The translations under genes and the position numbers were made by a program. From Flagellimonas sp. CMM7 (GTDB lineage Bacteria; Bacteroidota; Bacteroidia; Flavobacteriales; Flavobacteriaceae): a stretch of DNA of 64,000 bases. Positions within the stretch are counted from its first letter, which is position 1; every line of letters starts with the position of its first letter. The stretch spans positions 918,001 to 982,000 of the forward strand of contig NZ_CP090003.1 in assembly GCF_021390195.1 (NCBI RefSeq). The letters run 5' to 3'. Under the pieces are notes generated by a model. It did no database searches and was not told the DNA's origin. It saw nothing but the letters and a program-made list of their open reading frames with translations. Positions 1 through 64,000 of this stretch are shown here, in pieces.

Positions 1-941
1 TGTAAAACCGCTACGTTCTTTTGTTTTTTAAGTGTTCCTATACCTCCAGAAACTTTCATTCGCTTCCCAAGAATATCAATAATTTGATTGTCAATGACAT
101 CAATCTGTGCTCTTAAATTGCTCAGTTTGCTGTTATACTCAGCTTCTTGATCTGTCTCTTTTCTAATACGAAGATCACCCATAATCTGTACCAATCGCTC
201 AGGGGTTACTTGTTGGGCGGCGTCACTCCATGCATTATCAGGATCATGGTGAGTTTCAATCATTAATCCATCAAAATTTAAGTCTAAAGCTGTTTGCGAT
301 ACATCAAAAATCATGTCACGCTTTCCTGTAATATGGCTTGGATCATTGATTATAGGCAAATCTGGAAACTTTGATTGTAACTCAATTGCCATCTGCCATT
401 CTGGAATATTTCTGTATTTGGTCTTCTCATATGTGGAAAAACCTCTATGGATAACCCCTAAATTTTTAATGTCAGCTGAATACAAGCGTTCAACAGCCCC
501 CAACCACAAAGACAAGTCTGGGTTTACCGGATTCTTTATCAAAACAATTTTATCCGTTCCTTCCAAAGCATCAGCAATCTCCTGAACAATAAAAGGACTC
601 ACCGTTGAACGAGCACCAATCCATAACAAATCTACATCGTGCTCCAAGGCAAGGTCTACATGGGCCCTATTTGCGACTTCTGTAGCTGTTTTTAGTCCTG
701 TTTCTTCTTTTACTTTCTGCAACCACTTTAATCCAATGGCGCCAACACCTTCAAAATTACCTGGACGTGTTCTTGGCTTCCAAATACCTGCGCGGTAGTA
801 ATTAACGTCAGTATCTTTTAAATCGTGAGCTATTTTTAATACTTGGTCTTCTGTCTCGGCACTGCAGGGGCCTGCTATAACCAATGGATGTGGTAAATCC
901 ATATCATCCAACCATGTTCTCATTTCCTTCTTGTTTTCCAT
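1..941 (-). CDS. bifunctional DAHP synthase / chorismate mutase (3' end outside window)
   Basis: Catalyses the first step of the shikimate pathway (PEP + erythrose-4-phosphate to DAHP); the C-terminal AroQ-type domain converts chorismate to prephenate. The first 313 codons are in the window, and the reading frame is open at the left edge. Translating the minus strand gives MENKKEMRTW at the start, then the AGPCSAET motif typical of KDO8PS-like DAHP synthases, and near the window edge a helix (VIDNQIIDILGKRM) typical of a chorismate mutase. The start is the ATG at 941, 8 bp after the tyrA stop, so it is the last gene of the pheA-aminotransferase-tyrA operon. This fusion and gene order are usual in Flavobacteriaceae. 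Confidence 0.9.
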   Translation of the reverse strand, partial: MENKKEMRTWLDDMDLPHPLVIAGPCSAETEDQVLKIAHDLKDTDVNYYRAGIWKPRTRPGNFEGVGAIGLKWLQKVKEETGLKTATEVANRAHVDLALEHDVDLLWIGARSTVSPFIVQEIADALEGTDKIVLIKNPVNPDLSLWLGAVERLYSADIKNLGVIHRGFSTYEKTKYRNIPEWQMAIELQSKFPDLPIINDPSHITGKRDMIFDVSQTALDLNFDGLMIETHHDPDNAWSDAAQQVTPERLVQIMGDLRIRKETDQEAEYNSKLSNLRAQIDVIDNQIIDILGKRMKVSGGIGTLKKQKNVAVL

Positions 942-949
942 AATGAAAT

Positions 950-1810
950 CTATTTTTTTGTAAGTGGTATTCCTTTTAGTATTTGTTTTATTTTATTGGT
1001 ATTGTTCATTTCTTTATGCACATTCTCAAAATCATTATTCAAAAGCAGCTGTTTGAAGGTTTCCAAGTTTTGGATATACTCCTCCAAAGTCTCTACGACA
1101 TTTTCCTTGTTTTGCTCAAAAATTGGCGTCCACATATCCGGTGAGCTTTTTGCCAAACGTACAGTACTTTCAAATCCACTCCCTGCCATGTCAAAAATAT
1201 CACGCTCATTTTTTTCTTTTTCAATTACTGTCTTTCCCAACATAAATGAACTTATATGTGATAAATGCGATACATAGGCTATATGTTTGTCATGCGCTTC
1301 TGGGTTCATATAACGAATACGCATTTTTAATTTCTGAAAAATTTCCAATGCTTTTTCTTGAAGCTTGAAAGCTGTCTTTTCCACTTCACATATAATGTTG
1401 GTTTTGCCTTCGTATAAGCCATTAATTGCTGCTGATGGACCAGAAAACTCTGTTCCAGCAATAGGATGGCAAGCCATAAAATTCCTTCTCTTTGGATGAT
1501 TAGATATGGATTTACAAATTAACTTTTTGGTAGATCCAGCATCAATTACAACAGTTTCATCACCCACTGCATCCAATATTTTAGGCAACTCCAACACAAG
1601 GGCATTTACGGGAATACTGATCAATACTAGATCTGTAGAGGCTAGAGATTCATAATTACCCTGTTCCTGAATGATTCCAAGTTCCAAGGCTTGCTCTACA
1701 TGAGATTCATTTGTATCAATTCCTAAAATGTTAGCTTCAGGGTAGAGTAGTTTAACATCTTTAGCAAAAGAACCTCCTATCAATCCAATACCTACAATGA
1801 CCACATTCAT
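950..1810 (-). CDS. tyrA: prephenate dehydrogenase
   Basis: Oxidative decarboxylation of prephenate to 4-hydroxyphenylpyruvate, the tyrosine branch. It is 286 aa with an N-terminal Rossmann fold whose GxGxxG is visible at residues 7-12 (GIGLIG), followed by the helical dimerisation region of the family; the conserved CHPIAGTE and HD/SHLSH stretches are also present. It has no fused chorismate mutase; that activity sits on the next gene. It begins 3 bp after the aminotransferase stop and ends 8 bp before the DAHP synthase start, so it is inside the phe/tyr operon and under the attenuator at 3787-3915. Confidence 0.92.
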   Translation of the reverse strand: MNVVIVGIGLIGGSFAKDVKLLYPEANILGIDTNESHVEQALELGIIQEQGNYESLASTDLVLISIPVNALVLELPKILDAVGDETVVIDAGSTKKLICKSISNHPKRRNFMACHPIAGTEFSGPSAAINGLYEGKTNIICEVEKTAFKLQEKALEIFQKLKMRIRYMNPEAHDKHIAYVSHLSHISSFMLGKTVIEKEKNERDIFDMAGSGFESTVRLAKSSPDMWTPIFEQNKENVVETLEEYIQNLETFKQLLLNNDFENVHKEMNNTNKIKQILKGIPLTKK

Positions 1811-1813
1811 ATT

Positions 1814-2956
1814 CTAAAATCTAGCTATAGCTTCCTTAATTTTTTCCTCTTTCACACAAAGTGAAAACCGTATGTATCCCTCACCATTACTCCCAAAAAT
1901 AGTTCCGGGCGCTATGAAAATATTTTTATCATACAATACCTCATCAATAAAAGCTTCAGAGGATTTAGAGTCATTGGGCAACTTAGCCCAAACAAACATA
2001 CCCGCTGTATTGGTATCGTAAGTTGCTCCAAGTTTATCAACTAGTTCAAACATAAGTTTCCTTCGTCTTTCATAAACTTCATCTAAATTCTTGAACCAAC
2101 CTACCCCACTTTGCAATGCTGTTATGGCTCCTTTTTGGATTCCATAAAACATACCTGAGTCCATATTGCTCTTAATTTTTAAAACCGCTGTAATATGTTC
2201 ATGACTACCGAGCACCATTCCCACTCTCCAACCAGCCATATTAAAGGTTTTACTCAAAGAATTTAATTCTAAGGCCACCTCTTTTGAGCCTTCAACCTGT
2301 AAAATACTGGTAGGATCGTCATTCAGAACAAAACTGTAAGGATTGTCATTTACAACCAGTATATTGTTAGCTCTAGCAAATGCAATGAGTTCTTTCATTT
2401 TGGACATATTAATCCTTGCACCAGTGGGCATGTTAGGATAGCTTATCCACATTAATTTCACCTTTGACAGGTTCATTCGCTCCAATTCCCTTATATCTGG
2501 AAGCCAACCATTTTCAGCTGTCAAATCATACATGACAGGTTTTGCCCCCACTAAATTTGTGACGGAAGTATAGGTAGGGTAACCTGGATTTGGTATTAAC
2601 ACTTCATCCCCAACATTCAAAAAGGCCATACTAATGTGCATAATACCCTCTTTAGAGCCCATGAGAGGTAAAAGCTCGGTATTGGGATTCACATGAACTC
2701 CAAAACGTGAAGCGTAAAAATTGGCCATTTCTTCACGAAGTTCTGGAAGGCCCTGATAACTCTGATATTGGTGTGCTTTACTGTCTTCCAAAACATGTTG
2801 TAATGTGGCGACAGTTTCTTTTGATGGAGGTAAATCTGGGCTACCAATTCCCATATTGATTATAGGTCTACCCTCATCAATCAAACTTCTGACCTCCCTT
2901 AATTTTTTAGAGAAATAGTATTCTTGAACACTATGTAGTCTGTCTGCAGTTATCAT
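1814..2956 (-). CDS. PLP-dependent class I/II aminotransferase of the phe/tyr operon
   Basis: Fold-type I aminotransferase, 380 aa, with the PLP lysine in SLSK (K236), the substrate-binding NPGYPTY loop near residue 133 and a C-terminal FSLCV block holding the carboxylate-binding Arg. Its position between pheA and tyrA suggests that it transaminates phenylpyruvate and hydroxyphenylpyruvate (or prephenate) to give Phe and Tyr; the substrate itself is inferred from context. Its ATG overlaps the end of pheA by 4 bp, indicating translational coupling. Confidence 0.88.
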   Translation of the reverse strand: MITADRLHSVQEYYFSKKLREVRSLIDEGRPIINMGIGSPDLPPSKETVATLQHVLEDSKAHQYQSYQGLPELREEMANFYASRFGVHVNPNTELLPLMGSKEGIMHISMAFLNVGDEVLIPNPGYPTYTSVTNLVGAKPVMYDLTAENGWLPDIRELERMNLSKVKLMWISYPNMPTGARINMSKMKELIAFARANNILVVNDNPYSFVLNDDPTSILQVEGSKEVALELNSLSKTFNMAGWRVGMVLGSHEHITAVLKIKSNMDSGMFYGIQKGAITALQSGVGWFKNLDEVYERRRKLMFELVDKLGATYDTNTAGMFVWAKLPNDSKSSEAFIDEVLYDKNIFIAPGTIFGSNGEGYIRFSLCVKEEKIKEAIARF

Positions 2957-3783
2957 GATATCAATGCATTTTTGTATTCGCCCAAAACCCTAAAATCTTC
3001 AGACATAATTTCCAGTAATGATTTCGCTTTTGTGAATTGGTTGTATGCATCAAACGTAACATCCACGAAAAAGGCATATTTCCAGGGGGTTTCAATCACG
3101 GGGAGAGACTGGATTTTTGTCAAATTCAAATTACAATCACTCATAACATTCAATACTGTTGCCAAACTTCCCCGTTTATGGTCCGTAATAAATCTCAAAG
3201 AGGCCTTGTTGATTTCTTCGCGTGGCAAAACTTTATTCTGTTTTTTTAGTATGATAAAACGTGTGGCGTTATTTTTAATAGTCTGAATCTCAGAGGCAAT
3301 AATATCCAAATTATATAATTCTGCAGCAACTTTAGGTGCAATGGCAGCAATATTAGTTAATTGACCTTCTTTGATACGTTTGGCAGTCTCAGCTGTATCT
3401 ACATCTTCAACCAATTTCACCTTTGGGTACTTCTTAAAAAACTCCTTACACTGTAATAAAGCCATTGGGTGTGAGTGTACTTCCTCGATATCTGTAAACG
3501 AACAACCTTTTAAAACCATTAAATTATGATGAATGTTTAAATAATGTTCACCAATAATGTGCATATTATTATGGTACACTAGATTGTAATTGGGAATTAT
3601 AGACCCAGCTATGGAATTCTCTATGGCCATAATTCCTTTATCCGTCGAACCTTTTTGCAAATGCTCTATAATGGCATCAAAAGAAAGACACTCCAACAAA
3701 TCTATATTATCCCCAAAAAAATCCTTTGCCACTTGATGGTGGTTAGATCCCTTAATTCCTTGTATTGCAACTTTTAAACTCAT
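2953..3783 (-). CDS. pheA: prephenate dehydratase
   Basis: Converts prephenate to phenylpyruvate. It is 276 aa: a periplasmic-binding-protein-like catalytic domain with the signature TRF (T174-R175-F176) and ENSIAGS (residues 55-61), then an ACT domain from about 195 (RGSLATVL...), expected to bind Phe for feedback inhibition. There is no N-terminal chorismate mutase. It is the first structural gene of the operon. The ATG at 3783 lies directly against the T-tract of the upstream terminator (3787-3815), so the region that would hold a ribosome site is made of the terminator's U-run. The operon is thus controlled both at the enzyme (ACT) and by attenuation. Confidence 0.92.
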   Translation of the reverse strand: MSLKVAIQGIKGSNHHQVAKDFFGDNIDLLECLSFDAIIEHLQKGSTDKGIMAIENSIAGSIIPNYNLVYHNNMHIIGEHYLNIHHNLMVLKGCSFTDIEEVHSHPMALLQCKEFFKKYPKVKLVEDVDTAETAKRIKEGQLTNIAAIAPKVAAELYNLDIIASEIQTIKNNATRFIILKKQNKVLPREEINKASLRFITDHKRGSLATVLNVMSDCNLNLTKIQSLPVIETPWKYAFFVDVTFDAYNQFTKAKSLLEIMSEDFRVLGEYKNALIS

Positions 3784-3786
3784 TGT

Positions 3787-3815
3787 AAAAAAAAAGTCCC
3801 GATTTGCATCGGGAC
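3787..3815 (-). terminator. attenuator terminator of the phe/tyr operon
   Basis: Minus-strand RNA forms a perfect 8-bp stem GTCCCGAT / ATCGGGAC with a 4-base loop (arms 3808-3815 and 3796-3803), followed by nine U (3787-3795), ending 4 bases before the pheA ATG. The CGGGAC of the 3' arm recurs in the leader-peptide reading frame (3852-3857), so that copy can pair with the 5' arm instead: an antiterminator. Confidence 0.85.
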
Positions 3816-3843
3816 CTTGTGTGTTTTTATACTTAGCGTATAT

Positions 3844-3915
3844 TTAGAACAGTCCCGTACCTCTTTTAAAAAAGAAGTAGAAATAAAAACCGTTCCAGAA
3901 ATACGTCTTTGTCAT
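3844..3915 (-). CDS. phe/tyr operon leader peptide (attenuation peptide)
   Basis: A 23-codon reading frame, ATG at 3915 and TAA at 3844-3846, upstream of the terminator. It begins MTKTYFWNGF and continues YFYFFFKRGTGLF: seven Phe, three Tyr and one Trp, 11 aromatic residues of 23, with a run of six aromatic codons (10-12, 13, 14-16 without interruption apart from alternation of F and Y). This is the pattern of classical PheL-type leaders. Ribosomes stalled at codons 10-16 for lack of charged tRNA-Phe/Tyr would leave codons 20-22 (holding CGGGAC) free to pair with the 5' arm of the terminator; a ribosome at the stop codon would cover them and allow termination. Confidence 0.85.
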   Translation of the reverse strand: MTKTYFWNGFYFYFFFKRGTGLF

Positions 3916-3933
3916 TTTGTTGTAATTCTTGGG

Positions 3934-3963
3934 CTAAGATAGGTATTCAATTGAAAAACAAAA
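3934..3963 (-). promoter_or_regulatory. probable promoter of the phe/tyr operon
   Basis: Minus strand reads TTTTG (3959-3963), 17 bp, then TATCTTAG (3934-3941), one mismatch from the Bacteroidota -7 consensus TAnnTTTG. It would start transcription about 10-12 nt before the leader-peptide ATG. Confidence 0.5.
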
Positions 3964-4148
3964 GCTAAATCTTAAATTTTTTCGATTTTTAGCAAAATTC
4001 CCATATTTGTTACATATAGTTCTGGAGAAATTTCGTTTTTCTGAGGATTCAAAATATGTTGTTGTACCAACAATCCCATAAAGGTTTGACAAACCACATG
4101 ATCAAAGTTACAAACGACCTACTTAGTATGCATTGAGAATTCTAAAAC

Positions 4149-4171
4149 CGTATTTTTGAGTTCAAAATACG
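4149..4171 (+). promoter_or_regulatory. gldA promoter with overlapping inverted repeat
   Basis: TATTTTTG at 4151-4158 matches the -7 consensus. It lies inside a perfect inverted repeat, CGTATTTT at 4149-4156 and AAAATACG at 4164-4171, with a 7-base spacer, 5 bp before the ATG. The repeat may be an operator or a short 5' hairpin; the sequence does not decide which. Confidence 0.45.
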
Positions 4172-4176
4172 TTTGA

Positions 4177-5070
4177 ATGTCCATTACAGTAAACAACATC
4201 ACCAAGACTTTTGGAAAGCAAAAAGCACTAAATAATGTTTCCTTTTCAATTGATAAGGGAGAAATCGTTGGTTTTTTAGGGCCAAATGGTGCTGGAAAAT
4301 CAACCATGATGAGGGTTTTGACCACTTATTATAAAGCTAATTCCGGTGATGCAGAAGTAAATGGATTTGATGTTTTAAAATCTGAGCGAGAGGTTCAAAA
4401 AAGTATTGGCTACTTACCAGAGCACAATCCACTTTACCTAGAAATGTTTGTAAAGGAATACTTGGCTTTTAACGCCGATGTATATAATGTTTCCAAAGAA
4501 CGTATTGCCGAAGTAATTGATCAAACTGGTCTTGAGCCCGAAGCCCACAAGAAAATAGGTCAGTTATCTAAAGGGTACCGTCAACGTGTTGGCTTGGCAG
4601 CAGCTTTATTGCATGATCCTGATGTGCTGATCTTGGATGAGCCCACTACTGGACTTGACCCCAATCAATTGGTTGAAATACGAAAACTAATAAGAGAAAT
4701 TGGCAAGGAAAAGACCATACTGCTTTCTACCCATATTATGAAGGAAGTTGAAGCTGTTTGTGATCGTGTCATCATTATTAATAAAGGAGAAGTGGTGGCA
4801 GATAAAAAAATGGAAGATCTTAGAGAGGCAAAAGAGCAAATAATAGAAGTGGAGTTCGATTATAGAGTTGAAGAAATATTATTGAATAAATTGCCCAACG
4901 TATCCCATGTTAAGAACACTGGAGGCTTTATCTACGAAATCACCTTCGCCACCTCAAAAGATATGAGACCAGCTGTTTTTGATTTTGCTCATGACAACCA
5001 ACTAAAAACACTACAGCTGAGTAGAAAAAACAAAACCCTCGAGAGTTTGTTTACTGAGTTGACCATTTAA
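4177..5070 (+). CDS. gldA: gliding-motility ABC transporter ATP-binding protein GldA
   Basis: Cytoplasmic ABC ATPase, 297 aa, energising the GldAFG transporter needed for gliding in Flavobacterium. Walker A is GPNGAGKST (35-43), the signature is LSKGYRQR, Walker B is VLILDEPT, and the switch His is in LSTHIM. The tail of about 75 residues after the core is usual for GldA. It is alone here: gldF and gldG, which are normally elsewhere in these genomes, are not in the window. It converges on the receptor gene at 5079 with only 8 bp between stops and no visible terminator. Confidence 0.88.
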   Translation: MSITVNNITKTFGKQKALNNVSFSIDKGEIVGFLGPNGAGKSTMMRVLTTYYKANSGDAEVNGFDVLKSEREVQKSIGYLPEHNPLYLEMFVKEYLAFNADVYNVSKERIAEVIDQTGLEPEAHKKIGQLSKGYRQRVGLAAALLHDPDVLILDEPTTGLDPNQLVEIRKLIREIGKEKTILLSTHIMKEVEAVCDRVIIINKGEVVADKKMEDLREAKEQIIEVEFDYRVEEILLNKLPNVSHVKNTGGFIYEITFATSKDMRPAVFDFAHDNQLKTLQLSRKNKTLESLFTELTI

Positions 5071-5078
5071 GGTTTCAA

Positions 5079-7406
5079 CTATTTAATTCTTTGTAAGTTC
5101 TCGTCTATATCTTTGTTTTTAAATTTAAGGCCCTTAGAGTTACCAAAAACATATTTTACAGAAAATGCAACCTCTTTTGCGTCTACAAAATAGACACCTT
5201 CTGCCTCAACACCATTAATTGCATACCTTTCTTCAAAGTTCATCGCTCTTGTAATATCGTTTAAACGAATTGCACAGTGTAGTTTTTTAAATAATGTTTT
5301 TGTAATAGTGGTATCTAGCACCAACATACTATTACGTTCAAAAATACCTTCTTGCCTTCTTGTCAACAGCCATCCCCCAAAAGCAATTGCAGTATCCTTT
5401 CCAATTTTGAATTGTTGACTGGAATATGCATACATGTATGGACTTGTATTGCCAATAGCTGCCGTATCGTCTGTTATTTTGTTATAGTTAAGACTGATTG
5501 TATTGGTGGAAGTCCATTTTTTATGTGAAAATGGCAGGGTCAATCCAACATAAAATCCAGATTCCTTGTCCAAGTTTATTGTAGATAGAATAGCCCTTTC
5601 AAACGCTTCATTGTATTGGATGGTGAAATATGTAGGATTTCTATTTTGGTAATAAGTAACATATATAGACTTATTTTTCCATTGAAAGTTGGTAGACAGT
5701 TCATTGGTCAATGTTGGTAATAAGTTCACGTCATTGACTCCTTCCAAAAAAGGATTGATAAATGTTCTTATCGTACTTGTACCACTAAAATTTGGACGGG
5801 AAATACTTCGCGCAAAATTTACCGATACCGTTTTTGTACTATCTAGTTTTATTTTCAAGCCTCCTTTGGGAAATAGGTTGGTGTTCTCTCGCTCAACCAG
5901 TGGAGAAACATCATCTTCAAGTTGCCCCTTAACTTTATTATACTCAACCCGTAATCCCAAATTGTAATCCACCCAATTTTTTATACTTCCGGATAATGTA
6001 GAATATACCGAGTGCAACTGCTCCTTATAGTCAAAATCAAAAATAGTTATCGCACCATCTTCTATTTCCCGTATCTCGGTAAAAGCATCTGCCCTAGTTT
6101 CATTAAGGTTTGTTCCAAGTTCCCATTTCAATTTATCTGAAATGTTATGCTCTAAATCCACTCTAAATGCCGAAGAATTTATTTTATACTCTTGCTCCCT
6201 CGTTTCATTTAAATTAAATCCACCTTCATTAAAATTATTAGATATTTCCGTGTCTAAGGTTTGTTTAAAAGAAGAGTACTGAAATCCCGTAAAAAGATCA
6301 AAGTTTTTAGCCACTCTTTTATTATAGTTAAAATTACCGGTGAAATAATCCTTGGTATTATCGTTTTTGGAATCCGAGATAATATTGTCTTCCCCATCTT
6401 CACTTTCAATAAAAGTTTCAGTTTCTATGGGAGCCTTATTCGTTTGTCTCTTAAAGGTTGTACTGAATGAAATGTAATCATCTTTTTCTAAGGGATAGAA
6501 GAAACCCAAACCACTATTTATTTCTTTACGTTTGTTCAACGGAATCAATACCAGATAATCTGAAAAAATATTTTCCCCAGGGATATCAAATGCAAACGTA
6601 TGACTTTCCCATTGCCCTAGATCATTATAGGCAAAGTTTCCTTGAACAACCCATTTTCCATTGGAATAACTTCCATTCGAAGTTAAATAATTGTTGAAAT
6701 TTCTTCTGAAAGAAGCCGTTTCACTCGTATTCACTTTTACACCTTCCTCTACTTCTTTTTTTCTTGTAACCAACAGCACTGCCCTGCCCTCAGCCTCATA
6801 TTTTGCAGAGGGATTGTTGATCAATTCAATACTATCTATATTATCCACTGGCAAAGCGGTAAATTCTTCAAAACTGATTCGCTGACCTCCTAAATAAATC
6901 AAAGGATTTCCCTTACCAATAACTGAAATGGATTCTCTATTCGCAGATACTTGAACATTTGGGAGTTTGGACAAAACGTCCAAGGGGTCCGGTATTGCAG
7001 AAAAAACTGGGTTCTTAACATCAATCTTTAGGTTACCATCTTTGTTAGTTATTGGGTTTTTGGCTGCCACCACTTCCACTTCCTCAAGCTCAGTTGTACT
7101 TTCCTTTAATGTAATTTGTAATTTTCTACTTTGATCGAGAAGGATTTTTTTTTCAAAGTTTTGATACCCAAGAACAGAAACCTTTAAATGATAATCGCTT
7201 TCCGGAAGATCTTCCACAAGGAAACTTCCATCAAGCAATTGAGTATATTTTATCAATTTGTCTTGATTCACATCATACAGTAGAACATCACCTATGGATA
7301 TTAAGTTGCCATCTTCACCAACTACCCTTCCGGATATGGCATATCGATTTTGACAATAGCCCGATGAAACGACGAAACAGAAAAGAATCCAATACAAATA
7401 CTTCAA
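5079..7406 (-). CDS. TonB-dependent receptor-like outer-membrane protein
   Basis: About 775 aa outer-membrane protein. In order: signal peptide (MKYLYWILFCFV.. ending near YCQ), a carboxypeptidase-regulatory-like (CNA-B) domain (about residues 20-105), a plug-like domain with VVGKGNP-type motifs to about 210, then a 22-strand-like beta-barrel of the OMP_b-brl_3 type. The substrate is unknown. There is no in-frame ATG anywhere near the N-terminus: the frame is closed by TAA upstream and the first usable codons are TTG at 7427 or TTG at 7406. I chose 7406 because it gives a normal signal peptide. It follows the LuxR-type regulator gene by 65 bp on the same strand, so that regulator may control it. 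Confidence 0.8.
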   Translation of the reverse strand: MKYLYWILFCFVVSSGYCQNRYAISGRVVGEDGNLISIGDVLLYDVNQDKLIKYTQLLDGSFLVEDLPESDYHLKVSVLGYQNFEKKILLDQSRKLQITLKESTTELEEVEVVAAKNPITNKDGNLKIDVKNPVFSAIPDPLDVLSKLPNVQVSANRESISVIGKGNPLIYLGGQRISFEEFTALPVDNIDSIELINNPSAKYEAEGRAVLLVTRKKEVEEGVKVNTSETASFRRNFNNYLTSNGSYSNGKWVVQGNFAYNDLGQWESHTFAFDIPGENIFSDYLVLIPLNKRKEINSGLGFFYPLEKDDYISFSTTFKRQTNKAPIETETFIESEDGEDNIISDSKNDNTKDYFTGNFNYNKRVAKNFDLFTGFQYSSFKQTLDTEISNNFNEGGFNLNETREQEYKINSSAFRVDLEHNISDKLKWELGTNLNETRADAFTEIREIEDGAITIFDFDYKEQLHSVYSTLSGSIKNWVDYNLGLRVEYNKVKGQLEDDVSPLVERENTNLFPKGGLKIKLDSTKTVSVNFARSISRPNFSGTSTIRTFINPFLEGVNDVNLLPTLTNELSTNFQWKNKSIYVTYYQNRNPTYFTIQYNEAFERAILSTINLDKESGFYVGLTLPFSHKKWTSTNTISLNYNKITDDTAAIGNTSPYMYAYSSQQFKIGKDTAIAFGGWLLTRRQEGIFERNSMLVLDTTITKTLFKKLHCAIRLNDITRAMNFEERYAINGVEAEGVYFVDAKEVAFSVKYVFGNSKGLKFKNKDIDENLQRIK

Positions 7407-7471
7407 AACAATTAAATTTTGAAGCAAAGTAAACCGTGAAAAATGCTGTTATAAAATATACAAGGTCTGAT

Positions 7472-8455
7472 TTAGGTACTAGTACCCGTACTCTTTTGCA
7501 GTAGTTCTTGCCTGTTGGCAACATTTAATTTGCTGTAAATGTTGGTAATGTGCGTTTTAACCGTGCTAAGGCTTATAAAAAGTTCATTGGCAATCTCCTT
7601 ATTGCTTTTTCCTTGAAGTATAAGGTTACGGACAGTCTTCTCCTGCTTGCTTAAAACGGAAATCATTGATTCTTGCCGCTTTCTTCTTATTTTTATGGTT
7701 GCAAAACCCAATAGTAGAACCATAGAGAGTAATCCAAAGTTTATCCATCTACTTTGTTGCAACTCCTTTTTTAGGTATACGTTAGCCAAATAAGCCAATT
7801 TCTTCTCTAAAAACGCATAGGCCAAAGGATCCAAATCGCTTGCTTGTAACTCTAAAAGTAAGTTTAGATAGTATGCTTCATTTTGGGCAATATCGGTATC
7901 CAACAACTGTTTGCTTTCCAACTGTTTAATGCCAATTAATTTTACCATCAATATTTGAAGTGAATCTTTTACATAGCCTTTTCTAGGCAGTGTCATTTCT
8001 TCAGAAGATAAATACTGTCCAACTAAATTGGACTCAAAGCTCTTGAACTTTTGCCATTCCAATTGTGCACTATTGGTGGTTTCAAAATTGGCAAACAGCT
8101 TTTTTCCCTTTTTAAATTTTATAAGGTCTTTGTTGGAAAGAATAAAATCTACTTCCTTTTTTACCGTATCATTTATTACCTCTCTAATCCGCTTAATTGA
8201 AAGACGGTAAAGTTTGTTTGATTCTGAAATGTACTTTTTATTAAAAGCAAAAGAACCATCTTTTCCAATTTTGGCAATTGCAACCGATTTTCCATCACCT
8301 TCTTTTTCCAGATTGCTTAATGACAACTTACTTAACCGCACATTCGTCTCCCACTCTTCCGGGTTTTCTAGATTGACAAAACCGGAAATAGCATTTTGAG
8401 CTGAAAGTTGAAAACCGAATATGAGAAAAACGATAAATAAAAAGGGTTTCTGCAT
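7472..8455 (-). CDS. membrane-tethered LuxR-type transcriptional regulator
   Basis: 327 aa. The N-terminus is a cleavable-looking signal peptide (ends FQLSAQ), followed by about 215 residues predicted to be exported, one membrane segment (WINFGLLSMVLLLGFATI, about residues 239-257), a basic stretch (KIRRKRQ) and a C-terminal LuxR-family HTH (VRNLILQGKSNKEIANELFISLSTVKTHITNIYSKL). The topology implies an external sensor joined directly to a cytoplasmic DNA-binding domain. The start is the ATG at 8455; the GTG one codon earlier is less likely. It is followed by the outer-membrane receptor gene on the same strand, which is a plausible target. The ligand is unknown. Confidence 0.8.
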   Translation of the reverse strand: MQKPFLFIVFLIFGFQLSAQNAISGFVNLENPEEWETNVRLSKLSLSNLEKEGDGKSVAIAKIGKDGSFAFNKKYISESNKLYRLSIKRIREVINDTVKKEVDFILSNKDLIKFKKGKKLFANFETTNSAQLEWQKFKSFESNLVGQYLSSEEMTLPRKGYVKDSLQILMVKLIGIKQLESKQLLDTDIAQNEAYYLNLLLELQASDLDPLAYAFLEKKLAYLANVYLKKELQQSRWINFGLLSMVLLLGFATIKIRRKRQESMISVLSKQEKTVRNLILQGKSNKEIANELFISLSTVKTHITNIYSKLNVANRQELLQKSTGTST

Positions 8456-8595
8456 CACTAGTACTTACCGAATAAATTTACAGTATTTAGTTTGTTGAAA
8501 CAATCTAAAGATCCTTTTTCGCACCTCTATTTCACTAATACTTTTTTCCATATTATTTTAAACCAAACATCATGTTATCCAAATATTCAAATCGG

Positions 8596-8603
8596 TACTT
8601 TTG
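8596..8603 (+). promoter_or_regulatory. -7 element of the PLP decarboxylase gene
   Basis: TACTTTTG, a full match to TAnnTTTG, 23 bp before the ATG at 8627. No clear TTG is seen at the -33 distance. Confidence 0.45.
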
Positions 8604-8626
8604 CACTTGCGATTTAATCCGATTTC

Positions 8627-10057
8627 ATGAAAAAAGAATTTGCTAGCTTGGAATTATCAAAAGAAGCAATGAAAGCGTATGGCAACCAAGTTATAGATGC
8701 TATAATTGAACATTACCATACTCAAAACAGTAAACTCCCCGTAGCTAAGGGATCTAGGGAAGAAATGGATTCCCTTTTTCTGGAAGAAGCACCGGAAAAG
8801 GGGTCTGAGCCATTGGATGTACTCAATTTTGTTTTGGAAAAGGTGATGACCAATAGCACGGATATGTCTCACCCAAAATCATACTCTTTTGTTCCCGGCC
8901 CAAGCAACTACGTTAGCGTAATGGCTGATACTCTTGCAACCGGTTTCAATATTTTTTCTGGAGGGTGGGTAGCATCCCCTGCAGCTGCCGAATTGGAAAT
9001 TATAACACTGCAATGGTTGTTAAAAATATTTGGATTTCCGCAGAAAAAAGGAGGCGGTATTTTTACCAGTGGAGGTTCCATGGCTAATTTAACCGCATTA
9101 ACTACAGCTAGGAGAATTAAATGTGGTGAGGATTTCTCAAAAGCGGTCATATATCTTTCTGATCAGGCCCATTCATCAAACATTAAGGCAATTCGTGTCT
9201 TGGGATTTAAAAAGGAGCAGATCAGAATAATACCAACAGATATTGAATTTAAATTTGCCATAAACAAGCTTAAAAACTGTATTGCGAAAGATAAGTTAGA
9301 AGGGCTTTTCCCTTTTTGTTTAATAGCCACTTCTGGTACTACAAATACCGGAACTATAGATCCTCTTTCTGAGCTTGCAGCTATTTGTAAAAAAGAAGAC
9401 ATCTGGTTCCACATTGATGGGGCTTATGGTGCGGCCGCAATTCTATCTGCAAAGGGAAAACAACTTTTAAAAGGTATTGAAAAAGCCGATTCTTTAACGG
9501 TAGATCCCCATAAATGGTTTTTTCAACCTTATGAAATGGGATGTCTTTTGGTAAGAAACCATAAACATTTGAGCCATACTTTCACTGAAAAACCTGAATA
9601 TCTTAGGGATATTGAAGGAAATACTTCAGAAATTAATTTTTATGACCACGGTATTCAACTTACGAGAATGTTTAGGGCTCTTAAGTTTTATATGTCATTA
9701 AAAACCTATGGGCTTAAAGAATTTAGAAATGCCATTACCTATAATATAGATCTGGCCGAAGAAGTAGAAACATTATTGAGAAGCAGTAAGCATTGGCAAG
9801 TTGTTTTTCCAGCTACCTTGGCAATCATTAACTTTAGGTATAATCCAATTTCAAAAAAACGTTCAAAAAAAGAGTTGGATGCTATCAATCAATATATTTC
9901 AGAAAGGGTGGTTTCTTCTAGAAAGGCATTGTTGGTGACCACTGTATTACACGGCAAAACGGTCTTACGGATGTGCCTCATCAACCCAAGAACAACATTA
10001 GAAGATGTAAAAGAAACATTGGCCCTCTGTGAAGAATTTGCAAATGACCGTATCTAA
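8627..10057 (+). CDS. PLP-dependent group II amino-acid decarboxylase
   Basis: Member of the aromatic-L-amino-acid/glutamate/histidine decarboxylase family (fold type I), 476 aa. PLP lysine K296 is in DPHKW, the Asp that binds the pyridine nitrogen is D264 in HIDGAYG, and the stacking His is H182 in DQAHSS. The SGGSMAN block binds the phosphate. The substrate cannot be told from sequence; the PGPSNYV substrate-loop region resembles aromatic amino-acid decarboxylases. It is monocistronic and converges on the truncated haemoglobin gene 12 bp downstream. Confidence 0.85.
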   Translation: MKKEFASLELSKEAMKAYGNQVIDAIIEHYHTQNSKLPVAKGSREEMDSLFLEEAPEKGSEPLDVLNFVLEKVMTNSTDMSHPKSYSFVPGPSNYVSVMADTLATGFNIFSGGWVASPAAAELEIITLQWLLKIFGFPQKKGGGIFTSGGSMANLTALTTARRIKCGEDFSKAVIYLSDQAHSSNIKAIRVLGFKKEQIRIIPTDIEFKFAINKLKNCIAKDKLEGLFPFCLIATSGTTNTGTIDPLSELAAICKKEDIWFHIDGAYGAAAILSAKGKQLLKGIEKADSLTVDPHKWFFQPYEMGCLLVRNHKHLSHTFTEKPEYLRDIEGNTSEINFYDHGIQLTRMFRALKFYMSLKTYGLKEFRNAITYNIDLAEEVETLLRSSKHWQVVFPATLAIINFRYNPISKKRSKKELDAINQYISERVVSSRKALLVTTVLHGKTVLRMCLINPRTTLEDVKETLALCEEFANDRI

Positions 10058-10069
10058 AGAAAGTTTTAT

Positions 10070-10471
10070 TTAATTGGAGGGCAAACGCTTGCGATGTTCA
10101 AAAATCGTCATGAACATTCTCACACTTATGTTTCGGGCTCTTTGTTTTGCTTTTTCCGCATTTTCGCCCACAAAATTGGCGTCTATGGTTTCAATCCAAT
10201 GCCGTAACCAAATTCCAAAATGATAATTAGTTATTTGGTGGTTCATCTTTTCATCCAACTCTGCATGGACAACCAAAGGATTCCCTTTATACTTCTGAAC
10301 AAAAAATAAATTGGTTTCCCAGAAATCTACCAATTTGTCCATATGAGTGGGCCAATCATCAATGGTTTCATTGAAGAAATGACCTATTTCGGCATCCTTT
10401 CTTACTTTTTCGTAGAACTGGGTTACCAATAGGCGAACCTCTTTGCGTGTTTCTATTTGCACTCTTGCCAT
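10070..10471 (-). CDS. group III truncated haemoglobin
   Basis: 133-aa globin. The proximal His is in NYHFGIWLRHW, the FF of GHFFNE is in the B helix region, and WPTHMDKLVDFW gives the distal pocket. Family members bind O2 or NO and are often induced by low oxygen or nitrosative stress. It starts 1 bp after the stop of the small membrane protein, so the two are one operon, preceded by a Crp/Fnr-type box at 10810-10831. Confidence 0.9.
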   Translation of the reverse strand: MARVQIETRKEVRLLVTQFYEKVRKDAEIGHFFNETIDDWPTHMDKLVDFWETNLFFVQKYKGNPLVVHAELDEKMNHQITNYHFGIWLRHWIETIDANFVGENAEKAKQRARNISVRMFMTIFEHRKRLPSN

Positions 10472-10472
10472 A

Positions 10473-10754
10473 TTACAGCAAATTTAGTATTAATACCACT
10501 GTACTGATAACAACACTAATTATTAATAGATTAAACACAGTTTTTGGACTTTGCTGAGAAAGCACAGAAGCGTTAAAACCCATACATGCTATAGTAACCA
10601 GAAACAACTGAAACATTTGAATGGCGGATGCTCCATTCATTAAAATATACATTGCTGCTACCGAACCTAAACAGCTTTGACCTATTATAAATATTGGGGA
10701 ATACCCATTGATACTTCTTTTAAATTCTTGCAAACCTTTTGAATAGAGTTCCAT
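10473..10754 (-). CDS. small membrane protein of unknown function
   Basis: 93 aa from the ATG at 10754 (97 aa from the ATG at 10766). Three hydrophobic segments can be seen, roughly residues 20-38, 45-63 and 75-92. There is no family I recognise. I prefer the second ATG because the inferred transcription start (about 10776) would leave only about 10 nt before the first. It is co-transcribed with the truncated haemoglobin, which suggests a role in oxygen or nitrosative stress. Confidence 0.65.
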   Translation of the reverse strand: MELYSKGLQEFKRSINGYSPIFIIGQSCLGSVAAMYILMNGASAIQMFQLFLVTIACMGFNASVLSQQSPKTVFNLLIISVVISTVVLILNLL

Positions 10755-10782
10755 TATATATGTCATTTGTCATATTATGGAA

Positions 10783-10790
10783 CAAAATTA
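10783..10790 (-). promoter_or_regulatory. -7 element of the membrane protein / haemoglobin operon
   Basis: Minus strand TAATTTTG, a full match to TAnnTTTG, 29-36 bp before the preferred ATG (10754). It puts the transcription start near 10776. Confidence 0.5.
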
Positions 10791-10809
10791 TCCTAGACAG
10801 AACACTCAT

Positions 10810-10831
10810 TTTTATGACTTAAATCATAAAA
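10810..10831. promoter_or_regulatory. Crp/Fnr-type operator upstream of the haemoglobin operon
   Basis: Perfect inverted repeat TTTTATGA - CTTAAA - TCATAAAA, the TGA-N6-TCA form of Crp/Fnr sites. Its centre (10820.5) is about 44 bp upstream of the inferred start, close to the class II activator position. The Crp/Fnr gene ends 10 bp away at 10841 and is the obvious candidate regulator. Confidence 0.6.
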
Positions 10832-10840
10832 CAGCTTACC

Positions 10841-11437
10841 CTACCTAATTATTTTATGGGATTGAAGTTGGAGTATGTTTTTCTTTTCTAAAGATTTTAT
10901 AGCCCGAATAACCGTTTCCACCCTTAGGCCAGTGAGGTCAGCCATTTGTTGCCTAGATAATTCTACTAAATACTGCTCGTCTTCAGGAATCTTATGAATA
11001 TGTGTTTTGAAATAATCGATAAGCCTTAACAATCTATGCTCAGGGCTTTCAGAGGAAATTTCTGCCACCATGGTTGCCTTGTAATGCAGCCTGCTGGCCA
11101 ATACCTTTGTCAATGCCAGGTGTGTATCTGGGTTTTCCTTAAGTAATTCAAAAAAGCGCCTCTTTTCAAGCTTCCATACTGTGCTGTCCTCTACAGCTTC
11201 GGCATACGCGGGATAGTCCAAATCAGCAAATAAAGGAGGTTCCCCAAAACTTGAACCTCCAGAAAATATTCCCTGTATAAACTCCTTGCCATCTCCATTA
11301 AAATTATTCATCTTGATTTTTCCAGAAATAACCTGAAAGTAATATCTAGGCAAAGTATCAATCCCAAAAAGCGATTCTTTTTTTTTGAGAAATACTTGCT
11401 CCGCTCCATATTTTTTCAATAGCACTTCGGAAATCAT
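10841..11437 (-). CDS. Crp/Fnr-family transcriptional regulator
   Basis: 198 aa: N-terminal cyclic-nucleotide-binding-like beta-roll (about 15-115), dimer helix, C-terminal winged HTH (SRQQMADLTGLRVETVIRAIKSLEKK), whose recognition helix keeps the R-ETV-R pattern that reads TGA/TCA half-sites in Crp. There is no N-terminal Cys cluster, so it is not a classical Fe-S Fnr; its effector may be haem, NO or a nucleotide. Its ATG overlaps the end of the MarR gene by 4 bp, so both regulators come from one transcript. Confidence 0.87.
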   Translation of the reverse strand: MISEVLLKKYGAEQVFLKKKESLFGIDTLPRYYFQVISGKIKMNNFNGDGKEFIQGIFSGGSSFGEPPLFADLDYPAYAEAVEDSTVWKLEKRRFFELLKENPDTHLALTKVLASRLHYKATMVAEISSESPEHRLLRLIDYFKTHIHKIPEDEQYLVELSRQQMADLTGLRVETVIRAIKSLEKKNILQLQSHKIIR

Positions 11438-12042
11438 GTTCTTTCTTCAAACTCAATACAATCAAGACGAATGTCCGAATGTTTTAATTGTTTCTCTAAC
11501 AAATGGCAATAGTGATTAGCTGCTGTTTTTTGATAAAACTTACACGCAAAGCATGTGCGCTGCACCGTTAAAACACCTGTTTGGTTTAATTGATATATTA
11601 ACTTGCTCAACGTCTTGAACAAGTTTTCCTTTTCTTCAGTCTCTACTGAGTCTAACTGATCTACCAATGGGTTTGCAAAATGTTCTGTCTTTGAGACAAT
11701 CTCTTTTCCAGAACCTGAGAGTAAAATTGAATAACTTCGATTATCCGGTGAAGAATAGTCTTTGATAATAAAGCCTTTTTTATCCAATACCCTTATGGCG
11801 TCACTAATAGTGGGCTTGGTAACATTGAACTCTTGAGCCAAAAAGCTCACGTTGTTGAATTCACTTTTATGATAGGCAACAAAAATCAAAATTTGAATCT
11901 GAATAGGGCTTAGGCCAAGTTGCTTTGCCTTTTCCCATAGAAGTGCCTTAAACGCCTGTGATATACGTTCTAAACCGGTAATTATTTTACTGGAAAGATC
12001 ATCTTGCTGTCGTTCTGGATTAAAAACACTTTTGCTATTCAT
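11434..12042 (-). CDS. MarR-family regulator with a four-cysteine C-terminal motif
   Basis: 202 aa. A MarR winged HTH spans about 40-110 (VSFLAQEFNVTKPTISDAIRVLDKKGF), followed by a tail with CFAC, then HYC and LDC: four Cys in a CxxC-x-C-x-C array that could bind a metal or Fe-S cluster. The start is the ATG at 12042. A longer in-frame TTG start at 12075 is rejected because those codons form the hairpin of an upstream terminator. Nearby sites with half-site TTAGGA occur at this promoter and at two others in the cluster, suggesting it represses itself and the thioredoxin-like and lipoprotein genes. It overlaps the Crp/Fnr gene by 4 bp. Confidence 0.85.
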   Translation of the reverse strand: MNSKSVFNPERQQDDLSSKIITGLERISQAFKALLWEKAKQLGLSPIQIQILIFVAYHKSEFNNVSFLAQEFNVTKPTISDAIRVLDKKGFIIKDYSSPDNRSYSILLSGSGKEIVSKTEHFANPLVDQLDSVETEEKENLFKTLSKLIYQLNQTGVLTVQRTCFACKFYQKTAANHYCHLLEKQLKHSDIRLDCIEFEERT

Positions 12043-12073
12043 AAAAACAAAGCCTGCCGATTGTTCGACAGGC
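12043..12073 (-). terminator. terminator of the thioredoxin-like / lipoprotein / DUF2024 operon
   Basis: Minus-strand stem of 9 bp with one G-U pair (arms 12065-12073 and 12052-12060), 4-base loop, then UUUGUUUUU running into the MarR ATG. On the plus strand the G-U pair becomes a C-A mismatch, so the element acts on minus transcripts. The MarR promoter starts inside its 5' arm, so MarR's own transcript would not form it. Confidence 0.75.
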
Positions 12074-12101
12074 AAAGTTAGTTATCCTAATTAAATTAGG
12101 A
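12073..12101 (-). promoter_or_regulatory. MarR promoter and likely autoregulatory site
   Basis: Minus-strand TAACTTTG (12073-12080) matches the -7 consensus. Directly upstream is TCCTAAT-3-ATTAGGA (12085-12101), a perfect inverted repeat with the same TTAGGA half-site as the two operators at 13102 and 13415, but in everted order. It lies between the -33 and -7 positions, where binding would block polymerase. Confidence 0.55.
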
Positions 12102-12359
12102 GCAATTTTCCATTTCAATAATATGATACCCGTCTCTCTCTATATTTTCGGTTACGATAAAGGGCGCCTCCTGCATATGGCAAAATTTGCATTCATTCGC
12201 AGATAGCCTACCCGTTTTAAAAGCTTTAGAAGACAAATACTTCTCACCAAAACCAAATATAACATCTATGTCCGTTAAGGTGCTTGGCACTAAAATATCA
12301 AAGTGCATAACCTTACCATCTTCCCGCGGAACATAAGTATCCCAAACTGAAACTTGCAT
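12096..12359 (-). CDS. DUF2024 family protein
   Basis: 87 aa, the usual length of the family, opening with VWDTYVPREDGKVMHFDILVP and holding CKFC and a C-terminal CS. No function is known to me for DUF2024. It begins 4 bp after the lipoprotein stop and is followed by a terminator, so it is the last gene of the operon. A CxxC pair here matches the CxxC motifs of the thioredoxin-like protein and the MarR regulator in the same cluster. Confidence 0.8.
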   Translation of the reverse strand: MQVSVWDTYVPREDGKVMHFDILVPSTLTDIDVIFGFGEKYLSSKAFKTGRLSANECKFCHMQEAPFIVTENIERDGYHIIEMENCS

Positions 12360-12363
12360 ACTT

Positions 12364-13086
12364 CTATTTTACGGTATATGGTAAAGACAAATCGCCGCTG
12401 GCCACGCTGAAAACTTCGTAAACGCCCAACATAGGCATATCATCAACACTGGTATTTACTTTCATAAAAGCAGTGACTCCATCATACTTAAAATCTGTTC
12501 TGTTATTAATTCGATAGTCCGGAACAACAACCTTAATGATACTATTTTTGGTAAGCACAGGATATCCTGGAGAGTCCATATACATTGGCATCCCTGGATT
12601 TGTTGGCGGAAGCACTACTGTTTCATCGGCCTTTTTAAATTGCTTCACAGAAAGACCGCCAGTTACTCGTTTATCTTCTGTCAATACAACCCAATGCGGA
12701 TGCCAAATTATACCATCATTGTTAAAAATAGCGTCATTGTTTTCATCCCATAACGGAGTATCGTCAAAATCTGGGTGAGAAGTCAAAGCTAAAGCCACAA
12801 TACCTTCAGTTTCGTTAAAACCTACATCTGTAGTTTGCAAGCTTGTAGGAAAAACATATCCCAAAACTGGAGCACCGTCCAATTGTCCAACTGCCGTGGG
12901 TAACGTGGCACCCGCTGTTCCGCTAACTGCCAATTCCCAAACGGTTACTCCTAAGTCTATCTCATGGGTAACTTGTGCAGCCTTTATTTGAAAATCTTCA
13001 TTATTGTATGGACTTTTTTGAGCACAGGAGGTAAATAAACTACCGGCCAATAACATGCCGATGACTAATAAATTATCCGTTTTCAT
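12364..13086 (-). CDS. hypothetical lipoprotein
   Basis: 240 aa. A signal peptide ends in a lipobox (LFTSC, C21), so it is probably membrane anchored in the periplasm or outer membrane. I do not recognise the mature part, which is rich in beta-type sequence with IIWHPHWVV and a proline-rich PPTNPGMPMYMDSPGYPV stretch; it has no other Cys. The TTAGGA operator at 13102-13120 lies 16 bp before its ATG. It shares an operon with DUF2024 (4-bp gap) and probably with the thioredoxin-like gene upstream. Confidence 0.75.
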   Translation of the reverse strand: MKTDNLLVIGMLLAGSLFTSCAQKSPYNNEDFQIKAAQVTHEIDLGVTVWELAVSGTAGATLPTAVGQLDGAPVLGYVFPTSLQTTDVGFNETEGIVALALTSHPDFDDTPLWDENNDAIFNNDGIIWHPHWVVLTEDKRVTGGLSVKQFKKADETVVLPPTNPGMPMYMDSPGYPVLTKNSIIKVVVPDYRINNRTDFKYDGVTAFMKVNTSVDDMPMLGVYEVFSVASGDLSLPYTVK

Positions 13087-13101
13087 AAATAAAATTTTAA
13101 T

Positions 13102-13120
13102 AAGTTAGGATTCCTAACTT
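13102..13120. promoter_or_regulatory. palindromic operator upstream of the lipoprotein gene
   Basis: AAGTTAGGA - T - TCCTAACTT: perfect 9-bp arms around one central base. A near-copy lies at 13415-13433. It is the likely binding site of the MarR regulator of this cluster. Confidence 0.6.
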
Positions 13121-13139
13121 TAAGCATTAAAAAAATAGA

Positions 13140-13373
13140 CTACCCTTTTACCTCTTCAATTGAAGCGCCATAATTAATATGCAAGATGTTTCCGTTGGGA
13201 GTTACTAAAGCGGGCACTGATTTAACACCTAATTCTTCTGCTTCTGAAATTCTACTTCTCTCCTCTCCAATATTAACTATTGCCACATTTGTTTCCCCGA
13301 TTAGAGATATAAGGTCTTGCTCTGCACTGATACATACCGGACAACCCGCATGATAAAAAACTGATTTGTTCAT
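13140..13373 (-). CDS. small thioredoxin/glutaredoxin-like protein
   Basis: 77 aa with CPVC (C11, C14) after the first strand and a cis-proline (SVPALVTPNG) further on, a minimal thioredoxin fold. No signal peptide, so it is cytoplasmic. Redox partner unknown. First gene of the set transcribed towards the lipoprotein and DUF2024 genes; its promoter is overlapped by a TTAGGA-type operator. Confidence 0.82.
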   Translation of the reverse strand: MNKSVFYHAGCPVCISAEQDLISLIGETNVAIVNIGEERSRISEAEELGVKSVPALVTPNGNILHINYGASIEEVKG

Positions 13374-13408
13374 TTGTACTACTATTTAAGTTTTGCATTA
13401 TTGCGATA

Positions 13409-13433
13409 CAAATATAGTAAGGATTCCTAACTT
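13409..13433 (-). promoter_or_regulatory. promoter and operator of the thioredoxin-like gene
   Basis: Minus-strand TATATTTG (13409-13416) is a full -7 match. The 19-bp site 13415-13433 (arms TAGTAAGGA and TCCTAACTT, one centre base, two arm mismatches) overlaps its upstream edge. It shares its right arm with the perfect site at 13102-13120. Such overlap implies repression. Confidence 0.6.
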
Positions 13434-13455
13434 ATTAAAATTTGATTGATTTTTC

Positions 13456-14526
13456 TCAACACAAGCTTTGAATACCATCCAAATCTTCTTGTACTTTTGG
13501 GTCCGAACAATTTATTAGTATAGAAATCACTATTCCTTCAGAAGGGTAAACGAAGAAATTAGAATAAGCCCCTACACTATTGCCTATATGACCAACAAAG
13601 TTCTTTCCCAAGTTATCTTGACTAACCTGGAAGCCTAATCCGTAGTACGTAGGTTTACCATCAACAATTTGTGAAGTGAGTATCTCTTTCAGTATCTCGG
13701 GCTTTACCAACTTCTCTTCTAAAATAGCTTGTCCCAGTTTAGAAATATCATTAGCGGTAGATAAATAGCCTCCTCCTGCCAATTTGAAGTAATTATTGAC
13801 AGGCACCGAATTTTTAAAACCGATTGCGGTCTTAGTGTAAAACGTCGTTGCTTTGAATTTCTCCTTGTGATTAAGGTCTACCTGACTGGGCGGGAAAGTG
13901 TCTAGCATTCTTAAGGGGTCTAGTATTTTCTGCTTTACATATTTTTCAAAAGAAACTCCACTGGCTTCCTGCATTGCAAGAGACAACAATACAAAGTCAA
14001 AACTGTTATACAAATACCCATTACCGGGTTCAAAAACCAAGGGGTCATCCTTAAAAACTTCAATGCTATCTATAATTGAATAAGGTTTGTTTAAAGCATA
14101 TTCCTTACCTCTATACCCCCTTATACCTGCTGTATGACCGGCCAGGTGCCTTAAGGTAAAATCGTTTTTCTTTTTTGGATAATATGGTACGTAGTCATAA
14201 AATGAAGTATCCAAATCCACTATCTTTTCCTCTACCATTTTTGCCAATGCCATGCCTGTGATACATTTTGAGATACTGGCAATTCGGAATACGGTTTTCT
14301 TTGGATTTACCTTAATCTTTTCTTCTAGACTTGCATATCCATATCCTTTTTCAAATGCAATTTGACTATCCTTTAAAATGGTAACAGCCATTCCCGGTAC
14401 TTTCTTCTCAGCTACTAGATTATGTAGGATGGCATCATACTTTTTAAATCCTTGGAGCCTATCAAGTGATTTAGTTTTAACTCTTGAATTAAACAAATTA
14501 TTGAAAAAGGTTTGTATTGTTCCCAA
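13456..14526 (-). CDS. serine hydrolase of the beta-lactamase/D-Ala-D-Ala carboxypeptidase fold
   Basis: 356 aa. Catalytic SxxK is S84-I-S-K87, the YxN equivalent is YNS (near residue 170) and the third motif is GHIG in place of KTG. Such proteins are esterases or peptidases of varied substrate. There is no signal peptide and no ATG before residue 46: the start is TTG at 14526, and the frame is closed by a stop inside a REP-like element (14538-14605) just upstream. The gene may have lost its natural 5' end to that element, or may really start at TTG. Confidence 0.75.
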   Translation of the reverse strand: MGTIQTFFNNLFNSRVKTKSLDRLQGFKKYDAILHNLVAEKKVPGMAVTILKDSQIAFEKGYGYASLEEKIKVNPKKTVFRIASISKCITGMALAKMVEEKIVDLDTSFYDYVPYYPKKKNDFTLRHLAGHTAGIRGYRGKEYALNKPYSIIDSIEVFKDDPLVFEPGNGYLYNSFDFVLLSLAMQEASGVSFEKYVKQKILDPLRMLDTFPPSQVDLNHKEKFKATTFYTKTAIGFKNSVPVNNYFKLAGGGYLSTANDISKLGQAILEEKLVKPEILKEILTSQIVDGKPTYYGLGFQVSQDNLGKNFVGHIGNSVGAYSNFFVYPSEGIVISILINCSDPKVQEDLDGIQSLC

Positions 14527-14537
14527 GATTAGATTTT

Positions 14538-14605
14538 TGTCATTCCGAACATAGTGAGAAATCCCTCAATTGAAAAATAAGATTCTTGATTTAATTTGGA
14601 ATGAT
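14538..14605. repeat. REP-like dispersed element, copy 1
   Basis: Ends in inverted repeats TCATTCC (14540-14546) and GGAATGA (14598-14604) and carries a core CGAACATAGTGAGAAATC, related to CGAGCGCAGTGGAGATGTC of the copy at 56824 and to the half-copy in metH. Its length (about 66 bp) and terminal repeats match copy 2. Confidence 0.6.
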
Positions 14606-14691
14606 GTCGAAAATCAAAAATTAAAGTCAGCAAGAATGAAAAAGTGCTTACTTCCATTTCCTTATACATTTGTCTCAACAATACAAAAGAT

Positions 14692-15555
14692 ATGGCACCA
14701 TCTGAAAATAACAAGGCATACTATCATCAAAAATTAAATCGTATTGTGGAATACATTCATAATCATTTAGATGAAAAAATAGACATTAAGACCTTAGCTG
14801 AGCTTTCTCATTTTTCACCTTTTCATTTTCATAGAATTACAAGAGCATTGTTAGGTGAACCCATTGGAGCCTACATTACAAGGGCACGAATAGAAACCGC
14901 TGCCAAAATGATCCGGTATACATCCTTACCCATTGAGGAGGTGAGTTATCAGGTGGGCTATGAAACGCCTTCTTCATTAACCAAGGTCTTTAAGCAGCAT
15001 TTTAATACAACTCCTTCGGAGTATCGGAAAAATAAAACATTCAATTTAAAAATGACAAACAGTATGGAAACAAAATCATTAAACATTAAAAAACCAAAAT
15101 TCATCACTCTTGATGACAAAAATTGTCTTTATGTTACCATGAAAGGTGCTTATAACAAAATGGATTATCCTTCTGCATGGGCAACCTTATGGCAAGAAGT
15201 GAAGAAGCAGAAATTGTTTACTGCGGGTATTGAACATTTTGGACAACCCTTTGATGACCCTAACGTAACGGAGGAAAGCAATATTCGTTATGATGCCTGT
15301 CTTATTATCCATAAAGAAGCAAAACCTTCTGGAAAAGTGGGCACAAAAACATTAAAAGGTGGAAAGTTTGCTGTTTTTCTTTATCAGGGTAGTTATACCA
15401 ATTTCAGATATGTCTATGACCATATTTTCAACACTTGGCTACTTGAAAGTGAATATGAATTAAGAGATGAGCCAGTACGTGAAAAATATTTGAACAATGC
15501 AGAGAAAACCGAAGAAGAAAAGTTAAAAACTGAGATCTACATCCCAATTAAATAA
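14692..15555 (+). CDS. AraC-family regulator with GyrI-like effector domain
   Basis: 287 aa from the ATG at 14692 (an in-frame GTG at 14644 is less likely). Two AraC helix-turn-helix motifs fill residues 10-105 (IDIKTLAELSHFSPFHFHRITRALLGEP... and IEEVSYQVGYETPSSLTKVFKQHFNTTPSEYR). After a linker comes a GyrI-like small-molecule-binding domain (about 130-285) with the typical YVTMKGAY and GGKFAVFLYQGSY strands. This Rob/BmrR-type architecture usually senses hydrophobic or cationic compounds. No adjacent target is apparent; it converges on the DUF2807 gene. Confidence 0.87.
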   Translation: MAPSENNKAYYHQKLNRIVEYIHNHLDEKIDIKTLAELSHFSPFHFHRITRALLGEPIGAYITRARIETAAKMIRYTSLPIEEVSYQVGYETPSSLTKVFKQHFNTTPSEYRKNKTFNLKMTNSMETKSLNIKKPKFITLDDKNCLYVTMKGAYNKMDYPSAWATLWQEVKKQKLFTAGIEHFGQPFDDPNVTEESNIRYDACLIIHKEAKPSGKVGTKTLKGGKFAVFLYQGSYTNFRYVYDHIFNTWLLESEYELRDEPVREKYLNNAEKTEEEKLKTEIYIPIK

Positions 15556-15569
15556 TAGCTTCCAATATT

Positions 15570-16322
15570 CTAATCATTAAAAATCAATCGTCCGTTGAAG
15601 AGTTCCTCAACATCAACTTCAGGCGGACGGTTGTTACTTATAACATCCCCTGTCCCCCTTATGACCCCACTAATTCTTTGCTCCGGATTCACAAACACAT
15701 CATTTGACCCTCTGTGATCCATACTGACATTCTGCGCAACTAGATTTTTAGCTTCAATTCTAGAATCTCCCGCTGCCAGGGTAAGGGTTAAATTGGTGGT
15801 AGTCCCTCTAAGTTGAAAAAAAGCAATACCATTTACCACAATGCTTACATTTTCTGATGCCACCTCTAAATCAAAAGAACCATCTGTAGTTTCCGCGTCT
15901 GGTTCTGCAAAGCTTTCTGATAATAGGGAGAGATTTGGGTAATTTAATACTCCATCACTAGAAATCAAGAGACCAGTACTGCTGCGTATTTCTTCAATAT
16001 TTGGTGAGGTAACATAAATTGTGGTCAACCCATAATCACGAAAAAAATTACAACCATTCTCGTTTCTGAGTATGAGACGATTATCTTCTACCTGAGCCGA
16101 GACCTCCTTCCGAAGGAATTCTCCTGTTTCAATTTCAACTACTTGCTCAGCCCCTTGTCTTATTACTAAATTGATGTTCTCAAAGACTGTAATATTAGTG
16201 AATTCATTAACATCCACAGTCTCTCGAACCAAATCACCCGCGTTTTGAAAACAATCAGGGGTATTTTCACCATTGCATGCAATTAAAAACAAAGCCAGAT
16301 ATGTGATTACCCATTTTTTCAT
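15570..16322 (-). CDS. DUF2807 (GIN domain) lipoprotein
   Basis: 250 aa; lipobox LFLIAC with C16, then a head-GIN (DUF2807) domain opening VNEFTNITVFENINLVIRQG, a beta-helix-like fold common in Bacteroidota. Function is not known for the family. Its ATG overlaps the end of the PagL-like gene by 4 bp, so the two are coupled. Confidence 0.8.
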   Translation of the reverse strand: MKKWVITYLALFLIACNGENTPDCFQNAGDLVRETVDVNEFTNITVFENINLVIRQGAEQVVEIETGEFLRKEVSAQVEDNRLILRNENGCNFFRDYGLTTIYVTSPNIEEIRSSTGLLISSDGVLNYPNLSLLSESFAEPDAETTDGSFDLEVASENVSIVVNGIAFFQLRGTTTNLTLTLAAGDSRIEAKNLVAQNVSMDHRGSNDVFVNPEQRISGVIRGTGDVISNNRPPEVDVEELFNGRLIFND

Positions 16323-17419
16323 AAACGAACTCCTATTCCAAATTCAACAGTTTCTGCCTTGGCACCATGAGATTTTAGGGTTACCGCTCCGAAGATTTTA
16401 TCTCCAAAATAGCGTTTGAGCCCTATCCTGTTATAAATCTTACCTTCAAAATCAAAGGGATAATATACATAGTATCCCAATTGTGCAATCACGCTCATTT
16501 TGTTTACAAAAAGTTCATGACCTATAAAAAGTCCAACACGTTTGTAATCCGTATCCGAAGCTACATTAAGTTCTGGAAATGAAATAGATTGAAAACGAAT
16601 CACTTCCTTTAAAAAAGTTGAAAAGAACACATCTGTCCCAAATTGTAAAGCACTCTTTCTTCCAAGTCTCTTATCTGCATATGCCGAGAGAATAAAAAAT
16701 CCATATCGACCAAGGTCAATAATGTCGCTTTCATTTGCACCACCTCTTAAAACCAAATTGTATCGAATGGGCTCGGCAACGTTCTCTGTTGTTTCTGTTT
16801 GAATGAATTCATAGGATTTTTCAGAATCCAAATCATAGGTCAACCCTACGTTAAAAGCCATGGTGTTGGTAGAAGTATTTGGAGCTTTAAAATTAGCGTT
16901 GGAGTAATGTAGCAATGAGATTCCCGCTTTTAGCCCTAAACCAGCAAAAAGGTTCTCTTTATGGTAATTGAACATGACCAAGGTAGAAGCCAATATATGG
17001 GAACCATATGCATTGTTCCTAAAATTTTCGGTTTTATCATACGGATTTGTGTTGTAAGCCAGTCCTTGTCCAATGCGGAGTTGGAGATTTCGTTTTAAAA
17101 AGTAGAAATTGTAATGCGCATACAGCCCAAAGAGATCCCCTAAAGTTGAATTGTTTGTGTTTTGATATACGAATGAAGCACCAGTATCAGGGTATCCATA
17201 TTGTGATTCCCATTCTTCATTCCCAAACCGTTTTCTGCTTAATCCTAAAATAACTCCTCCGGGGTGGTTTGTTATTAAATGTGAAATATCCGGGTTATGC
17301 AATACTATGGAACCATAAAACTGGTTTACATCTACCACAAACTTTTTTGGAACTTCCTCTTTTTGGGAAAATCCGTAGCTACCACATATAAGAATATATA
17401 AACAAAGTAGGCGCTTCAT
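16319..17419 (-). CDS. acyloxyacyl hydrolase (PagL-like outer-membrane lipid A deacylase family)
   Basis: 366 aa with a signal peptide (ends YGFSQ). The PagL-type motif HYSNANFKAPNTSTNTMAFN begins at H171-Y-S173-N174, which would supply the catalytic His-Ser pair. The N-terminal half looks like the PagL barrel; the C-terminal 150 residues (from LVLRGGANESD) appear to be a second barrel-like part. Known members remove the 3-O acyl chain of lipid A; here the substrate is inferred. It starts 19 bp after metF and may be transcribed with it. Confidence 0.72.
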   Translation of the reverse strand: MKRLLCLYILICGSYGFSQKEEVPKKFVVDVNQFYGSIVLHNPDISHLITNHPGGVILGLSRKRFGNEEWESQYGYPDTGASFVYQNTNNSTLGDLFGLYAHYNFYFLKRNLQLRIGQGLAYNTNPYDKTENFRNNAYGSHILASTLVMFNYHKENLFAGLGLKAGISLLHYSNANFKAPNTSTNTMAFNVGLTYDLDSEKSYEFIQTETTENVAEPIRYNLVLRGGANESDIIDLGRYGFFILSAYADKRLGRKSALQFGTDVFFSTFLKEVIRFQSISFPELNVASDTDYKRVGLFIGHELFVNKMSVIAQLGYYVYYPFDFEGKIYNRIGLKRYFGDKIFGAVTLKSHGAKAETVEFGIGVRL

Positions 17420-17438
17420 GAGGCGCTAAAATAGGAAA

Positions 17439-18392
17439 TTAAAATACCTCTCTCGCAATGGCTTTGATATTATCCGATTTGCCCATAGAATAATAATGTA
17501 ATACGGGCGCTCCAGCTTCTTTTAATTCCTTGGACTGTTGAATACACCATTCCACACCAACCTGACGGACTTCCTTATTGGTTTTGCAAGCTTCCACTGC
17601 ATCTACCAAATCTTGTGGAATATCTACACGGAATACTTGTGGAAGTAATTGTAAATGCCGTTTAACCGCTATTGGTTTTATTCCAGGAACTATAGGAACG
17701 GTAATGCCCATTTTTCTTGCTTCCTCAACAAACTCAAAATACTTTTGATTGTCAAAAAACATCTGTGTAACAACATAATCTGCTCCTAAATCCACTTTTT
17801 GTTTCAACCTCTTTAAATCTGATTTTAAGGAAGGAGATTCCATATGTTTCTCAGGATACCCAGCTACACCAATGCAAAAATCTGAACAATTGTCCGTTTC
17901 AATCACTTCATGCAAATAGTTACCACAGTTCAATTTTTGAATTTGCTCAACCAAGCTCGATGCGTATGGGTGACCTCCCTTGGTGGGTTCAAAGTATTTC
18001 TCTTCTCGCATGGCATCTCCACGCAAAGCCATTACATTGTCTATTCCCAAATAATGACAATCCACCAGTAAATATTCGGTTTCTTCTTTGGTAAATCCTC
18101 CGCATAAAACATGGGGCACTGTATCTACATTGTACTTATGGGTTATAGAAGCACAAATCCCCAAGGTCCCAGGACGCATCCGCGTTAATTTTTTATCCAA
18201 AAGACCATCCCGATCTATGTACACAAACTCTTCCCTAGAAGTGGTAACATCTATAAAAGGTGGTTTAAATTCCATGAGAGGGTCAATATTATTGTAGAGT
18301 TCCTGAATGCTTTTCCCCTTTACTGGTGGTATAATTTCAAAACTGAAAAGCGTTTCTCCTTTTGCTTTTTTAATGTGGTCTGTTACTTTCAT
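17439..18392 (-). CDS. metF: methylenetetrahydrofolate reductase
   Basis: 317 aa flavoprotein, TIM barrel, reducing 5,10-methylene-THF to 5-methyl-THF for MetH. Motifs: FSFEIIPP at the N-terminus, the conserved ALRGD (FAD/folate loop) and the DYVVTQMFFDN and VPGIKPI strands. It begins 3 bp after the metH-C stop and belongs to the SAM-riboswitch operon starting at metH-N. Confidence 0.93.
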   Translation of the reverse strand: MKVTDHIKKAKGETLFSFEIIPPVKGKSIQELYNNIDPLMEFKPPFIDVTTSREEFVYIDRDGLLDKKLTRMRPGTLGICASITHKYNVDTVPHVLCGGFTKEETEYLLVDCHYLGIDNVMALRGDAMREEKYFEPTKGGHPYASSLVEQIQKLNCGNYLHEVIETDNCSDFCIGVAGYPEKHMESPSLKSDLKRLKQKVDLGADYVVTQMFFDNQKYFEFVEEARKMGITVPIVPGIKPIAVKRHLQLLPQVFRVDIPQDLVDAVEACKTNKEVRQVGVEWCIQQSKELKEAGAPVLHYYSMGKSDNIKAIAREVF

Positions 18393-18395
18393 TGA

Positions 18396-21116
18396 TTATT
18401 CTTCAGCAATATTGGGAGCAAGCCACTTTTGCGCTTCCTCCAACTTAATTTCTTTCCTTTTGGCAAAATCCTCAACTTGGTCTTGTTTTATTTTTCCCAA
18501 GCCAAAATATTTGGTTTCTGGATGTCCAAAATAATATCCGCTTACACTTGCTGCTGGCCACATGGCTAAACTTTCGGTAAGCTGTACTCCTATTTTTTCT
18601 TCTACATTTAACAACTCCCAAATAGTCAGTTTCTCCAAATGATCGGGGCAAGCTGGGTAACCTGGCGCCGGTCTTATTCCTCTGTACTTTTCATCAATTA
18701 AATCGGTATTGGACAGGGTTTCACTTGATGCATACCCCCAGTATTTAGTCCGCACTTCTTTATGGAGGTATTCCGCAAGGGCCTCTGCCAAACGGTCTGC
18801 CAAAGCCTTAATCATTATGGAACTGTAATCGTCAAGGTTCTTTTCAAATTCTGCAGCCAATTCTTGAGTGCCAAATCCGGTAGTAACGCAAAAACAACCC
18901 ATATAATCTTGAATCCCCGTTTCTTTTGGAGCGATAAAATCTGACAGTCCTATGTTTGGGACTCCCGCTCTTTTTTTAAGTTGCTGACGAAGGGTTCTAA
19001 AAATATATTTGGGATCTTTGTTCTCGACTGCGCTCGAACTGACAGGAGAGGCAATAACCTCAATATCGTCGTTATTGATGGTGTTTGCAGGAAATAAACC
19101 AAAAATAACTTTGGCTTTCAACAATTTTTCATCCAAAACTCGCTTCAGCATAACCTGTGCATCTTCAAAAAGTTCTGTAGCTTGATTTCCAACTACATTG
19201 TCTTTTAAAATGGCTGGATATTTTCCATGTAAATCCCAACTTCTAAAGAAAGGTGTCCAATCTATAAAGTCCCTAAGTTTCTTTAAATCAAAATCTTCCC
19301 ATACCTGAACACCTAATTCATTTGGTTTTTTGATATCTGAAGCGTTCCATTCTATTTGAAGTTTATTTTGTCTGGCTTCTGCCAATGTCAAATATTCTTT
19401 TTGTTTGGTTCTATTCAAAAACTTATCTCTAAAACTCTCATAATCCAACTTGATGGATTTTTTATAGTTATTAGAAGTCTCTTTCTGTAGTAAATCTCCA
19501 ACAACTGTCACTGCTCTTGAAGCATCGTTAACATGAACCACTGCTTGACTATATTGAGGATCAATCTTTACTGCGGTATGAGCTTTACTCGTAGTAGCAC
19601 CACCTATTAACAGGGGAACAGTAAATTCTTGTCGTTCCATTTCTTTGGCCAAAAAGACCATTTCATCCAGAGATGGTGTAATCAACCCACTTAAACCAAT
19701 AATATCGACCTGTTCTTCTTTGGCTTTTTGAATGATTTTTTCAGGGGGAACCATGACCCCCATATCTACAATTTCATAGTTGTTGCAGGCAAGAACCACA
19801 CTTACGATATTTTTTCCAATATCGTGAACATCTCCTTTAACAGTAGCCATTAACACCTTTCCAGCTCCTTGTGAGGTGTTAAGATCAGGATTGTTCTTTT
19901 TTTCTTCTTCTATAAAGGGTTCTAAATACGCTACGGCTTTTTTCATCACTCGTGCCGATTTTACCACCTGGGGAAGGAACATTTTCCCACTTCCAAATAA
20001 ATCCCCTACCACATTCATTCCGGTCATCAAGTTCCCCTCGATAACCTCCAACGGTCTGGAAGCATTTGAGCGTGCTTCTTCAATATCTTCAAGAATAAAC
20101 TGATCAATTCCTTTCACCAAAGCTCTTGTGATTCTGGCCTGCAAAGGTTCTTCTCTCCAAGACAAATCAACTTTGTTTTCCTTTGCCTTCCCTACAACAG
20201 TTTCTGCAAATTCCAATAATCGTTCGGTAGCATCATCTCTGCGGTTTAGGATTACATCTTCAACATGTTCCAACAAATCTTTTGGAATATCATCATAAAC
20301 TTCCAACAAAGCGGGGTTTACAATACCCATGTTCATTCCTGCATTAATGGCATGATACAAAAACACAGAGTGCATTGCTTCCCTGACTGGGTTATTTCCT
20401 CTGAAAGAAAATGAAACATTGCTCACTCCGCCACTAACACTGCAGTGAGGGAGATTCTCCTTTACCCATTTAGTTCCCTGAATAAAATCCAAGGCGTTTA
20501 ACCGATGTTCTTCCATTCCGGTTGCAACAGGGAAAATGTTAAGATCAAATATGATATCCTCAGCTGGGAATTTGACCTGATCCACTAAAATTCGATACGA
20601 TCGCTCCGCAATCTCTTTACGTCGTTCCAGATTATCTGCCTGACCTACCTCATCAAAAGCCATAACGATAACAGCAGCACCATATCGTTTTATCAATGTA
20701 GCTTGATGTATAAATTGCTCTTCTCCTTCTTTTAAACTGATGGAATTTACTACGCACTTTCCCTGAACTACTTGAAGACCAGCTTCAATGATTTCCCATT
20801 TGGAACTATCTATCATTATGGGAACCCTTGCTATATCTGGTTCGGCCACAATTAAGTTTAAAAACCTGACCATGGCTTCTTTTCCATCAATAAGGCCGTC
20901 GTCCATATTGATGTCTATTACCTGAGCTCCTCCTTCTACCTGGTGTCTGGCTACATCCAACGCCTCATCAAATTTTTCTTCTTTGATTAACCGAAGGAAT
21001 TTTTTTGATCCAGCCACATTGGTTCGTTCCCCAACATTTATAAAGTTGCTATCCGGGGTAATAACTAATGGCTCTAGTCCACTAAGTTTTAAATATTTTG
21101 GTTTGATCTTAGTCAT
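18396..21116 (-). CDS. metH: cobalamin-dependent methionine synthase, folate/B12/SAM-domain subunit
   Basis: 906 aa, the C-terminal three quarters of MetH as a separate gene. Pterin-binding domain (about 14-280, opening [15 protein letters not shown]), B12-cap and B12-binding domain with the axial-His motif [11 protein letters not shown] (about 428-438), and the SAM-dependent reactivation domain from about 590 to the end ([12 protein letters not shown]). Between NDDIEV and LRQQ it carries a stretch [15 protein letters not shown] encoded by a REP-like half-element (19021-19044). Its ATG shares one base with the stop of the ABM gene. Confidence 0.93.
19021..19044. repeat. half-copy of the REP-like element inside metH
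   Basis: Minus strand TGTCAGTTCGAGCGCAGTC then GAGAA: same plan as the 5' half of the copy at 56824 (TGTCACATCGAGCGCAGTG then GAGATG). It is read in frame by metH and codes for residues near SPVSSSAVE, between the cap of the reactivation domain and its core. Confidence 0.55.
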
Positions 21117-21397
21117 TAGCTATAATGTAATACTTTAGGAAAAGGGTCGTAAAAATGATGTAATAACTTTTTCCACTCTTGATAATCCTGGGATTGACGA
21201 AAACCTATTTCATGATCTTCCAAAGTTTGCCAGTTTACCAAAAGAATATATTGGTCTTCTATTTCAATACACTTTTTAAGTTCGTGGGAGACATACCCTC
21301 GCATTGATGAAATTATTGAAGAAGCTTTAACATAGTTTTCTTCAAACGCCGTCTGCTTCTCTTGTTTAACTTGTAAAATAGCTACTTCCAAAATCAT
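21116..21397 (-). CDS. small ABM-domain (antibiotic biosynthesis monooxygenase-like) protein
   Basis: 93 aa, a single ferredoxin-like ABM domain ([24 protein letters not shown]... [25 protein letters not shown]). Family members are heme- or quinol-handling enzymes or have no known role. It sits between the two halves of metH, overlapping metH-N by 4 bp and metH-C by 1 bp, so all three are translated together. A role in methionine synthase function or corrinoid care is suggested by place only. Confidence 0.8.
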
Positions 21398-22398
21398 ACG
21401 TTTTCTACTAAAGCCTTACGTGGTTCATATTCTATTGTCAAATCCGCAATGGCCTTAATGTGCTCTGGGGTAGTTCCGCAACAACCGCCCACAATATTTA
21501 CAAGACCTTTTTCCAAGTATTCTTTTATTTGACTTGCCATTTGCTCAGGAGTTTCATCATATTCCCCAAAGGCGTTTGGCAATCCAGCATTAGGATGGGC
21601 AGAAACCCCATAATTTGTTTTTGCTGATAATACCTCTAAATGAGGTACCAGTTGTTTTGCGCCTAAAGCGCAATTAAACCCAACAGAAATAATAGGAATA
21701 TGAGAAATGGATATTAGAAAAGCTTCTGCCGTTTGACCAGATAAAGTACGCCCTGAAGCATCGGTTATGGTTCCACTGACCATTATGGGCACTTTAATAC
21801 TTCTTTCCTCTTTGACTTCTTCAATAGCAAACAATGCCGCTTTGGCGTTTAAGGTATCAAAAATGGTTTCTACCAATAAAACATCTGCTCCCCCATCCAA
21901 CAATGCTTCCACCTGTTCTTTATAGGCTATCCGTAATTCATCAAAAGAGACTGCTCTATATCCAGGGTCATTTACATCTGGTGACATGCTGGCTGTTTTA
22001 TTCGTGGGGCCAATACTTCCTGCAACAAATCTTGGTTTATGAGGTTCCCTTGCCGTGAACTCTTCAGCTACTTTTTTGGCAATTTTGGCAGATTCATAAT
22101 TGAGTTCATAGACCAAATCTTCCATATGATAATCCGCCATGGCGATGGTCGTTCCAGAAAATGTATTGGTTTCTACAATATCTGCTCCGGCTTCAAAATA
22201 CTTTTTGTGTACTTCCGCAATGGCATGTGGTTGGGTCAATGATAAAAGGTCGTTATTCCCCTGAAGAGGATGTTTCCAATCTTTGAACCGCTCCCCTCTA
22301 AAATCTTCTTCCTGAAATTTATACCGTTGCAACATGGTACCCATGGCACCATCCAACACTAAAATACGCTCTTGTAAAACAGCTTCAATATTATTCAT
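21394..22398 (-). CDS. metH: methionine synthase homocysteine-binding subunit
   Basis: 334 aa, the homocysteine S-methyltransferase domain of MetH as its own gene. Zinc ligands are the Cys of GFNCALG and the CC of GGCCGTTP. The N-terminus [14 protein letters not shown] is canonical. With the ABM and metH-C genes it makes a split methionine synthase, under the SAM-I riboswitch at 22477-22589. The unfused arrangement is known in several Bacteroidota. Confidence 0.92.
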
Positions 22399-22476
22399 AA
22401 CACAATTACCCTTTATTAAGAGTTATACTATTGTATCAAGAAAAGTGTAGGAAATACAGTGAAAAGTATTCGTTAC

Positions 22477-22589
22477 GTTATCCTTCCTAAAACCAAGAAT
22501 TTGATTTAAGGTAGAATTTAGCACCTTCTTTAAGAGTAAAGGGTTGCTAAGGTTTCATAGGGTCTAATCCCTCCGCCTTTCTTGATAAC
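22477..22589 (-). ncRNA. SAM-I (S-box) riboswitch of the metH-metF operon
   Basis: Minus strand: P1 5' strand GTTATC (22584-22589) and 3' strand GATAAC (22477-22482); core AAGAAAGGCGGAGGGATTA, GACCCTATGAAACCTTAGC, AACCC, then GGTGCTAAATTCTACC, the S-box consensus. Its downstream 78 nt before the metH ATG hold no clear U-run hairpin, so control may be at translation or through an element I cannot see. The region 22399-22476 has nothing else I can assign. Confidence 0.92.
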
Positions 22590-22594
22590 AATCT

Positions 22595-22602
22595 CAAATT
22601 TA
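22595..22602 (-). promoter_or_regulatory. -7 element of the metH operon
   Basis: Minus-strand TAAATTTG, a full TAnnTTTG match, placing the transcript start at the 5' edge of the riboswitch. Confidence 0.5.
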
Positions 22603-22673
22603 TAAATGAACTGAGAACAAAATAACCACTCTTTGGCTTCAAAAACAACTTTAATTCTCTTTTTGTAGCGTTA

Positions 22674-22707
22674 AAACCTCCCTAAGTGGCCACAAAGGAA
22701 GGTTTTT
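22674..22707 (-). terminator. terminator of the sulfate-assimilation operon
   Basis: Minus strand AAAACCTTCC - 14 nt - GGGAGGTTTT, a 10-bp stem with one G-U pair (mismatched on the plus strand), ending in U4. It lies 27 bp after the stop of the ferredoxin-reductase gene. The loop holds the palindrome TGGCCA. Confidence 0.6.
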
Positions 22708-22734
22708 GACTAACTCAAATAATCTAAAAAAACT

Positions 22735-23796
22735 TTAGACTATACTTTGTACCACTTCTTTTTTGGCTTCTTTTTTAGTTCCGTCAAAACCTTCAACTCC
22801 ACCAACTGTGGTATATTTCATCACAAATCGTTTATCTGGGTTTATAATTTGATATGCAAACTGACACATTACGGCAGCCTCATGGAATCCAGATAAAATC
22901 AATTTTAATTTTCCCGGGTAAGTGTTTACATCTCCAATGGCAAATACTCCTGGTATATTGGTCTGGTAATCTTTTCCGTTATTTACTTTGATAGCATTTT
23001 TTTCAATCTCCAAGCCCCAGTTCCCTATTGGTCCAAGTTTTGGGGAAAGACCAAACAATGGAATAAAACTATCTGTTTCCAAATACGTTTCTCCTTTGGT
23101 TTCATTATTATGTTTGATGACAACGGCCTGAAGTTCGTTTTTGCCATGTACCTCTTTTACTTCTGCTTCGGTGTACAGCTGAATTTTACCCAATTTGGCC
23201 AATTCCGAAGCTTTTTCAACGGAATCCAAAGCACCTCTAAATTCATTCCTTCTGTGTACCAAAGCCACTTCTGAAGCCACATCTACCAAATAAATGGCCC
23301 AATCCAATGCGGAATCTCCACCACCTGCAATGACCACTTTTTTATTTCGATATACTTCCGGGTCTTTTATGATATATGAAACTCCTTTGTCCTCATAATC
23401 GCCAATATTGGGGATAATCGGTTTTCTGGGTTCAAAAGAACCTAGTCCCCCAGCTATAACCACAATTGGGGCATGATGTTTAGTTCCTTTGTTTGTGGTA
23501 ACAATAAAAGATCCATCTTCTTGTTTATCTAGGGTTTCTGCACGTTCTCCTAAGGTAAAACCGGGTTCAAATGGTTTTATCTGCTCCATTAATCGATTCA
23601 CCAAATCACCAGCTAAAATCTCTGGGTAAGCAGGAATATCATAAATGGGTTTCTTTGGGTAAATTTCTGAGCACTGTCCACCGGGCTGAGGCAATGCATC
23701 TATTAAATGCGTCTTCAGTTTTAGTAAACCTGCTTCAAATACCGTGAATAACCCTGTAGGACCTGCTCCTATGATAAGTATATCTGTTTTAATCAT
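22735..23796 (-). CDS. thioredoxin-reductase-like ferredoxin-NADP+ reductase
   Basis: 353 aa FAD/NAD(P)H oxidoreductase: FAD motif IIGAGPTGLF (8-17), PGGQC, NADPH motif VIAGGGDSALDWA (about 160) and C-terminal FAIGDVNTYPGK. It lacks the CxxC disulfide of thioredoxin reductases, as expected for the YumC-type ferredoxin reductases. As last gene of the operon it probably supplies reduced ferredoxin to the sulfite reductase two genes upstream. Confidence 0.87.
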   Translation of the reverse strand: MIKTDILIIGAGPTGLFTVFEAGLLKLKTHLIDALPQPGGQCSEIYPKKPIYDIPAYPEILAGDLVNRLMEQIKPFEPGFTLGERAETLDKQEDGSFIVTTNKGTKHHAPIVVIAGGLGSFEPRKPIIPNIGDYEDKGVSYIIKDPEVYRNKKVVIAGGGDSALDWAIYLVDVASEVALVHRRNEFRGALDSVEKASELAKLGKIQLYTEAEVKEVHGKNELQAVVIKHNNETKGETYLETDSFIPLFGLSPKLGPIGNWGLEIEKNAIKVNNGKDYQTNIPGVFAIGDVNTYPGKLKLILSGFHEAAVMCQFAYQIINPDKRFVMKYTTVGGVEGFDGTKKEAKKEVVQSIV

Positions 23797-23797
23797 C

Positions 23798-24574
23798 TTA
23801 TTCTTTTTCTAATAACACTATTTCTTTCTGATTGTATTCTCTTTGGACTTCCAGTATTCTTTGTCGATGACTGACCACCTCGCCAATAATAATAATGGCA
23901 GGATTGGATAACTGCTGCTCCCTTGCCTTGTACTCAATAGAAGCAACAGTACCAATACCTATTTTCTCTTTATCCGTAGTGCCATTTTGAATAATAGCAA
24001 CTGGAACGTTCGATTTCCCTTCATTCTTAAAGAGCTCCATTATTTCTGTCAGCTTTGACATTCCCATCAAAATCACCACCGTGGCATTTGATTTTGCTGC
24101 CAAGGCAACATCTTTGGATAGTTTATGCTCCTTCGTAGTCCCTGTGATTACCCAAAAACTCTCTGTAGCTCCTCTTTTGGTTACAGGAATATTTTGAAAT
24201 GCTGGTACGGATACCGAGGAAGAAATTCCTGGAACTACAGCTACTTCAACACCTTGTTTAGCTGCATATTCCATTTCTTCAGCTCCTCGACCAAAAACAA
24301 AAGGATCTCCTCCTTTTAATCGCACAACATGCTTATTCAAATGAGCACGACTAACTATAAGTTCATTAATCTGATCTTGCTGATAGGCATAACAGCCTTT
24401 TCGTTTACCTACAAAGATTTGCTCTGCATTTGGTGCATAATCCAACAGCTGAGGATCTACCAAGGCATCATATAAAACTACATCTGCAGCCTGCAATGCC
24501 TTCACACCCTTAAGGGTAATTAAATCGACATCTCCAGGACCTGCTCCTACTACTGTAAGTTTTCCTCTATACAT
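23798..24574 (-). CDS. cobA: uroporphyrinogen-III C-methyltransferase
   Basis: 258 aa SUMT. Motifs VGAGPGDVDLITLKG near the N-terminus and VRLKGGDPFVFGRGAEE, then VVPGISS: the SAM-binding landmarks. It makes precorrin-2, the first step from uroporphyrinogen III to sirohaem (the sulfite reductase cofactor) and to corrinoids (used by MetH). It overlaps the sulfite reductase gene by 8 bp. The oxidase/ferrochelatase that finishes sirohaem is not in the window. Confidence 0.92.
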   Translation of the reverse strand: MYRGKLTVVGAGPGDVDLITLKGVKALQAADVVLYDALVDPQLLDYAPNAEQIFVGKRKGCYAYQQDQINELIVSRAHLNKHVVRLKGGDPFVFGRGAEEMEYAAKQGVEVAVVPGISSSVSVPAFQNIPVTKRGATESFWVITGTTKEHKLSKDVALAAKSNATVVILMGMSKLTEIMELFKNEGKSNVPVAIIQNGTTDKEKIGIGTVASIEYKAREQQLSNPAIIIIGEVVSHRQRILEVQREYNQKEIVLLEKE

Positions 24575-26657
24575 GCGCCAATTCTAATTTTCTATATGCT
24601 TCCAACTGCTCCAATACTGCTTTTGCATCCTCAAGGAAGCTTTCAGCAAACGCTTGAGATGGTCTATTTTTGTTCAACTGAAGTGCTAAATCTTCAAAAC
24701 TTACGGCTAAATCTATCTTGCCGGTCTCCACATACAATCTGTCAAAATCCTTGATGATACTGGCATGATTGTTCGTCTTTACTTTTTCTGAAGTTAAAAG
24801 CGCTTTGGCTGAGTTTACAATGGATTGATATGAATAGTAAATGCTTGCGGCCCATTTTTCTTGTGCTAACGCATCTGCAGCATTTTGAATCTTCTCCTCG
24901 CTTTCAAAGAATAATGTTGCTACCAAATCGACTATCACTCCTGCGCATTCCCCAATGCCAATCTCTTTCTTATATTTTTCAGCATTCCCCCAATCAATGA
25001 AATCATCTTGGGTAAGGTTCTCTATATTTGAAAGTGGCTTTAGAAAATCATAGAAGTAATGCTCTCCTTTTTCTGCATAATAATCTGCAAAAGAAGTTCC
25101 ATTACCGTTTGCATTAAAATCGTCTAAAATCAATCTTAAGGCTTGAGGTCCTCTTTTACTTGGAATTTTCACCACTTTATCTGCAAATCTTCCTTTTCCA
25201 TCTCCGAAGTTACCTCCGCCCAATAAAACCTGTAAGGCTGGTGCAACTAATTTATCCTTGGTACGAATAGACATTCCTTGGAAACCAATATTTGCCATAT
25301 TGTGTTGTCCACAGGCATTCATACAACCACTAATTTTAATGACCACATCAGGGTTGCTGATGTATTGTGGATATTCCGCTTTAATTACGCGCTCCAATTC
25401 TTCAGCTATTCCTGTACTACTGGCAATACCTAAATTGCAGGTATCGGTTCCTGGGCAAGCTGTGATATCCAATGCTTTATTGTATCCTGCTTCTACAAAC
25501 CCCAATTTTTCCAATTCTGCATAGAAAAAAGGGACTAATTCTTCTTTTACGTATGGAATTAGAATATTTTGTCTAAGTGATAATCTCAACTCTCCTGCTG
25601 CATAGTATTTTACCAGTTTCGCTAATTTCCTGGCCTTGTCAGTGTAGAAATCACCCAACAAAACTTTAATACCTATTGCAACAAAACCTTCTTGTTTTTG
25701 AGGCACCACATTAGTAGATTTCCATTGGTCAAATGCATCAGTGTCTTCAATTTCTACTAAAGGAACCTCAGCAATTGCCACTTGCGGTTTTGGATAATTT
25801 TCAAAATCAATCGGGTATGTTTGGTGCGGAATTGCCAATTGTTCTTCTTCCAACAAAGCTTTGAATCCATCCAAACCAATGTCTTTCAACAAGAACTTCA
25901 TACGAGCTTTTGCCCTACTTTTTCGTTCTCCATATCTATCAAAAACGCGGATTACGCCTTCCATCAAAGGAATTATTTTATCTGTTGGCAGAAAATCATA
26001 CAATTCATCCGCATGTCTGGGTTGAGACCCCAAACCTCCTGCCAACATTACTTTAAAGCCTCTTTCTCCATTTTGGATTTTGGCAATAAATCCTAAATCA
26101 TGCATATAGGAAAGTCCAGTGTCTGAATCACTTGCTGAAAAGGAAACTTTAAACTTTCTTCCCATTTCCTGCCCAATAGGGTTTCTAAGGAAATATTGAA
26201 AAACGCCATGTGCATAGGGAGAAACATCAAAAGGTTCGTTTACATCTATACCGGCCGTTTCACTGGCGGTTACATTACGCACTGTATTTCCGCAAGCTTC
26301 ACGCAGGGTAACATCGTCTTTTTCCAATTGCGCCCAGAGTTCTGGAGTCCGATCCAAATCCACATAGTGAATCTGAATGTCTTGGCGCGTAGTAATATGG
26401 AGTCTTCCTCTAGAATATTCATCAGAAACATCACAAATACGAAGTAATTGGTTGGATGTTACTTTACCATAGGGCAACTTAATACGTATCATCTGAACCC
26501 CTTCTTGGCGCTGTCCGTAAACTCCTCTGGCCAAACGAAGGCTTCGAAATTTCTCCTCATCTATTTTACCTCCTTTAAACTGACGAATCTTATTCTCCAA
26601 TTCAATAATATCTTTCGCTACTACTGGATTTTCGATTTCTGTTCTAAAGCTTTGCAT
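24567..26657 (-). CDS. ferredoxin-type sulfite (nitrite/sulfite) reductase with C-terminal HEPN domain
   Basis: 696 aa. Nitrite/sulfite reductase ferredoxin-like half-domains and sirohaem domains fill residues 1 to about 560; the [4Fe-4S]/sirohaem ligands are in ACPGTDTC (C-x5-C) and SGCMNAC (C-x3-C). From about 575 to the end comes a helical HEPN-type domain (AAGVIVDLVATLFFESEEKIQNAADALAQ..). Reduces sulfite to sulfide. The operon context (cysNDH upstream, SUMT and ferredoxin reductase downstream) favours sulfite over nitrite. The domain fusion is recurrent in Flavobacteriaceae; the role of the HEPN part is unknown to me. Confidence 0.88.
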   Translation of the reverse strand: MQSFRTEIENPVVAKDIIELENKIRQFKGGKIDEEKFRSLRLARGVYGQRQEGVQMIRIKLPYGKVTSNQLLRICDVSDEYSRGRLHITTRQDIQIHYVDLDRTPELWAQLEKDDVTLREACGNTVRNVTASETAGIDVNEPFDVSPYAHGVFQYFLRNPIGQEMGRKFKVSFSASDSDTGLSYMHDLGFIAKIQNGERGFKVMLAGGLGSQPRHADELYDFLPTDKIIPLMEGVIRVFDRYGERKSRAKARMKFLLKDIGLDGFKALLEEEQLAIPHQTYPIDFENYPKPQVAIAEVPLVEIEDTDAFDQWKSTNVVPQKQEGFVAIGIKVLLGDFYTDKARKLAKLVKYYAAGELRLSLRQNILIPYVKEELVPFFYAELEKLGFVEAGYNKALDITACPGTDTCNLGIASSTGIAEELERVIKAEYPQYISNPDVVIKISGCMNACGQHNMANIGFQGMSIRTKDKLVAPALQVLLGGGNFGDGKGRFADKVVKIPSKRGPQALRLILDDFNANGNGTSFADYYAEKGEHYFYDFLKPLSNIENLTQDDFIDWGNAEKYKKEIGIGECAGVIVDLVATLFFESEEKIQNAADALAQEKWAASIYYSYQSIVNSAKALLTSEKVKTNNHASIIKDFDRLYVETGKIDLAVSFEDLALQLNKNRPSQAFAESFLEDAKAVLEQLEAYRKLELAHV

Positions 26658-26736
26658 ATATTTCTATTTTTCCTATCTGTTTAATAGGTTTTAAAATGTG
26701 TTTATTTAATCCCTAAGAGTGTTTTTGGTCAAATTG

Positions 26737-27984
26737 TTAGTTTATAAACCCTACTCCGGCGGTGTTATTTGTTCTGCTATCTAAAATGATAAAGGAACCA
26801 TTGGTACGATGATCCTTGAAACGATCATAGAAAATTGGTCTATTCAATTTTAAACGGACTTTGGCAATATCGTTCATTTGCAAAGTCGATACATTTTCTT
26901 CAATACCAGAGTAATCTGGATGTATCTTGTGCTCAATGGCATCCACTTTTGCCAATACTTTGTTTACTCCATGCTGAACTACATATTTTCCTCCAGTTCT
27001 CAAATTATCCGAGTCCATCCAAGATATCGTTGCTGTTAGCTCCTTATCTATGGTAGGCAAATCCCCAGTTTTAACCAACATGTCACCTCTGCTAACATTC
27101 ACCTCATCTTCCAAAGTAATGGTAACCGATGAGCGTCTTGGCGCTGTTTGGTATTCTTGATCATGAAAGTATATGTTCTTGATCTTACTGCGGGTCATAG
27201 ATGGTAACACCACCACATCATCCCCTACACTCAACTCTCCACCATATACTTTTCCAGCGAATCCACGAAAATCATGGAACTCTTCTGTTTTTGGTCTAAC
27301 TACATATTGCACCGGAAAACGTGGAGTGCCCACATTTGATACCGCGGCCAAATCCAAACCTTCTAAATGCTCTAATATGGTTTCACCATGGTACCAAGGT
27401 GTATTCTGAGATTTACTTACTACGTTATCTCCTTTTAGAGCACTAACAGGAATAAATGTGATTTTTTGGTCTGCGTAATCGCGTTTACCCATTAATTGCT
27501 CAAAATCAGCTTTGATAGCATTATATTTTTCTTGTGAAAAGTCTACCAAATCCATTTTGTTTACAGCAACAATCACTTCTTTAACCCGAAGAAGATTATT
27601 GATGAAAAAGTGTCTATTAGTCTGCTCTATTACCCCTTTTCTGGCATCTATTAAAATGATGGCCGCTTGGGAAGTAGAGGCACCTGTTACCATGTTTCTG
27701 GTATATTCCACATGACCGGGAGTATCCGCAATAATGTAACTTTTTGATGCTGTTGAAAAGTAAATATGAGCTACATCAATAGTAATCCCTTGCTCTCTTT
27801 CTGCCACCAAACCATCTGTAGCTAAGGAAAAATCAAGATAATCGTATCCTTTTTGCTTACTTGTCTTTTCAATGGCCTCTAATTTATCATCTGTCAACGA
27901 TTTGGTATCATAAAGCAGTCTTCCTATCAAGGTACTTTTACCATCGTCCACACTACCTGCTGTTGCTATTTTTAAAACTTCCAT
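26737..27984 (-). CDS. cysN: sulfate adenylyltransferase subunit 1 (GTPase)
   Basis: 415 aa from ATG 27984. GTPase P-loop GSVDDGKST, DTPGH and NKMD are present; elongation-factor-like beta-barrels follow. With CysD it makes APS from ATP and sulfate. The frame could begin at a GTG 30 codons earlier, but that would overlap cysD by 71 bp and exceed the family length. There is no C-terminal APS-kinase (CysC) domain. Confidence 0.93.
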   Translation of the reverse strand: MEVLKIATAGSVDDGKSTLIGRLLYDTKSLTDDKLEAIEKTSKQKGYDYLDFSLATDGLVAEREQGITIDVAHIYFSTASKSYIIADTPGHVEYTRNMVTGASTSQAAIILIDARKGVIEQTNRHFFINNLLRVKEVIVAVNKMDLVDFSQEKYNAIKADFEQLMGKRDYADQKITFIPVSALKGDNVVSKSQNTPWYHGETILEHLEGLDLAAVSNVGTPRFPVQYVVRPKTEEFHDFRGFAGKVYGGELSVGDDVVVLPSMTRSKIKNIYFHDQEYQTAPRRSSVTITLEDEVNVSRGDMLVKTGDLPTIDKELTATISWMDSDNLRTGGKYVVQHGVNKVLAKVDAIEHKIHPDYSGIEENVSTLQMNDIAKVRLKLNRPIFYDRFKDHRTNGSFIILDSRTNNTAGVGFIN

Positions 27985-28003
27985 TTTTTCTTTTTGATGG
28001 CTG

Positions 28004-28951
28004 TTAGAAATATCCTTGTTGTTTACGTTTTTCCATTGCTGCTTCTGAACGCTTGTCGTCAATTCTTGCGCCACGTTCGGAAATCTTAGATTCTCGAATT
28101 TCTGAAACTACCTTTTCAATGGTGTCTGCATAGGATTCTACCGCTGCTGTACAAGACATATCTCCCACCGTCCTGAACCTTACCATGCGTTCCTCTACCT
28201 TTTCGTCGTCTGCTCTAAACACCACATCATCCTCCGCAGACCAGATTAGTCCATCTCTTAAAAAGATATTCCTTGGATGTGCAAAATAGATGGATGGTAT
28301 TTCAATGTTCTCTTTTTGGATATAACTCCACACATCTAATTCCGTCCAATTACTGATAGGAAATACTCTTACGTTCTGACCTATTTCAATCTCGCCATTC
28401 AACATATCGAACAACTCTGGGCGTTGGTTCTTTTCATCCCACTGACCAAAATCGTCACGAACAGAAAAAATGCGCTCCTTTGCTCTTGCTTTTTCCTCGT
28501 CTCTTCTTGCTCCACCAATACAGGCATCAAATTTGAATTCTTCAATGGCGTCCAGTAAAGTGGTCGTTTGTAACATGTTTCTACTGGCATACTTCCCCGT
28601 TTCCTCAATTACTTTGCCTTGATCTATTGAATCTTGTACATTTCGCACAATCAATTCTACTCCTAATTCCTCAACCAACTTATCTCTAAACTCTATGGTT
28701 TCTGGGAAGTTATGCCCGGTATCGATATGCATTAATGGAAAAGGAATTTTTGCTGGCCAAAATGCCTTTTGTGCCAAACGTACCAAGGTTATAGAGTCTT
28801 TTCCTCCTGAAAACAGCAATACTGGTTTTTCAAACTGCGCCGCTACCTCGCGGATAATATAAATGGCTTCGTGCTCCAATGCGTTGGCATTTGGTCTATT
28901 CAACAAGCCAAGTGTATTGGGGTTTTGTATTTCTTCTAGTAGTGTATCCAA
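28004..28951 (-). CDS. cysD: sulfate adenylyltransferase subunit 2
   Basis: 315 aa; PP-loop SGGKDSI, the HIDTGHNFPET block and the R-x-R tail typical of CysD. It has no in-frame ATG near its N-terminus: the frame is closed by TAA upstream, so the start is TTG at 28951, 12 bp after the cysH stop. Confidence 0.92.
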   Translation of the reverse strand: MDTLLEEIQNPNTLGLLNRPNANALEHEAIYIIREVAAQFEKPVLLFSGGKDSITLVRLAQKAFWPAKIPFPLMHIDTGHNFPETIEFRDKLVEELGVELIVRNVQDSIDQGKVIEETGKYASRNMLQTTTLLDAIEEFKFDACIGGARRDEEKARAKERIFSVRDDFGQWDEKNQRPELFDMLNGEIEIGQNVRVFPISNWTELDVWSYIQKENIEIPSIYFAHPRNIFLRDGLIWSAEDDVVFRADDEKVEERMVRFRTVGDMSCTAAVESYADTIEKVVSEIRESKISERGARIDDKRSEAAMEKRKQQGYF

Positions 28952-28963
28952 AACTTTATTGAT

Positions 28964-29587
28964 TTAGGTGTGTAATCCACATTCACGGTTTTCCAAAACC
29001 TTGGTTGGATCAAAATATTTATGTTCGTTTGGTAATTGATGCTCTTCCAAATAGGCATCCAATTGCGTGTCGTTCCAATAATAAAAGGGACTTACTTTGA
29101 GCACCCCATCATTACTTAAACTTAACACATCCAATGAATCTCTATGTGCTGTTTGTCCTTTTCTGAGGTTGGTAAACCATACATCTGGCTTATGCTCCTC
29201 CATTGCTCTTCTAAACGGTTCCAGTTTTACTTGTTCTGTAAACACACTATGTAAAGGGTCATCAATTTGTGGAATTCCCATTATGGAATCGCGATGTGCC
29301 GATGTCTGTTTTGGAACATATAATTTGATATTCAACCCTAAACGGGAAATCAGCTCCTCGGCATGTTTGTACGTGTTGGGGGTATTGTACCCAGTATCAC
29401 ACCAAAGAATGGGAATCTCTATAGAGACGTCGGTGACCGCATGAAGAATGGCAACCTCGTATGGTCTAAAATTGGTGGTGACCACCGGTCGCTTGCTATT
29501 GTTTAAAGCCCAAGAAATAATCTCCTGTGGAGCTATCCCTCTAAATTGACGGTTTAAACTTTCTATTTCTTCTTTTAAGAATGCCAT
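28964..29587 (-). CDS. cysH: (phospho)adenylylsulfate reductase, PAPS-reductase type
   Basis: 207 aa. The catalytic ECGLHT lies at the extreme C-terminus and the substrate-binding core has WCDTGYNTPNT and RKGQTAHR. The CC and CxxC pairs that bind the [4Fe-4S] cluster in APS reductases are absent, so by motif this is a thioredoxin-dependent PAPS reductase. No APS kinase gene lies in the window. The gene sits between DUF2061 and cysD. Confidence 0.88.
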   Translation of the reverse strand: MAFLKEEIESLNRQFRGIAPQEIISWALNNSKRPVVTTNFRPYEVAILHAVTDVSIEIPILWCDTGYNTPNTYKHAEELISRLGLNIKLYVPKQTSAHRDSIMGIPQIDDPLHSVFTEQVKLEPFRRAMEEHKPDVWFTNLRKGQTAHRDSLDVLSLSNDGVLKVSPFYYWNDTQLDAYLEEHQLPNEHKYFDPTKVLENRECGLHT

Positions 29588-29599
29588 ATTTTCAATTGT

Positions 29600-29863
29600 T
29601 TATTTACCCCAGTTAATACTGTTCCAAATTCTTTCGTGAAAAAAATACAGCACCATTTTTGTAACCAGTTCAACCATTCCAATTGAGAATGCCAATGATA
29701 AGGTTCCGGTTACCACCCAAGAAATAAGAATAGTATCCAAGGTCCCAATTATTCTCCAACTAACTGATTTTGCAACACTGCGTTTGGGTTTTTCAGAAGT
29801 TTTGTCCTTTGAAAAAGTATTTTTATTTCCCCTACTATTGATTACTAACTGATCTGCTATCAT
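29600..29863 (-). CDS. DUF2061 membrane protein
   Basis: 87 aa; an N-terminal 30-residue hydrophilic part, then RSVAKSVSWRIIGTLDT and membrane segments ISWVVTGTLSLAFSIGMVELVTKMVLYFFHERIW, the DUF2061 signature. Function unknown; it is often found at the head of sulfate-assimilation operons in Flavobacteriaceae. First gene of the operon, 12 bp before cysH. Confidence 0.8.
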   Translation of the reverse strand: MIADQLVINSRGNKNTFSKDKTSEKPKRSVAKSVSWRIIGTLDTILISWVVTGTLSLAFSIGMVELVTKMVLYFFHERIWNSINWGK

Positions 29864-29876
29864 TTGTAAAATTATA

Positions 29877-29960
29877 TTCCTATAGATTTAATAGGATAAT
29901 CAAAAATAGAATTATTTATCAAAGTAAATCGTTAAAAGGGTAATAAAATTACATTTACCC
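29877..29960 (-). promoter_or_regulatory. promoter region of the cys operon with two inverted repeats
   Basis: Minus-strand -7 TATTTTTG (29901-29908). Inverted repeats: TCCTAT/ATAGGA around 29878-29896, at the start site, and GGGTAA/TTACCC (29938-29943 and 29955-29960) further upstream. The ATAGG/CCTAT theme recurs before the Rrf2 gene (30465-30497), so Rrf2 is a candidate regulator. Nothing else is seen in 29864-30045. Confidence 0.4.
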
Positions 29961-30045
29961 TATGGTTTTTGTAGATTATAACAAATGCCATATGATTTAT
30001 TATAAATATTTCGACCAGAACTCAAAAAAATTGAGGAATATTAAT

Positions 30046-30456
30046 CTAGGAAATCAAATCTGCCAAGGTGTTGTTTCGGTATACTTCGAGCGCGCTGTCC
30101 CTGACTTGGAGCATTAGTTTATTGACTGAACATTTGTTTTCATCGGGGCAATCATCACATTTTTCGTAGAAATTAAGACTTACACAAGGTACCATCGCAA
30201 TTGGTCCCTCCAAAACCCTCATCACGGAAGTCATTAAAATATCTTTAGGTTCTTTAATAAGATAATATCCCCCACCCTTTCCTTTTTTGGAACCTAGAAA
30301 TCCATTTCGCCTTAGCGTCAACAAAATACTCTCTAAAAACTTTTGGGAAATGTTCTCATGTTTGGCTATTTCAGCAATTTGCACAGGCTCCTTACTATCA
30401 ACTGAGGCTAGATATGTAAGGGCTTTTAAGCCATATTTTGTCTTCTTGGAGAGCAT
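30046..30456 (-). CDS. Rrf2-family transcriptional regulator
   Basis: 136 aa winged HTH (KYGLKALTYLA.. VQIAEIAKHENISQKFLESILLTLRRNGFLGSKKGKGGGYYL), then four Cys in CVSLNFYEKCDDCPDENKC, which could hold an Fe-S cluster as in IscR, NsrR or CymR-type members. It lies between the two methionine/sulfate operons and is the likely sulfur regulator. An inverted repeat at 30465-30497 next to its ATG suggests autoregulation. Confidence 0.87.
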   Translation of the reverse strand: MLSKKTKYGLKALTYLASVDSKEPVQIAEIAKHENISQKFLESILLTLRRNGFLGSKKGKGGGYYLIKEPKDILMTSVMRVLEGPIAMVPCVSLNFYEKCDDCPDENKCSVNKLMLQVRDSALEVYRNNTLADLIS

Positions 30457-30464
30457 CTTACGAA

Positions 30465-30497
30465 TATAGGGAAAATTAACAATTGACTTCCCCTATA
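30465..30497. promoter_or_regulatory. inverted repeat at the Rrf2 promoter
   Basis: TATAGGG (30465-30471) and CCCTATA (30491-30497) with a 19-bp AT-rich spacer, 9 bp before the Rrf2 ATG. It overlaps a weak -7 (TATATTCG, minus strand, 30461-30468). Possible Rrf2 operator. Confidence 0.4.
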
Positions 30498-30516
30498 TAA
30501 AGACCGTTTTGACCTT

Positions 30517-31686
30517 CTAGTCCAGTGCTTGCTCAATATCTGCAATAATATCATCAATATGTTCCAAACCAACGGAAATCCGCACCATACCATCAGAAAT
30601 TCCAACTGACTCCCGCTCTTCTTTAGTCAATTTACTGTGGGTGGTTGATGCTGGGTGCGTCACAATACTTCTTGAATCCCCTAAATTGGCAGAAAGGGAC
30701 AATAACTTAATTGCATCGAAGAACTTTTTTCCCTCTTCTATGCCTCCTTTTACTTCAAAAGCCACCACACAACCTCCAGCTTTCATCTGTTTTTTAGCTA
30801 CTTCATATTTGGGGTGGGATTTTAAAAATGGATATTTTACCCAATCTATTTTTTTATGACCTTCTAAGTATGTTGCTAATTGCAATGCATTGGAGCAATG
30901 TCTATCAACCCGAAGTGCCAAAGTTTCTAAACTTTTGGATAACACCCAAGCATTAAATGGGGAGAGTGACGGTCCAGTAATACGGGAAAAACGATAAATC
31001 TTGTCTATGAGTTCACTGTTCCCAACCGTAATTCCGGCCAAAACCCTTCCTTGACCATCCATTAACTTTGTCCCAGAATGAATTACCAAATCTGCTCCAA
31101 ATTTTATGGGTTGCTGTAAATAGGGTGATGCAAAACAATTATCAATAATAAATATGAGGTTATGTTTTTTGGCAATGTTTCCTAAAACTTCCAAATCCAA
31201 GACATCCACACCTGGATTTGTAGGGGATTCAGCATATATAATTTTTGTGTTGGGAGTAATTAGTTCCTCAACAGCCCCTAAATTGTTGATATCAAAATAG
31301 CTTGTGCCGATATTCCATTTGGGGAAAAACTGAGTGAAAAGTGTATGTGTTGAACCAAAAATACTTTTGGCAGAGACAATATGATCTCCACTCTGCAATA
31401 AAGCGGCAAATGTGGAAAATACCGCTGCCATCCCAGAAGCAAAAGCAAAACCATTTTCCGCACCTTCCATTTTACACACCTTATCTATAAACTCTGAAGA
31501 GTTTGGATTGGAATATCTTGAATAGATATTATGTTCTTTTTCCTCCGCAAACGAAGCTCTCATATCCTCTGCATCCTCAAACACAAAACTGGATGTTAAG
31601 TACATTGGAGTGGAATGCTCCAAAAATTGGGTACGCTCCAGCTGTGTTCTTATCGCCTCTGTTTCAAATTTTCTCTCCTTCTTCAT
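30517..31686 (-). CDS. trans-sulfuration-family PLP enzyme (probable O-succinyl/O-acetylhomoserine sulfhydrylase)
   Basis: 389 aa, Cys/Met metabolism PLP fold. SGTKLMDG holds the PLP lysine, and the CFASP and GCVVAF blocks are typical of MetZ-like sulfhydrylases. It could equally be a cystathionine synthase or lyase. Its ATG overlaps the stop of the fused metX-thrA gene by one base, so it acts in the same pathway, probably adding sulfide to the activated homoserine that gene makes. Confidence 0.82.
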   Translation of the reverse strand: MKKERKFETEAIRTQLERTQFLEHSTPMYLTSSFVFEDAEDMRASFAEEKEHNIYSRYSNPNSSEFIDKVCKMEGAENGFAFASGMAAVFSTFAALLQSGDHIVSAKSIFGSTHTLFTQFFPKWNIGTSYFDINNLGAVEELITPNTKIIYAESPTNPGVDVLDLEVLGNIAKKHNLIFIIDNCFASPYLQQPIKFGADLVIHSGTKLMDGQGRVLAGITVGNSELIDKIYRFSRITGPSLSPFNAWVLSKSLETLALRVDRHCSNALQLATYLEGHKKIDWVKYPFLKSHPKYEVAKKQMKAGGCVVAFEVKGGIEEGKKFFDAIKLLSLSANLGDSRSIVTHPASTTHSKLTKEERESVGISDGMVRISVGLEHIDDIIADIEQALD

Positions 31687-34600
31687 TATATTTTTTCTGC
31701 TATTCTTAAAATATCTCCAAAAACTCCTCTTGCGGTAACAGCAGCACCCGCTCCTGCCCCTTGAATCACCAAAGGATTTTCCCCATATGATTCGGTATAA
31801 ATTTCAATAATAGAGTCTGAGCCCTTAACCTGCCCTAATGCGCTTTCTTTTGGAACGGAAACCAGTTTTGCCTCTAGTATTCCCTTATCCTGTTGCAAGT
31901 CTCCATGCAAATCTCCAATGTACCGCAATACAAATCCATCCTTTTGATCTTGTTTGATCTTATCGAATTTCTCATCCATTACAGATATCGCGCCCATGAA
32001 CTCTTCAAAACTGACGGACTGCAAATCTTTTGGTATTAAGTTGTCTATTTCAATGTCTGTAAACTCATTTTGAAGGTCCAATTCACGTGCTAAAATCAAT
32101 AATTTCCTACCTACATCATTACCTGAAAGGTCTTCTCTTGGGTCTGGCTCGGTATATCCTTTATTCATTGCTTCTTTTACAATGGTTGAAAATGTTGCTT
32201 CTTTTTCTGAAAAAGTATTGAATATATAGCTCAAAGAACCCGAGAAAACACCCTTTATTCGGGTGATATTCTCCCCTGAAAGATGTAATAATTTTATAGT
32301 ATCTATAAGCGGCAAACCAGCACCAACATTGGTTTCATAGAGATACTGCTTTTGATTTTTTTCAAGATGATTTCTAATTGATTTATAATAATCAAAACCT
32401 AAAGTATTGGCAATTTTGTTTGATGAAACCAAATCAAATCCATTTGTAATGAAAAGTTCGTAGTTGGATACAAAAACTTCATTTGCCGTGTTGTCCACAG
32501 CTATTAAATTTTCCAGATGATTCGCTTGCGCAAAAGATATGATGTCCTCAATTTGATAGGGTTTTCCTTCCGTATCCAAATCTCTTTTCCAATCTTTTGT
32601 TATCCCATTTGCATTGAGCAATACTTTCTTTGAGTTTGAGACAGCAAATACTCTAAGGTCTATTCCTTTTCGTTCTTCAATATTCTTTTCAGAGTATAAA
32701 ATCTGATCTATAAGGGTCCCTCCAACATTACCATGTCCAAAAATGGCCAGATTGATTTTTTTTGCAATTCCAAAGATTTGACCATGAACCACATTTATTG
32801 CCTTATGCAAGTCAGCTTTTTTGACCACCAAACTCACATTCTTTCCTGAAACTGTATTATTAAAAAGTAAAGGGGTTATTTGGTTTTTCACCAAGGCATT
32901 GAACGGCTTATGAAACGTACTTAAATCCATACCTACAATTGAAATTACAGATACATCCTCCATCAAAGTAATCTGGTTGATATCATAGGAGCTATAATCC
33001 GTTTCAAATTCCAAATCCAATACTCTTTTTGCCTTTTGGGCCTTTTTGGATTCTACTACTAACCCAATACCTCTTTCGGAAGAGCCTTGGGAGATTATCC
33101 CAACATTTATATTGTTTTGTCCTAAGGCCTTAAAAATACGGGCGTCAATTCCTACTTTACCTAAAAGACCTCTTCCCTCAAGATTAACCAACGCAACATC
33201 CTCTATTACAGACAAGGATTTTATACCCCCATTATCAGTTTTAGGGCCTACAAGTGTTCCTCCATTATCACTATTGAATGTATTAAGAATCCGTAAGGGA
33301 ATATTTTTCTCAATAAGTGGTATAATTGTCTTAGCGTGTAGAATGTTAGCTCCAAAATTTGCAAGTTCGTTAGCCTCAGCATAAGAAATAACATCAATCA
33401 ACTTGGCATCGCTAACTAAATCCGGATTGGCCGTAAAAATACCATCCACATGGGTATAGTTTACCAGTTCTTCGGCATCTAAAAAATTGGCCAACAGCGC
33501 CGCAGAATAATTACTACCATTTCTTCCTAAAGTTGTAGTCTCCCCTTCTCTATTAGATGCTATAAAGCCTGTGATAATGGGTACAACGTCTGAATCCAGT
33601 TCTTTAAAACAACGAATTACATTTTCTTTGGAAATTGCTTCGTCAACCTCAGCATTATTAAATGTATCATCTGTTTTAATCAATGCTCTGGAATCAATAA
33701 GCTGTGCTTTGATTCCAGATTTCTCCAATAACGAGCTTACAACTTTTCCTGAAAGCAATTCCCCATAGGATAATAGTTCATCCTTAGTTTTTAAGCTGTA
33801 ATCCCCAGTAAGTGAAACCCCTTTTAAAAGCTTTTCTATTTGCTGAAGTTCTTCTTTTATATCAATCTTAGAAGTATTGCCTTTTTGATAGCTTGAAAAA
33901 ACATTTAAGTCTTCACTGAAATCCTTTCCTTTTGATGCTTTTTTAAGCATTGATTCCAATTGATCCGTTGCTTTATCTCTAGCTGAAAGTACTACCGCAA
34001 AATTCTCCCTTTCTTTTGCTTTTTTTGAAATGATATTCAGAACATTTTCAATCCCTTCTCCATTGGCCAAGGATTTACCTCCAAACTTCAGGATTTTTAT
34101 GCCATCTGTTTTTCCGTTTTTTTGAAAAACTGGTTCCAAAAGCTTTTCCAATTGTTCAAATTCAATTAAAAAAGCATCATGCCCATGCAAAGATTGTATC
34201 TCGCCATATGTTACGTTTGCATTGGCCTGAGCCAAATGCCTAAAAGTTTCCTTGTTTTCTTCTGCAGTAAAAAACAAATCCGAGTTAACACCAACAATAT
34301 GAATTTTTGTGTCACTTTGTTCAATCAAGTCAAAAGCATTATCCCCATTTCTGGTAACATCAATGGTCTTCAACAACTGATTCATTAGTTTATATGCCGA
34401 AAGTTGAAATCGTCCCTGAAGTTTTTCACCATGATGCATCAACCAACTTTCCACATTGAAAACCTGGAGTTCTTCATTGGTGCTTCTTTTAAAGCGTTCC
34501 TTAAAAGATTCCGGAGTACGATAACAAAGCATAGCGTGCATACGAGCATCATGAACAGGTTGCTTGGAATTCACTAAAAATTGTTCCTGAATTTGGCAAT

Positions 34601-35072
34601 TCGCTATCAACCAATCTGTAGACTTCCAATCAGAAGCAACAGGAATTAAATGCTCTGTAATTTTTGGATTCAGTACAGTCATTTCCCATGCTACACCACC
34701 GCCCAAAGAACCACCAATAATTGCATACAGCTTTTCAATTTTAAGTTGCTTCAATCCCAAAAGAAAAATCCGTGCAATATCACCAGCAACAAAATCCTTG
34801 TAATTATCAATGACAAAACCGTCATATCCATTTCCTGGAATATTGAAAGCCAAAATGGTATAGGTATCTGTGTTGATACATTTATCCTTACCAATTAAAT
34901 CTGACCACCACCCTTCTTCTCCCGTAACATTGGAATTCCCTGTAAGCGCATGATTTACCAAAACAATGGGTGCAGTATGCAATTCCCTACCAAATACTTG
35001 ATAAGACAATTGTAAGTCTTGAACAACCTCACTGAGTGTATTGTAGTTTTGAATTTTTAAGTGCTGAAGCAT
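31686..35072 (-). CDS. thrA: homoserine O-acetyltransferase - aspartate kinase - homoserine dehydrogenase fusion
   Basis: 1128 aa. Residues 1 to about 318 are an alpha/beta-hydrolase MetX: nucleophile S122 in GGSLGGG, D265 in NSDLFF, H298 in LHGHDA. Residues about 325-770 are aspartate kinase (opening KILKFGGKSLANGEG) with ACT domains; about 775-1128 are homoserine dehydrogenase (NLAIFGHGNVGGTLI, then VGAGLPLIDT). The protein thus holds the first, third and activating steps from aspartate to O-acetylhomoserine; the semialdehyde dehydrogenase is separate. It lies 32 bp after metY, in the SAM-riboswitch operon. Confidence 0.92.
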   Translation of the reverse strand: MLQHLKIQNYNTLSEVVQDLQLSYQVFGRELHTAPIVLVNHALTGNSNVTGEEGWWSDLIGKDKCINTDTYTILAFNIPGNGYDGFVIDNYKDFVAGDIARIFLLGLKQLKIEKLYAIIGGSLGGGVAWEMTVLNPKITEHLIPVASDWKSTDWLIANCQIQEQFLVNSKQPVHDARMHAMLCYRTPESFKERFKRSTNEELQVFNVESWLMHHGEKLQGRFQLSAYKLMNQLLKTIDVTRNGDNAFDLIEQSDTKIHIVGVNSDLFFTAEENKETFRHLAQANANVTYGEIQSLHGHDAFLIEFEQLEKLLEPVFQKNGKTDGIKILKFGGKSLANGEGIENVLNIISKKAKERENFAVVLSARDKATDQLESMLKKASKGKDFSEDLNVFSSYQKGNTSKIDIKEELQQIEKLLKGVSLTGDYSLKTKDELLSYGELLSGKVVSSLLEKSGIKAQLIDSRALIKTDDTFNNAEVDEAISKENVIRCFKELDSDVVPIITGFIASNREGETTTLGRNGSNYSAALLANFLDAEELVNYTHVDGIFTANPDLVSDAKLIDVISYAEANELANFGANILHAKTIIPLIEKNIPLRILNTFNSDNGGTLVGPKTDNGGIKSLSVIEDVALVNLEGRGLLGKVGIDARIFKALGQNNINVGIISQGSSERGIGLVVESKKAQKAKRVLDLEFETDYSSYDINQITLMEDVSVISIVGMDLSTFHKPFNALVKNQITPLLFNNTVSGKNVSLVVKKADLHKAINVVHGQIFGIAKKINLAIFGHGNVGGTLIDQILYSEKNIEERKGIDLRVFAVSNSKKVLLNANGITKDWKRDLDTEGKPYQIEDIISFAQANHLENLIAVDNTANEVFVSNYELFITNGFDLVSSNKIANTLGFDYYKSIRNHLEKNQKQYLYETNVGAGLPLIDTIKLLHLSGENITRIKGVFSGSLSYIFNTFSEKEATFSTIVKEAMNKGYTEPDPREDLSGNDVGRKLLILARELDLQNEFTDIEIDNLIPKDLQSVSFEEFMGAISVMDEKFDKIKQDQKDGFVLRYIGDLHGDLQQDKGILEAKLVSVPKESALGQVKGSDSIIEIYTESYGENPLVIQGAGAGAAVTARGVFGDILRIAEKI

Positions 35073-35104
35073 GAAATCTTAATTATTTACTTTGCTGAAA
35101 CGGA

Positions 35105-36382
35105 TTAACCTATAGCTGTGAAAGCCTGCACCAAATCAGCCTTTAAATCAGATAAATCTTCCAGCCCGACTGATAATCTAATCAAGTCTTGAGATACCCC
35201 TGCATCGGATTGTTGTTCTTCTGTCAATTGCTGATGCGTTGTACTTGCTGGATGAATAATTAAAGATTTGGTATCACCAATATTTGCCAATAAGGAGAAT
35301 ATCTTGGTTGCATCAGTCAACTTTTTTGCAGCTTCAAAACCTCCTTTCACCCCAAAGGTCACTAATCCACTTTGTCCTTTTGGCAAGTATTCTTTTGCCA
35401 GCTCATAGTATTTGTTCCCTTTTAGTCCTGGGTAGTTTACCCAAGCTACTTCTTCTCTACCTTGTAACCATTCTGCCAAAGCCAAAGCATTTTCACTATG
35501 CTGCTTGATTCTTACAGGCAAAGTTTCCAGGCCTTGAATAATTTGAAAAGCATTAAAGGGACTTAAAGCGCCACCAAAATCACGCAAACCTTCCAAAATC
35601 AATTTAAACGTAAAGGCAGCTGCGCCTAATGCCTCACTATAAACCAAACCATGGTACCCGGCAGATGGTTCTGTAAATTCAGGAAAATTACCATTGGCCC
35701 AATCAAAGGTTCCGGCATCTATAATGGCACCACCCAAAGAGTTACCTTGTCCTCCAATATACTTGGTCAATGAATGAATCACAAGATTTGCACCATGTTC
35801 AATAGGATTTAATAGTCCTGGAGTTGCCACGGTGTTATCAACAATAAATGGCACTTTAGCAGCTTTCGCCTCCTTAGAAATCGCTTTTAAATCCAACACA
35901 TCCAATTTTGGATTGCCCAAGGATTCAACGAAAAACGCTCTGGTATTTTCTTGCACTGCATCTTTGAAAGTAGAAGGATCAGAGGCATCTACAAACGTGG
36001 TAGTAATACCCAATCGAGGTAAGGTTACGTTTAGCAAATTAAATGTACCTCCATATAAACTGCTGGAAGCCACGATATGATCACCAGCCTTTAACAACGT
36101 CAACAATCCCGTGGAAATGGCGGCTGTACCAGAAGCAAAAACTACAGCTCCCACTCCACCTTCTATAGCAGCAAGCCTTTCTTGAAGTATTTGATTGGTA
36201 GGGTTATTTAAACGTGTATAAATAAACCCAAGTTCCGCCAATGAAAATAGATTGGCAGCATGTTCCGTGTCGTTAAACACATAAGATGTTGTTTGGTAAA
36301 TAGGTACTGCCCTGGTGCCACCGGTTTGCGTGGTGTCATGTCCTGCATGCAAGGCATTGGTTGAAAATTTTTGATCACTCAT
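35105..36382 (-). CDS. metY: O-acetylhomoserine sulfhydrylase
   Basis: 425 aa PLP enzyme, OAH/OAS sulfhydrylase subfamily (FSTNALHAGHDTTQTGGTRAVPIYQTTSYVF at the start, PLP Lys in SLTKYIGGQG). Makes homocysteine from O-acetylhomoserine and sulfide. First gene of the operon behind the SAM riboswitch, so its transcription falls when SAM is high. Confidence 0.92.
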   Translation of the reverse strand: MSDQKFSTNALHAGHDTTQTGGTRAVPIYQTTSYVFNDTEHAANLFSLAELGFIYTRLNNPTNQILQERLAAIEGGVGAVVFASGTAAISTGLLTLLKAGDHIVASSSLYGGTFNLLNVTLPRLGITTTFVDASDPSTFKDAVQENTRAFFVESLGNPKLDVLDLKAISKEAKAAKVPFIVDNTVATPGLLNPIEHGANLVIHSLTKYIGGQGNSLGGAIIDAGTFDWANGNFPEFTEPSAGYHGLVYSEALGAAAFTFKLILEGLRDFGGALSPFNAFQIIQGLETLPVRIKQHSENALALAEWLQGREEVAWVNYPGLKGNKYYELAKEYLPKGQSGLVTFGVKGGFEAAKKLTDATKIFSLLANIGDTKSLIIHPASTTHQQLTEEQQSDAGVSQDLIRLSVGLEDLSDLKADLVQAFTAIG

Positions 36383-36484
36383 GATTTTAGTTTTTTAAAT
36401 TATTAGAATCGATAAAATAAAAAGCCAAACCCTACTCAATCCATAGGATGATAGGATAAATCAAAAAGTTATAAGAAAGAGAAA

Positions 36485-36502
36485 AAACAGCTTTCGCTAT
36501 TT
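36485..36502 (-). terminator. terminator of the metY SAM riboswitch
   Basis: Minus strand AAATAGC - GAAA - GCTGTTT, 7-bp stem with one G-U pair, running into six U. It begins 7 nt after the P1 3' strand (36510), as expected of an S-box expression platform. Confidence 0.65.
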
Positions 36503-36509
36503 GTTTTTC

Positions 36510-36613
36510 GTTATCTATTCCACATCTGTGGATAGAATTTAGCACCTTCTTTATATGGAACAAAGGGTTGCTAAGGCTTCATAGGGTCTAATCCCTCCAC
36601 CTTTCTTGATAAC
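36510..36613 (-). ncRNA. SAM-I (S-box) riboswitch of the metY-metX/thrA operon
   Basis: Minus strand: P1 GTTATC (36608-36613) with GATAAC (36510-36515); core AAGAAAGGTGGAGGGATTA, GACCCTATGAAGCCTTAGC, AACCC, GGTGCTAAATTC. Nearly identical core to the one at 22477-22589 with a different variable stem. The remaining leader 36383-36484 holds nothing else I can name. Confidence 0.92.
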
Positions 36614-36642
36614 TATTCAATACGTGTTTGAACTTATGAGGA

Positions 36643-36650
36643 CAAATATA
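36643..36650 (-). promoter_or_regulatory. -7 element of the metY operon
   Basis: Minus-strand TATATTTG, a full match, 30 bp upstream of the riboswitch. Confidence 0.5.
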
Positions 36651-36740
36651 AAGGCAGAATCTTCTAATATCCTAATGATTTTTAGAAATTTTGCGAATTC
36701 CACTGATTTTCCAAGGATATGACCGATAGATTTCTCATAC

Positions 36741-37412
36741 TCAAAACATTTTAAACAAGGTTGTTACCAATCTTCCATTATGATCTGGTGATTTAAGGGA
36801 CAACAGCTGTTTTGCTTCCTTTGCATTTAAATGGAATGGGGCTTTACATATATCCACGCCACTTTGTTTTTTCAATCGAATTCCCTGACCCGAAATGATA
36901 TCGGTATTGGGAGAGAAATCACCTTGAGGCAAATGCTCCGTTAAAATCACATATTTAAAGTTATAGAGTTTGTCCACAATATTTCTGATTTCCGAATTCG
37001 ATAAATGTTGCAGCACTTGCCTTAAAATGGCACAATCCGCTGCTGGTAATTTATCCTTCGCTATATCCAAACAACGGAATTCCAAATTTGGACTTTGGAA
37101 TTTCTTCGTGTTAAAGTTGATCAGATGTTCAACAATATCCACCGCAATGTATTTTTTGGCGTCTCCAGCCAATGCTGCGCCAATATTGAAATCTCCACAA
37201 CCTAAATCACAAACTGTTAATGGATTTTCAAAAGATTTTAAAAACGATTGCAAGACATCGACATACGGGTTGACCAATTCAGGAAGATGCGATCCATTCC
37301 CTGAATAAAAATCAGAACCATTGCCTCCCCAAAGCTTAGCCTCATAAATTTGTTCCATAACCGCTTTAGTGGGCCATGGTTGCTTAATTTTCTTGGCTGA
37401 AGCTATTTTCAT
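36741..37412 (-). CDS. class I SAM-dependent methyltransferase
   Basis: 223 aa; motif I VCDLGCGDFNIG (about 67-78), the acidic end of strand 2 (AVDIVE), then DCAILRQVLQHLS. Substrate unknown. Its ATG overlaps the S15 peptidase stop by 4 bp, so the two form an operon. Not obviously tied to the methionine genes around it. Confidence 0.82.
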   Translation of the reverse strand: MKIASAKKIKQPWPTKAVMEQIYEAKLWGGNGSDFYSGNGSHLPELVNPYVDVLQSFLKSFENPLTVCDLGCGDFNIGAALAGDAKKYIAVDIVEHLINFNTKKFQSPNLEFRCLDIAKDKLPAADCAILRQVLQHLSNSEIRNIVDKLYNFKYVILTEHLPQGDFSPNTDIISGQGIRLKKQSGVDICKAPFHLNAKEAKQLLSLKSPDHNGRLVTTLFKMF

Positions 37413-39343
37413 TTTAAAATTGAAAACTCAATATTGGAGTCCGTAAAGACCGTATGGGTCTGTGTTTTAAAATCTTCTGCATCCGCTTTGAATATATTTT
37501 CAACGTAGGTTTGCGGATTTAAATCTATTAATGGAAACCAAGTGCTTTGTACCTGTATCTGAAGCTTGTGGCCTTTCTTAATGGTATGAAAAACATCTTG
37601 CAATTTAATGGTGACATCGGTCTTTTTATTTGGAGTGAATGGCTCCGGGTTTGAAAAACTGTTTCTAAATCGTCCGCGCAGCACCTCACTTCGAATCATT
37701 AAATGGTAATTGCTCATTTTAAGATGATCCTGCATTTCTTCATTGGTTTCTGTATTTGCAGGATGTACATCGATAATCTTTACAATCCAATCTGAAGCAG
37801 TCCCAGTAGTAGCTACTTTTAGCTTTGCCAAAATATCGCCTGCCAAGGTTAAATCTTCTTCCATCATATCGGTTTCAAAAACAAGAACATCTGAGCGACG
37901 GGCAGCAAAACGCTGATCATCTGTCATATATTTTCTTGGTGTAAGTACGGATTTAATATCTTCGGAATAGGGAACCGGTTTTTTGACATCACTTATAAAC
38001 TTGATTCCCGAAACGTCGTTTTGCTCACTGGTTAACTCCTGATTTTCTGAAAGAAACATAGTTTGCTTTTCAATGCCTTTTGGTGGCCAAGAATCATATT
38101 CTTTCCATTCTTTGCGTCCTGAATCAAAAACATAGGCTTCAGGAAGTCCACTATTTTTGTCCCCTTCTCCTTTTAGAAAATGATTAAAGAATTTCGTTTC
38201 AATCTTTTCTTGGTAAAATTCTGATATGGAATCACCAAAATAGTAGTTGCCAACCAAACTTCTTCCATTACGTCTTGCCCAGCGCCCATGGTCCCAAGGA
38301 CCAAAGACCATAGTGTTGTACCCATCAGTATGTTTTTCAATATTCTTATAAGTTTCTAAAGGACCATATAAATCTTCTGCATCAAACCAGCCTCCAACAA
38401 TCATTGTAGCCACGTGTGATTTGGATTTATCCAAATGTTGAATCAACCCACGACTCTGCCATAGCTCATCGTAATTGGGGTGCTCTTTTAGTTCATTCCA
38501 AAAATAATCGTCTGTTACTCCTTCTGGTCGCATAGTAGGTGTATCAACAGTTTCGTACTCAAAAAATGAGTTGAGGTTTTTTAAAGGGCCAGCATCCAAA
38601 AAGAATTGATATTGATCCTCTGTTTGTATGTCTGGAAAAGAATACCAAGCGGTGTCAATGGGCTGGTCATTATTTGGCCGTGGCGTACCAAAAAGTGATG
38701 TTACTCTAAAATAGCTCAATAGATATGCCCCGTTATGGTGAAAATCATCAAAAAAGAAATCGCCAATACACGCTTGGGGAGAAGATGCCTTCAACGCAGG
38801 ATGTGCATCAATAGTGGCATAGGTTGCGTAGTAGCCAGGGTAAGAAATTCCCCAAACACCCACCTTACCATTGTTGTTTTCAGCATTATTTATCAACCAC
38901 TCAATGGTATCATAGGTATCCGTGCTTTCATCTACTTGCTCATTGGAAGTTTTATTTGGAATATAGGCACGCATATTTTCGTAATGCCCTTCGCTCAACC
39001 ACCTACCTCGCACATCTTGATACACAATAATATTTCCTTCTTTCATTAAGTGAATGTTGGGCCCAATTTGTTTTCTAAAATTCCCTTCACCGTATGGTCT
39101 TGAGCTGTAAGGAGTTCGTTGCATCAATATGGGGTATTCTTTAGAGACATCCTTTGGAGAATATATAGTAGTATGTAAAGTAACACCATCACGCATCTCA
39201 ATATCAACTTCCTGCTTCGTATAATTATCAGCCACATATGTATCCTCTTGTTCAACAGCATCTTGTTTAACGGTTTTTTTACAACTAACAACTGCTAACA
39301 GAAGACAAATACTTAAAAATGTAAATTGAACGGTACTTTTCAT
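37409..39343 (-). CDS. CocE/NonD-family (S15) hydrolase lipoprotein
   Basis: 644 aa. Lipobox AVVSC (C21). An alpha/beta-hydrolase of the X-Pro dipeptidyl-peptidase/CocE family with GISYPG around the nucleophile, WGIxYxG preceded by YDTIEWL, and a C-terminal jelly-roll (galactose-binding-like) from about 470. Cleaves peptides or acyl esters in the periplasm; substrate not known. Two-gene operon with the methyltransferase. Confidence 0.82.
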   Translation of the reverse strand: MKSTVQFTFLSICLLLAVVSCKKTVKQDAVEQEDTYVADNYTKQEVDIEMRDGVTLHTTIYSPKDVSKEYPILMQRTPYSSRPYGEGNFRKQIGPNIHLMKEGNIIVYQDVRGRWLSEGHYENMRAYIPNKTSNEQVDESTDTYDTIEWLINNAENNNGKVGVWGISYPGYYATYATIDAHPALKASSPQACIGDFFFDDFHHNGAYLLSYFRVTSLFGTPRPNNDQPIDTAWYSFPDIQTEDQYQFFLDAGPLKNLNSFFEYETVDTPTMRPEGVTDDYFWNELKEHPNYDELWQSRGLIQHLDKSKSHVATMIVGGWFDAEDLYGPLETYKNIEKHTDGYNTMVFGPWDHGRWARRNGRSLVGNYYFGDSISEFYQEKIETKFFNHFLKGEGDKNSGLPEAYVFDSGRKEWKEYDSWPPKGIEKQTMFLSENQELTSEQNDVSGIKFISDVKKPVPYSEDIKSVLTPRKYMTDDQRFAARRSDVLVFETDMMEEDLTLAGDILAKLKVATTGTASDWIVKIIDVHPANTETNEEMQDHLKMSNYHLMIRSEVLRGRFRNSFSNPEPFTPNKKTDVTIKLQDVFHTIKKGHKLQIQVQSTWFPLIDLNPQTYVENIFKADAEDFKTQTHTVFTDSNIEFSILK

Positions 39344-39398
39344 AAAGAAGAATTTTATTTCATAAAACTACTAAAGTTCATACGAGTATGCCAATAAA

Positions 39399-39427
39399 AA
39401 AAGGGAACCAAACAATGGCTCCCTTTT
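39399..39427 (-). terminator. metK terminator
   Basis: Minus strand AAAAGGGAGCCA - TTGTT - TGGTTCCCTTTT, 12-bp stem with one G-U pair, then U7 (39396-39402 region). It lies 22 bp after the metK stop. Confidence 0.75.
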
Positions 39428-39448
39428 AATTTTGAAACAAAATCTAAT

Positions 39449-40702
39449 TTATAAACCAAATGCGGTTTTTACCGCTTCGACCATATCCAGTTTCTCCCAC
39501 GTAAACAACTCCACGTCCTTTTCAATCTTTCCATTATATGGCGATTCAAAAACTTTAGTAAGGGTTTGGGGTTGTTTTCCCATGTGGCCATAAGCGGCTG
39601 TCTCTAGATAGATAGGATTTCTAAGTTTTAAACGTTCTTCTATTGCAAATGGTCTCATATCAAACAACTCCGAAGCTTTTTCAGCTATTTCACCATCTGA
39701 CAAACCAATATTGGATGTACCATAAGTGTCCACAAAAATTGAGGTGGGCTCTACCACTCCTATTGCGTAACTCACCTGCACTAGAATTTCATCAGCTACA
39801 CCAGCAGCAACTAAATTCTTTGCCACATGCCTTGCAGCATACGCTGCACTCCTATCCACTTTACTCGGGTCTTTTCCACTAAAAGCACCACCTCCATGGG
39901 CTCCTTTCCCCCCATAAGTATCCACAATTATTTTACGCCCGGTAAGACCTGTATCTCCATGTGGTCCACCAATCACAAATTTTCCAGTTGGGTTTATGTG
40001 ATAGTTGATTTGGTCATCAAAAAGAGCTTGAATGCTTTTCGGGAGTTTATCCACAACCTTTGGAATAAGAACAGAGATAATATCTTCTTTGATTCTTGAT
40101 AGCATTTGATCATCCGAATCGAAATCATCATGTTGCGTGGAAACCACAATCGTATCTATACGCTGGGGCACGTTATCATCAGAATACTCAATAGTTACCT
40201 GTGCTTTTGCATCTGGTCTTAAATAACTTATTTGAGTGCCCTCTCTTCTAAGTTCTGCCAATACTTGAAGAATCTTATGAGATATATCTAATGCCAAAGG
40301 CATGTAATTTTCAGTCTCCTTGGTCGCATAACCGAACATCATCCCTTGATCTCCAGCGCCTTGTTCTTCCTTTTTCCCTCTATCAACCCCTTGATTTATG
40401 TCTTGTGACTGCTCATGAATTAAAGAAATCACTCCACAAGAATCTCCACTAAATTGATATTCTCCTTTGGTATATCCAATGTTATTGATAACCCCACGGG
40501 CAATATTTTGAACATCTAAATACGTGTGGCTTTTAACCTCCCCGGCCAATACTACTTGACCAGTGGTGACCAAAGTTTCGCAGGCTACTTTGCTTTCAGG
40601 GTCAAAAGCCAAAAAATTATCCAAAAGTGCATCACTAATTTGATCCGCTATTTTATCTGGGTGTCCTTCACTAACAGATTCTGATGTAAACAGATATGGC
40701 AT
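39449..40702 (-). CDS. metK: S-adenosylmethionine synthetase
   Basis: 417 aa. [16 protein letters not shown] at the N-terminus, the ATP-loop GDTGLTGRK and [16 protein letters not shown]. Makes SAM from methionine and ATP, the ligand of the two upstream riboswitches. The frame can be opened at a TTG 14 codons earlier, but the ATG at 40702 ([10 protein letters not shown]) is the conserved start. The leader has no S-box; instead a palindrome overlaps its promoter region. Confidence 0.95.
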
Positions 40703-40801
40703 ATATATAAAATTTGTTGGAGGAGATTTGACGGCAAAGCCCAAAGAAGTTTACACCACTTTTTAGCATTTTTTATGGAGGTTGCAATCGGTCAAATCTT
40801 T

Positions 40802-40825
40802 CCTCAATAATTGAGGCCAAAAATA
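40802..40825 (-). promoter_or_regulatory. metK promoter with palindrome at the start site
   Basis: Minus-strand -7 TATTTTTG (40818-40825). The predicted start is in a perfect palindrome CCTCAAT - A - ATTGAGG (40802-40816). About 100 nt of untranslated leader follow. The palindrome may be an operator. Confidence 0.4.
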
Positions 40826-40928
40826 TAAAAATGTTTTGGTCTTTAAAACCCAATAAAATTTTAAAGTTTCATTTCAAGAAAATATCCCTTTTATGCGTAT
40901 TTTGTTCAATGACTAACACACATCAAAA

Positions 40929-42785
40929 ATGAAAAACAAAATAGTACTCTCCACCCTCCTTGTCCTATTTACATTCTGCTCTTTTGGCCAAGAAAAAAAA
41001 GATGACAAAAAATGGGATGTTTCTAATCCATATACCGATTGGAAAATCAATGATATTACCTTGGAAACTGATGAAGGAACATGGATGAATCTTGACGTTA
41101 GCCCAGATGGTAGTCAAATTACATTTGATATGTTAGGAGACATTTATGTTATGCCGATAACTGGTGGAACTCCAAAAGTGCTGCGTTCTGGACTACCGTT
41201 TGAGGTGCAACCACGTTTTAGTCCAGATGGAAAAAAAATATCCTTCACTTCTGATGCTGGCGGTGGTGATAATATTTGGATTATGGACACTGATGGAACG
41301 AATGCAAAGCAAATTACCAAGGAGAAATTCAGGTTACTGAACAATGCTGTTTGGACTGCAGATAGGAATCACATCATCGCTAGAAAGCATTTTACTTCCC
41401 AACGTTCATTGGGGGCGGGAGAATTATGGCAATATCATATTACCGGTGGGTCTGGCTTGCAACTGACCAAGAGGAAAAATGACCAGCAAGATGTAAATGA
41501 GCCTTCCATTTCCAGTGATGGAAAATACCTCTATTATTGTGAAGACATGTATTCTGGAGGTTTTTTTCAATATAACAAAAACCCAAACTCACAGATTTAT
41601 GTTGTTAAACGATATGATTTTGAAACTGGAAAAACCATTACTATAACTGGTGGACCAGGCAGTGCATCTAGACCAACCGTATCGCCAGATAACAGAAAAC
41701 TAGCTTTTGTTAAGCGTGTCCGCACCAAAACTGTTTTGTTCATTCATGATTTAGAAACAGGGGAAGAATGGCCCATATATGATGCGTTGAACAAAGATCA
41801 AATGGAAGCCTGGGCCCTGTTTGGCACCTATCCAAATTTTAGTTGGACACCCAATAACAAGGAAATTGTCTTTTGGGCAGGTGGAAAAATTCAAAAAGTG
41901 AATATTGAAACCTTAAAAGTAGACCCTATCCCTTTCAAAGTAAATACGACACTAAAAATAGCGGAAACCCATCGTGCTAAACATCAAGTAGATTCAGAAG
42001 AGTTTACAGCTAAGGTTATTCGTCATGTAAAGACTTCACCAGATGGAAAGAGGATCGTATTTAGTGCTCTTGGACACTTATGGACCAAGACATTACCTAA
42101 TGGCAAACCCAAACGTTTGACCAATAGTGATGCCCTTGAATTTGAACCTTCATTTTCGCCCAATGGAAAGGAAATTGTTTATGTTTCTTGGGATGATGAA
42201 CAACTAGGTGCTATTCATAAAATAGCCTCAAATGGCGGTTCATCCACAAAAATGACTTCATCAAAAGGTATATATCGTTTTCCTTCCTTTTCTAACAATG
42301 GAAAACATCTCGTTTATGGCAAGCAAAGTGGCAATAATGACCAAGGCCGCACTTTCACCAAAGAACCTGGAATTTATGTAATGTCTGCCAATGGAGATAA
42401 TACAAAGAAACTAACCGACAATGGTTTAACCCCAACTTTCGGGAAGAACGACCAACGTATTTTCTTTCAGACAGGGGGACAATTCTTTGGTGCACTTACA
42501 AAAGAATTAAAAAGTGTGAATCTTAATGGCAAGGATGAACGGGTTCACTTTAAATCTAAATATGCCAATCATATTGTACCGTCGCCAGATAATAAATGGC
42601 TACTATTCTCCAATCTGCACAAAGCATATGTTGCGCCAATGACAATCACAGGTCAAACCATTGAATTTGACCCAAAAAGCAAGGCTTTTCCAATAACACA
42701 GGTAACCAAAGATGCAGGCTATAATTTGCACTGGTCCAACAACAGTAAAAAGTTGCATTGGACCTTAGGTAGTCAATATTTTTAA
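40929..42785 (+). pseudogene. TolB-propeller amidohydrolase, 5' part (frameshifted)
   Basis: 618 aa readable: signal peptide (CSFGQ), then WD40/TolB-like propeller repeats (LDVSPDGSQITF, FSPDGKKISFTSD, VSPDNRKLAFVK, ...). In intact relatives this continues into an amidohydrolase domain. Here the frame stops at TAA 42783-42785, just after TAT TTT. The next frame (+2) continues without a break from AAT at 42785 through NDINQRFTFLQNSPDSIPPMTEKG to the amidohydrolase part, so a single T seems to be missing from a T-run. The function of this family is not known with certainty; some are imidazolonepropionase-like peptidases. Confidence 0.85.
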
Positions 42786-44218
42786 ATGATATAAATCAAC
42801 GCTTTACTTTTCTTCAAAATTCTCCGGACAGTATTCCACCAATGACCGAGAAAGGGATTGATGTTGGTTTAATTGCCAAAACTGATAGACCCAAAGGCAG
42901 CATTGCTTTTACCAATGCCAGGATTATCACCATGGAAAATGATGAGGTTTTAGAAAATGCAACTATCATAATTAAGAATAACAAAATTGAAGCAATCGGT
43001 GCCTCATCAGAAATTTCTGTACCTGCCAACGCAACGGTATTAGATGTGAATGGGAAAACCATTATGCCCGGCATTGTGGATGCCCATGCCCATATTGGTG
43101 CTTTTAGAGCTGGCCTGAATACCAAAAAACATTGGCAATTATATGCCAATCTTGCCTATGGCGTGACGACTGCCCATGATCCATCCGCAAATAGCGAAAC
43201 CGTCTTTGGGTTGTCTGAACTTGTAAAAAGCGGAGAGATGGTGGGCCCTCGTATTTATTCCACTGGCTTTATCCTCTACGGTGCGGATGGTGATTTTAAA
43301 GCGGTTATCAATAACTTGGAAGATGCTCGTTCTGCGATTAGAAGAACAAAAGCATTTGGGGCCACCTCCGTTAAAAGTTATAACCAACCACGCAGAGAAC
43401 AGAGACAACAGGTTATGCAAGCAGCCAAAGAGCTAGGAGTAAATGTTGTTCCTGAGGGCGGTTCTACATTTTTCACCAACATGACCATGATTATGGATGG
43501 TCATACGGGAGTAGAACATAACATTCCCGTGGCGCCTGTATATAAAGATATTGTTACGTTATGGAGCAATAGCAATAGTGGTTATACACCTACTCTTATT
43601 GTAAATTATGGTGGAATGAATGGCGAATATTTCTATTATGAACGAGATAATGTTTGGGAAAATGAAAAACTATTGAAATACACTCCTAGACACATTATTG
43701 ATTCACGCAGTCGTCATAGAACCAAAGTTCCACAGGAAGAATATAAAAACGGCCACATTTTAGTTTCTGAAACCGTAACCAAACTTTCAAATGCTGGTGT
43801 AAAAACAAATTTAGGCGCACATGGGCAATTGCAAGGCCTTGGGGCACATTGGGAACTTTGGATGTTAAAAGCTGGTGGTATGTCCAACATGGAAGCCTTA
43901 AAAGCTGCCACTATAAACGGTGCAGAATATATTGGAATGGGTGATGAAATAGGCTCTTTAAAAGTTGGTAAACTTGCAGACTTGATTGTTTTAGATGAAA
44001 ATCCTTTGGAAAATATTGAAAACACCAATTCGGTCCGCTACACCATAATCAATGGACGATTATATGATACGGACACCATGAACGAAATTGGAAACGAAGC
44101 AAAAGAACGTGGTAAATTCTATTGGGAAAACAATAAGTACAACCAAGCATTTCCTTGGCATGAACAAACCCAAAGTTTTAGCATTCCTGGTTGCAGTTGC
44201 TATGCTTTAAAACATTGA
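42785..44218 (+). pseudogene. TolB-propeller amidohydrolase, 3' part (frameshifted)
   Basis: The second half of the gene above, in frame +2. From the internal ATG at 42842 it gives 458 aa. Amidohydrolase landmarks: VDAHAHIGAF (metal HxH), NVVPEGGS and GHTGVEHN, then GAHGQLQGLGAHWELW and LKVGKLADLIVLDENP. Restoring one T in 42778-42783 would join the halves into about 1096 aa. Whether the fault is genuine, a sequencing error or programmed slippage cannot be told. Confidence 0.85.
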
Positions 44219-44344
44219 TAAGGGTGATTTTGTCGAAAGGTTAATAAAAGGTGCAAGGTAGGTTTTACCTTGAGCAAGATTCGTTGTATATTGTATCCCT
44301 TTCAATTAAACATAACAGTCTAATAACCATTCAACAACAAGCCC

Positions 44345-44959
44345 ATGCACATTGCGGTAGCCGGAAACATTGGAGCAGGAAAAACTACATTAACTAATTT
44401 ATTAGCAAAGCATTATAAATGGGAAGCCCATTTTGAAGATGTAGTGGACAATCCATATTTGGATGATTTCTATACGCAAATGGAGCGTTGGAGTTTTAAC
44501 CTTCAGATATACTTTTTAAACAGTCGTTACCGTCAGATTTTAAAAATTCGTGAAGGGGGCAAAAAAGTTATTCAAGACCGAACCATTTATGAAGATGCCC
44601 ATATTTTTGCACCCAATCTTCATGCAATGGGGTTAATGACCAATCGCGATTTTGAAAATTACTCCAGTCTTTTTGACTTAATGGAAACGTTGGTTCAACC
44701 GCCTGATCTTCTCATCTATTTACGCAGCTCCATTCCTAATTTGGTAAATCAAATCCACAAACGCGGGCGGGATTATGAAAACAGTATCTCCATAGATTAT
44801 TTAAGTAGATTGAATGAACGCTACGAGGCTTGGGTAAACACCTATGAAAAAGGCAAACTTCTTATTATCGATGTGGACAACATCAATTTCGTTGATGAAC
44901 CTGAAGATTTGGGTACTGTAATCAATAAAATTGATGCTGAAATTCATGGGTTGTTTTGA
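44345..44959 (+). CDS. deoxynucleoside kinase
   Basis: 204 aa; P-loop GNIGAGKT (7-14), the ERWSFNLQIYFL substrate helix, QDRTIYED with the conserved D-R-x, and the LRSS lid region. Phosphorylates deoxynucleosides for salvage. It is monocistronic; a perfect hairpin (CAAGGTA / TACCTTG, 44258-44276) lies in its leader without a U-run. Confidence 0.9.
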   Translation: MHIAVAGNIGAGKTTLTNLLAKHYKWEAHFEDVVDNPYLDDFYTQMERWSFNLQIYFLNSRYRQILKIREGGKKVIQDRTIYEDAHIFAPNLHAMGLMTNRDFENYSSLFDLMETLVQPPDLLIYLRSSIPNLVNQIHKRGRDYENSISIDYLSRLNERYEAWVNTYEKGKLLIIDVDNINFVDEPEDLGTVINKIDAEIHGLF

Positions 44960-45123
44960 TACAAACCTCTTCCAGATAAAAAAATAAATTCTCCCTCGAT
45001 CAAAAAGGTCATTCACTCATTATGACTTTTCTTCGGATGGTTTTCAAAGTAGTTTAGTTTGGGTTTAAACACTCAACAGTATTAACTACACCTTTCATTT
45101 TGAAAGGCAAAAATTTGAAGATT

Positions 45124-45828
45124 ATGGAACTTAAAAAAAATCAAGATTTAGAACTGAAAAGAAACAGCGTGCTCTATTTCTCCATTGGAATGGCCACAGT
45201 GTTATTATTAGCATATGTTGCCTTGGAATGGAAAACGTATTACCCAAAAACTGATTGGGATGTAGCGGAACTCAATAAAATTGATGAACTTGTTGAAGAA
45301 CCACCCATCACCTTCCAAGAACTTAAACTTCCTCCACCAAAAATTCAGACACCACCAGTTATTGAAATTATTGACGATGAAGAAGATTTGGAAGAAACCG
45401 TAATAGAATCCAACGAACCTGATCAGGATACTGAGATTGCAAATATTGAAGATATAGCTGTGATTAAAGATCCTATTGATGAAGTAATACCTTTCGCTGT
45501 CATTGAAAATGTACCTGTTTTTCCAGGTTGTGAAAACGAGAGCGACAAAAGAGCTTGTTTTCAGGAAATGATGCAAAAGCACATTAGAAGAAATTTTAAA
45601 TATCCTGAAAATGCAATCGACATGAACTTAGAAGGGAGAGTTCATTTACAATTCACAATTCAAAAAGATGGAAGTATTGCTGAATTAAAAATGCGAGGAC
45701 CTCATAAAGTTCTAGAAACAGAAGCTGCAAGGATTATCTCGAAATTGCCTAAAATGACACCAGGAAAACAAAGAGGAAACCCAGTTAAAGTGCCTTTTTC
45801 CATACCTATTACTTTTAGACTTCAATAA
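45124..45828 (+). CDS. tonB: energy transducer TonB
   Basis: 234 aa. Short cytoplasmic tail, one membrane segment (LYFSIGMATVLLLAYVALEW), an acidic/proline-rich linker (PPPKIQTPPVIEIIDDEED), the motif VPVFPGCE, then the TonB C-terminal domain (RRNFKYPENAIDMNLEGRVHLQFTI.. to the end). It links the proton motive force to outer-membrane receptors such as that at 5079. The start is the ATG at 45124 (MELKKNQDLEL, the family's usual start), not the in-frame TTG at 45100. Confidence 0.9.
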   Translation: MELKKNQDLELKRNSVLYFSIGMATVLLLAYVALEWKTYYPKTDWDVAELNKIDELVEEPPITFQELKLPPPKIQTPPVIEIIDDEEDLEETVIESNEPDQDTEIANIEDIAVIKDPIDEVIPFAVIENVPVFPGCENESDKRACFQEMMQKHIRRNFKYPENAIDMNLEGRVHLQFTIQKDGSIAELKMRGPHKVLETEAARIISKLPKMTPGKQRGNPVKVPFSIPITFRLQ

Positions 45829-45835
45829 AAGCAAT

Positions 45836-45864
45836 AAAAAACCACGCATTAAGCGTGGTTTTTT
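45836..45864. terminator. bidirectional terminator between tonB and hppA
   Basis: AAAAAACCACGC - ATTAA - GCGTGGTTTTTT, perfect 12-bp stem whose A and T flanks serve either strand. It lies between the convergent tonB (ends 45828) and hppA (ends 45889). Confidence 0.9.
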
Positions 45865-45888
45865 ATTATCCGAAAAAATATTTAAAAA

Positions 45889-48276
45889 CTACTCTTTGGA
45901 TGCAGCTTTATAAGTATCTACCAATTTTTGAACTTCTTCTTTCGTAGCTCCAGTAAATTCTTTTATTTCTTCTTTTGCTTCCCCAGCAACTTCATACGTT
46001 GATGTTACTACTGCCCTGTACAATCCTTCGGCAGTGTTGCTCATTTCAACACGCACTTGTTTTTCAACAGGTACGCTCTCTTTCATTCCTTCAGTCGTGA
46101 TAGAAATTTTAGTACCATCTTCTTTTAGCATACTAACCTCATCAGCTGGAGCAAGGCTCACCAAACTTGGTGCAATAACCAAAGCAACAACAGACATCAA
46201 CTTTAATAAGATGTTCAATGAAGGTCCAGAAGTATCTTTAAATGGATCTCCAACCGTATCACCAACAACAGCAGCTTTATGCGCATCAGAACCTTTACGT
46301 CCGTCAGATTCAATCATTTTTTTGGCATTATCCCAAGCGCCACCAGCGTTAGATTGGAAGATTGCCATTAATACACCACAAGTGGTTACACCAGCAAGTA
46401 GACCCCCCAACATTTCTGCACCGCCAATAAAACCAACAGCAACAGGAACGGCAATTGCCAATAATCCTGGCAATACCATTTCTTTAATAGAGGCTTTCGT
46501 AGAAATATCTACACACTTGTCGTATTCTGCAAGTCCGTCAGCTGCATCAAAAGTAGCGCGTTGTTCTGGAGTTGCTTTTGACATATCTGAATCAACAGCT
46601 CTCATTACTTCAAGTGCCGCTTTCAATTGTGGGATATCTCTGAACTGACGACGCACCTCTTCAATCATTGCCATGGCAGCACGACCTACTGCATTCATTG
46701 ACAAAGCAGAGAATACAAAAGGAAGCATTCCACCAATCAAAAGACCCGCCATTATTTTTGGTTGTGATACATCAATGGAATTTACATTTGCTACTTTCAT
46801 AAAAGCAGAGAACAAAGCCAACGCCGTTAAGGCAGCGGAAGCAATTGCAAAACCTTTACCAATAGCCGCAGTTGTATTACCAACAGCATCCAATTTATCC
46901 GTACGTTCACGTACTTCTGGGTCTAACTCAGCCATTTCAGCAATACCACCGGCATTGTCAGAAATTGGTCCGTATGCATCAACAGCTAATTGAATACCTG
47001 TATTGGCTAACATACCTACAGCAGCGATTGCAATACCATATAAACCTGCGAAATGGTGGGATACCAAAATCGCAGCAGCAATTAATAAAATAGGAATCAT
47101 AGTAGACATCATACCCACACCTAATCCTGCAATAATATTTGTTGCCGCGCCTGTTTCTGATTGACTAACAATTGAGTTTACAGGTTTTGTACCTGTACCT
47201 GTATAATATTCTGTAATTTTTCCGACACCTAAACCTGCAACAAGACCTGCTAAGGTAGCCCAGAAAATTCCCATTGCTCCAAATGGCAAACCTTCGACGC
47301 TCTCAGGAATTAAAGCATGAATAATAAAGTAAGAAGCAACAACCATTAGGCCAGCCGAACCAAATTCACCAATATTTAATGCAGTTTGAGGGTTCCCGCC
47401 ATCTTTAACTCTAACAAAAAAGGTTCCTACAATGGACATTAAAATACCTACCGCAGCTAATACCAAAGGAAGGTAAACCGCACCTAAACCTGCAAAATCA
47501 GGTGTAATAATGAATGCTCCCAATACCATGGTACCAATAATAGAACCAACATAAGATTCAAATAAATCAGCTCCCATACCAGCAACATCACCTACGTTAT
47601 CACCAACATTATCCGCAATTGTTGCAGGGTTTAGTGGATGATCTTCAGGAATACCCGCTTCTACCTTACCAACCAAATCTGCACCTACATCTGCTGCTTT
47701 AGTATAAATACCACCACCTACACGTGCAAAAAGGGCAATAGATGAAGCTCCCAATGAGAATCCTGAAAGTACATTTAATACCAATCCTAAGTTTTCTGCA
47801 CCCGGCCAAATAGTTTGGTACACTATGAACAAACCGCTAAGTCCTAAAACACCAAGACCTACTACGCCTAATCCCATTACTGCGCCACCTGCAAAAGCAA
47901 CTTCCAATGCTTTGCCTAAAGACGTTTTTGCTGCTTGGGTTGTTCTAACATTTGCTTTTGTAGCAACTTTCATCCCAATAAAACCAGCCAAAGCTGAGCA
48001 GATAGCACCAACAATGAATGATAATGCTACCATTCCGTTAGACCCCTCTTCATTACTTCCTTTAAGGAATAAAAGGATAGCAACAGCAATCACGAAGATG
48101 CTCAATATTTTATATTCTGCTTTAAGGAAAGACATTGCTCCATCTGCAATATTTTTGGCAATCCTTGCCATTTTAGCATCTCCCTCATCCTGCTTTCCTA
48201 CCCACACATTCTTAATGAATACAAAGACTAGTGCCAGAATACCAAAAACGGGCAGAAATTTTACGATTAAATCCAT
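45889..48276 (-). CDS. hppA: membrane-bound ion-translocating pyrophosphatase
   Basis: 795 aa, about 16 membrane segments. Active-site loops [22 protein letters not shown] and [21 protein letters not shown], and [16 protein letters not shown] near the C-terminus. [10 protein letters not shown] has Ala where K+-independent enzymes have Lys, so a K+-dependent enzyme is expected, pumping Na+ or H+. The last 90 or so residues after the final membrane segment form a hydrophilic extension (from [10 protein letters not shown]) not found in most members. The -7 element TACTTTTG (minus, 48313-48320) precedes it. Confidence 0.94.
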
Positions 48277-48312
48277 AGTATTATAGTTATTTTAAGAGTT
48301 TTTTAGTGGCAG

Positions 48313-48320
48313 CAAAAGTA
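48313..48320 (-). promoter_or_regulatory. -7 element of hppA
   Basis: Minus-strand TACTTTTG, a full TAnnTTTG match, 37 bp before the hppA ATG. Confidence 0.45.
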
Positions 48321-48344
48321 GTAAAATACAGACTAATAAAAAAA

Positions 48345-48371
48345 ATGCCCTTTTGAAAGTCAAAAGGGCAT
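48345..48371 (-). terminator. ppa terminator
   Basis: Minus strand ATGCCCTTTTGA - CTT - TCAAAAGGGCAT, perfect 12-bp stem, followed by U8. It separates ppa from hppA. Confidence 0.9.
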
Positions 48372-48392
48372 AAATCTTAAGTTGATATAGCC

Positions 48393-48920
48393 TTAAATTG
48401 TAAAGGTTCGTTTCTTTTTATGCTCGCTTTCGTCGTAGCGTTTTACGCATTGATGGTAAATGTCTATCGCCTCATTTACATCTCCCCAGCCACCAGTATC
48501 TACTTTCTTTTCTTCCAAATCTTTATATACTTGGAAAAAGTGTTCAATTTCTTTTAATCGATGCGGATTTAAATCACTGATATCTTCTCTTTTGCTCCAA
48601 ATAGGGTCAGAAATAGGAACGCAGATAATCTTTTCATCAGGTCCTTTTTCATCAGTCATATGGAAAACCCCAATAGGTTTAACTTCCATTACCACCATTG
48701 GATATGTAGGTTCTGTACCTAACACCAATACATCCAAAGGGTCTTTATCTAAAGCCAAGGTTTCTGGCACAAAACCATAATCCCCGGGGTACATCATTGA
48801 AGAGAAAAGGGTTCTATCAAAACGGATTTTATGCAATGTGAAATCGTATTCGTACTTGTTTCTGCTACCTTTTGGAATTTCTATAAGGACATCAAAAGTA
48901 ACTTCTTCTTTTTTAGACAT
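48393..48920 (-). CDS. ppa: inorganic pyrophosphatase
   Basis: 175 aa, family I soluble enzyme: IPKGSRNKYEYD, the metal site DKDPLDVLVLG (D-x-D-P-x-D) and KKVDTGGWGDVNEA. It hydrolyses PPi in the cytosol. It lies just upstream of the membrane pyrophosphatase, but a terminator stands between them. Its -7 element TATTTTTG is at 48941-48948 (minus). Confidence 0.93.
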   Translation of the reverse strand: MSKKEEVTFDVLIEIPKGSRNKYEYDFTLHKIRFDRTLFSSMMYPGDYGFVPETLALDKDPLDVLVLGTEPTYPMVVMEVKPIGVFHMTDEKGPDEKIICVPISDPIWSKREDISDLNPHRLKEIEHFFQVYKDLEEKKVDTGGWGDVNEAIDIYHQCVKRYDESEHKKKRTFTI

Positions 48921-48940
48921 TTTGAAGCGTTTATTTTTTG

Positions 48941-48948
48941 CAAAAATA
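48941..48948 (-). promoter_or_regulatory. -7 element of ppa
   Basis: Minus-strand TATTTTTG, full match, 21 bp before the ppa ATG. Confidence 0.45.
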
Positions 48949-48995
48949 GCTAGTATTACCTGAATAAGTTAAAGAAATTGTGTTCTTATTTTGAA

Positions 48996-51491
48996 TTAAA
49001 AATTAAATCCGAACGTCCCGGTAATACCAAATGGCCGTGCATCTGGGTTATCCAAATAATTCCCTCTAAAATTAAAATCAATTCTAAGAATCTTAAAGAT
49101 ATTGCCTATTCCGAATGAATACTCCCAATAAATTTGGTCTTCAGGCGCGATCAATGGAATATTGGAGGGTGCATTCAAAGCTATATTTTCATCCGAGAGT
49201 TGACCCCATGCTCCTCGTATTCCCACAATTTCTCTAAGGTTTAACTTTCTTAAAAATGGGATTCTTGAGAATAACCGTCCATTAAAATTATGTTCTAAGT
49301 GTAATGTAGCATAAGTATCCGTTACAAATTCATAAAAATCCAGATTAGGAAAAGTATTATATAAGGTAAAAAGTGTCTGGTTTCCAGGAACTACGCTTAA
49401 TAAACTCAACGGTACCTCACCAAAAGTTTTACCAAGTTCTATACTGCTCGTTAACCTACCAAAACCACCTATTTGCCATGGTTGTCTGTACGAAAATTGA
49501 ATCTTCTCGTAATCAAAATCACTTTCCAAGAATCCACGCACTCCTTTGGTATAATTAAGAAGAAGTGTGCTATGGTCATCATTTATGCTAACACGTTCTA
49601 CTCCATAACCTATAGTTCTTTTTCCAGGGGTGTATATTAAGGTGGTGTTTAGGTCAAATTGTTTTACTTCGGAAGAAATACCTGTTGGGGAATCTGGATC
49701 AATATAATCCAGGCCAAACGCATCGGGCAAAGCAGAACTCAATGTTCTGAAAGAACCGCCTAACCTTAATCTTAGGTTCTTTGCGGGTTCTACTTCAAAA
49801 TTTAGTGTTGATAGATTTATATTCGTCAGCCGATCATTGGCACCAACCGTTACCAAAGATGAAGAAGCAATACTCCTGCCCAAAACATCATTGGTACTTG
49901 TGAGACTTAATCCCAACTGTTCAATATCCCTCCGATTACCCCCTGAGAAAATTAACCTTGATTTCCTATCCAATAAAAATTTAGCGGAAAAACCATGTTT
50001 GGCTTTCTTATCGGTAAATCCGTAGGCCATATATCCTTCTAAGCGCCAAGTATCATTCTGACCAAAGTAAGTTCTCGCGCCTAGTCTAACGCGAGTTCCT
50101 TCAGCGTCGTTGAACCCGAGAACACTGTAGATATTACCTATATCAATATTCCATTTATCAATCTCTATATAACCAGAACCAAGTATACTGACAATATCAT
50201 AATAGGTTCTAAATTTAGGAACCGTTTTTAAGGTATCCAACAATTTAAATATACCAGATTCATCTTCGTTAAGTGTTTCAAGCCTAGCATTTTTCCAGAA
50301 GGTACTATCTCTTGAAAACACTCGAGGGTCGTAGGGGTCAGATTCAGCTTTGTAAAATTCTTCCGGACGCTCTGTATCGAATTTATAATTATCAAAAACT
50401 GTGGTCCGCTTGCCATAAACACCTCGTGATTTTTCCTTTTTGGAAAAACTAAAATCACTCAACATATAATCTCTTTTGAGCAGAAAGACAGAATCGTTAA
50501 CAACATCAAATTCTTGCTCAATATAAATTTCCTTTACCCAATTTATGTTGGCACTTTTAGTTACTTGAAGGTTAATTTTTTTAATAGCGTAGGTAGTATC
50601 GGCTACCCAAAAATCCCCTTTAAACGTAAGTTCATTTTGTCGCCTGGGATAGTAAATAATATTGTAACACCACTTATTATCAATAAATGTACTATCAGAT
50701 AGTACATAATTATAGGTATCCACACCTGTTTTGGAAAGCGGGCTGGTAAAACTCTTATCAAAAAACTTTAGGTAATTATCATAAATGTCATAATCTGAGT
50801 ACAAATCTTCAACAAAAGCAGTTATGGCCTGGTTTCCACTAAAGCCTGAGTTTTTATTCCCCAATACATCTTCTTTTTCTTCACCTATAATATTGTCACC
50901 ATAAATTTTGGAAAAACTCTCGTTTAAAAACATAGGTAGGTAGGTCTTACCTGTTATTCTTGAAGTATCCAAGTCCGCAAACATGAACTCCAAACCTTTA
51001 AAGAGTTTACTCTTGATCAAGGCACTATCTATGGTATTAAGATCAAATTCTACCTTTTCATATTTGTCGTATTGGTATTGCTTAAATTTTCGAACTCCAT
51101 TTTCCCGTTTCTTTGCCCATATCTTTTTCAATATTTCTATGGCGGGATTGTTCTTTTTTGATTGTTTACCGGTGTATACGATTACTTCCTTGAGCTGCTC
51201 GGCAGATTCCTGCAAAGCAATCTCCATATTGTAGTTTACCTTCTGGTCAAGCACAATTTCTTTTGTTTCATATCCTATAAAAGAAATAAGAACTGTACTA
51301 TAGGTTTCATCGGACTCTAGATAAAAACGTCCATTATCATTAGTAATAGTTCCTTCGGAAGAATCTTTAAAAATAATATTGGCAAAGGCTACAGGAGAAC
51401 CTGTTTCATCCACAACAATACCTCCAACCTTTGTTTGGGAGAAAGCAAAAAAACAAGATGAGAAGAAAAAAATAAAAAGGAAGCTTTTCAT
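48996..51491 (-). CDS. DUF5686 outer-membrane protein with carboxypeptidase-like N-terminal domain
   Basis: 831 aa: signal peptide (FAFSQ), CNA-B-like carboxypeptidase-regulatory domain (about 20-105), then the long DUF5686 region that looks like a beta-barrel with many aromatic-ended strands, ending in a typical C-terminal FNF. Function unknown in this widespread Bacteroidota family. It is monocistronic, between pdhB and ppa. Confidence 0.83.
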   Translation of the reverse strand: MKSFLFIFFFSSCFFAFSQTKVGGIVVDETGSPVAFANIIFKDSSEGTITNDNGRFYLESDETYSTVLISFIGYETKEIVLDQKVNYNMEIALQESAEQLKEVIVYTGKQSKKNNPAIEILKKIWAKKRENGVRKFKQYQYDKYEKVEFDLNTIDSALIKSKLFKGLEFMFADLDTSRITGKTYLPMFLNESFSKIYGDNIIGEEKEDVLGNKNSGFSGNQAITAFVEDLYSDYDIYDNYLKFFDKSFTSPLSKTGVDTYNYVLSDSTFIDNKWCYNIIYYPRRQNELTFKGDFWVADTTYAIKKINLQVTKSANINWVKEIYIEQEFDVVNDSVFLLKRDYMLSDFSFSKKEKSRGVYGKRTTVFDNYKFDTERPEEFYKAESDPYDPRVFSRDSTFWKNARLETLNEDESGIFKLLDTLKTVPKFRTYYDIVSILGSGYIEIDKWNIDIGNIYSVLGFNDAEGTRVRLGARTYFGQNDTWRLEGYMAYGFTDKKAKHGFSAKFLLDRKSRLIFSGGNRRDIEQLGLSLTSTNDVLGRSIASSSLVTVGANDRLTNINLSTLNFEVEPAKNLRLRLGGSFRTLSSALPDAFGLDYIDPDSPTGISSEVKQFDLNTTLIYTPGKRTIGYGVERVSINDDHSTLLLNYTKGVRGFLESDFDYEKIQFSYRQPWQIGGFGRLTSSIELGKTFGEVPLSLLSVVPGNQTLFTLYNTFPNLDFYEFVTDTYATLHLEHNFNGRLFSRIPFLRKLNLREIVGIRGAWGQLSDENIALNAPSNIPLIAPEDQIYWEYSFGIGNIFKILRIDFNFRGNYLDNPDARPFGITGTFGFNF

Positions 51492-51595
51492 GTTTTGATA
51501 TCTGTAGCATTAGAAAATCCCCAAGTAGGGTTTCAGAAGTGCATGGTCAATTTGGTTTAAATGTAATTTCTTATCAAAAACTATTCCTTAAAAAA

Positions 51596-51623
51596 AGCCT
51601 CGTCAACTTTTGTTGAAGAGGCT
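51596..51623 (-). terminator. pdhB terminator
   Basis: Minus strand AGCCTCTTCAAC - AAAA - GTTGACGAGGCT (one T-C mismatch), then U7. Located 26 bp after the pdhB stop. Confidence 0.75.
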
Positions 51624-51648
51624 AATATACTTTACAAATATAAGTCTG

Positions 51649-52626
51649 TTATTTATATAACACTTTCTTAACAGCTTTGATCACATCTTCATGATTTGGT
51701 AACCATTCCGCCAACAGCACAGGAGAATAGGGTGCTGGAGTATCTGCCGTGTTTATTTTTACAACTGGAGCATCTAAATAATCAAACGCTTTGTCTTGTA
51801 CTTGGTACGTAATCTCAGTAGCAACATTGCCAAAAGGCCAAGCTTCTTCCAAAACTACCAGTCTATTGGTTTTCTTAACAGAAGTTAAAATAGCATCATA
51901 ATCCATGGGGCGAACCGTACGCAAGTCAATAATCTCACAACTAATTCCTTCTTTTTGAAGTTCATCCGCAGCCTTATATGCTTCTTTTATAATTTTTCCA
52001 AAAGAAACGATGGTTACATCTGTTCCTTCCCTTTTTACATCCGCAACACCTATTGGAATAGTAAATTCTCCTTCGGGCACCTCTCCCTTGTCTCCATACA
52101 TTTGTTCTGATTCCATAAAAATAACTGGGTCATCATCACGGATTGCAGATTTTAATAATCCCTTGGCATCAGCTGGGTTAGACGGTACAACAACTTTTAA
52201 TCCTGGGCAATTGGCATACCAGCTTTCAAAAGCTTGGGAATGTGTTGCCGCCAATTGTCCTGCGGAAGCCGTTGGCCCTCTAAAAACTATGGGGCAAGGA
52301 AACTGACCAGCGGACATTTGTCTGATCTTCGCAGCATTATTTATAATTTGGTCAATTCCTACCAAAGCAAAGTTGAATGTCATAAACTCAATAATTGGTC
52401 GGTTTCCAATCATTGCAGAACCCACACCAATACCTGAAAAACCTAATTCAGAAATTGGAGTATCAATGACGCGTTCTGGACCAAACTCATCCAACATTCC
52501 TTTAGAAGCCTTATAGGCCCCATTGTATTCAGCAACTTCTTCTCCCATTAAGTATATGGAATCATCTTTTCGCATCTCTTCGGACATTGCCTGTTGGATA
52601 GCCTCTCTAAACTGTAGTGTTTTCAT
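51649..52626 (-). CDS. pdhB: pyruvate dehydrogenase E1 component, beta subunit
   Basis: 325 aa. Transketolase-like pyrimidine domain and C-domain: LMGEEVAEYNGAYKASKGMLDEFGPERVIDTPISELGF, with the conserved E of MGEEV and the SEQMYG and LRTVRPMD blocks. The alpha subunit and E2 gene are not adjacent. -7 TATTTTTG (52671-52678, minus). It is divergent from etfB; the 172-bp gap also carries the etf palindrome. Confidence 0.9.
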   Translation of the reverse strand: MKTLQFREAIQQAMSEEMRKDDSIYLMGEEVAEYNGAYKASKGMLDEFGPERVIDTPISELGFSGIGVGSAMIGNRPIIEFMTFNFALVGIDQIINNAAKIRQMSAGQFPCPIVFRGPTASAGQLAATHSQAFESWYANCPGLKVVVPSNPADAKGLLKSAIRDDDPVIFMESEQMYGDKGEVPEGEFTIPIGVADVKREGTDVTIVSFGKIIKEAYKAADELQKEGISCEIIDLRTVRPMDYDAILTSVKKTNRLVVLEEAWPFGNVATEITYQVQDKAFDYLDAPVVKINTADTPAPYSPVLLAEWLPNHEDVIKAVKKVLYK

Positions 52627-52670
52627 TAAGTAGTACTAATAATATTAGTTGGTGCGCACAAAAATGCAAG

Positions 52671-52678
52671 CAAAAATA
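52671..52678 (-). promoter_or_regulatory. -7 element of pdhB
   Basis: Minus-strand TATTTTTG, full match, 45 bp before the ATG. Confidence 0.45.
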
Positions 52679-52728
52679 GGAAAATATACAGGAATAATCA
52701 GGTGGTAAAAACTAAAAAAAAGAACAAA

Positions 52729-52752
52729 ATTTATTATGCATGCATAATAAAT
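52729..52752. promoter_or_regulatory. 24-bp perfect palindrome at the etfBA promoter
   Basis: Half-site ATTTATTATGCA followed at once by its exact reverse complement. It ends 16 bp before the etf -7 element and overlaps the -33 region. Probable operator for a dimeric regulator. Confidence 0.6.
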
Positions 52753-52768
52753 ATCAGATTTTTATGGC

Positions 52769-52776
52769 TATCTTTG
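52769..52776 (+). promoter_or_regulatory. -7 element of etfBA
   Basis: TATCTTTG, full TAnnTTTG match, 23 bp before the etfB ATG. A 3-codon frame ATG AAA ATA TGA (52791-52802) overlaps that ATG. Confidence 0.5.
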
Positions 52777-52798
52777 ATGCGTTAAACGTAATGAAAAT

Positions 52799-53545
52799 AT
52801 GAAGATTTTAGTTTGCATTAGCAGCGTACCGGACACCACTTCTAAAATCAATTTTGCGGAAGGGGACACCAAGTTTGATACAAACGGCGTACAATTTGTG
52901 ATTAATCCCAATGATGAATTTGGATTAACCCGAGCCATGTGGTTTAAAGAAAAACAAGGAGCCGCAGTGCATGTAGCAACGGTAGGTGGAGCACAAACCG
53001 AGCCTACAATACGCAAAGCACTGGCCATTGGGGCTGACGAAGCCATACGAATAAACGCAGAGCCCACTGATGGTTTTTTTGTTGCAAGACAATTAGCAGA
53101 AGTAGTGAAAAATGGCGGATATGACCTTGTCATAGCCGGAAGGGAATCTATTGATTACAATGGTGGTATGGTTCCCGGAATCTTGGCCACACTTTTAGAT
53201 ATGAATTTTGTGAATACCTGCATTGGTCTTGAAGTTGATGATAGCGGTGCAACTGCCATGCGTGAGATTGATGGCGGTAAAGAAACCATTAGCACCTCTC
53301 TTCCTTTAGTAGTAGGAGGTCAAAAAGGATTGGTAGAGGAAAGTGACTTACGCATTCCCAACATGCGTGGAATCATGATGGCGAGAAAAAAAGCATTAAA
53401 TGTGGTTGAGCCAATAGATGCACCAAAACTCACCAACGATCAAAAATTTGAAAAACCTGCCGCCAAGGGACCCGTTAAATTGGTCGATGCGGAAAATGTG
53501 GGAGAGTTAGTAAATCTGTTGCATAACGAAGCTAAAGTGATTTAA
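52799..53545 (+). CDS. etfB: electron transfer flavoprotein, beta subunit
   Basis: 248 aa; MKILVCISSVPDT start, INPNDEFGLTRAM and the AMP-binding region AGRESIDYNGGMVPG. With EtfA it carries electrons from acyl-CoA dehydrogenases to the quinone pool. First gene of an operon with etfA (19-bp gap). Confidence 0.94.
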   Translation: MKILVCISSVPDTTSKINFAEGDTKFDTNGVQFVINPNDEFGLTRAMWFKEKQGAAVHVATVGGAQTEPTIRKALAIGADEAIRINAEPTDGFFVARQLAEVVKNGGYDLVIAGRESIDYNGGMVPGILATLLDMNFVNTCIGLEVDDSGATAMREIDGGKETISTSLPLVVGGQKGLVEESDLRIPNMRGIMMARKKALNVVEPIDAPKLTNDQKFEKPAAKGPVKLVDAENVGELVNLLHNEAKVI

Positions 53546-53564
53546 GAATTAGAATCTAAAAAAT

Positions 53565-54533
53565 ATGTCAGTATTAGTTTATACCGAATCCGATAAAGGA
53601 AAATTTAAAAAGAATGCGTTAGAAGTAGCTTCTTATGCCCATAAGGTAGCACAAGAACTTGGTACAAACGTTACCGCTGTTACCATCAATGCGGACGACG
53701 ATGCATCATTGGGTAATTACGGAGTTTCCAAAGTCCTTAAAGTCACCAATGACCAATTGGATACCTTCAATGCAAAGGCTTACGCAAATACTATTGCTCA
53801 AGGAGCAGAAGCAGAAGGCGCTAAAGTCATTATTATCAGTTCAAGTGCAGACACAAAGTTTTTAGGACCTATTCTGACTGCAAAATTAAATGCAGGCTAT
53901 GTACCCAATGTGGTTGCCGCTCCTGATAGCACTTCTCCTTTTGTTGTAAAAAGAACAGCATTTAGTAATAAAGGTTTTGCCCATACCGAAATCTCTTCGG
54001 AAACCAAAATTGTTGGAGTTTCTAATAACGCATATGGCGTTCATGAAAATACTGTTTCTGCATCAGTAGAAAGTTTTAGTCCCACCCTTGGTGATTCTGA
54101 TTTCACTACTAAATCAATTGAAATAGACAAAGTTGTTGGAAAGGCCACTATTGCTGATGCAGATGTGGTTGTTTCAGGAGGTCGAGGACTTAAAGGTCCA
54201 GAAAACTGGGGCATGATTGAAGAATTGGCAGAGGTACTTGGTGCTGCCACGGCTTGCTCCAAACCTGTTTCAGATTTAGGATGGCGCTCTCATGGTGAAC
54301 ATGTAGGACAAACAGGTAAACCAGTTGCCAGTAATCTATACATAGCCATTGGTATTTCTGGAGCTATTCAGCATTTAGCTGGAGTAAGCGCTTCTAAAAC
54401 CAAAGTAGTCATCAACAATGACCCTGAGGCTCCGTTCTTTAAGGCCGCAGATTACGGAATTGTTGGGGATGCCTTTGAAGTCGTGCCTAAACTCATCGAA
54501 AAATTAAAGGAATTTAAAGCCCAGAACGCTTAA
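53565..54533 (+). CDS. etfA: electron transfer flavoprotein, alpha subunit
   Basis: 322 aa; FAD-binding VVSGGRGLKGPENW, QTGKPVASNLYIAIGISGAIQHLAG and the NNDPEAPFFKAADYGIVGD tail, all diagnostic. Followed by a terminator. Confidence 0.95.
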   Translation: MSVLVYTESDKGKFKKNALEVASYAHKVAQELGTNVTAVTINADDDASLGNYGVSKVLKVTNDQLDTFNAKAYANTIAQGAEAEGAKVIIISSSADTKFLGPILTAKLNAGYVPNVVAAPDSTSPFVVKRTAFSNKGFAHTEISSETKIVGVSNNAYGVHENTVSASVESFSPTLGDSDFTTKSIEIDKVVGKATIADADVVVSGGRGLKGPENWGMIEELAEVLGAATACSKPVSDLGWRSHGEHVGQTGKPVASNLYIAIGISGAIQHLAGVSASKTKVVINNDPEAPFFKAADYGIVGDAFEVVPKLIEKLKEFKAQNA

Positions 54534-54559
54534 TTTTTGTTAATTTGCCCATTGCAAGG

Positions 54560-54600
54560 GGCTGTTCAGATGACTGGTATTGCCACTTATTTGAACAGCC
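54560..54600 (+). terminator. etfBA terminator
   Basis: GGCTGTTCA ... TGAACAGCC (arms 54560-54568 and 54592-54600), with an inner TGG/CCA pair, then TTTTTT. It lies 27 bp after etfA. Confidence 0.8.
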
Positions 54601-54623
54601 TTTTTTGGTTTTAGGAAGATAAT

Positions 54624-55256
54624 ATGAGCTTAGTACGATTAAAAATAAAGGGGATATCTTACAGCCAGACACAAAATGGTGCGTATGCCCTTATTTTAAA
54701 TGAAGTTGAAGGAGATAGAAAACTTCCAATTGTTATTGGTGCCTTTGAAGCACAATCCATTGCAATTGCCCTTGAAAAAGAAATAAAGCCTCCTAGACCT
54801 TTAACCCATGATTTGTTTAAAAACTTTGCGGACAGATTTGCTATTGTGGTCAAGCAGGTTATCATCCACAAACTTGTGGACGGCGTTTTTTATTCAAGTA
54901 TTATCTGTGAAAGGGACAAGGTTGAAGAAATTGTAGATGCCCGCACAAGTGATGCCATTGCCCTAGCGCTTCGCTTTGATGCTCCAATTTTCACCTATAA
55001 AACCATTTTGGACAAGGCAGGAATCTTCCTTAAATTCTCCTCCAAGGAAAATGAGGAAAACGATGATGATGACAGTATAGTGGTGGACGAAATCCTTCAG
55101 GAGGGGGAAACGGTTGAAATTGAGTCTGGAGCATCATCGCAAGGATATAGAGAACTTACCCTAGAAGAATTACATAAAGAATTGGATAAAGCAGTTGCCA
55201 ATGAAGACTACGAAAAGGCTGCCAAACTACGAGACGAAATTTCCAAGCGCAAATAA
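54624..55256 (+). CDS. bifunctional nuclease (BFN/DUF151) with UVR domain
   Basis: 210 aa. BFN domain about 1-135 (LVRLKIKGISYSQTQNGAYALILNE..., VDARTSDAIALALRF), an acidic linker (EENDDDDS), then a C-terminal UVR motif (LTLEELHKELDKAVANEDYEKAAKLRDEISK). Members of this family have DNase and RNase activity in plants; the bacterial role is uncertain. It is close to nupC downstream (9 bp), so co-transcribed. Confidence 0.87.
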   Translation: MSLVRLKIKGISYSQTQNGAYALILNEVEGDRKLPIVIGAFEAQSIAIALEKEIKPPRPLTHDLFKNFADRFAIVVKQVIIHKLVDGVFYSSIICERDKVEEIVDARTSDAIALALRFDAPIFTYKTILDKAGIFLKFSSKENEENDDDDSIVVDEILQEGETVEIESGASSQGYRELTLEELHKELDKAVANEDYEKAAKLRDEISKRK

Positions 55257-55265
55257 ACCATTTAC

Positions 55266-56729
55266 ATGGGTAAGAAAACCAAAAGTTTCCTAATACTTTT
55301 ATTATTTATCTGTGTCACATCTTATGGGCAAACCGTTGTACCAGCAGATTCTTTGAACAACGTTATAGACACAACTATTATTGATGACATCTCTACACAG
55401 GAACCACCTCAATTAATCCCTAATCAAGGGTTTACATTCAATACGTTATGGAGAGGAGTTTTGGGAATGGCCGTATTGATTTTTATATCATTTCTTTTCA
55501 GCTCCAACCGAAGGGCCATCAATTGGAAAACAGTGGGGATTGGTCTTGGATTACAATTATTGATAGCTATAGGTGTTCTAAAAGTGCCTTTGGTAAAGTT
55601 GATTTTTGAGAAAATTGGAGAAGTATTCGTCAATATTCTCGATTTTACACGAACGGGAAGTAAATTTTTGTTCGAGGGCCTTGTGGTGGATATGGATACC
55701 TTTGGATTTATTTTTGCTTTTCAGGTATTGCCGACTATCATCTTCTTTTCGGCATTGACATCCGTGTTGTTCTATTTGGGTGTTATCCAAAAAGTGGTTA
55801 AGGCCTTGGCTTGGTTGTTGTCCAAATCCCTTGGTATTTCTGGAGTAGAAAGCCTTTCCATAGCAGGAAATATATTTTTGGGCCAAACAGAAGCACCTCT
55901 ATTGATTAAGGCCTATTTGGAAAAAATGAACAAGTCCGAAATCCTTTTGGTCATGATTGGTGGTATGGCCACCGTTGCAGGTGCTGTGTTAGCTGCGTAC
56001 ATCGGATTTTTAGGCGGAGATGACCCTGCTTTACGCCTGGTTTTTGCCAAACACCTATTGGCTGCATCGGTAATGGCTGCACCTGGTGCCATTGTAGTTT
56101 CCAAAATCTTATATCCCCAGACCGAAAAGGTGAATATGGATTTAACAGTTTCCACAGAAAAAATCGGCGCCAATATTTTAGATGCCATTGCCAATGGAAC
56201 TACAGAAGGCTTAAAACTAGCCATGAATGTAGGTGCCATGCTCTTGGTTTTTGTTGCTTTTATAGCCATGATCAATGGAATTTTAGGTTGGGTAGGAGAT
56301 TTCACTTCACTCAACACTTGGATCGCAGCCAATTCACCCTATGACAGTTTCTCACTCGAAGCTGTTTTGGGAACTATTTTTGCTCCGCTTATGTGGCTGA
56401 TTGGGGTCGCCAATGAGGATATCATGCTCATGGGACAACTACTGGGCATTAAACTTGCGGCCAGTGAATTTGTTGGATATATCCAGTTGGCAGAATTAAA
56501 GACCATGACCAATAGTTTACATTTCACCTATAATAAATCCGTTATTATGGCAACTTACATGCTCTGCGGTTTTGCAAATTTCGCATCTATTGGCATTCAA
56601 ATTGGCGGTATAGGCCCCTTGGCACCTGGTCAGCGCAAGACTTTATCAGAATTTGGAATGAAGGCTGTTTTAGGAGGTTCTTTGGCATCACTCCTATCTG
56701 CTACAATAGCCGGAATGATTTTGGGCTAA
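55266..56729 (+). CDS. nupC: NupC-family concentrative nucleoside transporter
   Basis: 487 aa. N-terminal signal-like segment and about 55 extra periplasmic residues, then the CNT core: LGQTEAPLLIKAYL, GGMATVAGAVLAAY, and FCGFANFASIGIQIGGIGPLAPG. Takes up nucleosides with Na+ or H+. Next to thyA downstream and a BFN nuclease upstream, it fits nucleotide salvage. Confidence 0.9.
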   Translation: MGKKTKSFLILLLFICVTSYGQTVVPADSLNNVIDTTIIDDISTQEPPQLIPNQGFTFNTLWRGVLGMAVLIFISFLFSSNRRAINWKTVGIGLGLQLLIAIGVLKVPLVKLIFEKIGEVFVNILDFTRTGSKFLFEGLVVDMDTFGFIFAFQVLPTIIFFSALTSVLFYLGVIQKVVKALAWLLSKSLGISGVESLSIAGNIFLGQTEAPLLIKAYLEKMNKSEILLVMIGGMATVAGAVLAAYIGFLGGDDPALRLVFAKHLLAASVMAAPGAIVVSKILYPQTEKVNMDLTVSTEKIGANILDAIANGTTEGLKLAMNVGAMLLVFVAFIAMINGILGWVGDFTSLNTWIAANSPYDSFSLEAVLGTIFAPLMWLIGVANEDIMLMGQLLGIKLAASEFVGYIQLAELKTMTNSLHFTYNKSVIMATYMLCGFANFASIGIQIGGIGPLAPGQRKTLSEFGMKAVLGGSLASLLSATIAGMILG

Positions 56730-56823
56730 GTATCTTAATCCGTTGATAAAATCTTTATAAGTCAGTCCACATTCCTTTTCCATAACTTCATTCTTGAAGT
56801 ATTTTAGACAGATTTAATTTTTA

Positions 56824-56890
56824 TGTCACATCGAGCGCAGTGGAGATGTCTTTTAAAGATTACCCCTCATTATAAGCGTTCGAAATGACA
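56824..56890. repeat. REP-like dispersed element, copy 2
   Basis: Terminal inverted repeats TGTCACATCGA (56824-56834) and TCGAAATGACA (56880-56890), 9 of 11 bases paired, with the core CGAGCGCAGTGGAGATGTC. The same size and plan as the copy at 14538-14605. It occupies most of the 181-bp gap between nupC and thyA. Confidence 0.6.
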
Positions 56891-56910
56891 AACGGTAATT
56901 TGATGAAAGA

Positions 56911-57735
56911 ATGAAGCAATACCACGACTTACTAAAACATGTATTGGAACACGGAAACCAGAAAGGTGACCGCACAGGAACAGGAACCCTAAGTGTTTTT
57001 GGTTATCAAATGCGGTTTGACCTATACGAAGGTTTTCCTATGGTGACCACTAAAAAATTGCACTTAAAATCTATTGTGCACGAGTTATTATGGTTTTTAA
57101 AAGGTGATACCAATGTGGGTTATTTGCAAGAGAATGGAGTCCGTATATGGAATGAATGGGCAGATGAAAATGGGGATTTAGGACCCGTTTATGGCCACCA
57201 ATGGCGCAATTGGAACAGCGAAGAGATTGACCAAATAAAAGAAGTGATTGCAACCCTAAAAAGCAATCCCAATAGTAGACGTATGTTGGTATCCGCTTGG
57301 AACCCAAGCGTATTGCCAGACACATCGGTTTCTTTTTCTGATAATGTGGCGCAAGGTAAAGCGGCTTTACCTCCTTGTCATGCATTTTTCCAGTTTTATG
57401 TGGCGGATGGAAAACTTTCCTGTCAACTATACCAACGAAGTGCAGATATCTTTTTGGGCGTACCATTCAATATTGCTTCTTATGCATTATTTACCATGAT
57501 GATGGCTCAGGTATGTGGGTACGAACCTGGGGATTTTATCCACACCTTTGGTGATGCCCATATTTACAATAACCATATGGAGCAAGTGGAACTGCAATTA
57601 AGTCGTGACCAAAGACCATTGCCCAAGATGAACCTCAATCCTTCAGTAAAAGACATTTTCCAATTTACTTTTGATGATTTTGAGTTAGTAGACTATAATC
57701 CACACCCGCATATAAAAGGGATTGTGGCGGTGTAG
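56911..57735 (+). CDS. thyA: thymidylate synthase
   Basis: 274 aa; R21 in RTGTGTL, catalytic C156 in [12 protein letters not shown], the folate-binding [18 protein letters not shown] and the final KGIVAV. Converts dUMP to dTMP. No dfrA gene follows it here, though that pair is common in other bacteria. Confidence 0.96.
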
Positions 57736-57823
57736 GCATTTCGGCATCCTGCAGTTTTGGTTTTATTGGGTAATATAAAGGTGTATATTATAGCTAATTA
57801 AATAAGTTAAAGCAAACCTACCT

Positions 57824-59590
57824 ATGAGACTAAAAATTGGAAACATCTTTGTGCTGGCATGCTCTTGTTTGTTATTATGTTCTGTTAAAGGTTTTGCTCA
57901 GGAAAAACCACATCCAAACGTTATATTGATCATGACCGATGATCAGGGCTATGGTGACCTTGGCATTACAGGAAATCCACATGTACAAACCCCAGTGATA
58001 GATGAATTCGCTGCCGAAAGTGTTCGTTTTAACAACTTTTATGTCTCCCCGGTATGTGCTCCAACCCGTTCAAGTCTTTTGACAGGGCGATATTCGTTGC
58101 GCACAGGCATAAGGGATACGTACAATGGCGGTGCAATAATGGCATCAAGCGAGGTTACCATAGCCGAAATCCTAAAACAAGGAGGTTACAAAACAGGAGT
58201 TTTTGGCAAATGGCATTTGGGTGATAATTACCCAAGTAGACCAAATGACCAAGGTTTTGATGAATCCTTGATACATCTTTCCGGTGGAATGGGACAAGTC
58301 GGTGATATCACCACATATTTTAAAGGTGACAGAAGTTATTTTGATCCCGTACTGTGGCACAATAATAAGAAAGAAGCCTATAACGGTTATTGCTCGGATA
58401 TTTTTACAGAAGAAGCTATAGTGTTTGTTGAAAAAAATAAAGATTCGCCCTTCTTCTGTTATCTCTCTTTTAATGCTCCGCACACACCTTTACAAGTGCC
58501 GGAAAAGTATTATCAAAAATATAAGGACATTGACCCGGCATCTGGTTTTGAGGATGATAGCAGACCCTTTTCAAAAATGACAGAAAAAGATAAAGAGGAT
58601 GCCCGAAAAGTGTATGCTATGGTATCAAATATTGATGACAATTTAGGCAAACTCTTTAAAAAACTGGATGATCTAAATATTTCAGATAATACGCTCGTAA
58701 TTTTTATGACCGACAATGGTCCGCAACAAACCAGATATGTGGGTGGTATGCGAGGTCGTAAAGGAACTGTTTATCAAGGCGGGGTCCGAGTGCCATTTTA
58801 TGTTAGACATCCTTCATCTTTTGAGAAAAATATTGATATTGAAACCATGGCCTCACATATTGATGTCTTGCCAACAATAGCGCAAGTGTGCAATGTTGAT
58901 TTACCGAAAGAAAGAACAATTGATGGTAAAAGTCTGTTACCCCTAATCATGGACAAAGAGGTTGATTGGGGCAACCGCCCCATGTTTTTTTATTGGACAA
59001 GACGTTATCCAGAACCTTATTTTAATATGGCATTACAAAAAGGAGGTTATAAACTGGTTGGAAAGACAAATTACAATGCCCCTATCAAGGACTTTGAGTT
59101 GTTCGACCTTGTAAAAGATCCATACGAACAAAATAACATCGTATTGGAAAATAAAAATCTAGCAAAAGACTTAAAAGCAGAGCTTGATGGTATCTACAAT
59201 GAATTGATAGCTTCTGAGAATCTCATTGACCAACCCCGTATTATTGTTGGAAGTGAACAGGAGAATCCTATCATTTTAAACAGAAATGATGCTGGAGGAC
59301 AACGTGGAATTTGGGATCAGGAGGAAATATATGGTAAATGGAGGGTCAGTATGGAAAAAGGGCACTATAACATAAAAATTAAGTTTATTAAGCCCGTTAA
59401 AGCCAATGGCAAAATGTATATAGAAGCCAATACCTTGGTGAAACAAATGGTAAACAAAAAAGAGGATACTGACATTATTGAGATGAAAAACGTCTTCTTT
59501 CCTAAAATGGATTGCGATTTGATACCCTTCTATGCCATCGACTCAAAAAATATATTCCCATTTTGGGTTGAAATGCAAAAGATAGATTAA
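57824..59590 (+). CDS. sulfatase (arylsulfatase family)
   Basis: 588 aa with a signal peptide (GFAQ). Metal-binding MTDDQGYGD (D39, D40) and the formylglycine site C78-A-P-T-R82 of the type I Cys class, plus GKWHLG and MTDNGPQ. The C-terminal 110 residues (from QPRIIVG) look like a non-catalytic beta-domain. Such enzymes remove sulfate esters from marine polysaccharides; substrate unknown. It needs a formylglycine-generating enzyme elsewhere. No polysaccharide-utilisation partners lie beside it. Confidence 0.9.
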   Translation: MRLKIGNIFVLACSCLLLCSVKGFAQEKPHPNVILIMTDDQGYGDLGITGNPHVQTPVIDEFAAESVRFNNFYVSPVCAPTRSSLLTGRYSLRTGIRDTYNGGAIMASSEVTIAEILKQGGYKTGVFGKWHLGDNYPSRPNDQGFDESLIHLSGGMGQVGDITTYFKGDRSYFDPVLWHNNKKEAYNGYCSDIFTEEAIVFVEKNKDSPFFCYLSFNAPHTPLQVPEKYYQKYKDIDPASGFEDDSRPFSKMTEKDKEDARKVYAMVSNIDDNLGKLFKKLDDLNISDNTLVIFMTDNGPQQTRYVGGMRGRKGTVYQGGVRVPFYVRHPSSFEKNIDIETMASHIDVLPTIAQVCNVDLPKERTIDGKSLLPLIMDKEVDWGNRPMFFYWTRRYPEPYFNMALQKGGYKLVGKTNYNAPIKDFELFDLVKDPYEQNNIVLENKNLAKDLKAELDGIYNELIASENLIDQPRIIVGSEQENPIILNRNDAGGQRGIWDQEEIYGKWRVSMEKGHYNIKIKFIKPVKANGKMYIEANTLVKQMVNKKEDTDIIEMKNVFFPKMDCDLIPFYAIDSKNIFPFWVEMQKID

Positions 59591-59854
59591 GACCTGGCCT
59601 GTAAAAATAACTATAGATAATTGGGTTGAAAGTAGCATTATAAGGAGCATGTGTAATCAACAAAGTGTCAAGTTGGTTGTTCTTTTGAAGATTTTGAATT
59701 GCCTAACCACATCATATTAAAAGAGTTGCAATGATTCAAGCTAAAGAATGTAATGATAAGTGGAAAATCAAAAAAAATGATATACGAAACGCTTTTGCTT
59801 TAAGAGTCAACAGGTTATGACTTTTCCTTAACTTTATGTTTTTAGAACATTGTT

Positions 59855-60664
59855 ATGAATCTCGACATCCTTCAACAACCTTTTCCTTTAAGCAAGGCAC
59901 AAATCGATTTTTATCAACAAAATGCTTTTATAAAAATCAAAGAAGTACTGCCTCCAAACGTGCTTGCCCATATCAATGCAGTGATATCAACCAAAGTAAA
60001 CGAGCTAAATACCCAAACCACTGCCCTTGATGAGCGTGATACCTATGGCAAGGCTTTTTTACAGATTTTTAATCTATGGACCCAAGATGAACAGATCAAG
60101 GAAATTATGTTCAGTAAACGGTTGGCACAATTAGCTTCTGATCTCATGGAAGTAGATGGTGTGCGTATGTACCATGACCAAGCTCTCTTTAAAGAAGGTG
60201 GTGGAGGCATAACCCCTTGGCATGCCGATCAGTATTATTGGCCATTGTCCACCGAAAAGGTCATTACCGCCTGGATTCCCTTACAAGGAGTACCCATGGA
60301 AATGGGACCACTTGAATTTGCCGCTGGCAGTCAAAACATTTTAACAGGCAGGGACTTATCCATTAGCGATGAAAGTGAGGCCTTAATTGGAGAAAAATTA
60401 CGTTTAACAGATTGTACCAAAATATCTGAACCTTTTGATATTGGGGAAATTAGTTTTCATTCTGGATGGATTTTCCACAGAGCGGGTGCAAACACCACCG
60501 ATCAAACCAGAAAGGTGATGACAGCCATTTACATGGACAAGGACATGGTTTTAAAAGAACCGGAAAACGATGGTCAAATAAATGACTGGAAAACATGGTG
60601 TCCAGGCGTGAAAATTGGTTCGATCATCGATTCACATCTGAACCCTGTTCTTTTTGAGCAATAA
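59855..60664 (+). CDS. phytanoyl-CoA dioxygenase (PhyH) family protein
   Basis: 269 aa cupin-fold Fe(II)/2-oxoglutarate dioxygenase. Metal triad H123-x-D125 (TPWHADQYY) and H208 (GWIFHRAG), with a downstream R in DQTRKVM for 2-oxoglutarate. Substrate unknown; family members hydroxylate lipids, ectoine or other small molecules. The 264-bp gap before it (59591-59854) shows no feature I can name. Confidence 0.83.
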   Translation: MNLDILQQPFPLSKAQIDFYQQNAFIKIKEVLPPNVLAHINAVISTKVNELNTQTTALDERDTYGKAFLQIFNLWTQDEQIKEIMFSKRLAQLASDLMEVDGVRMYHDQALFKEGGGGITPWHADQYYWPLSTEKVITAWIPLQGVPMEMGPLEFAAGSQNILTGRDLSISDESEALIGEKLRLTDCTKISEPFDIGEISFHSGWIFHRAGANTTDQTRKVMTAIYMDKDMVLKEPENDGQINDWKTWCPGVKIGSIIDSHLNPVLFEQ

Positions 60665-60735
60665 AGCATACTAGGAAATCCCTTTGATTTTGTTTCTTAA
60701 CCATTTATCTTGACGAATCATTACCACCGCTTCTT

Positions 60736-61545
60736 ATGAAAAAGCTACTTTTTTTGGGTTTTATTTTTTGCTTTCATACTGCTATTGCACAACAACAGTA
60801 TAGGTACAAAGTTAATGAAGTGGATGAACTTCCTATTATTAACAAAATCGAATGCCAAATTCCTGCTTCGCTAGAATGTTTCACCCTACAGTTAAATGCC
60901 CATATCGCGACCAACTTTCAGTATCCTGCAGAAGCCCTAGAAAAGGAAATAACCGGAAAAGCGTATGTGCAGTTTTTAGTTGACTCGTTGGGAATGATTT
61001 CCAAAATTCAAGTCAGATCCATGGAAAAATCTTTTGAAGAGGAGAGTATTCGAATCATGAAGACTCTACCTCAAATAGTTCCTGCTAAAAAAAATGGAAA
61101 ACCTGTTGCATTTTCTCATAGTTTTCCCATAGTGTTCAACCTGAAAATGGAAAAAGAGCCTGTATTGGAGAGAATTCCGCCAATAGCCTGTGAAGACGCT
61201 GCTGTTCCTCCAGTTTTTATTGGGTGTAGAAAATCCAAAAATGGAAAAAAATGCTTTGAGGAAAGGCTTTTTGAGCTTATTACCAAGTCCAAAAAACTCT
61301 ATTTAGGGGATGGTGAAAAATTTAGCGGTAAAGTCAGCGTCTATTTTGAAATCAACAAAGACGGAATTATTTCAAACGCTATTGCAGTAACCACCTTTCC
61401 GGAAGCCAAAAAAGCTGTCGAAAATTATCTTACCTCAAAAGAAGTAATACTAGAGCCTGCAAAAAACAAAGAACAACTACCTATAGATTCTTATTTTAAA
61501 ACTGATTTCAATTTACTTGCGGTTGGACGAACATCTAACCGCTGA
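60736..61545 (+). CDS. exported protein with two TonB-C-like domains
   Basis: 269 aa with a signal peptide (AIAQ). Two TonB-C-like units: about 50-140 (TNFQYPAEALEKEITGKAYVQFLVDS... IVFNL) and about 165-262 (IGCRKSKNGKKCFEERL... VSVYFEINKDGIISNAIA). It lacks the cytoplasmic tail and membrane anchor of TonB, so it cannot draw energy from ExbB/D; it may bind outer-membrane receptors or other partners. The stop overlaps the start of the next gene by one base. Confidence 0.75.
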   Translation: MKKLLFLGFIFCFHTAIAQQQYRYKVNEVDELPIINKIECQIPASLECFTLQLNAHIATNFQYPAEALEKEITGKAYVQFLVDSLGMISKIQVRSMEKSFEEESIRIMKTLPQIVPAKKNGKPVAFSHSFPIVFNLKMEKEPVLERIPPIACEDAAVPPVFIGCRKSKNGKKCFEERLFELITKSKKLYLGDGEKFSGKVSVYFEINKDGIISNAIAVTTFPEAKKAVENYLTSKEVILEPAKNKEQLPIDSYFKTDFNLLAVGRTSNR

Positions 61546-62381
61546 TGATCAAAACTATGAAAAAGGAACTCTCGCTAATTTGTTGTCTGTTTTGCTTTTC
61601 CTTTAGTAATGCTCAATCACAGATTGAGTATTTTCCGCAAGAACAGCTGATTCATCCAAATAATTCAACGGAGCAAAATCATAACACCTATTTGTTCAAT
61701 GACGTAAAAAACAAAATGTTCTCTGTTCTATCACAAAAAAAGAATTTATCAGCTTTTAAGAAATATAGAAATGATACTATCAACTTTGTTCTGGGTTTTA
61801 TAGTAGATGCCCAAGGCAGGCTAATTCTAGAAAAAAGTGATTTTAATTGTAGCAAGTCAAAACTATTGCAAAAGTTTGATGATGACATGAAAGAAATATT
61901 GGCATCGCTTCCAAAATTTGAAATAATCAATAGAAAGCCTGAACCCGTAATCTCCCATCACTTTCTATACTATCGGTTTGCGTTACAGGGCAAAAAAAGT
62001 CCAGTTTTAAAATATATTCCTAGTGCAGATGAGTATTTAGGAGGAGTTATTCAAGAAATTCCCATTTTCCCAGGCTGTGAAAATCTTTCACAGGAAGAAA
62101 CGGCCCAGTGTCTTCAAAGTATGATGGAACAGCATATTGCCAAAAATTTCATTTATCCAAGTGATGCCTATGAAAACAGGATATCTGGGACAGTAAATGT
62201 GGTTATGGACATTACTGAAGAGGGGATAACTGAAAACCTACGCGTTCTGGGAAGACCGCATGGATCATTGCGAAAAGAAGCTTTTAGGATAATAAAACTT
62301 TTGCCCAAAATGCAACCTGGTAAGCGCAATGGAAAACCAGATGAGTTCACGTATTCCATACCCGTGATATTTCAACTATAA
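61545..62381 (+). CDS. exported TonB-C-domain protein
   Basis: 278 aa. Signal peptide (CFSFSNAQ), an N-terminal part that also resembles a TonB-C unit (NFVLGFIVDAQGRLILEKSDFN), then IPIFPGCENLSQEETAQCLQ, the motif also seen in the TonB at 45124, and a TonB-C domain (AKNFIYPSDAYENRISGTVNVVMDI.. to the end). No membrane anchor after the signal. The ATG at 61545 overlaps the preceding stop (TGATG); a second ATG at 61557 is possible. It is a sibling of the gene upstream. Confidence 0.78.
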   Translation: MIKTMKKELSLICCLFCFSFSNAQSQIEYFPQEQLIHPNNSTEQNHNTYLFNDVKNKMFSVLSQKKNLSAFKKYRNDTINFVLGFIVDAQGRLILEKSDFNCSKSKLLQKFDDDMKEILASLPKFEIINRKPEPVISHHFLYYRFALQGKKSPVLKYIPSADEYLGGVIQEIPIFPGCENLSQEETAQCLQSMMEQHIAKNFIYPSDAYENRISGTVNVVMDITEEGITENLRVLGRPHGSLRKEAFRIIKLLPKMQPGKRNGKPDEFTYSIPVIFQL

Positions 62382-62386
62382 AAAAA

Positions 62387-62408
62387 CACCCAAGTCTTCA
62401 CTTGGGTG
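62387..62408 (-). terminator. terminator of the repeat-protein gene
   Basis: Minus strand CACCCAAGT - GAAG - ACTTGGGTG, perfect 9-bp stem, then U7. The U-run is only on the minus side, so it serves the gene ending at 62462, although it lies only 6 bp past the convergent plus-strand gene. Confidence 0.8.
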
Positions 62409-62461
62409 CTTAACAAACAATTAAACAAAGTCACTTCTTTTCTTTTTCATGCTTACCTTTC

Positions 62462-64000
62462 TTAATGGGGCAGTTCTCTTTTCACTTTTATGGAATTGGA
62501 AAGGTCATAAAAGCCATTCAAGTCAGCCACGTTCATTCCAGCTTCCAATCCAGATAGACTTTCCTCATAGGTAATATGCCAGATAAAGCATACTCCAACA
62601 CCGGCAGCATCAAAATCCACCCCTTCAACAGCGTCTATTGTTGGTGGCAAGCCTAGAATGTTATTATTCTCGTCTGTGATCACCCAGCCTTGTTTTGATC
62701 CATTCAAATTGGCATCATCCAAATAGATTCCACTTACCATATCTGGGGTGCCATCTACCTTAAATAAAAATGGACCTCCACTAATGTACCCTGCATTCAA
62801 TGGATTTCTGTTGACCACCACAAAATTGGAAAGGTGAAAATTACCAGACAGGTCGTTTAAATTCTGTCCACCCTCCAATCCGGACAGTTCCCCGGAATAG
62901 GTTAAATGGAATATGTAACAAGAACCTACACCCGCGCCATCAAAATCAACTCCTTTTACAGCATCTAAAGTAGGAGGTACTCCCAAAATGTTTTTGGAAT
63001 CGTCCGTGATCACATATGTCTGTGCAGCGCCATTAAGTTCTGAGTCATCTAAGGCAATAGCACTTACCATATCTGGTGTACCATCCACAACAAAGTTATA
63101 TGGTCCCCCTGCAAGGGTTCCAGCGTTCAATGCATTTCTATTAACCACTACAAAGTTGGAAAGAGCAAAATTGCCCGACAGGTCATTCAAGTTCTGTCCA
63201 CCTTCGAGTCCGGACAAATCACCAGAATAGGTCAAATGGAATATATAGCAAGAACCTACACCTGCTCCATCAAAGTCAACACCTTTTACAGCTTCCAAAG
63301 TAGGAGGTATTCCCAAGATATTTTTAGAATCATCCGTAATTACATAAGTCTGGGCATCACCTGAAACCTCAGAATCATCCAACGCAATAGCACTCACCAT
63401 ATCTGGTGTGCCATCTACAATAAAGTTATATGGACCTCCAGATAATGTTCCTGCATTTAATGGGTTTCTATTAACCACTACAAAGTTGGAAAGAGCAAAA
63501 TTACCCGACAGGTCATTCAAGTTCTGTCCACCTTCCAATCCAGTTAACTCACCAGAATAGGTTAGATGAAAGATATAGCAAGAGCCTACTCCTGCTCCAT
63601 CAAAATCAACCCCCATTACAGCTTCTAAAGTAGGAGGTATTCCCAAAATGTTTTTAGAATCGTCCGTGATTACGTAAGTCTGTGCGTCACCAGAAAGCAT
63701 TGTATCGTCTAAAGTAACAGTGCTCACCATATCCGGTACACCATCTACAACAAAATTGTATGGGCCGCCAGATAGCATTCCCGCATTTAAACCATTTCTA
63801 GTAACGGTCAATGAATTGGAAAGGTCATAATCACCTGCTAAGCCGCTAGTATTTAAACCAGCTTCCAATCCTTGGAGTCCATCTTCATAAACAATATGCC
63901 ATATAAGACATATTCCTGCTCCTGCCTCATCAAAATCCACCCCTTCTACAGCTTCCAATGTAGGTGGAAGTCCTAAAATATTCCCGGCATCATCTGTAAT
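62462..64000 (-). CDS. surface protein of 110-residue tandem repeats (5' end outside window)
   Basis: The reading frame is open to the window edge. The last 512 codons are tandem copies of a 110-residue (330-bp) unit containing GVDFD-GAGVGSCYIFHLTYSG, LEGGQNLNDLSGNF, LSNFVVVNRN, GGPYNFIVDGTPDMVSAIALDD and TYVITDDSKNILGIPPT. Five GVDFD copies are visible; the inner three are nearly identical, the outer ones have IWHIxYE instead of FHLTYSG. Such repeats occur in flavobacterial cell-surface proteins. The visible C-terminus, SNSIKVKRELPH, has no type IX sorting domain. Function unknown. Confidence 0.82.
   Translation of the reverse strand: MTDDAGNILGLPPTLEAVEGVDFDEAGAGICLIWHIVYEDGLQGLEAGLNTSGLAGDYDLSNSLTVTRNGLNAGMLSGGPYNFVVDGVPDMVSTVTLDDTMLSGDAQTYVITDDSKNILGIPPTLEAVMGVDFDGAGVGSCYIFHLTYSGELTGLEGGQNLNDLSGNFALSNFVVVNRNPLNAGTLSGGPYNFIVDGTPDMVSAIALDDSEVSGDAQTYVITDDSKNILGIPPTLEAVKGVDFDGAGVGSCYIFHLTYSGDLSGLEGGQNLNDLSGNFALSNFVVVNRNALNAGTLAGGPYNFVVDGTPDMVSAIALDDSELNGAAQTYVITDDSKNILGVPPTLDAVKGVDFDGAGVGSCYIFHLTYSGELSGLEGGQNLNDLSGNFHLSNFVVVNRNPLNAGYISGGPFLFKVDGTPDMVSGIYLDDANLNGSKQGWVITDENNNILGLPPTIDAVEGVDFDAAGVGVCFIWHITYEESLSGLEAGMNVADLNGFYDLSNSIKVKRELPH

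Follow-up and report, generated by a model that had tools for sequence, protein, structure and literature searches.

Between the divergent genes gldA and pheA of Flagellimonas sp. CMM7, the minus strand carries a short frame rich in phenylalanine and tyrosine codons, an intrinsic terminator and then the pheA start codon; the question raised by this locus is whether these parts form a switch that ties transcription of the genes downstream to the supply of aromatic amino acids. The leader very probably controls the pheA-aminotransferase-tyrA-DAHP synthase/chorismate mutase operon by ribosome-mediated transcription attenuation, a mechanism proposed in a sequence-only reading of this DNA and one for which conservation and covariation, likewise read from sequence, now argue. 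Positions are those of the window, the whole 64,000-nucleotide stretch of DNA that was analysed.

The pheA operon and its leader frame

The gene divergent from pheA, gldA (4177..5070; TIGR03522 above cut-off), runs in the opposite direction to the leader. The first gene that the leader would regulate is pheA (2953..3783, minus strand; start codon ATG, 3783..3781), which encodes a 276 aa prephenate dehydratase matching NCBIfam NF008865 (1.8e-58, under the equivalog cut-off); the protein is 92% identical to PheA of F. aquimarina, and its nearest named relatives belong to Flagellimonas/Allomuricauda. The end of pheA is overlapped by a gene for a class I/II aminotransferase (1814..2956, minus strand; Pfam PF00155), the best NCBIfam model of which is the LL-diaminopimelate aminotransferase subfamily, under cut-off; the protein is presumed to act in phenylalanine and tyrosine transamination. 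It is followed by tyrA, for prephenate dehydrogenase (950..1810, minus strand; NCBIfam NF006307 above cut-off), and by a gene (1..941, minus strand) that encodes DAHP synthase and the beginning of a C-terminal chorismate mutase domain before it runs off the window. The frame of this last gene, 3..941, is open at the window edge and matches Pfam PF00793 (7.7e-38) and PF01817 (2.1e-8), and NCBIfam DAHP synthase models match it under cut-off. Elsewhere in the 64 kb, two SAM (S box) riboswitches and one SAM-II riboswitch score above their Rfam gathering scores (36508-36615, 22475-22591 and 40753-40811, all on the minus strand).

The leader frame, MTKTYFWNGFYFYFFFKRGTGLF (3844..3915, minus strand), has 23 codons and a TAA stop, and is defined by frame reading and by conservation. 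It lies at 3915..3844 as originally described, with 11 of the 23 codons aromatic (Y5, F6, W7, F10, Y11, F12, Y13, F14, F15, F16 and F23); codons 10-16, FYFYFFF (3868..3888, minus strand), are considered to be the control codons, and the Trp codon 7 (3895..3897, minus strand) is a possible third control codon, judging from Trp counts in relatives. Among 554 tiles of the window, five reach five aromatics in eight codons and two reach six, both of the latter being the leader site. The motif CGGGAC in codons 20-22 (3857..3852) has the same letters as the 3′ arm of the terminator (3801..3796), the identity from which the sequence-only reading had derived an antiterminator; the 5′ arm, GTCCCG, occupies 3815..3810.

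A promoter upstream of the leader frame is plausible from its sequence and is treated here as putative. The candidate -7 box, TATCTTAG (3934..3941, minus strand), has the form TAnnTTnG, and 17 nt before it lies a -33-like TTG (3959..3961, minus strand), an element that is weak when taken alone and, by eye, absent from some relatives. In the promoter passages of PMC9723704 the flavobacterial box is given as TAnnTTTG, from which TATCTTAG is one mismatch removed. None of the 23 same-genus leaders has the strict box, which occurs in 24 of 143 other genera where 9.8 would be expected. If the pattern is loosened to TAnnTTnG, at most 60 nt from the leader ATG, the counts are 20 of 23 (3.0 expected) and 137 of 143 (19.1 expected). 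A scan of the minus strand at the leader for sigma-70 promoters gave no match.

Alternative pairings of the leader RNA

The RNA from 3930 to 3787 folds at -40.6 kcal/mol (z = -6.2; none of 200 shuffles was equally good), and the leader without its terminator has a fold z of -4.3. The whole-leader fold consists of a 12-pair 1:2 helix, an inner 9-pair hairpin formed by the TACTTCTTTT and AAAAGAGGTA stretches, and the 3:4 terminator. Region 1 (3886..3897, minus strand; codons 7-10) pairs in this minimum-free-energy fold with 3856..3845, and the resulting 1:2 hairpin is predicted for the ribosome-free leader; across 145 leaders, region 2 pairs upstream more than it does with shuffled upstream sequence in 129. 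The sequence-only reading had named neither this hairpin nor the footprint-like spacing described below. Codons 17-19 (KRG, 3867-3859), which follow the F/Y run, pair with Tyr/Phe codons in the 9-pair hairpin; this modelled pairing is a possible RNA reason for the conservation of residues outside the control codons.

Region 2, CGGGACTGTTCTA (3845..3857, minus strand), also has a second partner, its first 7 nt pairing with region 3 as the antiterminator. When the fragment 3886..3806 is folded, which leaves out the codons before codon 10 and the 3′ arm of the terminator, region 2 (3857..3851) pairs with region 3 (3816..3810) through seven pairs; a small TATAC/GTATA hairpin (3828..3842, minus strand) is predicted in the antiterminator loop between the two regions, and short repeats resembling it are seen by eye in some relatives. 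Region 3, the terminator 5′ arm AAGGTCCCGAT (3808..3818, minus strand), is common to antiterminator and terminator, and region 4 is the 3′ arm, ATCGGGACTTT (3793..3803, minus strand). Regions 2 and 3 are assigned from the fold and from covariation, with the consensus fold added for region 2 and the terminator scan for region 3; region 4 is assigned from the scan and from 3:4 covariation. The scan places the terminator stem at 3818..3793 with 11 pairs, and a run of nine T (3787..3795, minus strand) completes the intrinsic terminator. Over 3700..4180 two terminator-like sites were found, the second being the same hairpin on the plus strand; shuffles gave a mean of 0.2.

The two pairings were compared by calculation in 145 leaders. 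If a ribosome occupies the last control codon before region 4 has been transcribed, the probability of 2:3 has a median of 0.99; in the complete RNA at equilibrium the median is 0.01 and 3:4 is favoured. Since the complete RNA at equilibrium favours 3:4, the folding model holds that the choice of pairing must be made kinetically, during the passage of RNA polymerase; kinetic switching of this kind is usual among attenuators.

Conservation of the frame and terminator

Within the genus the leader precedes pheA at all 23 loci, own included; another genome of the genus, 75% complete, gave no pheA match. The family set held one genome per genus, and pheA was found in 178 of its 199 genomes, own included. 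Upstream DNA was examined for 148 of the other 177 genera, among the matches listed, so that close relatives are over-represented; one locus (G086) was cut by a contig end. An aromatic-rich frame ending near a terminator was found by script in 144 of these 148, and the count of leaders with terminator rises to 145 with L054, whose leader lies beyond the first 400 nt searched; L123 and L142 have no leader within 400 nt upstream of pheA, and the upstream DNA of L177 is cut by a contig end. Conservation of the aromatic codons among relatives, on which the sequence-only reading had staked its proposal, is thus borne out in 145 of 148 other genera examined, a count that, like the pairing counts below, is inflated by shared ancestry.

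The search of the order returned eight further loci of the same family (L178, L179, L180, L183, L185, L186, L191 and L197, of which L178 repeats L061), all with a leader. Outside the family, the script found the leader in 24 of 42 pheA loci, spanning 15 other families: 4 of 6 and 7 of 13 order-level loci and 13 of 23 class-level loci, the class being presumably Bacteroidia from the taxonomy of the Flavobacteriaceae, after removal of three loci that repeat others (L181, L182 and L184). Five order-level loci without a leader are from 0.6-Mb genomes of one family, and the class-level loci L211, L220 and L221 are leader-like by eye, their stems having been missed by the script. As pheA was detected in 46 of 99 order genomes and 26 of 99 class genomes, the spread is stated for pheA-bearing loci only; the set contains weak, distant PheA matches, such as L205 and L215. 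Pooling the 23 leaders of the genus (own among them), the 144 of other genera, the 8 further loci of the family and the 24 from outside it gives the 199 leaders used below.

Likely position of the ribosome relative to region 2

Spacing was measured from the first base of the last control codon to the first base of region 2. It is 10-17 nt in 190 of the 199 leaders (21.3% for shuffled tails) and 12-15 nt in 156 (10.5%), with a standard deviation of 2.0 nt against 12.9 nt for shuffled tails. A ribosome with a codon in its A site covers roughly 12 nt beyond that codon; because the spacing matches this footprint, region 2 would mostly start at the likely edge of a stalled ribosome. The distance is 12 nt or more in all 23 same-genus leaders, in 133 of 144 other-genus leaders and in 13 of 24 outside the family, and it is no less than 10 nt in any of the last group.

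A ribosome at the leader stop codon was modelled as spanning -18 to +12. The whole of region 2 falls within that span in 22 of 23 same-genus leaders and in 138 of 144 from other genera, and in the others of both groups it is partly covered; whole coverage and overlap are found in 2 and 7 of the 8 further family loci, and in 14 and 21 of the 24 leaders outside the family. In three class-level leaders (L217, L218 and L223) some 28-31 nt separate region 2 from the leader stop downstream of it, which puts it beyond the reach of a stop-codon ribosome; in these lineages the termination step may work differently, with region 2 occupied in some other way. The spacings fit, indirectly, a ribosome whose position would set which pairing forms.

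Coordinated changes in the competing helices

Alignment A1, made with MAFFT without structural guidance, contains 73 leaders (own and every second of the 144 other-genus leaders). RNAalifold returns five pairs from it, every one in helix 2:3, and the consensus energy is weak at -2.53 kcal/mol; the terminator helix and the 1:2 hairpin are both absent from this consensus of 73 leaders. The strongest 2:3 column pair is A-U in 36 of the 73 and G-C in 32. Helix 2:3 exceeds its shuffles in paired cells (89.0% vs 77.0%), in cells changed on both sides (65 vs 25.0) and in covariation score (0.565 vs 0.345, with slid versions reaching at most 0.179), none of 500 shuffles being as high by any of these measures; the number of pairs with both-side change (5 vs 4.3, 207 of 500 as high) and of further pair types (9 vs 9.6, 495 of 500 as high) are not above shuffles. 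For helix 3:4 the paired cells are 92.7% vs 87.7% and the score is 0.317 vs 0.230, again with 0 of 500 shuffles as high.

The 199 leaders contain 97 different region 2/region 3 sequence pairs, and in 189 of the leaders the native arms pair better than 40 arms sampled from the pool do on average. Against tail shuffles, 2:3 reaches p <= 0.05 at 119 of 144 other-genus loci and is above this value at 25. In several other families the arms differ from those of the Flagellimonas leader, yet match their own region 2; the pairing first proposed for CGGGAC is therefore kept among relatives with coordinated changes. Another ungapped helix, in which the opening codons of the leader would pair with the stretch just beyond region 2 (ACATAT/GTATGT type), reaches p <= 0.05 in 44 of 144 leaders from other genera, in 10 of the 23 from the genus and in 9 of the other 32; as these sequences are related, it is not claimed.

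Amino acids probably sensed and other leaders of the genome

Codons for both Phe and Tyr are present in all 199 leaders; as first supposed, a peptide mixing these with one Trp codon fits an operon of Phe/Tyr genes, and the control codons agree with the operon products. A Trp codon occurs in 21% of shuffles. Of the real leaders, 22 of the 23 from the genus have one, as do 90 of the 144 from other genera and 11 of the 32 that remain; it usually precedes the last control codon by 5 or by 9-10 codons. Among the 24 leaders from other families the figure is 6, near the shuffle rate. Scarcity of Trp could also switch the operon on, because a ribosome at W7 would cover region 1 and free region 2; Trp sensing would suit the DAHP synthase of the operon, an enzyme that feeds all three aromatics.

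Elsewhere in the same genome, hisG (near 4116232, L228) is preceded by a His-codon leader, MRNKNTHHHHFYTCTQAR, and a strong terminator. A His-run leader precedes hisG at 17 of 19 loci, own included, the two others (L233 and L240) having none within 450 nt; region 2 was scored at these loci against arm plus loop, and its best candidate begins 16 nt beyond the final His codon of the run in 15 of the 17. The best trpE-like gene (near 688739, L253) is preceded by a Trp-codon leader, MNLRTVNTWWWMNLRRIS, and a terminator. The trpE set consisted of the 17 full-length matches among 24 loci, none above the trpE family cut-off; 14 of these 17, own included, have a Trp-run leader, and L244, L246 and L248 have none within 450 nt. 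Only the codons and the terminator are claimed for the trpE leaders, since their best region 2 is short (score 10-14) and the spacing differs (23 nt in 11 of 14). With His, Trp and Phe/Tyr leaders in one genome, leaders of such a kind, with different codons in an equivalent position, stand before at least three amino-acid operons. The ilvD gene of this genome showed no clear leader in a scan of 7 of 22 ilvD loci; the first gene of the ilv operon may be one other than ilvD. At L277, from another family of the order, an Ile/Leu/Val-rich leader, MRVNNVILSIIILLCQL, stands before a terminator upstream of ilvD.

Proposed mechanism

The putative upstream promoter would yield the leader RNA. When charged tRNA-Phe and tRNA-Tyr are plentiful, the ribosome would reach the stop codon and hide region 2; the 3:4 terminator would then form, and transcription would end before pheA. 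Under shortage of Phe or Tyr, and perhaps of Trp, a ribosome would stall at codons 7-16 and leave region 2 exposed; once region 3 is made it would be captured by region 2, so that no terminator forms and the operon is transcribed. If the leader is not translated, the predicted 1:2 hairpin would sequester region 2 and the terminator would form.

Alternative explanations

The same locus could be read as a nascent-peptide arrest, in which the peptide stalls in the exit tunnel upon binding of a free aromatic amino acid; TnaC is an arrest peptide of this sort, responding to tryptophan. Almost the whole peptide is conserved within the genus, including its non-aromatic residues, which would suit such a reading; between genera, however, the peptide varies at its two ends and F, Y and W interchange within the run, while some of the conserved non-aromatic codons overlap region 1, region 2 and the intervening hairpin, where the constraint could be on the RNA. 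The presence of His and Trp leaders in the same genome also speaks against arrest, which is considered very unlikely.

Slightly less probable still is that the leader RNA binds a ligand or protein, as a riboswitch, a T-box or the target of an RNA-binding protein, with the frame incidental. This has some appeal in that structured 5′ elements without an Rfam match are proposed as original in the relevant text on F. psychrophilum (PMC9723704). Against it, no riboswitch or T-box scores above its gathering score at the leader; T-box in particular has no match at gathering score in the window, and none of the 19 matches that 3740..4000 gives up to E 10 is a T-box. The best sub-threshold Rfam model at the leader is itself Phe_leader (RF01859; 27.7 bits, E 0.0079 over 261 bases, below the gathering threshold of 55). 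It is the codons and their distance to region 2 that stay constant, and only 3 of 172 columns of the leader alignment are invariant.

Translation control, with the hairpin chiefly hiding the pheA start codon instead of terminating transcription, is more improbable again. The terminator had been described as lying directly against the pheA start; this is true here, where the nine-T run ends 3 nt upstream of the ATG, and in the genus the median distance from stem end to pheA match is 9 nt. In the 144 other-genus leaders, however, the gap from stem to pheA match spans 6-248 nt with a median of 27; the close placement is therefore a local trait, and the conserved mechanism is not one of covering the pheA start. 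The T run demanded by the script in each leader likewise points to termination.

An ordinary terminator of an upstream gene beside a chance aromatic frame in T-rich DNA is the least probable reading and close to negligible: TTT, TTC and TAT codons are cheap by composition in this AT-rich region, but gldA runs the opposite way, so that no other nearby gene is transcribed toward the terminator, the frame with terminator is found in 144 of 148 real loci against 1 of 444 dinucleotide shuffles (at least five aromatics in eight codons, the frame ending near a terminator; 7 of 444 for at least four), and chance would leave the 2:3 covariation without a reason.

Implications for transcription-translation coupling

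The attenuator may have a wider meaning, which is put forward tentatively, its chance of holding in full falling a little short of even: that one old attenuator, sensing all three aromatics, governs pheA across the family and many families of the class, in hosts without Shine-Dalgarno sequences; that the 12-15 nt spacing is an evolutionary read-out of the ribosome edge; and that this phylum couples transcription tightly to translation. For attenuation to work, the ribosome has to keep up with RNA polymerase, and so the breadth and geometry of the leader constitute comparative evidence for coupling; a limited literature search found no study of transcription-translation coupling in this phylum. 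The leader would offer a simple reporter for testing such coupling in these bacteria. The His, Trp and Phe/Tyr leaders of one genome also provide an annotation rule for amino-acid operons, which is useful as the Phe/Tyr leader passes no Rfam threshold.

Comparison with known attenuators

Among the closest counterparts is pheL-pheA of E. coli, which has a Phe-rich leader peptide, competing pairings and a terminator before pheA; its Rfam model is the one that scored best at this locus. The flavobacterial leader works like Phe_leader and is outside Rfam family RF01859. It differs from pheL-pheA in that Tyr and Trp codons are mixed into the leader, and the operon differs in that it also has tyrA and DAHP synthase. 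Surveys of this class of regulation across bacteria were reportedly made by Lopatovskaya and colleagues in 2010 and by Vitreschak and colleagues in 2004; because the 2010 survey may list some Bacteroidetes, no priority is claimed for the phylum. A literature search that covered few subscription journals found no description of the pairing, the spacing or the spread beyond the family of the pheA leader, and no further work on attenuators in this phylum beyond the papers cited here.

Within the phylum, short ORFs reminiscent of leader peptides are reported in B. thetaiotaomicron, according to the available text of PMC7366714; the available text of PMC8305728 mentions no leader. The nearest precedent is a 2021 study of Flavobacterium psychrophilum, whose accessible sections describe structured 5′ elements upstream of pheA and hisG, give strong clues for leader-peptide attenuation before amino-acid operons, and note the lack of Shine-Dalgarno sequences in flavobacteria, a difference from E. 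coli (PMC9723704). The F. psychrophilum pheA element precedes the same gene in the same bacterial family and is probably the same element as the present leader. The text on pheA in PMC9723704 mentions other genera of the Flavobacteriaceae and is silent on a leader peptide, a pairing scheme and codon content; relative to that text, the covariation, the spacing and the loci in other families are new.

The E. coli trp and his attenuators, as set out in PMC1183508, combine regulatory codons with a 1:2 pause hairpin, a 2:3 antiterminator and a 3:4 terminator. Pausing and synchrony are demonstrated there for the E. coli trp and his systems, whereas the pheA leader is known from sequence. The pheA leader uses control codons other than those of trp and his, and its predicted pairings match the three-way scheme given for the trp attenuator in PMC1183508. 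It is a known kind of switch, partly anticipated in print, to which the present comparison adds breadth and a sharp geometry.
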